A program made the translations under genes and the position numbers. Shown piece after piece: positions 1-40,930 of a DNA stretch of 40,930 nucleotides (positions within the stretch are counted from its first letter, which is position 1; each line of letters opens with the position of its first letter). Source of the DNA: Alkalimonas sp. (GTDB taxonomy: Bacteria; Pseudomonadota; Gammaproteobacteria; Enterobacterales; Alteromonadaceae); contig JAFIFR010000004.1 in NCBI GenBank assembly GCA_020831935.1, positions 1-40,930 on the forward strand, in the 5' to 3' direction. A model generated the notes under the pieces. It worked only from the letters and a program-made list of their open reading frames with translations. It did not search any database and was not told where the DNA came from.

Positions 1-24
1 AATCCTAAACTACTGAAGCATGCT

Positions 25-462
25 ATGTCTGATCACAACGCCGAACTTCGCAAAGCGGGCCTGAAAGTTACCCTGCCCCGGGTGAAAATCTTAGAGATCC
101 TGCAAGATCCCAACAATCAGCATATCAGTGCCGAAGATGTTTATAAGCTGCTGCTGGAGTCCGGTGAAGACATTGGTCTGGCCACTGTGTACCGGGTTCT
201 GAACCAGTTTGATGATGCGGGCATCTTAACCCGCCATCATTTTGAAGGCGGCAAGTCGGTGTTTGAGCTTACCGGAAATAGTCATCACGATCACTTGGTC
301 TGTTTAAACTGCGGCCGGGTGATTGAGTTTGAAGACGACACCATTGAGCGTAAACAGCTGGAGATTGCCAGCAAAAATGGCCTTAAACTGACCAATCACA
401 GTTTGTACCTCTATGGCGAGTGCGAACAAAAAAATAATTGCCCGCACAATAGCGACAATTAA
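25..462 (+). CDS. fur: Ferric uptake regulator Fur
   Basis: 145 aa; winged-helix motif (LATVYRVLNQFDDAGI), HHDHLVCLNCGRVIEF metal-binding region and C-terminal C..C pair typical of Fur. Confidence 0.97.
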   Translation: MSDHNAELRKAGLKVTLPRVKILEILQDPNNQHISAEDVYKLLLESGEDIGLATVYRVLNQFDDAGILTRHHFEGGKSVFELTGNSHHDHLVCLNCGRVIEFEDDTIERKQLEIASKNGLKLTNHSLYLYGECEQKNNCPHNSDN

Positions 463-478
463 GCATCCACCAACAACC

Positions 479-504
479 AGGCCTTATTGCTCTGAGGCCT
501 TTTC
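479..504 (+). terminator. Possible rho-independent terminator of fur
   Basis: AGGCCT-N10-AGGCCT followed by TTTT just after the fur stop; short stem, overlaps the 3' end of the convergent gene. Confidence 0.45.
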
Positions 505-1200
505 AGTTTCTTGCTGCCAGCTGTACCAGCCTCGGCTTAACCGATAACTGGCATAACTAAACCACTCGCCGCTTAACTTGGCAAAAAAGTCATAGTTGCT
601 TAAATTCACCGTCAGCCAGCATTGCCAGCGACAAGGCAAAGGGCGATAGCTGCTGGTGGTCGCGGCCGAAAACTCCGCATTCAGTTGATGCAAAGCAATC
701 AGTCGCTGCACCCGCCAGCCATGATGATCACTGCTGATCAGCAAAAGCGGCTGTTGCTGATGAAAGCGCGCCGATAGCTGGTAAAACTCCTGATAGGTGT
801 TGGCGCCGCCATCAAAGCACTCCATGACACCAGCAAAGCCCTGTTGCTGCAAATAAGCAAGGTAAGGACCGCAGTGACGGGTGGTGATCACCACCGGCAT
901 CGGCTCGGCCGCAGTTAGCTGCAACAGGTGGTCCAGGCGGTTCCGGGCGCAAGCCGGAAGCTGTTCAGGGCTACCGCCACAGCCCAACACCACCAGGGTG
1001 CTATTAGACCTTAGCTGGCCATTTTGCAGCAGCTGCAGCTGCCAGTCGCGTACCTGATTGGTAACAAAGCTGTTGCCAAGCAGATAAAACAACAGCCACA
1101 GCAACCAAAGCCCCTTCTTGCGGTAGCAGATGGCCGCCAGCAGCAAGGCATACAAAAACAGATTGTGTGGGTACAGCACCAGCTGAATAAAGTCGGTCAT
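484..1200 (-). CDS. DUF218 (YdcF/ElyC-like) membrane protein
   Basis: Hydrophobic N-terminus, then LVVLGCGGSPEQ...R...LISSDHHGWR layout resembling the DUF218 domain. Confidence 0.7.
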   Translation of the reverse strand: MTDFIQLVLYPHNLFLYALLLAAICYRKKGLWLLWLLFYLLGNSFVTNQVRDWQLQLLQNGQLRSNSTLVVLGCGGSPEQLPACARNRLDHLLQLTAAEPMPVVITTRHCGPYLAYLQQQGFAGVMECFDGGANTYQEFYQLSARFHQQQPLLLISSDHHGWRVQRLIALHQLNAEFSAATTSSYRPLPCRWQCWLTVNLSNYDFFAKLSGEWFSYASYRLSRGWYSWQQETEKASEQ

Positions 1201-2516
1201 AAGTCTGTCCTCGGGCCCGCCTTTAGGGTGGCCTGCAAAGACGCATCGGAGCTGTAAGCCGAGTTAGAGCCAGATGCCTGGGCCAGCAACCAACCACACC
1301 AGGCACCCCAGGGCAACCAGAGTATGCCTGAGGTTAGCACATGGCCGACCAAAACTGCCAGCAGCAGCAAAAGACCGTTGAGCAGCAGCAAAACCCGCCC
1401 TGTTGCAAGACGACGTTGATGCCAGCACAGCCGCAGCAACCAGCCAAACCAGCCAACTGCAAATACCAGCGCCGGCAGGCCAAAGAAAATAGCCAAATCA
1501 ACCAGGTCGGATTCAACAAAGTACTTCTTTTGGTAGAGCGCAATGCCAGCCTGACCGACACCTAACAGCCAATGCCAGGGTGCATACTGCTCTGTCAGCA
1601 ACTGCAGGTTTTGCTGCAGATACAGCTCGCGTGACGACAGCAACAAACCGAGCAGCCCCCGCTCCTGCCATACCCAGAGTAACTTTTGGTGCAGACCAAG
1701 TGCGACCAAGAACGGCTCCAGCCAGAAGGGACTGCTAAGCAGAAGCACCAGAGCAAACAATACCAGCACCAGTGCCGAGCGCCGTCGCATCGACGCTGTC
1801 AGATGCAACCAAGGGATCAGCACCGTCAAAAGCACAACCCCCAACAGCGCAGTTTTGGTGAGCAGTTGCGCCGCACAAAACAAAGCCAGCAGCACCACCA
1901 GTAGAAAGAGAAACTGATTGTCAGGCCAGCTCCGGTGCAACAGATAAGCGGTCAAAACCAGCAATAAGGCCGACAACTCATTGGCCGATACAAAAAATCC
2001 GCTGCTGCCAAGCGCGGCCAGCTCAATGTCTTCCATCGGACTGTAGGCCGCGTAACCAAAACCGGAAAAGCCCAGCAGTAAATTCAGTACCAGCACAGTG
2101 GCAAACAGCAGCATCAATGCCTGCAGCACCCGTTTAGCCTGCTCTGGCGCCCCCTGGCTAAAGCGGTAGAATGCAAGCAGCGCCACTAAGGGCGCCAGCA
2201 ACTTGGCTATCAAGCTGACTTCGGCCAGCAAAGACAAGCCGGGCTCAAGCATCCAGTGGGTTAGCAAGGGCCCTGCCATCATACAAAGTGCCAAAGCCAG
2301 CAGTGCCAGCACCACCCTAAAATCGGTTACGCGTAACAGGGCAAGCATGGCCAGCAGCACCGCGGATTTTACCGCCTGAGCGACCGGCGGCCCGCTCAGC
2401 CCCAGGCTTAGGGCGGCACCTTGCAGCATATCCAGCAACAAGGTGCAGGCAGCCAGCATAAAGAGCCCGGCCCAAATCCGGGGAGAAGCCTGCGGCAATA
2501 GCGTCATACTAGTCAA
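1197..2516 (-). CDS. O-antigen ligase/polymerase-like (Wzy/WaaL family) multi-pass membrane protein
   Basis: 439 aa, many TM segments, large periplasmic loop (YLQQNLQLLTEQYAPWHWLLGVGQ), within a glycosyltransferase cluster; overlaps the next gene by 4 nt. Confidence 0.7.
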   Translation of the reverse strand: MTSMTLLPQASPRIWAGLFMLAACTLLLDMLQGAALSLGLSGPPVAQAVKSAVLLAMLALLRVTDFRVVLALLALALCMMAGPLLTHWMLEPGLSLLAEVSLIAKLLAPLVALLAFYRFSQGAPEQAKRVLQALMLLFATVLVLNLLLGFSGFGYAAYSPMEDIELAALGSSGFFVSANELSALLLVLTAYLLHRSWPDNQFLFLLVVLLALFCAAQLLTKTALLGVVLLTVLIPWLHLTASMRRRSALVLVLFALVLLLSSPFWLEPFLVALGLHQKLLWVWQERGLLGLLLSSRELYLQQNLQLLTEQYAPWHWLLGVGQAGIALYQKKYFVESDLVDLAIFFGLPALVFAVGWFGWLLRLCWHQRRLATGRVLLLLNGLLLLLAVLVGHVLTSGILWLPWGAWCGWLLAQASGSNSAYSSDASLQATLKAGPRTDL

Positions 2517-3399
2517 ACAACCCTCGCCAGCCTTTTTGCAGCCACTTTAATCGCAAACGACTAAGCCAGGCAAATTTCTGCTTCAGATAGTAGCGCAGCT
2601 TCAGGCCTTGCAGTCCAAAACGCCAGCTTCGCAGCAACTGCCAAAGTGACATTGGCAATAGCTGCATGCTGTGACGATAAAACGCCTGATTGTGTAGGTT
2701 GCGTGCCGTCATTAAAGCCCGGTGCTTGGCAACAAAATCGTCGTGCGCCTGCAGCCGTTTCGGTGAGCCACTGATCCGCCCTGCTTCATGCCCTGCATTG
2801 ACCTGATAACTGATATGACCAATACGCCTTGCCGGGCCAAAACGCGCCACCAACCGCACCCACATATCGTAATCCTGGAAGGCGGCCAGCTGGGTATCAA
2901 AGCCTCCCAGCGCGCGCATTGAAGCCGTCGGCACCAGCGCCTGATTGGACAAGGTATGCAGGTCCAGCAGTTGCTCCAGTTCAATGACCGCGTCGCTGGC
3001 AAAACAAGCTTTGCTGGCGGTGCCATAATGCCAAAGATAGCCGGAACAGACCATGGCATCAGCGGTTTGATAAGCCGCCATCAGGCTGGATAAACGATCC
3101 GGGTAAAACACGTCGTCATCATCCAGCCCGGTCACAAAGTCCCCATTGGCGGCAGCTATGGCGGTATTGCGGGCAGCGCAGGCTCCCTGACTTTGGGGAT
3201 GGCGCAACAAACGCACTTTGGGCTCGGCAGCGTAACGTTGCTGCAAGAATTCCCAACTGTCATCGGTCGAGCCATCGTCCACCACGATCAACTCAAAATT
3301 CGGGTAATCCTGTGCCAGTACCGAGTCCACCGCAGTTGCCGCCATCTGCTTGCGGTTGTGGGTCGGCATATACACGGTGATCAAGGGGTGCGATGTCAT
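2509..3399 (-). CDS. Family 2 glycosyltransferase
   Basis: MTSHPLITVYMPTHNRKQ...VVDDGSTDDSWE...GLDDDDVF, GT-A signature. Start set at the internal ATG that overlaps the upstream stop (ATGA). Confidence 0.92.
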   Translation of the reverse strand: MTSHPLITVYMPTHNRKQMAATAVDSVLAQDYPNFELIVVDDGSTDDSWEFLQQRYAAEPKVRLLRHPQSQGACAARNTAIAAANGDFVTGLDDDDVFYPDRLSSLMAAYQTADAMVCSGYLWHYGTASKACFASDAVIELEQLLDLHTLSNQALVPTASMRALGGFDTQLAAFQDYDMWVRLVARFGPARRIGHISYQVNAGHEAGRISGSPKRLQAHDDFVAKHRALMTARNLHNQAFYRHSMQLLPMSLWQLLRSWRFGLQGLKLRYYLKQKFAWLSRLRLKWLQKGWRGLFD

Positions 3400-4121
3400 A
3401 GTTTTCCCCTCAGAGCCAGCCACAGGTAGTTGAGCAGTCGTCCCTGCCGACCAAGACGACTGGGCTGTTTGCACAAGCGATAAGCCCACTCCAGGTGCAA
3501 GCGACACCACAAGTCAGGCGCGCGCTTGACCTGACCGGTAAAAACATCAAAACTGCCTCCTACCCCCATAAAAAAACAACCGGGCAACTCAGGTCGTAGC
3601 CGCTCAATCAGCCGCTCCTGCCGGGGCGAACCCATCGCCACCGGAATGACTTTGGCCCCACTTTGCCGGATGTCGGCCAATAATTGCTGTTCATCCTCAA
3701 AGTAACCATCGGTTGCGCCCACCACCGGCACTTGCTGTTGCTGCAACTTGTCGCGTGTTTGTGCCAGCACATTCGCCTTTGCCCCCACCAGATAAACCGG
3801 CACACCAAAGCGGGCACAACGCAGCATCAGTTGCTGCCATAGCTCACAGCCTGGGATCCGTTGCAGTGGCTGTTGCAAACGACGGCGCATCAGCATCACC
3901 ACCCCGATGCCATCGGCATAACGAATGCTGGCGTTGCCCAGCATCCGGGCAACCTCTGGCTCAGCGCGTGCGGCCATCACCTTTTCGGGGTTGATGGCTA
4001 TGGCGGAGCCCGCCAGTACCTGGCCTTCGTGATCGATAATGTGTTCCAACAGCTGCTGCTGATGCTGCCAGGCCCCGACCTCAACCGGGCCGATGCAAAC
4101 AGAAGCAATGGGTGAGTTCAT
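3396..4121 (-). CDS. WecG/TagA/CpsF family glycosyltransferase
   Basis: INPEKVMAARAEPEVARMLGNASIRYADGIGVV, YLVGAKANVL, VAMGSPRQERLI, FFMGVGGSFDVFTGQVKRAPDLWCRLHLEWAYRL are classic WecG/TagA motifs; ATGA overlap with upstream gene. Confidence 0.95.
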   Translation of the reverse strand: MNSPIASVCIGPVEVGAWQHQQQLLEHIIDHEGQVLAGSAIAINPEKVMAARAEPEVARMLGNASIRYADGIGVVMLMRRRLQQPLQRIPGCELWQQLMLRCARFGVPVYLVGAKANVLAQTRDKLQQQQVPVVGATDGYFEDEQQLLADIRQSGAKVIPVAMGSPRQERLIERLRPELPGCFFMGVGGSFDVFTGQVKRAPDLWCRLHLEWAYRLCKQPSRLGRQGRLLNYLWLALRGKL

Positions 4122-5179
4122 AGAGTTCCTTGCACAGTATATTGCTGTTGATACAGCTGTTGATAAATTGCCATCAGTTGACTGACCACAACCGGCACTA
4201 GCTGGCTTTGTGCATAGGCTCGGCCGGCTTGTTGCATGCATTGATACTCATCAGCTGGCAAGTGCCAGCAGTGCTCCAGTGCTGCCAGCAGCTCGGATGT
4301 CAGTGCCTCTTCCGATTGCTGCTGGCTGAGAACCCAGCCAAACTGAGGCTGCAGCTGAGCACGGGCACCATCGGTGTCGGTCGCGATCACCGGTGTGTAA
4401 CAAGCCAGCGCTTCCGTCATCACCAGACCAAAAGACTCCTGACGGGACAAGCTCACCAATACTTTGCTTCGTTGATACCATTGCTGCAGCTGTGCCGGCG
4501 TTTGACTGGGCAGCCAGCGCAGACCCGGATACTGTTGCTGCCAGTCGGTAAGCTTGGCCGCTGCCGGCCCCTGACCAATAATGCAAATGGACTTATCCAC
4601 CAACCGAGGCAGGACGCGCTCCAGCCGGTCGAGCCCTTTGTTGCGGTTTAAGGTTCCAACAAAGAGCAAGTCGATGTCTTTGTCCGCAGGGCTCAGCAGC
4701 TGACTGTGTTGGTACTGGCTGGCAATACCGGCCGAGAGTACCGCCGCCTTTTGGGGTTGGCAAAAGAACGCTTGCTGCAACGCAGGACTGGTAAAGATCC
4801 ACTGGGACACCGAGCGTGCGCACCACCGGTAGAGGCGGCCTGCAGGTTGATACTGATAAATATCACTGCCATGGCAGGTCACTACAATACGAACAGAGCG
4901 GTGACGCAACCATTTATACAGCAACGCCAACCAAATGCTCGGGTAATAAAAATGCACATGAAGAATATCAAAACGTTGACGGCAAAAAATATAGCGCCAG
5001 ATAAAGTCAAGCAACCACACCGGGTACTTTAACAGCCGGTTTATACGACTATCGCTGTGCCAACGCATCCAGTGATAGGCGGTTGGGATCGGCAAAGCCT
5101 GTCGCTGTTGCTCGACAAACTGTCCCTGAACCGGCGCTGTTGGCTTCGGCCCCATATTGCTAATCCATAAGATTTGCAT
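4118..5179 (-). CDS. Group 1 (GT4) glycosyltransferase
   Basis: FVGTLNRNKGLDRLERVLPRL...SLSRQESFGLVMTEALACYTPVIATDTDGARAQL, typical GT4 C-terminal domain; start taken at MQILWISNMG. Confidence 0.92.
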   Translation of the reverse strand: MQILWISNMGPKPTAPVQGQFVEQQRQALPIPTAYHWMRWHSDSRINRLLKYPVWLLDFIWRYIFCRQRFDILHVHFYYPSIWLALLYKWLRHRSVRIVVTCHGSDIYQYQPAGRLYRWCARSVSQWIFTSPALQQAFFCQPQKAAVLSAGIASQYQHSQLLSPADKDIDLLFVGTLNRNKGLDRLERVLPRLVDKSICIIGQGPAAAKLTDWQQQYPGLRWLPSQTPAQLQQWYQRSKVLVSLSRQESFGLVMTEALACYTPVIATDTDGARAQLQPQFGWVLSQQQSEEALTSELLAALEHCWHLPADEYQCMQQAGRAYAQSQLVPVVVSQLMAIYQQLYQQQYTVQGTL

Positions 5180-5322
5180 CAAGCTTATGACGACTCCAAA
5201 AAAATCAGGTTGTTCAGCGTAGCGCAAGCTCAATGACTGTAAGCTGAATTGGCTTGGTCGCTGCGGCTTTGTCGTCTACCAACTAAAGAGCAGATAGAAC
5301 CGAGTTAGCTTAACAAAAAAGG

Positions 5323-6381
5323 ATGGGTATGTATTCGCTGTTCTGGCCTTTGATCACCGCTTTTGTCATCACAGTCCTCTGTGTGCAGTTGCTGCTGCCA
5401 CTGGCTCCGCGGCTGGGACTGCTGGATATTCCCAAAGGGCGTAAACAACACCGTGGTCAGGTTCCCTTGATTGGTGGTTTATCGGTTTTTAGTGGTGTCA
5501 GCATAGGTTTATTGGTCGCCGATCCCAGCTCCACCATGCATTGGGCTTTTATCGGCTGCGCCTTGATTATTGTGCTGCTTGGCGCGCTGGATGATGCCTT
5601 GGATCTGTCCGTTGGCATTCGCTTACTGGTTCAGACTCTGGTGGCCATCGCCATGATGTGGCTGCTGGACTTGCACCTGGCCCAATTAGGCAACTTATTT
5701 GGGCTTGGAAGCATCGAACTTGGTTGGTTTGGCCCACCGCTGACAGTTCTGGCCGTGATAGCCGCCATCAATGCCTTTAATATGACCGATGGCATCGATG
5801 GATTGGCCGGCAGCCTGAGTGTGCTCACCATGCTGGCACTTAGCTTCTTTATGTTGATGTGGGGACAGCCCGATGATGCCCTGTTACCTTTGTTGATGAT
5901 TGCAGCGCTGCTGCCCTATCTGGCAGCCAACTTACGATGCTTCGGTTTGCCAAAGGTCTTCCTTGGCGATGCCGGCAGCATGCTGATAGGTCTGACGGTG
6001 ATTTGGTTATTGCTGCAAGGCAGCCAAAGCGCTGAGAGCAGCTTTCGTCCTGTGACGGCTTTGTGGATCATCGCCATCCCATTGCTGGACATGGCCGTCA
6101 TCATGATCCGCCGCTTACGCAAAGGCCAGTCGCCTTTTAAGGCCGACCGCGAGCATCTGCATCATATTTCTCTGCGGCTGGGCCTGGCGCCGCGGCAAGC
6201 GCTGCTATTTATTCTGGGTCTGGCAGGGACTGCCGCCAGCCTCGGCGCCCTGGCCGAGTACCTGCTGCTGCCAGAAAGCCTGATGCTGGTACTCTTTTTG
6301 CTGCTGGCGGCAGCTTACTTTATGGTATTGTCCAATGTTTGGCGCATCCTGTCGGCTGTTCGCAAGCGCCGATTGGGTTAG
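5323..6381 (+). CDS. WecA-like undecaprenyl-phosphate sugar-1-phosphate transferase
   Basis: GRKQHRGQVPLIGGL, LGALDDALDL, NAFNMTDGIDGLAGS, VFLGDAGSMLIG, DREHLHH motifs of the WecA/MraY family. Confidence 0.93.
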   Translation: MGMYSLFWPLITAFVITVLCVQLLLPLAPRLGLLDIPKGRKQHRGQVPLIGGLSVFSGVSIGLLVADPSSTMHWAFIGCALIIVLLGALDDALDLSVGIRLLVQTLVAIAMMWLLDLHLAQLGNLFGLGSIELGWFGPPLTVLAVIAAINAFNMTDGIDGLAGSLSVLTMLALSFFMLMWGQPDDALLPLLMIAALLPYLAANLRCFGLPKVFLGDAGSMLIGLTVIWLLLQGSQSAESSFRPVTALWIIAIPLLDMAVIMIRRLRKGQSPFKADREHLHHISLRLGLAPRQALLFILGLAGTAASLGALAEYLLLPESLMLVLFLLLAAAYFMVLSNVWRILSAVRKRRLG

Positions 6382-6398
6382 GCCCTAATGACCAGGCT

Positions 6399-7103
6399 CT
6401 AAGCAGCAAAGGCATCCTTTCGACGGTTGTATTCGGCAATCATTGCTTCCATACTGGGCCCATCGTATGGCGATAAATTACTCAGGATCATTCGCTTACG
6501 TCCCTGGCCTATGGTTTTACCCTGACACGCCAGACTGAAATCCAACAAAGCACTGCCTCGGCGGCCGGCAACCTCGAGGCAGGCATCAGCCAGGTCCAGT
6601 TGCGGCAAACACTCAGGCAACTCTGTCAATTCCAGCGTCATGCTCTCGTAAATGACCATCGGGCGCTGCGGGTGAATCATCACCTGTTGAGCCTGCATCA
6701 GTGGGTGCAGGATGTGTGGAAAGTTTTTCCCTGAAAATTGCACATAATCGGTGGCGATGGCCTCAATCAGTGCCATGTCCTTGCTGACCGCCCCTTCTTG
6801 CGTTAAAGACAAATACACCTTGCCTTCGCGGTCACAAATCCGGATTTCGTTGTCGTGCTGCTCGAAGTGCAGCCAGACATCGGCCGCTACCATACCTGAA
6901 AAGGTACAACAAAGCCGTTCACTGATGCCATACTGACTCAGTAACCAGGAGAACATTAAATCACCAGGCACGCAAAAGCGCTTGGCATCTTCATCGTGCA
7001 ATGGATTAAAGTCACCGGCAACTTTTTTGGCAAAGGTACTGCCCTGGTGGCGACTAAAGCAAAACTCGCGGTCCTGTTGTTGGATATAAGGTGCTAAAAA
7101 CAT
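6399..7103 (-). CDS. DUF3581 family protein
   Basis: FAKKVAGDFNPLHDEDAKRFCVPGDLMFSWLLSQYG and overall layout resemble DUF3581 (from memory). Confidence 0.65.
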   Translation of the reverse strand: MFLAPYIQQQDREFCFSRHQGSTFAKKVAGDFNPLHDEDAKRFCVPGDLMFSWLLSQYGISERLCCTFSGMVAADVWLHFEQHDNEIRICDREGKVYLSLTQEGAVSKDMALIEAIATDYVQFSGKNFPHILHPLMQAQQVMIHPQRPMVIYESMTLELTELPECLPQLDLADACLEVAGRRGSALLDFSLACQGKTIGQGRKRMILSNLSPYDGPSMEAMIAEYNRRKDAFAA

Positions 7104-7263
7104 GCTGCTTCCGATGATTTACTGCAAAAGGTTCATTTTACCCTAATTTTAGCTGTTGTTGGTCTAGCCAGTGCTATTTTTTAAAACTGGCAAGATTTAT
7201 GCTTTTAAGCCATGAAGGGCTCGTGCAGACACGACTGTGCGGTTGACACCAAGAGAGACAAGC

Positions 7264-7758
7264 ATGACGTTGAAAACCAGTCGCCAACACCTGGCGGCCA
7301 TGAAAAAACTAACGCTGGCAGAGCTTGAAGATAAATTGTTAGAGCATCAACAATTGCTGAATGCGCTGCTAAAAGAAAGCGGCATTTTATTGCCCGCTTT
7401 ACTGCAAGCCGATGCCGGCCAGTCATTAAGCAACCCAATCTTTACCGAAGCCCTGAAAGCCTATGCCGAAAAAGAGTATGCCCTGGCAGCAAAAAGTTTT
7501 CGGCGTGCTGCCATGCTCGGCCATGCCAAGGCCCAATATTATTTAGGACTTTTATTTGTGAAGGGTCAGGGAGTACCTGCCTCGTTACGGCATGGCTACT
7601 GTTGGTTGCTGTTGGCTGCGAAAGAACGCGAGCCGGCTGCCATGCAGTTGTTGAAGTCCTTGCAGCAGAGCATGTCGGCGGAACTGATCAAAAAAGCAAC
7701 CGAACTGGCGGCCGATCGTTTTGAAGCCATTGAAGACTGGAAACAACAACACCTCTGA
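7264..7758 (+). CDS. Sel1/TPR-like repeat protein
   Basis: Sel1-like repeats: AAMLGHAKAQYYLGLLFVKGQGVPASLRHGYCWLLLAA. Start chosen at the ATG at 7264. Confidence 0.65.
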   Translation: MTLKTSRQHLAAMKKLTLAELEDKLLEHQQLLNALLKESGILLPALLQADAGQSLSNPIFTEALKAYAEKEYALAAKSFRRAAMLGHAKAQYYLGLLFVKGQGVPASLRHGYCWLLLAAKEREPAAMQLLKSLQQSMSAELIKKATELAADRFEAIEDWKQQHL

Positions 7759-7791
7759 AAAAGTGCTTGATTTATCACCGCAACCCAACTA

Positions 7792-7807
7792 CTGTATATG
7801 CATACAC
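7792..7807 (+). promoter_or_regulatory. LexA (SOS) box 1, imperfect
   Basis: CTGTATATGCATACAC; one mismatch to CTGT-N8-ACAG. Confidence 0.8.
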
Positions 7808-7822
7808 TGTATAAAACGACAG
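7807..7822 (+). promoter_or_regulatory. LexA (SOS) box 2
   Basis: CTGTATAAAACGACAG matches CTGT-N8-ACAG exactly; 12 nt upstream of the start codon. Confidence 0.85.
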
Positions 7823-7834
7823 TTAGGAGCTTGC

Positions 7835-8245
7835 ATGACGACTGCCACGCACAACATTACCAACCCTGCCAACACCCATCAGGCCGGCCTGCATTATTTT
7901 TCGCCTTTGGCAGCCAACGCTCAGCAACATCAACTCAACCGTTTGTTGCAACAACACCAGACATCCAGTGGCTGGACATTGATTCTTGCGCCTGAGACCA
8001 GTTCGTTAAAAGCCTTGGCTGAACTGCAGTATCAACAGCAAAGCCGGGTCCTGGTGATCCACCGCAAACAAATTCAGGATCTGGCCCAGACGTTAAAAAA
8101 AGCCATTCTGGCCGGTACCTGCAGCTGCATTATTAACTTTGCGGAATTAAGGGATTTGCAACAATCGACGGAGTTGGCAGAGCTGGCACAGTGCTGTGGC
8201 TGTCAGGTATACTGCTTTGCCAATCCGGCCAGTCATTGCCACTAA
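7835..8245 (+). CDS. sulA: SulA-like SOS cell-division inhibitor
   Basis: LNRLLQQHQTSSGWTLILAPETSSLKALAELQ...VLVIHRKQIQDLAQTLKKAILAGTCSCIINFAEL aligns with the SulA core; tandem LexA boxes and an AGGAG RBS directly upstream. Confidence 0.8.
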   Translation: MTTATHNITNPANTHQAGLHYFSPLAANAQQHQLNRLLQQHQTSSGWTLILAPETSSLKALAELQYQQQSRVLVIHRKQIQDLAQTLKKAILAGTCSCIINFAELRDLQQSTELAELAQCCGCQVYCFANPASHCH

Positions 8246-8287
8246 AGCGGGCAATTCACTGCCCCTCACGAATCCAGGAGCTTTGCA

Positions 8288-8812
8288 ATGCCCGATACCA
8301 TTGAACTGCTGTGTTATTGTGGCTCCGGCAAGGCTTTTTCTGACTGCTGCCAACCTTTCATCAAAGGCCAGCAGCACCCGAAGAGCTGTGAACAGCTGAT
8401 GCGTTCGCGCTACAGCGCTTTCTGCTGTGCAGCCCTAGCTTACCTGCAGCAAAGCTGTACCAAGGATCTCGCCATCGAACAAAGCCCGGAGCATTTGCAC
8501 AGCTTTGTTTCTCAGGTGCACTTTACCGGTTTATCTGTGCTTCCATTGCCTGAACGTATCGAAGAGGCTGGCACAGCCACTGACCAGCAACAGGGGTTTG
8601 TCTATTTTCAGGTTTGGTATTTGCACCAACAGAAACTGCACAGCTTTCGTGAACTGTCCCGATTTGTCTGGCAACAAGGCTGGCGCTACGCCGGTGGCGA
8701 AGTTGTCGATCTGCCCAGCAGCAAGCCTGGCCGCAACGATCCCTGCCCTTGCGGCAGCGGTCGCAAACTCAAAGCTTGCACAGAGCATCGCCCATCCGGT
8801 CAGGCTGCCTGA
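8288..8812 (+). CDS. YchJ-like (UPF0225) SEC-C motif protein
   Basis: N-terminal CYCGSGKAFSDCC, MRSRYSAFCCAALAYLQQS and C-terminal GRNDPCPCGSGRKLKAC. Confidence 0.88.
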   Translation: MPDTIELLCYCGSGKAFSDCCQPFIKGQQHPKSCEQLMRSRYSAFCCAALAYLQQSCTKDLAIEQSPEHLHSFVSQVHFTGLSVLPLPERIEEAGTATDQQQGFVYFQVWYLHQQKLHSFRELSRFVWQQGWRYAGGEVVDLPSSKPGRNDPCPCGSGRKLKACTEHRPSGQAA

Positions 8813-9264
8813 GTCCGAAGCTGCTGCAACACCTCATAGAGCATAGTCGCGTCAGCCTCAACCGGCTCGCCTGATTGTTGCTGCCAGCGGCGTCTGCTGT
8901 GCAAGTCCAGGTTATCGGCAACCCGTGGCGCCAACTTTTTCGCATCATCGCAAAGGACCCATGGTGATGGCGCCAGCTGCTGTTGCAAACGGCTCTGCGC
9001 CCAGCCACTCTGAAGAGCTTGACCGCACCATGCCAGGCATTGCTCATCACCTTCTTGCCACTGATAAGGTCTGGCAGCTTTTATCCCAAACCGCTGATGC
9101 CATGATGGCAGAGGCGTTTCAGATGATGCCACTTCAAGTACAAAAGCGGCCTGCTCGTCGACCGCCTGGGATAAAAAAGCCCGCCACAGACGAAAGTCTG
9201 CCGGTCGCTGCTGTTGCAGCGACTCGTTCATTTTTGGACCTAATTGCCACTCATGAACTAACAT
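8800..9264 (-). CDS. VC2046/SO_2500-like conserved hypothetical protein
   Basis: HEWQLGPKMNESLQQQRPADFRLWRAFLS...RVADNLDLHSRRR resembles this family as remembered; start uncertain; 13-nt convergent overlap with the ychJ-like gene. Confidence 0.5.
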   Translation of the reverse strand: MLVHEWQLGPKMNESLQQQRPADFRLWRAFLSQAVDEQAAFVLEVASSETPLPSWHQRFGIKAARPYQWQEGDEQCLAWCGQALQSGWAQSRLQQQLAPSPWVLCDDAKKLAPRVADNLDLHSRRRWQQQSGEPVEADATMLYEVLQQLRTQAA

Positions 9265-9332
9265 CGAGTTCCTACTATTTTCTGCCTTTGTCTGCTTTAT
9301 CGGCAAACAGCAGAATTAATGAAGGCTTTGTC

Positions 9333-9360
9333 TTTACATCAATTATTTTTTTGGTATGAT
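9333..9360 (+). promoter_or_regulatory. sigma70 promoter of tRNA-Tyr
   Basis: TTTACA - 16 nt - TATGAT followed by a GC-rich discriminator-like segment. Confidence 0.7.
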
Positions 9361-9373
9361 GCAGGCCTTGTGT

Positions 9374-9458
<85 letters not shown>

Positions 9459-9548
9459 CTTCATTCTTGCCTGTTCATTCTGTTTTCTCCTTGCTATTTT
9501 CCACTATTTTACTGACACTTAGCTTAAGATGGTTTTAAGAAACCCAGC

Positions 9549-11177
9549 ATGGAATCAAAAGCTCTTGAAAATTTACGAGTGCTAATCGTTGATGACCAGC
9601 GCTCCTTTCAATTGATGTTCAAAGGCATCCTGTACTCCATGGGAGCGACCAATGTGGCTTTCGCACCAACCGGAGAGCAAGCGCTGGCCAAGTGCTTCAA
9701 TGCTGATTACGATGTGCTTTTTGTCGACTACCATTTGGGTACCGGCAAAACCGGCAAGCAATTGCTGGAAGATCTACGGGAAAAAAAACTGCTCAAACCC
9801 AGCAGCATCTTTATGATTGTCACCAGTGAAAATACCGTTCCTATGGTGATGAGCGCCGTCGAGCTGGAGCCTGACGACTATTTAATTAAACCTTTTTCGC
9901 AGCGCGTGCTGCGCAATCGCATCGCAAAAATCCAGCAAAAAAAACAGCAGCTCAAAGCCCTGTACCAGGCAATGCATGACGATCAGCCTGACCAAGTGAT
10001 TGAGCGCTGCCAAAAAGAAATCAGTGAAGCCGGACGCTATCAACAGTTTTGCAAGCGTGTCCTGGCTGAAACACTGCTGAATCAGCAGCAGTTGGACGCA
10101 GCAGAACAAGTCCTGAGTCAAAACCTGCAACAGCACCGCAGTGGCTGGGCCTTGGTGTTGCAAGCACGCATTTGCTTTTCCAAACAGGATTATCAGGGCT
10201 GTCTGGCACTTTGCGATGAAGCGCTGGAAAACAACCGCTATTTTGCTGAAGCCTTGGATTTGAAAGCGCGCTGCTACATGGCGCAAAGTTCACCAGAAGC
10301 AGCATTAAAAGCCATCCAACAAGCCGTTGAAGTAGCCCCCCACTCGATTCAGCGCCAATATCTGGTGTTGGACATTGCCCGGGCACTCAAGGATACCCCA
10401 CAGCAAGTGATCGCCAGTAAGCAGCTGTACGAGATTACCCGCCGCTCACTGAAGCAGGATGTTATGCATCTGCAAAACTACATTCGGACCGTGATTGAAG
10501 CGGCCATGGACTCCGAGGATCCACAACAAAAAAACCGTTACCAGCAAGAAACATTAATCGCCCTGCAACGAGCCAGACTGGATGAAAGTATGATCCGCGA
10601 CATTGATTTCGATTTGTTTGAAGTCTTGTGTCAAGCCAGGCTTGAGTCGTTAAGCGGCCAGCAATTTCAAGCCAAACGCACCTATGCTTCGGTAGCGGAT
10701 TTACTGACAGAGCAAGAACACAGTCTGGCCGATGCGGTGATGTTGCTGAATCAAATCGGCGAGTACGAAGAAGCTGAGAGCTTGCAGCAAAAACTACCGG
10801 AAACTGCCAAGAGCAATCCTGTGCTTGGAGCCATGCTGCAGCGCCAAACCGAAAATACCACCGAGCGTCGCCGCCATTTTGCCGAATACAACAAAGAAGG
10901 GATCAAACTGTACAAAAGTGGCCAGTACCAACAAGCTGCACAGCAGTTTGAACAAGCGCTGGAACTGGCACCGATGAACACCGGTGCCGCCTTAAACTAC
11001 ATTCAGTCGTTGTTGCAGCTGCTGTCACAGCCACAAAGCAAGGTCGGTGATGCTTTTGAGCGGTGCCGAAAAACCTTCCGGGTGGTGGACCATATGCCGC
11101 TACCAGAGCATCACCGGATACGCTATCAAGAGCTGCAAAGCCGCTTTGAAAAGCTTCGTACGGAGCGACGACGCTAA
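9549..11177 (+). CDS. Response regulator: REC domain plus TPR repeats
   Basis: LIVDDQRSFQ...VLFVDYHLG...IVTSEN...YLIKPF receiver residues, then about 400 aa of TPR-like repeats; no DNA-binding or enzymatic output domain visible. Confidence 0.9.
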   Translation: MESKALENLRVLIVDDQRSFQLMFKGILYSMGATNVAFAPTGEQALAKCFNADYDVLFVDYHLGTGKTGKQLLEDLREKKLLKPSSIFMIVTSENTVPMVMSAVELEPDDYLIKPFSQRVLRNRIAKIQQKKQQLKALYQAMHDDQPDQVIERCQKEISEAGRYQQFCKRVLAETLLNQQQLDAAEQVLSQNLQQHRSGWALVLQARICFSKQDYQGCLALCDEALENNRYFAEALDLKARCYMAQSSPEAALKAIQQAVEVAPHSIQRQYLVLDIARALKDTPQQVIASKQLYEITRRSLKQDVMHLQNYIRTVIEAAMDSEDPQQKNRYQQETLIALQRARLDESMIRDIDFDLFEVLCQARLESLSGQQFQAKRTYASVADLLTEQEHSLADAVMLLNQIGEYEEAESLQQKLPETAKSNPVLGAMLQRQTENTTERRRHFAEYNKEGIKLYKSGQYQQAAQQFEQALELAPMNTGAALNYIQSLLQLLSQPQSKVGDAFERCRKTFRVVDHMPLPEHHRIRYQELQSRFEKLRTERRR

Positions 11178-11182
11178 CAAAA

Positions 11183-11932
11183 CTAGCTGGAAATGGTCTT
11201 CACCGAACCGAGTGTAAGCACAAGCTCTTGGAACAAAGCACTGGCCCCAATCCGCATTCGTTTTGGGGTGGCGGCCTGGCCGATAATTTGTTGGTACTTT
11301 TGCATCAAACCAAGACCCTGCTCCACCGTGCGAATACCACCTGAGGCTTTAAAACCTAACGGTCGGCCAGCGCCCGCAATCACGGTCAGCATGATTTCAG
11401 CCGCTTCATCGGTCAAACCCACCGCCACTTTGCCAGTGGATGATTTAACGAAATCGGCACCGCTGTCAATGACCAGCTCGGTCGCCTTGGCGACCTGTTG
11501 GCTGGTGACGAGCTCACCACTTTCAATAATAACTTTCAGCACGGCAGAGCCAGTGGCATGTCGCACATCCTGCAAAAAGCTTTTGACACCGGCAATCCGG
11601 CCTGCCATCAACTCTTGATAGGGCAAGACACAATCGATTTCATTTGCACCAGCGGCAAGCGCCTGCTCTATTTGTTGACTCACCTGCTCAGCGCTCTGCT
11701 GACCTGTAGGGAAGTTGACCACCGTTGCCACTGCAACCTCAGCCGGCAAGGGGGCAGCCAATTGGCGCACCAAGGGCAAGTAATCGGCATACAGGCAAAT
11801 GGCAGCCGGCTGAAAACCGGACTGTCCCAGCTGTTCCAGCCAACCTTGCACTTGCGCTGGACTGTCGTCATCCTGCAACCTGGTTACATCCAAAAGAGAC
11901 ATCAGATGCAAAAGCTGTTCGTTTTTTGTCAT
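11183..11932 (-). CDS. deoC: Deoxyribose-phosphate aldolase
   Basis: LLDVTRLQDDDSP, AICLYADYL, VVNFPTGQQ, EIDCVLPY, LKVIIESGEL, GADFVKSSTGK, GFKASGGIRT, the DeoC signature series. Confidence 0.96.
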   Translation of the reverse strand: MTKNEQLLHLMSLLDVTRLQDDDSPAQVQGWLEQLGQSGFQPAAICLYADYLPLVRQLAAPLPAEVAVATVVNFPTGQQSAEQVSQQIEQALAAGANEIDCVLPYQELMAGRIAGVKSFLQDVRHATGSAVLKVIIESGELVTSQQVAKATELVIDSGADFVKSSTGKVAVGLTDEAAEIMLTVIAGAGRPLGFKASGGIRTVEQGLGLMQKYQQIIGQAATPKRMRIGASALFQELVLTLGSVKTISS

Positions 11933-11980
11933 GGTGAACCTTCGATTTTTTTGTTATTTGAATACTTTCCAAGCACTCGC

Positions 11981-12730
11981 TTAGCATAGCGCTTTGGCTG
12001 GCATCTGACTCAGCAAACGCCACTGATGCTGCTGCAACCAGGCCTTGGCGGTTGCTGGCTGCGGATAAAATTGATGCACCCGTTGCCAAAAAGCAGAGCA
12101 ATGGCTCATCCATGTCAGGTGCGCCAGCTCATGCACCAGCACATAATCAATGACCCAGGCCGGCGCTTTGATTAAATGCCAATTCAATCCCAAGCGACCA
12201 TCGCTGTGGCAGCACCCCCAGCGCCGACGCCAGCTCTTTAAATAAAAGCGCTGAGGGCTGACTCCCATCTGTTGCTGCCAGTACCCCAACCTCGCCTTCA
12301 TCCACAGCTCAGCCTGCTGTTGATACCACAAGGCCAGCTGTTGCTGGTAACAAGCGGCCTGACGTTCTGGCTTCACCCGGTTTCCGGCATAAAGCTGCAA
12401 CAGGCTCCCATCGTAATGGTAGCCTGACACCTTAGCCTGCAAGCATTGCAACGGAATTTCACGATCCAGCAAAATCACCCCATCTTGAGGCTTTTGCATC
12501 TCAAGTTGCTGCATGGCATGACGCTGCTGTCTCAGCTGATGCTGGATCCAATCCTGCTGGCTGCAAACAAAAGCGTCAATCTTCTGCCGTGAGCAGTGCA
12601 AAGTTGCCCGAACAACCACACGGGCATCCCGAACCTGGATAGCCAGTCGCTTGCGACGCGGGTGCCGTAACAGGGTATAGCCAAGTTCAGCAAGAAGTCT
12701 GGTCAAAAAGCAATCCGGTTGTTGCATCAT
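11981..12730 (-). CDS. YgjP-like (DUF45) metallopeptidase
   Basis: LKSWRRRWGCCHSDGRLGLNWHLIKAPAWVIDYVLVHELAHLTWMSHCSAFW, HELxH zinc motif of the YgjP family. The ORF-track start is a TTG, so an internal ATG was preferred. Confidence 0.88.
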   Translation of the reverse strand: MMQQPDCFLTRLLAELGYTLLRHPRRKRLAIQVRDARVVVRATLHCSRQKIDAFVCSQQDWIQHQLRQQRHAMQQLEMQKPQDGVILLDREIPLQCLQAKVSGYHYDGSLLQLYAGNRVKPERQAACYQQQLALWYQQQAELWMKARLGYWQQQMGVSPQRFYLKSWRRRWGCCHSDGRLGLNWHLIKAPAWVIDYVLVHELAHLTWMSHCSAFWQRVHQFYPQPATAKAWLQQHQWRLLSQMPAKALC

Positions 12731-12846
12731 CAAAGCGCTAGCATAGGGATTTTTCGCCAACAGCTCAAGCTTGCTTTTTACCCCGACGCCGCACAATGGT
12801 AAGATCGGAAAAATGACTCTTACTTCCCAGCATAAGCGAACTTAGC

Positions 12847-13656
12847 ATGAAAATTGTTTCTTTTAATATCAATGGGCTCCGGGCAAGACTCCACCAGCTG
12901 GAAGCTTTGATCAACAAGCACCAGCCCGATTTGATTGGCTTGCAGGAAATCAAAGTGCATGATGATGAGTTTCCACTCAGCGCCGTAGAGGCCATGGGCT
13001 ACCATGCTTACTATTTTGGTCAAAAAGGCCATTATGGCGTGGCAATTTTAAGTAAAACCCCTGCTTTGCACATGCAATACGGCTTTCCAACCGATACCCC
13101 GGAGGCGCAACGTCGCATGCTCATTGGTCGATTTGCGACGCATGATGGTAGAGAGCTAACCTTGCTTAATGGCTATTTCCCACAGGGTGAAAACCGCGCC
13201 CACCCCATTAAGTTTCCAGCCAAAGAAAAATTTTACGATGACTTGCAACACTATTTGTTAAGCCATCATCAAGCGGATGAGCTTTTAGCGGTGATTGGTG
13301 ACATCAATATCTCACCCACCGACCTGGATATTGGCATTGGCGAAGCCAATGCCAAACGCTGGCTGCGGGAAGGCAAAACCTCTTTCTTGCCGGAAGAGCG
13401 CGCCTGGCTGAAACGTTTGCAAGATTGGGGCTTGACGGATACCTACCGTCAGCTGCATCCAGAGCGGGCAGATCAATACAGCTGGTTCGACTATCGCTCT
13501 AAGGGGTTTCTGGACAATCGCGGCCTGCGGATCGATGTGGTACTGGCAACAGCAGCTTTAACCGAACACCTGACAGAGTCGGATATCGACTACGAGTTAC
13601 GCGGTATTGAAAAACCATCGGATCATGCACCCGTTTGGTCAAGCTTCGCGCTCTAA
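12847..13656 (+). CDS. xthA: Exodeoxyribonuclease III
   Basis: [80 protein letters not shown]. Confidence 0.96.
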
Positions 13657-14105
13657 TACAGACTTTCGCGAATAAAAGTTCTGTCCAGCTGACGGTACGC
13701 CTGCTGCAATAACCGGCCCAAATCATGGTAACAGAGGGCTTGTTTTTGCGGTAGGGCAGTGGCTACCCCGTGTTGCTGCATTTGTTGCTGGATTTGCTGA
13801 TACCAATGGCGGGTTGGTGGAGGAAGTTTTTTTTGCGACCGAACGCCAAGCCAGTACCAGCCATGCAGCGGCATCGACAACAGCAGCAAACTCATGGCAA
13901 TGACCAGGGGAAGCTGTGTACCGCCATGCCAACTGACCAACAATACAGCGTTGAGCACCACAAAAGGCGGTGCGATTTTTTGTGCCCACTGGGTCAAAGC
14001 AATAATACGGTTTTCCGGGAAGATACTATTCAGATCCGATTGTTGTGGCCAAACCTTGCTGTAAGCAATACCTGCCTGAATCACACTGCGCAAAGACGAT
14101 TGCAT
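13653..14105 (-). CDS. yfbV: YfbV (UPF0208) membrane protein
   Basis: [33 protein letters not shown]...[14 protein letters not shown]...[12 protein letters not shown]...AYRQLDRTF aligns with E. coli YfbV from memory. Confidence 0.85.
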
Positions 14106-14227
14106 AGATACCCCCCGTTTAACACAAATGCCAGTTTGCGACGAGCCGTTGCAGATTTCCAGCATCTTTTAACTTTAGCACAGCCAGAGTCAGGATGGGA
14201 GCTGTGAGTTTTTAACCCAACAAGCCG

Positions 14228-14253
14228 ATTGGTTTTATCTTGTAGAAACCAAT
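14228..14253. repeat. Perfect 8-bp inverted repeat, 10-nt loop
   Basis: ATTGGTTT-tatcttgtag-AAACCAAT in the AT-rich intergenic region. Confidence 0.5.
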
Positions 14254-14440
14254 AAAAACGACGAAAACACCGTTGTAATGCTAAATTAATGAATAGAACA
14301 CTCGGCATTGATCCGATAATCGTGATAGAAGGTGCATTTATAGCATTCATGAACAGCTTTACCTTTATAAACAAACAAACAAAAAACATGCCAACGAAAC
14401 TATTCTTTAAAAAACAGATAAATGAACCAATTAAACACAG

Positions 14441-14475
14441 ATACCCACAGAGTTACCCACAGAATCTGTGGACAA
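14441..14475. promoter_or_regulatory. Cluster of three DnaA-box-like 9-mers with a dyad
   Basis: ATACCCACA (14441-14449), TTACCCACA (14453-14461) and inverted TGTGGACAA (14467-14475); the last two each differ by 1 nt from TTATCCACA; CCACAG-AAT-CTGTGG perfect dyad at the centre. Confidence 0.45.
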
Positions 14476-14678
14476 GGTGAACACCTGAAAACCCTCAGCT
14501 TCAGCCGGATTGTCAGCATTTTGTACAGCTAAAAATGCAAGCTTCATAAAGAATTCATGCTAAATCACTAAAAATGACATTTTCTCTTTATCACCCCTCC
14601 ACTTTCAGATGGGTAACGGATGCATCCATTGAAAATTTTGGTTATGCTAGTAGCAAGACAGAATCGAGTTGGATACCA

Positions 14679-15167
14679 ATGCCAACAGAAGATCACCCGC
14701 ACAAAGCCAATTACCGTTTGTCTGTGTTAGCACCCAGTGACGGGTTAATGCATCCATTGCAGGCTAGCGCTTCTGGCGTCATGCGCTCTCTGGCAGGTTT
14801 TGGCTTTTGCTTGCTACCGGAAAAGCAGCAGTTGGTTAGCCCCTGTAGCGGCCATGCCAGCCTGCACTTTCTTCCTCATCCCTGCATTCGAATACACCAT
14901 ACCAGTGGCCTGCAGTGCCGGATGGACATGCCTTTGCACTGGCTGGACCGCCATGGTCAGGGATTGGACTGGCAGTGGCATCAGGGGCATCTGAAAGCGG
15001 GTCAGGTGGTGCTTGATTTAGACCCCGCCTGGTTAAAAGCCAAAGCCATGCTGAGCGTGGCATTTTTTCCACACCCAGCCATTCAGCCGGAGCCGCTGCC
15101 TAACACCAAAGCGGTTCTCTCAGCAGAACCTTGTTTTTTTATCAACATTACAGGAAAACACCCATGA
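14679..15167 (+). CDS. Degenerate PTS EIIA-Glc-like (Crr-like) domain protein
   Basis: YRLSVLAPSDGLMHPL...QLVSPCSGHASLHFLPHPCIRIHHTSGLQCRMDM...GQGLDWQWHQGHLKAGQVVLDLDPAWLKAKA follows the EIIA-Glc fold order. Alternative upstream start at 14574. Overlaps the next gene by ATGA. Confidence 0.6.
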   Translation: MPTEDHPHKANYRLSVLAPSDGLMHPLQASASGVMRSLAGFGFCLLPEKQQLVSPCSGHASLHFLPHPCIRIHHTSGLQCRMDMPLHWLDRHGQGLDWQWHQGHLKAGQVVLDLDPAWLKAKAMLSVAFFPHPAIQPEPLPNTKAVLSAEPCFFINITGKHP

Positions 15168-15517
15168 TCACGCTGTACGGTATCGCCAATTGCGACACCA
15201 TCAAAAAAGCCCGGCGTTGGCTGGAGCAACAACAACTGCCCTATCAGTTTATCGACTACCGTGAACATCCATTAAGCCGTGAGCAGCTGCAAAAAGCGCT
15301 GGATGAACTCGGCCATACCAGCTTGCTAAATACCCGCAGCACCACATATCGTCAACTCTCTGCTGAGGATAAAGCCGGACTTGATGCCAACAAAGCGCTT
15401 GTCTTGTTGCAGCAGCACCCAACCTTGATCAAACGTCCTTTGCTGCATTGCGCTTTGGGCTATCGGGTCGGATTCTCAGTACAAAGCTATCAGGAATTGA
15501 AGGAGCAGCTGGTATGA
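15164..15517 (+). CDS. ArsC/YffB-family reductase-like protein
   Basis: [22 protein letters not shown]...[38 protein letters not shown]; upstream of dapE as in E. coli yffB-dapE. Confidence 0.92.
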
Positions 15518-16650
15518 GTGAATCCAGTGCAGTCGTTAAACTGGCGATGGAACTGATGGCCCGGCCATCCATTACCCCGGAGGATGCGGGCTGCCAACAA
15601 CTAATGGCCGAGCGGCTGGCGCCGCTTGGCTTTAACATTGAGTCCATGTTTTTCGAAGACACGCTTAACCTCTGGGCACGCAAGGGGCAAGGCAAGCCGC
15701 TGTTTTGCTTCGCTGGACATACCGATGTGGTACCGCCAGGCCCTGAGCAACATTGGCATACCCCGCCTTTTGAGCCGACCCTGATCGATGGCACCCTCTA
15801 TGGCCGCGGTGCAGCCGATATGAAAGGCAGCCTGGCAGCCATGATCGTCGCTACCGAGCGGTTTTTAGCCCGCAAACCCCAACTGACCGGGGATATCGCC
15901 TTTTTAATCACCAGTGATGAAGAAGGCCCTTTTATCAACGGCACCAAACGTGTGGTTGAAACGCTTGAAGCCCGGCAGGAAAAAATACGCTGGTGCCTGG
16001 TTGGAGAGCCTTCCAGCGGTCGTCAGCTAGGGGATGTGATTAAAAATGGTCGCCGCGGCTCTCTCAGTGGTACCTTGCTGGTAAAAGGGGTTCAGGGGCA
16101 TGTGGCTTACCCCCAGCTGGCTGAAAACCCTGTTCACAGGGCGGCGGCCGCGTTGGCAGAGCTGACGGCGCAAGAATGGGACAAAGGCAATGCGTTCTTC
16201 CCGGCTACCAGCTTCCAGATTTCCAACATTCATGCCGGCAGCGGCACCACCAATGTGATCCCAGGCGAGCTGCAGGTGCTGTTTAACTTCCGCTTCAGCA
16301 CTGAAGTCACCGCTGAGCAGCTGCAACAGCGGGTCTATGCCATTTTGGATAAGCATGCGCTGAATTATCAGTTGGACTGGGTGTTGAATGGTCTGCCTTT
16401 TCTCACCTCCTCGGGTCAACTGGTTGAGTCTGCGGTCAAGGCGGTACGACAGGTGCAAGGCTTTGCACCGCGACTGGAAACCAGTGGCGGCACCTCGGAT
16501 GGACGCTTTATTGCCCCAACCGGGGCTGAGGTTATTGAGTTGGGTCCCTGCAATGCCACCATTCATAAAGTCAACGAGTGCGTGTTGGCAGCAGATTTGG
16601 ATCGACTGGCTGAGATGTACGAGCTGATTTTGGAGCAAAACCTGACATGA
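15514..16650 (+). CDS. dapE: Succinyl-diaminopimelate desuccinylase
   Basis: [75 protein letters not shown], DapE/M20 signatures. Confidence 0.97.
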
Positions 16651-17339
16651 TTGAGCCGCTGCTCAGTGCCAGTCAGCTGACCGGTCAGGATCCAAGCCAC
16701 CTGATCGAGCTGAGTGATGGCAATCAACTCCACCCGGCCGCCGCACAGGGCTGGCTGCGGCTATGCCAGTTGGCGGCACAGGATGGCATTGAGCTGGCCA
16801 TAGTGTCCAGTTACCGAAGCTATCAACGTCAAGCGCTGATTTGGCAACAAAAGTATCAGGGCATAAGGCCAGTATTGGATGCGCAGCAGCGGCCAGTAGC
16901 CATGGAGCAGCTTTCAGGCTGGCCAAAGCTCGAAGCTATTTTACGCTTCAGTGCCTTGCCGGGTGCCAGTCGGCATCATTGGGGTACCGAGCTGGATGTG
17001 ATGGATAAAGCCGCACTGCCACCAGGCTACCAGCTCAAACTGACAGCGGACGAGTACCAAGCTGGGGGCGTCTTTGCCCGGCTCGGCAGCTGGCTGCAGC
17101 AGCACGCCCACAAAGCCGGCTTTTTCCTGCCTTATCAACATTATCGTGGCGGGGTGGCTGCTGAGCCCTGGCACATAAGTTTTCAGCCGCTGTCTGAGCC
17201 ATGCCTGAAAACGTTTACACAGCAAATGCTGCGCCATGCGCTGGAGCAAGCGCCTATCCTGGGCCAGGAGTTGGTGCTGGCTCAGCTCCCGAGGATCTGG
17301 TCTGGCTATGTGCAAAATATTGGTGAGGCCAGCGCATGA
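16647..17339 (+). CDS. M15-family (VanY-like) D-alanyl-D-alanine carboxypeptidase-like protein
   Basis: [35 protein letters not shown]: the zinc-binding SxHxxGxxxD and ExWH motifs of M15. Confidence 0.9.
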
Positions 17340-17599
17340 ACTGGATGTTGATCACGGCACTGGCACTTGCTTTTGGCGTCATCATTGGCAATTTGATGCT
17401 GTTGCTTCATCTGGACAAATTGTCCGGTCCCATGCGGCCAAATCCAGATAGAGCGGATACAAAGGATAAGCCGGACAAGACAGAGCCCAGCCCTCCTGCT
17501 GCCGGCCAGGCTGAAACCAAAGCGGCTGACGCTGAGGAAACAGCATCAACCGACGAAGCACCCAACTCAGCTCATGAGGATAAAAAGCGTTGCAACTGA
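17336..17599 (+). CDS. Small single-TM membrane protein, DUF2897-like
   Basis: One N-terminal TM segment, then a charged low-complexity tail; 4-nt overlap with upstream gene. Family call tentative. Confidence 0.55.
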   Translation: MNWMLITALALAFGVIIGNLMLLLHLDKLSGPMRPNPDRADTKDKPDKTEPSPPAAGQAETKAADAEETASTDEAPNSAHEDKKRCN

Positions 17600-18582
17600 T
17601 CTTTTAAGTTAGGCGGTACGCCCCGGATGGTCAGCGTATCTTGCTGTGGATCGTACACAACCCGCTCGCCCAGGTGCTTTTGCTCAAAGCTAACGCTGAC
17701 ACCGGCCCCTGCCCCACTGAACTTCACCAGGTTTTTCAGACTCTTCACATCCACCGGGAACTGCTCAGCCACTGCCAACTGCTGTTCGGCGCAGTAGTGC
17801 AGGAAACCGTGCTGATCGCTTGGATCCATGCTTTCTGATAACTCTTTTAGCACCACGTCCTGACCTTGCTTGCTCTGCGCTTCGCAGTACTCATAGACCT
17901 GCTGCCTTGCCTGGTGCTTTTCCTCAGCGTCAAAATTTGCCGCACTGAGGTACTCTTCAACCGAGCTTAGCACCTGTTTGCTGTTTTCTTTGGCATCGCT
18001 GCCTTCCTCGCACCCCAGAAAATCCAGAAAAAAGTCGGCCACTTTGCGCCCGGCCCGACCACGGATAAAGGAAATCGCATGCGGGTGCTGCGGATTTAAC
18101 TGGTATTCAGTTAAGTCAATGCGCGCTGCCAACTGCATACGGGCAATGTCCAGATGCTTCGCTGCGGCCAGGTCCAGCTCTGCGGTGACACTAAAGTGCT
18201 CTTTGCTGCCAAGTAAGCACAGCAGCAGATAGTCTGTCGCCAGGTAGCGGTAATGGCTGAGCAGCAAATAACCGGACTCGGCTAGCTGGTGCTGACTAAG
18301 TTGCTGTACCAATTCTGCCGTTGCACTTTTAGCCAGTAGCAGAAAATCGTCCGGTTGTTCGAGCCATAATGTCATACTGTCATGAAAAACCTGTGGTTTT
18401 TCAGTACTGAAGCGCGCGTAGCCTTTGGCCGGTTTGGCGTTGTACGACAAGTGCAATTGTTCCAACAAATGACACACCTCGGCACTGGTTGGGATCAGCG
18501 CCTGACGCTCGCGGATCTGGGGCGCTTGCTGCTCATCCAGTTCGAGATAATGAATGGTTAATTGGAACACATCGACCGACAT
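17572..18582 (-). CDS. yejK: Nucleoid-associated protein YejK (NdpA)
   Basis: Full-length NdpA-like: FIRGRAGRKVADFFLDFLGCEEG, LKNLVKFSGAGAGVSVSFEQKHLGERVVYDPQQDTLTIRGVPPNLKDQL. Confidence 0.95.
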   Translation of the reverse strand: MSVDVFQLTIHYLELDEQQAPQIRERQALIPTSAEVCHLLEQLHLSYNAKPAKGYARFSTEKPQVFHDSMTLWLEQPDDFLLLAKSATAELVQQLSQHQLAESGYLLLSHYRYLATDYLLLCLLGSKEHFSVTAELDLAAAKHLDIARMQLAARIDLTEYQLNPQHPHAISFIRGRAGRKVADFFLDFLGCEEGSDAKENSKQVLSSVEEYLSAANFDAEEKHQARQQVYEYCEAQSKQGQDVVLKELSESMDPSDQHGFLHYCAEQQLAVAEQFPVDVKSLKNLVKFSGAGAGVSVSFEQKHLGERVVYDPQQDTLTIRGVPPNLKDQLQRFLSS

Positions 18583-18649
18583 AAATTTTCCTAATGTTGC
18601 AGATTTCTGTTAGAATTTAAACCAGTTAAGTGAACTTCCCCGGTACCCC

Positions 18650-18871
18650 ATGCCTATTGTATCAAAGTATTCTTCCACACAAATTGAAAATCTGGTGAAT
18701 GTCTTGCTCGATGAGCTTCGTCAGCAACAAGCCACCACCGAATTAAGTTTGATCTGCCTCGGCAACGCGGTCAGTCATATCGTCAACCACAATGTGCCAG
18801 CGGCAAAACGCGCCGAGCTGGTGCAGCAATTTTGTTTGGCACTGACCGACAGTGTCGCGGTCAAAAGCTGA
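18650..18871 (+). CDS. yejL: YejL (UPF0352/DUF1414) family protein
   Basis: MPIVSKYSSTQIENLVNVLLDELRQQQATTELSLICLGNAVSHIVN; divergent from yejK as in enterics. Confidence 0.95.
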   Translation: MPIVSKYSSTQIENLVNVLLDELRQQQATTELSLICLGNAVSHIVNHNVPAAKRAELVQQFCLALTDSVAVKS

Positions 18872-18880
18872 CCCCCGGTT

Positions 18881-20401
18881 ATGGTGCTCGAGCACAATTT
18901 ATCCCTGGTTAGTAAAGTAAACCGGCTGCTAAGCTGGGGTCATTGGTTTACCTTTTTCAATATTCTGCTGGCCTTATTGGTCACGGCCAGTTATTGGCTG
19001 GCCGAACCTTTGCCGCAAAGCCTGACAGGCTGGAGCTTTTTAATCAGCAACTGGCTGGGTCATACCGCTTTTTTGTGCTTTTTATTTTTTATTCTGACCA
19101 TTTTCCCGATTAGTCTGCTGTTCCCATCGCAAAAGCATGTCCGTGGCCTGGGCGCCGTATTGGCGACTTTGGCGCTGGTGGTGCTTATTTTCGATGCCTA
19201 TGTTTATCGTAGCCTTGGCTACCACATCGGCAATACCGCCTGGCCGCAAACCATCGAGCTGATGCGCTCACAGATTGTGACCAATCTTCGCAACTTTGTG
19301 CTGATTGTCAGCTTAAGCGCCGTTGCCATTTTGACGGTGCAGCTGATTGTGAGCAATTACTGCTGGAAAAAAGTCAACCGCTTGCAAGCCACAGGCTTTG
19401 GCCGCCCCATTTGGGTATTCTTTGTCGGCAGCTTTGCCCTGAGTCATTTGATTCATATCTGGGCCGATGCACAACTGAACCTCGACGTGGTGCGTCAGGA
19501 CAATGTCCTGCCGTTAAGCTATCCGGCCACGGCCAAAAGCTTTCTGGCCAGACATCGCCTACTAGACCGCTCTGAGCGCGCCAGCAGCCATCAACAACAA
19601 CTGGATGCACTGGATTACCTGAAAACGGTTGATGCACAGCTGCAGTGTGATCAGGTCTTGCCAGCCCGGCCCCCTTTAACCCTGATTGTGCTGCCAGCTC
19701 TGGATAGCAGCCAACGACAACAGCTGGATGGATTGGGTTTAAGACATTTAGCGCCCCATTTTGCACCAACCGAGCCCGCTGAAGCCTTGTATCAGCTATT
19801 TTTTGGCCAGTTTGCCGATGCACATCAATTGCAGCAGCAACTGAGTCAGCCCCCCTTTTGGTTGACGCAACAAGCCGACCGCTTTAGTGTTTCTGTCCAA
19901 AGTCAGTCGACAGACATACCCGAGTGGCTGCACCACTTCAATCAACCGGATGCACCAGTGCAAGTGGTTTTCCATGACATGACTGGATTGCTGAAGTTGC
20001 CTGACCAAGGGCCCGTGCTGATTTTGGAGCTTTCCGCTCAGCACCGTCAGTGGCGCCTAGCCCCGGTTCAGGCTTGGTATCGCTGGCCAGAGCTACGACA
20101 ACAAATCCAGCCCGCGGCCAGTCTGCATTTGGATCTGCTACCCACTCTGCTGGCCTATGCCGGCTGTGAAAGTCGCCCTCAACTTGCTGGTGATAACCTG
20201 TTAGCTCCACGGAACTTGCCCAAACTGGCAATCAGTCAGCATGAAATTTACAGTTTTTACAAAGACAAGCTGGTGATTATCCGTGATGACCACAGCTTTG
20301 GAATTTGGTCAGCCGCGACTGGTTTACCGTTGAATGAGCGTTTTGACATGCCGATGCTGGTCGATGCGCTGCAACGATTGCCCAAGCCGGCAACTGATTA
20401 A
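18881..20401 (+). CDS. yejM: YejM/PbgA-like (DUF3413) inner-membrane protein with shortened sulfatase-like domain
   Basis: LLSWGHWFTFFNILLALLV...LSHLIHIWADAQ...LPLSYPATAKSFLARHRLLD matches the YejM TM/linker region; the following periplasmic domain is shortened and lacks recognisable sulfatase residues. Confidence 0.88.
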   Translation: MVLEHNLSLVSKVNRLLSWGHWFTFFNILLALLVTASYWLAEPLPQSLTGWSFLISNWLGHTAFLCFLFFILTIFPISLLFPSQKHVRGLGAVLATLALVVLIFDAYVYRSLGYHIGNTAWPQTIELMRSQIVTNLRNFVLIVSLSAVAILTVQLIVSNYCWKKVNRLQATGFGRPIWVFFVGSFALSHLIHIWADAQLNLDVVRQDNVLPLSYPATAKSFLARHRLLDRSERASSHQQQLDALDYLKTVDAQLQCDQVLPARPPLTLIVLPALDSSQRQQLDGLGLRHLAPHFAPTEPAEALYQLFFGQFADAHQLQQQLSQPPFWLTQQADRFSVSVQSQSTDIPEWLHHFNQPDAPVQVVFHDMTGLLKLPDQGPVLILELSAQHRQWRLAPVQAWYRWPELRQQIQPAASLHLDLLPTLLAYAGCESRPQLAGDNLLAPRNLPKLAISQHEIYSFYKDKLVIIRDDHSFGIWSAATGLPLNERFDMPMLVDALQRLPKPATD

Positions 20402-20441
20402 TGGCACTCATGAAACATCTCCTCACTCCAAGGAACAACCA

Positions 20442-21269
20442 ATGCTGGCACTAGGAAAACAAAACCGTCTTGCAGTCAAAAAAGAAGTCGACTTCGGTTA
20501 CTTTCTGGATGGATTGGAATGGGGAGACATCTTACTTCCGAAGCGTTATGCTCCTGCTGGGCTTGAAATTGGCCAGCAGCTGAATGTGTTCTTGTACCTG
20601 GACTCGGATGATCAACTGATCGCAACCACCGAAATACCCAAGGTCCAGGTTGGCCAGTTTGCCCTTTTGACCACAGTGGATGTCAACAAGGTTGGCGCTT
20701 TTCTCGACTGGGGGCTAAGCAAAGACTTGCTGGTACCTTACAGCGAACAACCTATCCCAATGCAAACAGGCAAACGCTATCTGGTGCATTGCCTGGTGGA
20801 TAAAAGCAACCGCATCATTGGCTCGGCCAAACTTGATAAGTTTTTGGATAAAGTTCCGGCAAGCTATCAGGAAAAACAAACCGTATCCGTTATCATTGCC
20901 AACCACACCGATCTTGGCTACAAGGCCATTATCAACCAACAACACTGGGGTTTGCTGTTTAAAGATCAGCTGAAAGAGCGGCTTTACCCAGGGCAGCAGC
21001 TAACGGCCTACATTCGGCAAGTTCGCCCTGATGGCAAAATTGATTTAAGCCTTAACCCAATAGGCGCTGCCAAAGCAACAACACTGGAGCCGGCTATTTT
21101 AGAAGCATTGCAGCAGGCCGGCGGTTTTCTGCCTTTGCACGATAAAAGCAGCCCAGAGGCCATCTATCAGCAATTTTCAGCCAGCAAAAAAGCATTCAAG
21201 CAAGCCATTGGCCGCTTGTTCAAAGCAAAGAAAATTCGCATTGAGCAAGATGGCATTTACCTAGCTTAA
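20442..21269 (+). CDS. CvfB-like S1 RNA-binding protein
   Basis: NRLAVKKEVDFGYFLDGLEWGDILLPKRYAPAGLEIGQQLNVFLYLDSDDQLIATTEIPKVQVGQFALLTTVDVNKVGAFLDWGLSKDLLVPYSEQ, CvfB/YitL pattern. Confidence 0.93.
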   Translation: MLALGKQNRLAVKKEVDFGYFLDGLEWGDILLPKRYAPAGLEIGQQLNVFLYLDSDDQLIATTEIPKVQVGQFALLTTVDVNKVGAFLDWGLSKDLLVPYSEQPIPMQTGKRYLVHCLVDKSNRIIGSAKLDKFLDKVPASYQEKQTVSVIIANHTDLGYKAIINQQHWGLLFKDQLKERLYPGQQLTAYIRQVRPDGKIDLSLNPIGAAKATTLEPAILEALQQAGGFLPLHDKSSPEAIYQQFSASKKAFKQAIGRLFKAKKIRIEQDGIYLA

Positions 21270-23669
21270 GGCCCGGTGTTTTAACCAGTCCAGCGCCTGT
21301 GAAGCGGTTAAGGGCCGGGCAAACCAATAGCCCTGACCATAGTCGCAACCAAGGCGCTGCAACACCTGCTGCTGCTCCAAGCTTTCAATGCCTTCGGCCA
21401 CCACAGTGAGGTGCAGTGTTTTAGCCAGCGCAATGATGGTATTCACAATAGGATGATCCCGACCGTCGTCTTGCATATTGGTGATAAAGCTGCGATCAAT
21501 TTTCAGCACATCCAGCTTAAACTCGCTGAGATAGCTCAAGCTGGAGTAACCAGTACCAAAGTCATCCAACAAAATGCATATCCCTAAATCACGCAGCTGC
21601 TGCAACGTTTCTTTGGCCTGCAATATGTTGTCAATCAAAGCCCGCTCGGTCAGCTCCAACGCCAGTGCCTGGGCCGGAATACCGTATTGTTTCAGCAACT
21701 GCTGCAACCAGTGTACAAAGCCAGGCTCGCCTAAAGTACTGCCACAAACATTGACGCTGATGTAAAAACGATGGCCGGCTGCAAACCAGTAAGCCGCCTG
21801 GCGTACAGCCTGACGCAACACGTAATGATCCAGCCGGACAATTAACTGGCTTTGCTCCGCTACCGGAATAAAATCGTCCGGCATCACCAGTCCCTGCTCT
21901 GGGTGCTGCCATCGGACCAAGGCTTCAAAGCCTTTAATGGCATTGTTTTCCAGAGCAATAATCGGCTGAAACAGCAAGTGCAGCTGATTGTCATTCAGCG
22001 CGACTTTAAGTGCTTGCTCAATGTTCCAGCCCGGCAATTCATCGGCCTGCATGCTTTCATCGTAGATGCGATAAACACCCCGCCCGCCCCGCTTCGCCTC
22101 GTACATGGCAATATCAGCCCGACGGATCAGCTCATCCGGGATAAGACCAGGAGCATCCAGCTGACAATAACTAATGCCGATACTGGCGGAGGCCAAGAGT
22201 GCCAACCCATTGACTTCTACCGGACGCTGCAGCGCCGTTAAAATTCGTTGAGCGACTTCTTCTATGGTGCTGATGCTGTCCACGTCTTCCAGCAGAATAG
22301 CGAACTCATCCCCACCTAATCGGGCCAAGGTATCGCTTTGCCGCATGCATTTTTTTAGTTGCTGACTCACTGCGACCAAAAATGCATCGCCAACCGCATG
22401 ACCATGGGTATCATTGACAGCTTTGAATTTATCCAAATCAAGGTACATCACGGCCAGCTGCTGCTCTGGGAAGCGCTGCATCCGTAAAAAAGCATGATGC
22501 ACCCTATCCAGAAACAGCGCCCGATTGGGCAGACCGGTTAAATTATCGTGCAACGCCTGATGCTGCAACTTTCGCTCTGAAAACACCCGTTCCAATGCAT
22601 TGGAGATGTGTTGGGCAACAAAGGTCAGTAACTCCAGATCACTGCCATCATAGCTAATTTGCTCGATGTAGCTTTGTACCACCACCACACCATGCACAGT
22701 GTCGCCAGAGTGAAATGGGATCCCGAGCCAGCACTCGGGCATCAGGCCATAGATTTTCAGCTGCTGTTGCTGATAAAAAGCGGTGAGTTGCTGGCGGTTC
22801 AACAGCAAGGGGCGATCGGTACGGAACACGTAGCCGGTTAAACTGTTCTTAAGAATCTCTTTCGGATAGACCGCACTGGGTTCGAGATCACCGCGCGTAT
22901 CGACGAAATAAGGAAAATACAAGTGCTCCTTCTCTTCATCGTACAGCGCAATAAAAAAGTTAGGCGCATAAATTAAGGCACTAACAATCTGGTGCACATG
23001 GCTGTAAAACTCGGTTAAATCATCGGCAAAATAAGAAAAAGCGGCAATTTCATAGAGGGATTTTTGCAGTTTTTCAGCATACTCGAGTTTCTCAACCGAC
23101 GCTTCAAGCTGCACCTGGGTTTGTAGGCGGCGCAGTTTACTGGCCAGAATCAACGCGACTGTTTCCAGTAACGCTTGATGCCGCTCAGTGAAGTAACCGG
23201 CCTGTTGATGTTCTGAGTCAATGACCGCCAGCACTTCACCTTCATCGACCACAGGCACTGCCAGCTCAGACAAACTTTGCGCCCGATCCAATACGTAATG
23301 TTCACACAAGCGGGTGTCTTGCACCAACTGGGTTTGCCGTTGATAGGCACAGTAGCCAACGATACCCTGCTGCAGACTTAATTGCTGGAGCTCTGCATTG
23401 GCTTGGCTGGTTTGGGTTCGTAAACCCGCCTCCGAGTATCGAATCAGTTGTTGCTCTTCATTCAGCAGGAAAATCGTGCAATCTTCAAAACCAAGTTCGC
23501 TGCAAAGTGTTTGCACCACGAAGTCCGTCACCGCCTGTACGTCATTCAGTTGATGCAACTCGATCGACAACTGATTGACGATACGCAAATCATGGTTTTG
23601 CTCGGACAGCTCCGCTAAGCGTTGTTTCAGACTGCTCGTTGTGCTGTCATCGGTGTGGCGCTTACTCAT
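21261..23669 (-). CDS. GAF-GAF-GGDEF-EAL cyclic-di-GMP protein
   Basis: RQSDTLARLGGDEFAILLED (I-site RxxD plus intact GGDEF), GFEALVRWQHP, ELTERALID, DDFGTGYSSLSYL, KIDRSF; N-terminal GAF-like regions. Confidence 0.95.
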   Translation of the reverse strand: MSKRHTDDSTTSSLKQRLAELSEQNHDLRIVNQLSIELHQLNDVQAVTDFVVQTLCSELGFEDCTIFLLNEEQQLIRYSEAGLRTQTSQANAELQQLSLQQGIVGYCAYQRQTQLVQDTRLCEHYVLDRAQSLSELAVPVVDEGEVLAVIDSEHQQAGYFTERHQALLETVALILASKLRRLQTQVQLEASVEKLEYAEKLQKSLYEIAAFSYFADDLTEFYSHVHQIVSALIYAPNFFIALYDEEKEHLYFPYFVDTRGDLEPSAVYPKEILKNSLTGYVFRTDRPLLLNRQQLTAFYQQQQLKIYGLMPECWLGIPFHSGDTVHGVVVVQSYIEQISYDGSDLELLTFVAQHISNALERVFSERKLQHQALHDNLTGLPNRALFLDRVHHAFLRMQRFPEQQLAVMYLDLDKFKAVNDTHGHAVGDAFLVAVSQQLKKCMRQSDTLARLGGDEFAILLEDVDSISTIEEVAQRILTALQRPVEVNGLALLASASIGISYCQLDAPGLIPDELIRRADIAMYEAKRGGRGVYRIYDESMQADELPGWNIEQALKVALNDNQLHLLFQPIIALENNAIKGFEALVRWQHPEQGLVMPDDFIPVAEQSQLIVRLDHYVLRQAVRQAAYWFAAGHRFYISVNVCGSTLGEPGFVHWLQQLLKQYGIPAQALALELTERALIDNILQAKETLQQLRDLGICILLDDFGTGYSSLSYLSEFKLDVLKIDRSFITNMQDDGRDHPIVNTIIALAKTLHLTVVAEGIESLEQQQVLQRLGCDYGQGYWFARPLTASQALDWLKHRALS

Positions 23670-23789
23670 GGCTGCTGCTTGGCATTCACATTATTGAACT
23701 TGGTTACTTGCTTATAGCATAGAACGAAGTCGCAAAACCAGTAGAAAACCAATTGGACCAGTGAGTTGCTTAGGTATTAACCAGCTGGT

Positions 23790-25046
23790 TCAACACACAG
23801 CCGGAAAACTTTGTCGATTGTCCGGCTTCGACAGCACCAGGTGCACTGTGCTGGTTGCCCGCTCTAAAAAACCACCCTCGCAATAACAGAGATAGTAGTG
23901 CCACAGCCGGATAAAGTTGCGATCATAGCCCTGACGCAACACTTCCTCTTTCTGGTGAAGAAAACGTTCGCACCAGTGACGCAGTGTTTTCGCATAATCC
24001 AAACCAATGTCCTGCAGCTGGCGAATCACCAAATCAGTGTGCCGGGTGACCGCTTCAGACATCCGGTGTACCGATGGCAAGCAGCCACCAGGAAAAATGT
24101 AGCGCTTAATGAAATCGACTTCCCGCACGTACTGGCGGTAACGCTGATCCACCATGGTAATCGCTTGCAATACCATGATGCCATTGGGCTTTAGCAATGA
24201 CGAACACTGTTTAAAGTAGGTATCCAGGTAATCATCACCAACAGCTTCAATCATCTCAATCGAGACCAGCTTGTCGTAACTGCCGCTGAGATCACGGTAG
24301 TCTTGCAACAACAACGTAATACGATTTTCTAAGCCCTCGGCTTGAACTTGCGCTTTGGCATAATCGTATTGTTGTCTGGAGATGGTGGTGGTAGTAACTT
24401 TGCAGCCATAGTGCTTTGCGGCATAGATTGCCATCCCTCCCCAGCCTGTCCCTATCTCCAACAGATGATCATCGGCTGTCAGCTGTAACCGCTGGCACAG
24501 CAGCTCCAGCTTGTGTTGCTGTGCCTGCTCCAGAGTGGCCGACTCGCTCGGATAGACCGCGCTTGAGTACATCATGCTGTCATCGAGAAACAATCGGTAC
24601 ATGGCATTGCCCAAATCGTAATGCGCCGAGATATTTTTGCGCGATTGCGTTTTGCTATTGGCGTTGCGCGCATTGAGTAGCTTTAACCAAGGACGGCTGA
24701 ACCGGGTCCAGGTAGAGTCCATTTTATCCAGCAAGGTTAGATTGCGGGCAAAAATGCGGACCAGAGCGGTTAGATCATCGCAATGCCAGGAGCCGTCAAC
24801 GTAGCCTTCAGCGGCACCAATAGAGCCGCTGCTGACCATCTTGCGGTAAAAGCTGGGATCCACCACATGAATCTGCACCTGCAAATCGGCTTGAGCATCG
24901 CCAAACTCCAGTCGGTGCTCACCTTCACTGATACGAATGAAACCGTGTTGAAGTTGGCCAATAAAGTTAAGTACAAAGCGGCGACTGACCTTGTCCAACC
25001 AGGTGCGCTTTGGAGAAACCGAGGTTTCAGTCAGTGACATTGTCAT
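23790..25046 (-). CDS. Cyclopropane-fatty-acyl-phospholipid synthase family methyltransferase
   Basis: ISAHYDLGNAMYRLFLDDSMMYSSAVYP, LLEIGTGWGGMAIYAAKHYGCKVTTTTISRQQYDYA, SIEMIEAVGDDYLDTYF, FIKRYIFPGGCLPS. ORF-track start is GTG; ATG two codons in. Confidence 0.95.
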   Translation of the reverse strand: MTMSLTETSVSPKRTWLDKVSRRFVLNFIGQLQHGFIRISEGEHRLEFGDAQADLQVQIHVVDPSFYRKMVSSGSIGAAEGYVDGSWHCDDLTALVRIFARNLTLLDKMDSTWTRFSRPWLKLLNARNANSKTQSRKNISAHYDLGNAMYRLFLDDSMMYSSAVYPSESATLEQAQQHKLELLCQRLQLTADDHLLEIGTGWGGMAIYAAKHYGCKVTTTTISRQQYDYAKAQVQAEGLENRITLLLQDYRDLSGSYDKLVSIEMIEAVGDDYLDTYFKQCSSLLKPNGIMVLQAITMVDQRYRQYVREVDFIKRYIFPGGCLPSVHRMSEAVTRHTDLVIRQLQDIGLDYAKTLRHWCERFLHQKEEVLRQGYDRNFIRLWHYYLCYCEGGFLERATSTVHLVLSKPDNRQSFPAVC

Positions 25047-25051
25047 ACACA

Positions 25052-25786
25052 CTACCTTTTTTTGCTGTGGGCATAGACCGGGTTACCTTTCACAAGAAGC
25101 TTTAGGGCATGCCAGTAAATTCGTATTTTAACCAGTACGTTAGGCCAGGGACTGCGGATCAGCATGCGGCGCAGTACATTGGCGCTCAGAGGCTGCCGCT
25201 GCAAGCGCATCCAGGCACTGAAAACTTTCTGCTGTTGCTGGTGATTGCTAATGCTGCAAACCAAGGTTTCACCAGGCGGCTCAATCTGCCAGTGATACTG
25301 CATCGCAATTGGGTTAAAAGGGGAAACGTGAAAGTCTTTGTCGTGTTGATAACGACCAGTGGCTGAAACTGGAATCAGGTAATGATGCCGCTCGTTCCAA
25401 GGTGTGTTGCTCACTTCAGCCAGCAGGTAGCGCAATTGCTGCTCCGCATCAAAACCGTAATAGAGCGTCAAAGGGCTAAAGTAATGACCCCAGTTCGCCA
25501 GCGGACTCAGTAAGTACACCTCTGTAACAGGCTGATCCCCACCCAGCTGCTGGATTTTGTCGCAGACCGCCTGCTTTAAACAGGCGGCACCGGGCAGGTA
25601 GTCTTTGCGCCGATAACTAAAGGCGGCAAAGCCTTCGTACTTCAGCAGCCAACTGCGCCCCAAAGATGGCAGGGCACTGGCATTGAGCCAAAAATAATGC
25701 AAAGGGTAGGCAAAACCGTGCCGCTTTGGCAACAGCCGCTGGTGGCCTAACTCCCCTTGATAGAGAGCATGCGGTTCAATCGTCAC
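25052..25786 (-). CDS. DUF1365 family protein
   Basis: ALYQGELGHQRLLPKRHGFAYPLHYFWLNAS...SPLANWGHYFSPLTLYYGFD...EVSNTPWNERHHYLIP...KDFHVSPFNPIAMQYHW. GTG start at 25786 with GGAG upstream is my preferred start. Confidence 0.92.
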   Translation of the reverse strand: MTIEPHALYQGELGHQRLLPKRHGFAYPLHYFWLNASALPSLGRSWLLKYEGFAAFSYRRKDYLPGAACLKQAVCDKIQQLGGDQPVTEVYLLSPLANWGHYFSPLTLYYGFDAEQQLRYLLAEVSNTPWNERHHYLIPVSATGRYQHDKDFHVSPFNPIAMQYHWQIEPPGETLVCSISNHQQQQKVFSAWMRLQRQPLSANVLRRMLIRSPWPNVLVKIRIYWHALKLLVKGNPVYAHSKKR

Positions 25787-27038
25787 CAAAAGGTACTCCA
25801 AGCGCTTGCGCCACATCCACGGCACTGCGCACACCGTCCTCGTGAAAGCCATTGTACCAATAAGCACCACAATACCAACTGCGATTGACGCCATTGACTT
25901 CAGCCCGTCGTTGCTGTGCGTCCATGCTGTATGGATTGAATACTGGATGGGCATACTGAAAGCGGCGCAAGATTTTGTCAGGTGCTATGGCTGCGGTGTT
26001 GTTCAGCGTGACACAAAGTGTCTGCTCCGACTCGAGTTGCTGCAAGATGTTCATGTTGTAGGTTAAGGTGGCCTTGTCACTGGCAGCAGCCGATAAATGA
26101 TAATTCCAGGACGCCCAGGCGGCTTTACGCTTCGGCAATAACGAACTGTCGGTGTGCAACACCACATCATTCATCTGATACGGTATGGCGCCAAGAACCG
26201 CCTGTTCGGTGGCAGTGGCGTCACCAAGCAACTTTAATGCCTGATCGCTGTGACAGGCAAAAACAACCTGATCGAAGCGCTCGACGCTGCCATCGGGCAG
26301 CTCCAGCGCAACACCATCCTCAAAACGATGCACACGTTGCACGGCCTGGCCGATGCGAATGGAGTCTGCCGGCACTTTTTGCTGCAACCGCCGAACATAT
26401 TCACGTGAGCCACCACAAATCACCGACCACTGGGGCCTGTCGTTCACATTGAGCAAGCCGTGATTGTTGAAAAAACGAAGAAAAAAACGGACTGGAAATG
26501 AAGGCATGTCACTGAGACCAGCTGACCAAATGGCCGCGCCCATTGGCAGCAAGTAATGATCCCGTAACGCCTTGCCAAAGCGATACTTTTCTAAAAAATC
26601 ACCCAGAGTCAGATCCAAATCATCATCATTTTCTGCCAACAGGCGTTTGCCTAACTTATTGAACCGAACAATATCCGATAGCATCGCCCAAAACGATGGC
26701 CGAAACAGATTGCGCTTTTGTGCGAACAAGGTCGCGAAGGTGTTGCCATTGTATTCCAGCCCCGACTTCTCGTCTTTCACCGAGAAGCTCATCTCCGTCG
26801 GCTGAAACGGCACCGAAAGCTCAGCCAAAAACCGGTTAAATAGCGGGTAAGTCCAGTTGTTAAACACGATAAAACCAGTATCCACGGCCAGATTTTTACC
26901 ATCCAGCTCAATATCAACCGTCGCCGTATGACCCCCAAGATAATCGTTGGCTTCAAACAACACCACCTGATGCTGGCGTTGCAGCAAATACAACGACATC
27001 ATCCCTGCGATGCCACCCCCAATAACTGCAATTCTCAT
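25776..27038 (-). CDS. FAD-dependent oxidoreductase (amine-oxidase-like)
   Basis: MRIAVIGGGIAGMMSLYLLQRQHQVVLFEANDYLGGHTATVDI; C-terminal YCGAYWYNGFHEDGVRSAVDVAQAL. Confidence 0.94.
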   Translation of the reverse strand: MRIAVIGGGIAGMMSLYLLQRQHQVVLFEANDYLGGHTATVDIELDGKNLAVDTGFIVFNNWTYPLFNRFLAELSVPFQPTEMSFSVKDEKSGLEYNGNTFATLFAQKRNLFRPSFWAMLSDIVRFNKLGKRLLAENDDDLDLTLGDFLEKYRFGKALRDHYLLPMGAAIWSAGLSDMPSFPVRFFLRFFNNHGLLNVNDRPQWSVICGGSREYVRRLQQKVPADSIRIGQAVQRVHRFEDGVALELPDGSVERFDQVVFACHSDQALKLLGDATATEQAVLGAIPYQMNDVVLHTDSSLLPKRKAAWASWNYHLSAAASDKATLTYNMNILQQLESEQTLCVTLNNTAAIAPDKILRRFQYAHPVFNPYSMDAQQRRAEVNGVNRSWYCGAYWYNGFHEDGVRSAVDVAQALGVPFGDD

Positions 27039-27046
27039 AGTGGTCC

Positions 27047-27478
27047 TTAGTGTGCTTTCGCCATACGCTGCTTAATGGTGTTGGTCGCCCAACCAATGAC
27101 AGGCAGATGCTGATACACCAGTTCGGTTAGGTCGTAATAATCTCGGTGATACAGGATACGACCATCCTGATGCCACCGAAGCTCTGTACAGCCCTCAACC
27201 TGAATAAGCTTGCCGTTGCCAATGGCCTGGTGGGCCAGAGTCATTTGCCAGCTGATAAAACCGCTATCGCCCTGCTCGCACCGTGTTTTGCTCTCAAAAT
27301 GACACTGGTTGAGCCGGGCATAAGCATGCTCAAAGTAGTTGGCCAGAGCTGCGCTGCCGTGTAACTGATGCACCGGGTCGGTAAAGACTACATTCGGGTG
27401 ATACAGCTCCGCCAGCCGGTGCAGACCACTGCTATTCAGGCCATTGTAAAACTCTAAAAAATCATCCAGTCGACTCAT
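27047..27478 (-). CDS. Nuclear transport factor 2 / SnoaL-like protein
   Basis: FLEFYNGLNSSGLHRLAELYHPNVVFTDPVHQLHGSAALANYFEHAY...ILYHRDYYDLTELVYQHLPVIGW. Confidence 0.88.
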   Translation of the reverse strand: MSRLDDFLEFYNGLNSSGLHRLAELYHPNVVFTDPVHQLHGSAALANYFEHAYARLNQCHFESKTRCEQGDSGFISWQMTLAHQAIGNGKLIQVEGCTELRWHQDGRILYHRDYYDLTELVYQHLPVIGWATNTIKQRMAKAH

Positions 27479-28896
27479 AACCCCTCGCCTGCTTGCTGCC
27501 TGGCTTGCTGGAACAATTCCAGCGTAGTCGCTCGTGCTTTGGCATGATCCACTACCGGCGCTGGATACTGATTGCGATTTGTCAATTTATGCGGCCAATG
27601 AATGGCAGCATCCGGCACTGCAGCAAGCTCAGGCAGCCAATTACGGATGAAGTGTCCCTTGGGATCAAAACGCTCACTTTGCGTGATCGGATTAAAAATT
27701 CGAAAATAAGGCGCTGCATCGGTTCCGGTAGACGCGGCCCATTGCCAGCCTCCATTGTTGGCGGCAAAGTCACCATCAATAAGCTGACGCATAAAGTATC
27801 GCTCTCCCCAACGCCAATCGACATGCAGATCTTTGACCAAAAAGCTGGCTACCACCATCCGCAGCCGGTTGTGCATCCAGCCGGTTTGATTCAGTTGCCG
27901 CATTGCAGCATCCACCAATGGGTAGCCGGTTTGGCCGGCACACCAGGCTGCAAACAGTGTTTCATCATTGCGCCAGCGAATTGCAGTGGTATCTTTTTGG
28001 AACGGCTGGTGTTTAATGAGCTCCGGCCAGGCCACCAACACATGCTTGTAAAAATCACGCCAAATGAGCTCCGATAACCAGACAGCGGCACCAGAATCTG
28101 CTTGCCAGATGGCATCCCCGGCTTCGAGTTGCAAACGGCGAATGCACTGCCGGACAGAAAGCGCCCCGACGGCCAAATAAGGTGACAACCTGGAGGTCGC
28201 ATCCAGCGCAGGAAAATCGCGCTGTTTTTTGTAAAGCTGTACCCTCGACTGGCAGTAATCACGAAGTTGCTGCAACAGCGCCTCAGAGTCGACCGACCAA
28301 TCTTTCGAGCTGCCATTACCCGGCTGAAACAACGGCAACTGCGGCAGTGCAAGCTTCAGCTTTTGCTGTGGTTTGGGTTTCGGCAGCACGGCCAACTCCT
28401 GCTCGGCAAGCGCCTGCAACCAGCGTTTTTTAAACGGCGTGAAGACCTGATACATGCTGCCACTGCCATTGACAAAACGACCTGGCGTAAAGGCCGCTTG
28501 TCGATCGCTCTGCCACCAGTCAATGCCTTGCTCAGTCAACCAGGCTTGCAGCTGCTGATCACGCTGCTGCTCCCGAAGCTCGTACTCCAACTCAGAGTAA
28601 ACGCAGCCAATGCCTAAGGGCAACAAGGCACGGAAAATATCTTCTACGGCGTCGTAACTGCTGCCTTCAGCCAGCAGCAAAGGCACCTGCAGCTCAGCCA
28701 GCTCTTGCTGCAGCGCCAAAGCACGGCGCCGGATCAAATCCTGTTTGATGGGCGCCATATCGTGTTGTTGCCAACTGTTAGGGCAAGCAATAAAAATGGC
28801 CAGCGTCGGCCCTTGCGACATCGCCTGAACCAAAGCAGCATTGTCGTAAACACGTAAATCCGATCGAAACCACACCAACTGCAACCGCGAGTCCAT
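27475..28896 (-). CDS. phrB: Deoxyribodipyrimidine photolyase
   Basis: LVWFRSDLRVYDNAAL, SRLSPYLAVGALSVRQC, WLSELIWRDFYKHVL, TGYPLVDAAMRQLNQTGWMHNRLRMVVASFLVKDLHVDWRWGERYFMRQLIDGDFAANNGGWQWAASTGTDAAPYFRIFNP. Confidence 0.97.
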   Translation of the reverse strand: MDSRLQLVWFRSDLRVYDNAALVQAMSQGPTLAIFIACPNSWQQHDMAPIKQDLIRRRALALQQELAELQVPLLLAEGSSYDAVEDIFRALLPLGIGCVYSELEYELREQQRDQQLQAWLTEQGIDWWQSDRQAAFTPGRFVNGSGSMYQVFTPFKKRWLQALAEQELAVLPKPKPQQKLKLALPQLPLFQPGNGSSKDWSVDSEALLQQLRDYCQSRVQLYKKQRDFPALDATSRLSPYLAVGALSVRQCIRRLQLEAGDAIWQADSGAAVWLSELIWRDFYKHVLVAWPELIKHQPFQKDTTAIRWRNDETLFAAWCAGQTGYPLVDAAMRQLNQTGWMHNRLRMVVASFLVKDLHVDWRWGERYFMRQLIDGDFAANNGGWQWAASTGTDAAPYFRIFNPITQSERFDPKGHFIRNWLPELAAVPDAAIHWPHKLTNRNQYPAPVVDHAKARATTLELFQQARQQAGEGL

Positions 28897-28897
28897 A

Positions 28898-29839
28898 CTA
28901 ACCCCTTAGCCCCAATGCTTCAGGGAAAGGCTGCAGGTAGGTTTGTGCAGCCAGGTAAGGGTGTTCAAAGCGTGATAAATGATGCTGCAATAAAGTAATG
29001 GGTGCCATCAATGGCAGGTGCCCCAGCCGAAAGCGGTCGATTAAACTACTGAGCTCCTGCCGCTCCTTGCTGGATAAATGCTTTTTGAAAAAGCCCTGCA
29101 GGTGCTGCAGCACATTGGCGTGAGTTTTTCGGCTGCAAGCTTGCTTGAGCGCATGCATCAAGTCCTGCAAGTAACGCTGCTTTAATTCTTCAGGTTCAAA
29201 CAATTTTGCTTGTGCCACCAGGCGTCCCAGTTCACGGTAGGCCGATGGGCTGTGCGCCATTACCAAAAACTTATAACGGCTGTGAAAAGCAACCAGAGCG
29301 CCGACACTGAAGCCGTCGCGGCAGAGTTGTTGGTAGTCGTGGCAGGCAAAAATACGGGTGATAAAATTCTCCCGCAACATCGGATCATGCAATCGGCCAT
29401 CTTCTTCAACTGGCAGCCAGGGATAACGCTGCATCAACTGTCGGGTAAAAAGCCCAACCCCGGCTTTACCCAGCTGATGGCCCTGCTCATTAAAAAGACG
29501 CACCCGCTCCATGCCACAGCTGGGTGATTTGGCACAGACAATAAAACCTGCCAAGGCGGACATGGCAGGCAGAGCTTGCTCTGTGAATTGGTGCATGGCA
29601 TCGGTATGATCAATGCTGGCATCGTTCACTTGAACCAGATGAATGTCACCCTGTGTTTTTTTCATCAGCCGGATAGCCGGCCTGGGAGTCCCCAGCCCTA
29701 TGGCATTCTCCGGACAAACCGCCTGATAGCGGACATAGGGTTGCAACTGACTTAAACAAAACTCGGACGCTTTGTGACCGCCGTCGTAACGAACTTTTTG
29801 CCCCAACAAACAGGCACTGATGCCAATGGCTAACTGCAT
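28898..29839 (-). CDS. DUF523-DUF1722 fusion protein (TudS-like/YbgA-like)
   Basis: ISACLLGQKVRYDGGHK, VCPENAIGLGTPRPAIRL, CAKSPSCGMERVRL (DUF523 cysteines), then YKFLVMAHSPSAYRELGRLVA...LLQHHLSRFEHPYLAAQTYLQPFP (DUF1722/YbgA). Confidence 0.9.
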   Translation of the reverse strand: MQLAIGISACLLGQKVRYDGGHKASEFCLSQLQPYVRYQAVCPENAIGLGTPRPAIRLMKKTQGDIHLVQVNDASIDHTDAMHQFTEQALPAMSALAGFIVCAKSPSCGMERVRLFNEQGHQLGKAGVGLFTRQLMQRYPWLPVEEDGRLHDPMLRENFITRIFACHDYQQLCRDGFSVGALVAFHSRYKFLVMAHSPSAYRELGRLVAQAKLFEPEELKQRYLQDLMHALKQACSRKTHANVLQHLQGFFKKHLSSKERQELSSLIDRFRLGHLPLMAPITLLQHHLSRFEHPYLAAQTYLQPFPEALGLRG

Positions 29840-29970
29840 GGTAAACACTCACGGTCATGGATAGATTTCGATACAGTCACGGCAAGGCTCTGGATCAACA
29901 AATACCAGAAAATAAATGCCTTTGTTGCTTTATTGAACAAGCCAGGTGGGATGGTGCCGCAACTATAAAA

Positions 29971-29998
29971 GCAAAGCCCTGACAAGTCAGGGCTTTGC
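29971..29998 (-). terminator. Rho-independent terminator of the pheST-ihfA transcript
   Basis: Perfect 13-bp stem GCAAAGCCCTGAC-AA-GTCAGGGCTTTGC followed on the minus strand by TTTTATAG, just past the ihfA stop. Confidence 0.85.
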
Positions 29999-30007
29999 TG
30001 CGTGCAA

Positions 30008-30304
30008 TCAGAGCTTGCTGGTGCCTTCTTCCACCCTGGACTTAAGCTTTTGTCCCGGACGAAAGGTGACCACACAGCGGGCAGAGATAGGAATATCTTC
30101 ACCGGTTTTGGGGTTACGCCCCGGCCGCTCATTTTTGACACGGAGATCAAAATTACCAAAGCCAGACAACTTCACTTGTTCGCCAGCTTCCAGCGCTGAG
30201 CGGATTTCTTCAAAAAAAGCTTCTACGATAAGTTTGGCATCGCGCTTACTGATACCGAACTTGGTAAATAAACGCTCCGCAATATCTGCTTTGGTCAGTG
30301 CCAT
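30008..30304 (-). CDS. ihfA: Integration host factor subunit alpha
   Basis: [88 protein letters not shown]. Confidence 0.98.
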
Positions 30305-30306
30305 GG

Positions 30307-32694
30307 TTAATCCCTCAGCGTTGCATTGAACTCGTCTTTCAGCGCCGCTACCACCTGATCAACAACCTGCTGGATGTCTTTATCCTCAAGGGTTCGCGCA
30401 CTATCCTGTAACGTCAAAGCGATGGCAAGCGACTTGCAGCCTTCTGCCACTCCCTGCCCGCTATACACGTCAAATAATTTTAGGCCAACCAGTTGATTTC
30501 CGCCAACTTTTTTTATAGTAGCAAGAATGTCAGCAAAACGCACATCGGATTTGACCACAATGGCTAAATCCCGACGGTTGGCTGGGTAGCGCGATAGCTC
30601 CTGGCTTTGCACGATGGCTCGCTCTCCAAGTGCGACCAGCTCCAACTCAAACAAGTAGCACTCACCTTTAATACCGAGCTTGCGCTTCGCTTCCGGGTGC
30701 AAGGCACCAAGCCAGCCGACATGCTGGCCCTGGCATCGCACTTCGGCGGTCTGGCCGGGATGCAAAGCACTGTGCTCGGCCGGCACAAATTCAAAACGCT
30801 CGCTATCGGAGCTGGTTGCCAACACCGCTTCCAGATCGCCTTTGGCATCAAAAAAGTCATAGGGACGCTCGGTCAGGTTCCAATGCCCCTGCCCCAGGCT
30901 CCCGACCAACACACCGCCCAGTACCGCAACCTGACGAACACCATTGTCAGCAGTCGTATCCGGCACAAACTTCAAGCCAGACTCAAACAGCCGCAACTGC
31001 AATTGCTGGCGATTTTGATTGGCCAGCACCGTTTGCAACAGACCAGGCCAGGTGCTCAGTCGCATGGCCGACATATCCACTGAAATCGGATTTGGCAACA
31101 CCAAAGCTTCGCTGCCGGGATACAGCAACTGCTGCACTTTCGGATCGACAAAACTGTAAGTAATGGCTTCCTGATAGCCCCGGTCGACCAGCAGTTGGCG
31201 CAAGCGACTGAGCTGAATTTCAGCTTCAGAAAACCGCCGCATGGTCAGGTGCGCAGTGGGGGCTTCATTGGGAATTTGGTTGTAACCATAGACTCGCGCC
31301 ACTTCTTCAATCAAGTCTTCCGCAATGGCCAAATCAAATCGCCAGGACGGCGTTTGCACCAACCAGCCATCGTCGGATGGTTGAACGTCCAATCCCAGCT
31401 GACGCAAAATGCGCTCGACAGTATCCGGCGCAATGGTGACACCCAGCAATTTGTTCAACTGCCTGGCCGTTAGCTGAATGCTGTTGGCTTGTGGCAAGTG
31501 AGCTTCACTAACGGACTCCACCACTGGTCCGGCTTCGCCTCCAACAATATCCAGCAACAAGGCTGTCGCGCGTTCCATTGCCTGACGCTGCAAAGCAGGA
31601 TCAACTCCACGCTCATAACGGTGGGAGGCATCGGTATGCAGGCCATACTGCCGGGCCTTACCCGCCATGGCGTTTGGCGCGAAAAAGGCGCTCTCCAGGA
31701 AAATATCGCAGCTTTTTTCAGTGACACCGCTGTGCAGCCCCCCAAAAATACCGGCCATGGCCAGTGGCTTCTGCTGATCGGCAATCAGCAAAGTCCCTGC
31801 GAGCAGACTGACTTCGGAGCCATCCAACAGCACCATTTTTTCGTCTGGCCTGGCGTAGCGCACCTGAATATCACCATCAATTTTTGCCAGATCAAAGGCA
31901 TGCATTGGATGCCCCAACTCCAGTAATACATAGTTGGTGACATCCACCACCGGGTCAATCGAGCGAACTCCTGAACGGCGCAATTTTTCGACCAGCCAAA
32001 GCGGACTGGCAACGCCAGGGTTAATGTTGCGGATAACCCGACCCAAATAACGTGGGCAAGCCTCGGCGGCCTCTAACTGGATTTGACGCTGCTCATCGTG
32101 TACCGGTGGCACCGCCGCATAAACCGGTGCTGTGAAGTCCATCGCATTCAAGGTAGCAACTTCACGCGCCAACCCCAGTAAGCCAAGGCAGTCAGCCCGA
32201 TTCGGCGTTAAGTCCACTTCGATGGTGACATCGTCCAACTGCAAATACTGACGAATGTCCTGTCCAACAGGCGCATCGACAGGAAGCTCAACAATGCCAT
32301 CCGACTCCTCGGCCATGCCAAGCTCAGATAAGGAACACAACATCCCCATCGAAGGTTGACCACGCAGCTTGGCTTTTTTAATTTTGAAATCACCAGGCAG
32401 TACTGCACCCACTTTTGCAACGGCGACCTTCAGGCCAAGGCGGCAGTTGCTGGCGCCACAGACAATATCCAAAGGCGTTTCATCCCCGACATCGACCTTG
32501 GTCACTTGCAACTTATCGGCATCGGGGTGTTGAGCACAGGCAATCACCTCGCCGACCACCACACCACTGAACTGACCAGCAACCGGTGTCACCGCATCCA
32601 CTTCCAAACCGGCCATCGACAATTGCTCAGACAGCGCCTCGGTGCTTACTGCCGGATTGACCCATTCACGTAACCAACTTTCACTAAACTTCAT
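30307..32694 (-). CDS. pheT: Phenylalanyl-tRNA synthetase beta subunit
   Basis: 795 aa full-length Phe[36 protein letters not shown]..., B3/B4 and FDX-ACB-like C-terminus ([15 protein letters not shown]). Confidence 0.98.
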
Positions 32695-32709
32695 GTCAAT
32701 CGATCCTGC

Positions 32710-33720
<1,011 letters not shown>

Positions 33721-34425
33721 TCATTCATCGTCAGCCAGCACGGCTTTGACAAATGGAATGGTAATTTTCCGTTGATGGACAATACTGGCTTGATCCAGCG
33801 TGTCCAAAATGGCCAGCAAAGCACGAATATCGCGTTGCTGACGGTTCAGTAAATAACGTGCCACATCACTGCTTAATTCCATACCACGAAGATGGGCTTT
33901 GTGTTGCAGCAGCTGCTGTTTGTCGGCATCACTTAGCAGCCGCAATTGAAAACTGGTGCAGGCCTGCAGTCGTGATACCAAATCCGCCAATTGAAACCCC
34001 AGTTGCGCAGGAGCCTGATTCGCGACGATGATCAGACAATGGCCTTGCTCGGCCATACGATTGTACAAATCAAAGACCGCGGTTTGCCAACTCAGATCGG
34101 TGGCAATGGCCTGAATGTTATCCAAGCAGACCAGGTCAAGATGCTCTAGATCGTCCAGCACCCGGGCATCCAGTTGTTGCCAATGCTCCAGAGCCAACAA
34201 CTGGCTGGTCAGGCCCATTTCCTGCGCCTGGACGCAGGCGGCATAAAGTAAATGCGATTTACCACAACCACTGGCCCCAAACAAATACAAAGGGGCCTTG
34301 CCCGTAGGCTGAGCTAAATACTGCCGGATATAGTCAACCGCAGGATGTGGGGAAGGACTAAAAAAGCTGTCCAGGGTTTCATCTTCCGGCAAGGTAACCG
34401 GCAAGGTAAATTGCGTTGGCTGCAT
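33721..34425 (-). CDS. hda: DnaA regulatory inactivator Hda
   Basis: 234 aa DnaA-AAA+-like: PLYLFGASGCGKSHLLYAA, LVCLDNIQAI, DLYNRMAEQGHCLIIVANQAPAQLGFQLADLVSRLQACTSFQL; no DnaA domain IV. Confidence 0.93.
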   Translation of the reverse strand: MQPTQFTLPVTLPEDETLDSFFSPSPHPAVDYIRQYLAQPTGKAPLYLFGASGCGKSHLLYAACVQAQEMGLTSQLLALEHWQQLDARVLDDLEHLDLVCLDNIQAIATDLSWQTAVFDLYNRMAEQGHCLIIVANQAPAQLGFQLADLVSRLQACTSFQLRLLSDADKQQLLQHKAHLRGMELSSDVARYLLNRQQRDIRALLAILDTLDQASIVHQRKITIPFVKAVLADDE

Positions 34426-35538
34426 CTAGCGACGTTCGTAATGCAAACGGATAGGCTCAGAGCCCGCCGGAGCCCGCAAACTGAAACTTTCCACACTCTG
34501 GTTACTTAGGAGGCTAAGCGATGGCTCCAATGCAACCAGCTGCAGCCACTCCTCTTGCGCAATGGCCAACCGCAAATTGACCCGCAAGTTGGTTGCATCC
34601 CGTTGTTTTATATCAACCTGCCCGACACCTGGGAAACTTTCCAGCAACCGCTGCAGTCGCACCCAATCCGACCAGTCGTCAACCCCGGAAATACTCAGTT
34701 CAAGCGGCTCACTTTGCGTCAGGTAACGCACTGCATAACGCTGAGCAAGCTGAGCCGCCAATCCATCAATCATCTTGGCTGCCACCTCAACCGGATCTTG
34801 GCCCGTCAGTTCAAAACGCTCGACCCGCCCCTGGTGATCAAGCTGCCAAAACAGCTGATGAGTCAGGCCTTGCTCTGTGTTGCTGGCACTCAGCTGCACC
34901 GTGACAATCAAATCGGGCTGATAGCGCGCACTGGCAGTGCGAATTTGCTGCCAGAAACCCGCCCAAACATCGGTCTCGTTCAGGTTGAGCAAATCCTCCA
35001 TGTCGTACAAAGGCCAGATCAGCGGCAAAAGGTGTTGCTGTGCCTGCTGTTGCATGGCGGCCACCAGTTCGTGTTGCCGCTGGCTGACAAAGCGGCGCTC
35101 AGAATCCTCTTGCTGCACCAGCCAAATCAACACCTGAGGGCGTCGGGTATCCCAAATAAGCAACTGCTGCTCACGAAAGAGTTGTTGGATTTTTTCCTGA
35201 TCAATCAGTACCCGAACTTTCGGCCCTTGTTCAGTGCGAATGGCTTCAAATTGCTTGACGTAGGTATTGGCGCGTTGCCGCTCTTGTTGCACCACGGGGT
35301 GCGACAACACATCGGGATCGGCCGCTATACGACGAATGACTTGCTCAAAGGCTTCACGCTGCCACTGTTGGCGTGTCTGCTCAGCAGGCACCTCAGCGGT
35401 ATAGAAAGGACTGGCAACCGAGGCTGAGACTGGCAGCATCAATATCAAGCACAGTACGAGTCCGAACAGCAAGCTGTTAAGCCCGGGAAGCCATGCTGAG
35501 TACTGTGCTGGATGCAGACGGGTCATCGGTTGCCTCAT
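34426..35538 (-). CDS. DUF2066 family protein with signal peptide
   Basis: Signal-like N-terminus, YTAEVPAEQTRQQWQREAFEQVIRRIAADPDVLSHPVVQ; precedes hda on the same strand. Start uncertain among nearby Met codons. Confidence 0.75.
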   Translation of the reverse strand: MRQPMTRLHPAQYSAWLPGLNSLLFGLVLCLILMLPVSASVASPFYTAEVPAEQTRQQWQREAFEQVIRRIAADPDVLSHPVVQQERQRANTYVKQFEAIRTEQGPKVRVLIDQEKIQQLFREQQLLIWDTRRPQVLIWLVQQEDSERRFVSQRQHELVAAMQQQAQQHLLPLIWPLYDMEDLLNLNETDVWAGFWQQIRTASARYQPDLIVTVQLSASNTEQGLTHQLFWQLDHQGRVERFELTGQDPVEVAAKMIDGLAAQLAQRYAVRYLTQSEPLELSISGVDDWSDWVRLQRLLESFPGVGQVDIKQRDATNLRVNLRLAIAQEEWLQLVALEPSLSLLSNQSVESFSLRAPAGSEPIRLHYERR

Positions 35539-35547
35539 ACGTGATAA

Positions 35548-35566
35548 AGCCACCAAATTGGTGGCT
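35548..35566 (-). terminator. Probable rho-independent terminator of purC
   Basis: AGCCACC-AATTT-GGTGGCT followed on the minus strand by TTATC, immediately after the purC stop. Confidence 0.65.
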
Positions 35567-35572
35567 CAGAAG

Positions 35573-36289
35573 TTAATCCAGGGGAACACCCAAACGTTGG
35601 GCTACTTCTTCGTAAGCTTCCACCACGCCCCCAAGCCCCTGCCGAAAGCGATCTTTATCGAGTTTTTTACGGCTGGTTTTGTCCCACAAGCGACAGCCAT
35701 CGGGAGAGAATTCATCACCAAGTACAATTTGGCCGTTAAAGACACCAAACTCCAGTTTAAAATCAACCAGCAGCATGCCCGCGTCATCAAACAGCGTGCT
35801 CAGCACCTCATTGACCCGCAGCGTGAGACGTTTCATCTCGGCCAATTGTTCAGCAGTAGCCCAACCAAAAGACACCACATGCGACTCATTGATCATAGGA
35901 TCATGCAAGGCATCATTTTTCAAAAACAGCTCGAAGGTTGGCGGGGTCAGTGCCATGCCTTCTTCAACGCCTAAGCGCTTGACCAAAGAGCCTGCAGCAA
36001 AGTTTCGAACCACACACTCAACCGGAATCATCGCCAGCTTCTTCACCAGCACTTCGTCATCAGCCAGCAAGGCTTCAACTTGCGTCGGGATCCCGGCCTG
36101 CTCCAGCTTTTGCATAATGAAAAAGTTGAATTTATTATTCACCATGCCTTTGCGGGCCAGCTGCTCGATACGCTCACCATCAAAGGCCGAAGTATCGTTT
36201 CGAAAATGCAGGATCAATTTGTCTGCATCGGTGGTGTGGTAAACGGTTTTGGCTTTACCACGGTACAATTCGGTTGTTTTATGCGTCAT
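35573..36289 (-). CDS. purC: Phosphoribosylaminoimidazole-succinocarboxamide synthase
   Basis: [107 protein letters not shown]. Confidence 0.97.
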
Positions 36290-36318
36290 CTGCAACTCCG
36301 GCCTGAGCAAAATTTCAG

Positions 36319-36345
36319 GGCGCAAAGTATACGAGGCTTTGCGCC
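36319..36345. repeat. 9-bp inverted repeat between bamC and purC
   Basis: GGCGCAAAG-tatacgagg-CTTTGCGCC; ATTTT lies 4 nt downstream on the minus strand, so it may be a weak terminator or attenuator. Confidence 0.55.
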
Positions 36346-36372
36346 AATCTCAAATCACTTTTTTAGCAATGC

Positions 36373-37419
36373 TTACAGCTCAATGCCTGCTTCTGCTATG
36401 GCTGCCAACAATACCGGTTCCATCTCAGCTAACGTTGCCTCTGTCAGCACCTGACCAGCCGCATCCCGGAAGCTAATGCTGGTTTGTTGCTCAACCCGAC
36501 TTAACACCACTTGGTAACTGCCTTCAGCGATGGGCAACACCGGCTTGGTGTTGCGGCGGAATACCCGGGAAAAAATGCCCGGGCGAGGCTTACGGTAATT
36601 CAGGTAGTAAGTGGAGGTGGAGCGGTTTAAGTCCGTCACGGCCAAGCTGAGCTCATCAAACAAAGATTCAAGCTGGGTCCAGACGACCTCAAGGCTCTGT
36701 TCGGATAAAAATGATGGAGCACCATTGCCATCTTGCGCCAGTTCCAGGCTGCTGTCACTTGGACGACTGCGCCGTAACTGCGCTTGCCTGAATTCATCAG
36801 CACCAATAAAGGCGGTGAAACGGTTTAAAAAAGCCGCCTCCTCACGCTTTACGCCAGTTACCAATAGAGACGCATCTTCCTCGAAATATTGATGCTCAAG
36901 CATTTCAACCAAGACAGCAATGCTACGACCATGTGGTCGAGGCTCCATACTTACCCGAAACTTTGCCTGCTGCTGTGGCTGTTCAGATTTCCAAAACCAG
37001 GCCCCTTTGGTTCGCGTTTGAACCACCCAGCCGGTGGTCCAAACCAGTTCATCTGCCTGCTGGTAGCTGATACCTTGCTCATTAAAAAACGCGCTAAGCT
37101 TGCTTTCTAAATATGGCTGCAGATCACCACTGTAATCATTGCGATCAAACCAGATCCTTGCTTTGGTCTCCTCTTCATCAACCCGACTGCTGGCTGAGAG
37201 TGGAACAACCAACCCCGGAGGCTTGGTATCGACCAACTGCTTCGATGCACGAACCTCTGGAATATCGAATTGCGCGGGTTGCGGTGGCATACTAAGATGC
37301 GCAGGAACCTGAAGCGGCTGACTTGCAATCGGCTCTTGTTCTGCTTTGGGTGAAGAGAAGATGGAGCAGCCACTAAGTAGCAGGCTGGCAATGATACAAC
37401 TGGTTACCGAATAATGCAC
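36373..37419 (-). CDS. bamC: Outer membrane protein assembly factor BamC
   Basis: Lipobox LLLSGCSIF, conserved WTTGWV / YYLNYRKPRPGIFSRVF-like C-terminal repeat; immediately downstream of dapA. Confidence 0.92.
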   Translation of the reverse strand: MHYSVTSCIIASLLLSGCSIFSSPKAEQEPIASQPLQVPAHLSMPPQPAQFDIPEVRASKQLVDTKPPGLVVPLSASSRVDEEETKARIWFDRNDYSGDLQPYLESKLSAFFNEQGISYQQADELVWTTGWVVQTRTKGAWFWKSEQPQQQAKFRVSMEPRPHGRSIAVLVEMLEHQYFEEDASLLVTGVKREEAAFLNRFTAFIGADEFRQAQLRRSRPSDSSLELAQDGNGAPSFLSEQSLEVVWTQLESLFDELSLAVTDLNRSTSTYYLNYRKPRPGIFSRVFRRNTKPVLPIAEGSYQVVLSRVEQQTSISFRDAAGQVLTEATLAEMEPVLLAAIAEAGIEL

Positions 37420-37430
37420 CTGGTAAACTC

Positions 37431-38312
37431 CTAAAAATCAATACTGGCGTGTTCTAATGCTTGTTCGATACCGGCTTGGTGAATTGGTTCCAGCGTCGTC
37501 AAGGGTAGGCGAACAAAATCAGAGGTAATGAGCCCCATATGGGCAAGTGCCCACTTAACAGGGATGGGGTTGGCCTCAACGAACAACTCCTGATGCAATG
37601 GCTGCAGTTGAGCGTCCAGACTGCGGCACCGATCGGCATTCTGCACTGCAGCAGCCTGCACAACGGCAGCAATCTGAGCCGGTGCCACATTGGCCGTCAC
37701 TGAAATGACGCCATGACCCCCGGCCAGCAAAAACTCTGCACTGCTGCCATCATCGCCACTAAATAAAGCAAAGTCAGCCGGGCAGCAGTCTTTTAAATCC
37801 TGCAACCGCTCCAATGAACCGGTAGCTTCTTTGATACCGACAATATTCGGTACTTTGGCAAGCTCTGCCACAGTTTCCGGCAGTAAGTCGACCGCCGTGC
37901 GGCCAGGCACATTGTACAATAGAATAGGCTTATCGGTCGCGGCAGCAATGGCTTCAAAGTGCAGCTTCATGCCCTTTTGCATTGGCTTGTTGTAGTAAGG
38001 CGTTACGGTTAAAAAGCCATCGACAGGCAAGTTTGCCAACAGCCTGGTTTTGTCGACCGCAGCTTTGGTACTGTTGGCACCATTGCCGACAATGACCGGA
38101 ATGGCACCCGCCACTTGCTGACAGACTGCCTTGACAATGGCAATCTGTTCATCCTGCTCCAGCGTAGCGGCTTCAGCTGTAGTACCAAGCACCACCAAGC
38201 CGTCGGTTCCGGCTTCCAAATGAAAGCGAACCAATCGCTCCAAGCTGGCAAAATCAATCTCACCCGATGCCAGCATGGGGGTGATCAAAGCCACATAACT
38301 GCCTTTCAACAT
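37431..38312 (-). CDS. dapA: 4-hydroxy-tetrahydrodipicolinate synthase
   Basis: MLKGSYVALITPML, LVVLGTTAEAATL, GNGANSTKAAV, VTPYYNKPMQKGM, LYNVPGRTAVDLLPET, GIKEATGS, FSGDDGSSAEFLLAGGHGVISVTANVAP. Start set at the internal ATG. Confidence 0.97.
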   Translation of the reverse strand: MLKGSYVALITPMLASGEIDFASLERLVRFHLEAGTDGLVVLGTTAEAATLEQDEQIAIVKAVCQQVAGAIPVIVGNGANSTKAAVDKTRLLANLPVDGFLTVTPYYNKPMQKGMKLHFEAIAAATDKPILLYNVPGRTAVDLLPETVAELAKVPNIVGIKEATGSLERLQDLKDCCPADFALFSGDDGSSAEFLLAGGHGVISVTANVAPAQIAAVVQAAAVQNADRCRSLDAQLQPLHQELFVEANPIPVKWALAHMGLITSDFVRLPLTTLEPIHQAGIEQALEHASIDF

Positions 38313-38411
38313 GCGCAAAATATCCCACACTCTCTCAAATTCGTTTCGGGCGCCTATGTTAAAGACTGCGCCTCTTAAACACAAGGTTCGCTTGAAAACA
38401 TCTGACAGCTC

Positions 38412-38490
38412 TAAGGCGTGTTGACCTTTGCCGTTTGTTTTTGCAGCTGCTTGGCTGGTATTTATACAAGGCAAAGATCAACACGCCCTA
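38412..38490. mobile_element. Candidate MITE-like element with 21-bp imperfect terminal inverted repeats
   Basis: TAAGGCGTGTTGACCTTTGCC (38412-38432) and GGCAAAGATCAACACGCCCTA (38470-38490) are inverted with 19/21 matches; 37-nt spacer; TA at both ends; no internal ORF. Confidence 0.55.
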
Positions 38491-38555
38491 CATTCGCATG
38501 ACAGTAAGCAGTGTTATGGTACACTTAGCCACCATTTTTACGGACAGGATCTGTC

Positions 38556-39077
38556 ATGACGCAACATCTGGTGGTGACAGCCATTGGTACCGACCGTACG
38601 GGTCTGGTAAGCCAACTGGCAAGGCTGGTCACCGATTGTCAATGCAATATACTCGACAGTCGCATGGCTATTTTTGGTCATGAGTTAACCTTTATCATGT
38701 TACTGGCCGGTGACCCCAGTGCCATCAGTCGCGTGGAACATCTGCTCCCTAGCCTGGGCCTGGAGCTGGATTTGCTGACCATGATGAAACGCACGCCAGC
38801 ACATGAGCTCCCGCCGGTGGCCAGTCACGCTGTGCTGAGCTATCAGGGACCAGACAAGGTTGGAACCTTGCGTGCTATAACCGCCTTGCTGGCCCAACAT
38901 CAGGTCTCCATCACAGCTTTACGCTCCAAAACCGTTACCAAAGATGATGGCCAGTGGATGGAAGCCAGCATGACGTTGCAGTTTTTGCACGACTACCCGG
39001 TCTCAGAGATCAAACAAGCAGTGATGCAGTTGCTGCACCAGCTGCAGCTCAGTGGCGAATTCAGTGCTCAAATTTAA
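38556..39077 (+). CDS. gcvR: Glycine cleavage system transcriptional repressor-like (GcvR), two ACT domains
   Basis: HLVVTAIGTDRTGLVSQLARLVTDCQCNILDSRMAIFGHELTFIMLLAG...YQGPDKVGTLRAITALLAQHQVSITALRSKT; located beside dapA as in E. coli. Confidence 0.9.
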   Translation: MTQHLVVTAIGTDRTGLVSQLARLVTDCQCNILDSRMAIFGHELTFIMLLAGDPSAISRVEHLLPSLGLELDLLTMMKRTPAHELPPVASHAVLSYQGPDKVGTLRAITALLAQHQVSITALRSKTVTKDDGQWMEASMTLQFLHDYPVSEIKQAVMQLLHQLQLSGEFSAQI

Positions 39078-39097
39078 CCCCTAACAAGGAACCTCCG

Positions 39098-39868
39098 ATG
39101 ATTCCAAAGCTTCCAGAATTGAATGTACAGGGCAAGGTGTCCACGGAAGAGTGGCAGCTACGGCTGGATTTAGCTGCCTGTTATCGGCTGGTGGCGCATT
39201 TTGGTTGGGACGATTTAATCTACACCCACTTGTCGGCCCGGCTGCCTGGCACCGATCACTACCTGGTCAATGCCTTCGGCCTGGCCTTTGACGAAGTCAC
39301 AGCCTCCAATCTGGTCAAGGTCGACCTGGCTGGCAAGATCCTGAATGACACCCCTTTTCAGATCAATCCAGCTGGCTTTACCATACACAGTGCCATCCAT
39401 GAGGTGCGTGAGGATGCGCACTGTGTCATTCATTTGCACACCCCGGCGACCATCGCCGTAGCCAGTGTCGAAGGCGGCTTGCGCCCCTTAAGCCAGTACT
39501 CCATGTTTTCATTGCCCTCTTTGTCTTACCATCACTACGAAGGCCTGGCGGTGAATGCAGAGGAGAAAGCCAGGCTGCAAACAGACCTGGGCCAGAACAA
39601 TCATCTACTGTTGGTCAATCATGGTGGTTTAACGGTTGGGCCCACAGTAGGCGATGCTTTTATGCGGATGTACGATTTGCAACGTGCCTGCGAGATTCAG
39701 CTGTTGCTGCAAAGCAGCGGTCAGAAAATCATCGAAGTTCCGCAAGCCATTCAGGATGGTATTTACCAGCAAGCCAAGGTAGTGCATAGTGGCAGTACAG
39801 GCGGCCAGAAGGCCTGGCCTGCCATGTTACGCAAAGCCTGGCGACTGGATCCTGGCTTTGCCCGTTAA
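39098..39868 (+). CDS. Class II aldolase/adducin family protein
   Basis: LAACYRLVAHFGWDDLIYTHLSARLPG...FTIHSAIHEVREDAHCVIHLHTPATIAVAS...HHYEGLAV...LLLVNHGGLTVGPTVGDAF. Confidence 0.93.
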   Translation: MIPKLPELNVQGKVSTEEWQLRLDLAACYRLVAHFGWDDLIYTHLSARLPGTDHYLVNAFGLAFDEVTASNLVKVDLAGKILNDTPFQINPAGFTIHSAIHEVREDAHCVIHLHTPATIAVASVEGGLRPLSQYSMFSLPSLSYHHYEGLAVNAEEKARLQTDLGQNNHLLLVNHGGLTVGPTVGDAFMRMYDLQRACEIQLLLQSSGQKIIEVPQAIQDGIYQQAKVVHSGSTGGQKAWPAMLRKAWRLDPGFAR

Positions 39869-39896
39869 TCAGGTTTCTGCTTTAAAAGGAAGCGCT

Positions 39897-40930
39897 ATGA
39901 AAGTTACCCGTGTTGAAGTGTTTGATATCCACTGCCCTGAGCGTCCGGCCTGGACCCCGGTTTTTGTGCGCATCCACACCGACGAAGGCATTCATGGCGT
40001 TGGCGAAGCCGGCCTGGCCTACGATTTGGGCCACAGCGCAGCAGCGGCCATGATCAAAGAGATGGCCGAAGCTTTTTTGATTGGTCACGATCCTTTCCAA
40101 ACTGAAAAACTCTGGTCGCGGATGCTGCGCGAAAGCTTCTGGGGCTTAGGCGGCGGCCCGGTGGTGTATGCGGCCATGTCGGCTATTGATACCGCCTTAT
40201 GGGACATCAAAGGCAAAGCCCTGGGTGTGCCGGTTTACCAGTTGCTGGGTGGCAAGGTCAACGACAAGCTGCGCACCTACGCTTCGCAGCTGCAATTTGA
40301 CTGGGGCCCGGAGTTCAAGGCCTTAGTTCACCCAGAGCAATACGCCGAAGCCGCTTTAAAGGCCATTGCCGAAGGCTACGATGCGGTCAAAGTAGACCCT
40401 ATTCAGTACGACAAAGACGGCAACACCTACTACGACCGCACCAACATTATCTCCCGCGCCGAGATGAAACTGTACCGGGCCCGGATGCAGGCCATTCGCG
40501 AAGCCGTGGGCGATGAAGTCGATATCATCTTTGAGTGCCACAGCCTGCCCGGCGCCACCAGCGCCATTCAGATTGGTGAAATCGCCGAAGAGTTCGACTG
40601 CATGTACTACGAAGAGCCAGTCAATTACCTGAACCATTCTCTGCACGACAAAGTCGCCCGTAAAGTCAAAGTCCCGATTGCCGGTGGTGAGCGTTTGTAC
40701 AACCGCTGGGGCGTGCGTCCTTATTTTGAAGATCAAAGCATTGATGTGCTGCAACCCGACATCGGCCTTTGTGGCGGCTTTACCGAAACCAAAAAAGTCT
40801 GTGATTACGCCGATATCTTTGATATTCGTATTCAGGCGCATGTCTGCGGTGGTCCGGTGGCAACAGCAGCTTCTTTGCATCTGGAAACCGCCATTCCGAA
40901 CTTCCTGATCCACGAGCACCATACCTATGC
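39897..40930 (+). CDS. Mandelate racemase/muconate lactonizing enzyme (enolase superfamily) protein, 3'-truncated by window end
   Basis: My translation: MKVTRVEVFDIHCPERPAWTPVFVRIHTDEGIHGVGEAGLAYD...AMSAIDTALWDIKGKALGVPVYQLLGG...EEP...AGGERLYNRWG...LQPDIGLCGGFTETKKVCDYADIFDIRIQAHVCGGPVATAASLHLE; AAAAGGA RBS; absent from the ORF track because no stop lies in the window. Confidence 0.9.
   Translation, partial: MKVTRVEVFDIHCPERPAWTPVFVRIHTDEGIHGVGEAGLAYDLGHSAAAAMIKEMAEAFLIGHDPFQTEKLWSRMLRESFWGLGGGPVVYAAMSAIDTALWDIKGKALGVPVYQLLGGKVNDKLRTYASQLQFDWGPEFKALVHPEQYAEAALKAIAEGYDAVKVDPIQYDKDGNTYYDRTNIISRAEMKLYRARMQAIREAVGDEVDIIFECHSLPGATSAIQIGEIAEEFDCMYYEEPVNYLNHSLHDKVARKVKVPIAGGERLYNRWGVRPYFEDQSIDVLQPDIGLCGGFTETKKVCDYADIFDIRIQAHVCGGPVATAASLHLETAIPNFLIHEHHTY

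Follow-up and report, generated by a model that had tools for sequence, protein, structure and literature searches.

Prokaryotic MITEs are short, non-coding, intergenic elements that have inverted ends, are flanked by a short target duplication, and form a stable hairpin (PMC10969869). The 79-bp element located between dapA and gcvR of an Alkalimonas MAG (positions 38412-38490 of the 40,930-nt stretch of DNA analyzed, hereafter the window; both TA included) resembles prokaryotic MITEs in all of these traits, but differs in having arisen, as argued below, by deletion within a larger, structured MITE. No prokaryotic MITE with the same ends was found in the literature searched. A second described system is the nearly precise excision of Tn10 and Tn5, in which palindrome-assisted deletion between short direct repeats leaves a stub. 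In comparison, the Alkalimonas process is inferred from natural loci, and its stubs are as short as 15-16 bp. Finally, the IS5-family ISs (NF033580, transpos_IS5_3) have TA-flanked terminal repeats like those of the MITE (TAGGGYGTGTTGATCTTT / TAGAGCGTGTTGATCTTT in the ~880-bp ISs of genomes G019 and G028). The window element has the terminal repeat in common with these ISs but not the interior, and it lacks a transposase.

The inverted repeat is as the initial annotation described it, with two 21-nt arms (38412-38432 and 38470-38490) that pair at 19 of 21 positions (90% complementary) around a 37-nt spacer. It is the sole inverted repeat recovered by a repeat search of 38200-38700. The left terminal inverted repeat (38412-38432, + strand) reads TAAGGCGTGTTGACCTTTGCC and differs from the family consensus TAGGGCGTGTTGAYCTTTG by one G-to-A change at position 3, while the right one (38470-38490, - strand) reads TAGGGCGTGTTGATCTTTGCC on its own strand. 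Both outer ends are TA, as previously noted, and comparison with an empty site in a sister species assigns 38412-38413 and 38489-38490 to the left and right copies of the TA target duplication, respectively. Within the window, the TIR motif matches only these two arms, in agreement with the single copy seen by eye. The element is overlapped solely by mechanical TTG-start open reading frames and has no coding capacity, again as first proposed. Among the flanking genes, dapA (37431-38312, - strand) is a clear assignment (TIGR00674, 344 bits versus a cut-off of 206), whereas the gcvR-like gene (38556-39077, + strand) is named on the basis of two ACT domains and a match to its best model, PRK11589, that falls below the cut-off (126 versus 267 bits). 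The distances given earlier were right: the element lies 99 nt from the ATG of dapA (38312) and 65 nt from that of gcvR (38556).

For the comparison among congeners, orthologous dapA-gcvR regions were gathered through a gcvR search. The genomes include the window's own assembly (G000; 3.05 Mb in 381 contigs, 81.5% complete), a sister Alkalimonas MAG that is the closest relative in the set (G003; GcvR 98% identical), and four further congeners (G001, G002, G004, and G005). Two contigs of G003 read CTC-TA-TTGCATGACA here, an empty site where TA occurs once, whereas the window reads CTC-TA-[75 bp]-TA-CATTCGCATGACA. The element is also absent from the site in the other four genomes, and thus from all five congeners examined. 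The net gain relative to the G003 empty site is 80 bp, 3 above the expectation for a clean TA duplication. Three additional bases (CAT) are present at the right flank of the element (window 38490-38504) and missing from the G003 empty site, such that the duplication is imperfect. The reciprocal case was also observed. G003 has a 72-bp element at C27 and a 79-bp element at C87, compared with empty sites in G000 at C276 and C131; the empty site for the 72-bp element is near a clean single TA, while that for the 79-bp element is less clean.

Related copies are present at other loci in G000 and its congeners. Those in G000 include an 87-bp copy (C258:35808-35894) and a partial copy that reaches a contig edge (C245:2-53). 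For the 87-bp copy, no clean empty site could be read in G002 or G005, in which the flanks are too diverged. The 79-bp element therefore combines terminal inverted repeats, presence/absence polymorphism with an empty site, occurrence at multiple unrelated loci, and a lack of coding capacity. Judging from these comparisons, it is recently inserted mobile DNA, a non-coding transposon remnant, rather than a fixed regulatory hairpin. The MITE-like insertion at a TA proposed in the initial annotation is borne out by the single-TA empty site in the sister species, the copies at other loci, and the ISs with the same ends described below. Neither pattern named there as evidence against it (occupancy of this locus in all relatives and nowhere else, or covariation pointing to a fixed regulatory hairpin) is seen; the element has no counterpart at this locus in five relatives and is present elsewhere.

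The origin of the 79-bp form, which takes other genomes to recognize and was missed in the initial annotation, can be traced to a longer element. A full-length parent of 269 bp in G003 spans contigs C204 and C264, which appear to be the halves of one copy given that their overlap is identical, and another full-length copy lies inside C320. The spacer of the window element (38433-38469, + strand) corresponds to the left sub-terminal sequence of this parent, matching G003:C204 from position 3788. The 8-bp direct repeat GCAAAGGT sits at parent positions 60 and 250, and in-silico deletion of one GCAAAGGT together with the intervening sequence yields a product of exactly 79 bp. The junction predicted for this product, with one surviving copy of the repeat (here GCAAAGAT), is at 38471-38478 (+ strand) in the window. 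Mismatches to the predicted product number 3 of 79 in the window copy, 3 in G003:C87, and 9 in G002:C103, which also holds a 79-bp form. These observations are consistent with a two-step history. A MITE of ~269 bp with TAGGGCGTGTTGAYCTTTG ends would have entered a TA in a YTAR-type target, presumably with an IS5-family transposase acting in trans. A deletion from GCAAAGGT to GCAAAGGT, i.e., from the left sub-terminal side to the right terminal repeat, would then have dropped 190 bp to give 79 bp and left both terminal repeats intact. Based on sequence comparisons, we assign a probability of about 0.9 to the reading of this feature as a non-autonomous IS5-family MITE and an internally deleted form of a ~269-bp parent.

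A variant of this reading alters the order of the steps and nothing else, such that the 79-bp form would be a separate mobile subfamily that reached the dapA-gcvR region as a unit, with no local deletion. This history is compatible with the two intact terminal repeats and with the fact that three species share the junction while carrying it at unrelated loci (the window, G003:C87, and G002:C103). However, given the 8-bp direct repeat, one junction is likely to arise independently more than once, and internal deletions do recur, as shown by the 87-bp form (C258) and the 72-bp form (G003:C27), whose junctions differ from that of the 79-bp form. The odds appear to be somewhat against a separate subfamily, yet it deserves serious consideration.

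A different explanation is that the element is a fixed regulatory hairpin, or a bidirectional terminator or attenuator, of dapA or gcvR. Its position between divergent genes and its very stable fold may suggest such a role; compared with dinucleotide shuffles, the RNA fold has z-scores of -4.6 (+ strand) and -6.9 (- strand), and none of 200 shuffles was equally stable. However, the site is unoccupied in the five congeners examined and copies are found at unrelated loci, and the empty sites rule out a hairpin or terminator as a conserved feature. The element also lies outside both predicted promoters and the predicted transcripts. The predicted gcvR promoter (ATGACA-16-TACACT; 38498-38525, + strand) begins 7 nt past the right end, and its core is conserved in all aligned genus members. 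The candidate dapA promoter (TTGTGT-17-TAACAT; 38356-38384, - strand) is 27 nt past the left end, within sequence that is conserved across the six species; it was identified by eye and a stricter promoter scan did not recover it. The element thus falls in the interval separating the predicted promoters, neither of which it disrupts, and the suggestion in the initial annotation that it could alter either of them is unsupported by its position. Because both are spared, the insertion is probably neutral, with no function in dapA or gcvR. For a terminator, no T-run is found behind the long stem and the sole terminator-like match is a 5-bp stem within the spacer; together with the empty sites, this agrees with the earlier view that a terminator role is unlikely. 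Similarly, a regulatory RNA is disfavored by the lack of any Rfam match in the window except for a tRNA elsewhere. A regulatory origin is therefore highly improbable.

Regarding the transposon family, a total of 49 paired-end elements were collected from many genera, mostly Alteromonadales. Nearly all are TA-bounded, and the largest group is 266-273 bp in size. Where TA bounds an element at both ends, 75 of the 78 outer bases are pyrimidines (C 51, T 24, G 2, and A 1), indicating a YTAR target with a duplicated TA. The window copy matches YTAR on its left but not on its right, where the 3 extra bp lie. An IS with matching TIRs, which the initial annotation suggested looking for, does exist: G019 (eight transposase matches) and G028 (two) carry ISs of 881-884 bp that have the MITE ends and TA flanks, and in G075 the ends of an 878-bp IS are related. 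The IS ends are TAGAGCGTGTTGATCTTTG in G028 and TAGGGCGTGTTGATCTTTT in G019, both associated with an IS5 transposase (NF033580, 275.9 bits versus a cut-off of 110; Pfam DUF4096 and DDE_Tnp_1). In G019:C1, the 884-bp IS5-family IS with MITE ends has seven near-identical copies and one partial copy (e.g., L121 and L128). In addition, G001:C9:59674-60072 (L126) is the locus of a decayed IS5-family IS of 887 bp with two in-frame stops and related ends, which is a possible former mobilizer. A close transposase was found in 7 of 99 relatives, compared with 32 of 99 for the ends. A matching transposase was not found in G000, although its absence should not be concluded from an incomplete MAG (81.5% complete, 381 contigs). 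Repeats tend to drop out of such many-contig assemblies.

The initial assignment to Tc1/mariner/IS630 was based on TA flanks, which such MITEs do have in common with the window element but which by themselves are not diagnostic of IS630, and an origin from that group is now extremely unlikely because the ISs found with these ends carry IS5-family (NF033580) transposases and the copies are in YTAR targets with an outer C or T rather than at a bare TA.

Beyond these MITEs, the Alkalimonas genomes also hold one-ended copies of the terminal repeat (tips). Five tips are insertions of 15-16 bp relative to empty orthologous sites. Four are in G003 (C46:4725-4741, C160:1602-1616, C277, and C45:5740-5754) and correspond to empty sites in G000, with that in C45 also facing an empty site in G005. 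The fifth (G000:C364:20795-20809) corresponds to an empty site in G005, and a further tip was listed at G000:C214:38220-38234 (tip loci L190, L102, L196, L194, L112, and L113). Several tips read TA-GGGCGTGTTGACC-TA, often as TA-GGGCGTGTTGACC(T)-TA, and TA-GGGCGTGTTGACC-TA is the expected product of a CCT-to-CCT deletion between the terminal repeats (parent positions 14 and 266). These patterns suggest that the tips are probably deletion scars of MITEs and represent the final stage of the same decay, although direct insertion of a tip may provide another explanation. The exact scar TAGGGCGTGTTGAYCTA was found in only G003 among the 99 relatives, and tips should not be taken as general.

At G003:C204:3772-3802 and the start of C264, the full-length MITE adjoins a tip, while the orthologous G000:C329:8093-8110 has the tip only. 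The tip appears to be older than the full-length insertion at this locus; a tandem-insertion reading was considered and set aside.

The parent elements have an internal organization that the window copy has lost. An alignment of 22 diverse full-length parent copies (e.g., L198:555-823, L048:1501-1768, and L065:1501-1767) supports a fold of 89 pairs in 10 helices, in which 93.5% of the cells are paired and 62 of the 89 pairs have changed on both sides. The covariation score of this fold is 0.439, whereas shuffles score 0.155 (sd 0.008) and slid controls do not exceed 0.087. Deriving the structure from this very alignment gives it an advantage over the slid versions, and the relatedness of the sequences inflates the shuffle test, yet the difference is very large. 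The parent alignment thus shows a strongly covarying, cloverleaf-like fold, with a terminal-repeat stem, two long arms, and a small central hairpin. In the terminal-repeat stem, covariation is expected in any case, since both ends have to be recognized by a single transposase. Watson-Crick pairs account for 1765 cells, compared with 65 G-T pairs and 38 A-C mismatches. The scarcity of wobble pairs suggests that the fold is maintained as DNA (hairpin or cruciform) rather than as RNA. Because G-T and A-C are both few beside Watson-Crick pairs, there are hints of a DNA-level cause, which may be selection on the hairpin or template-switch correction of palindromes.

When a covariance model was built from the left arm, 54 of 369 gammaproteobacterial genomes contained matches (E<=1e-5, mostly over the full model), with E-values that are rough and may in some cases be inflated by palindromic composition. 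At one of these loci (L261, near 1501), the element is 270 bp long and its perfect 22-bp ends TAGGGCCTGTTAACACTATCCC are bounded by TA, while the 79-bp copy of the window, with its interior lost, has no match. Neither the element nor its parents matched an Rfam family at gathering thresholds, and relaxing the cut-off to E<=0.1 added nothing beyond an unrelated t44 RNA and two weak hits in the flanks. A description of the family or its end sequence was likewise not found in the literature searched. The insertion itself is ordinary, while the parent family is apparently widespread and undescribed. A plausible but tentative reading, somewhat less likely than not, places the stub in an undescribed superfamily of non-autonomous elements, ~250-270 bp in length, that extends across Gammaproteobacteria, with lineage-variable outer ends and a cloverleaf-like interior kept as DNA by compensatory changes.

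The strong covariation inside a non-coding element that lacks a transposase prompts one to ask which selective pressure is behind it. Within one genus, a decay series can be read from 269 bp to 87, 79, and 72 bp, and further to TA-flanked tips of 15-16 bp. This series makes the palindrome-assisted deletion of mobile elements testable from natural loci. If such a superfamily exists, its palindromic build would explain both the frequent internal deletions and the one-ended stubs of 15-16 bp.
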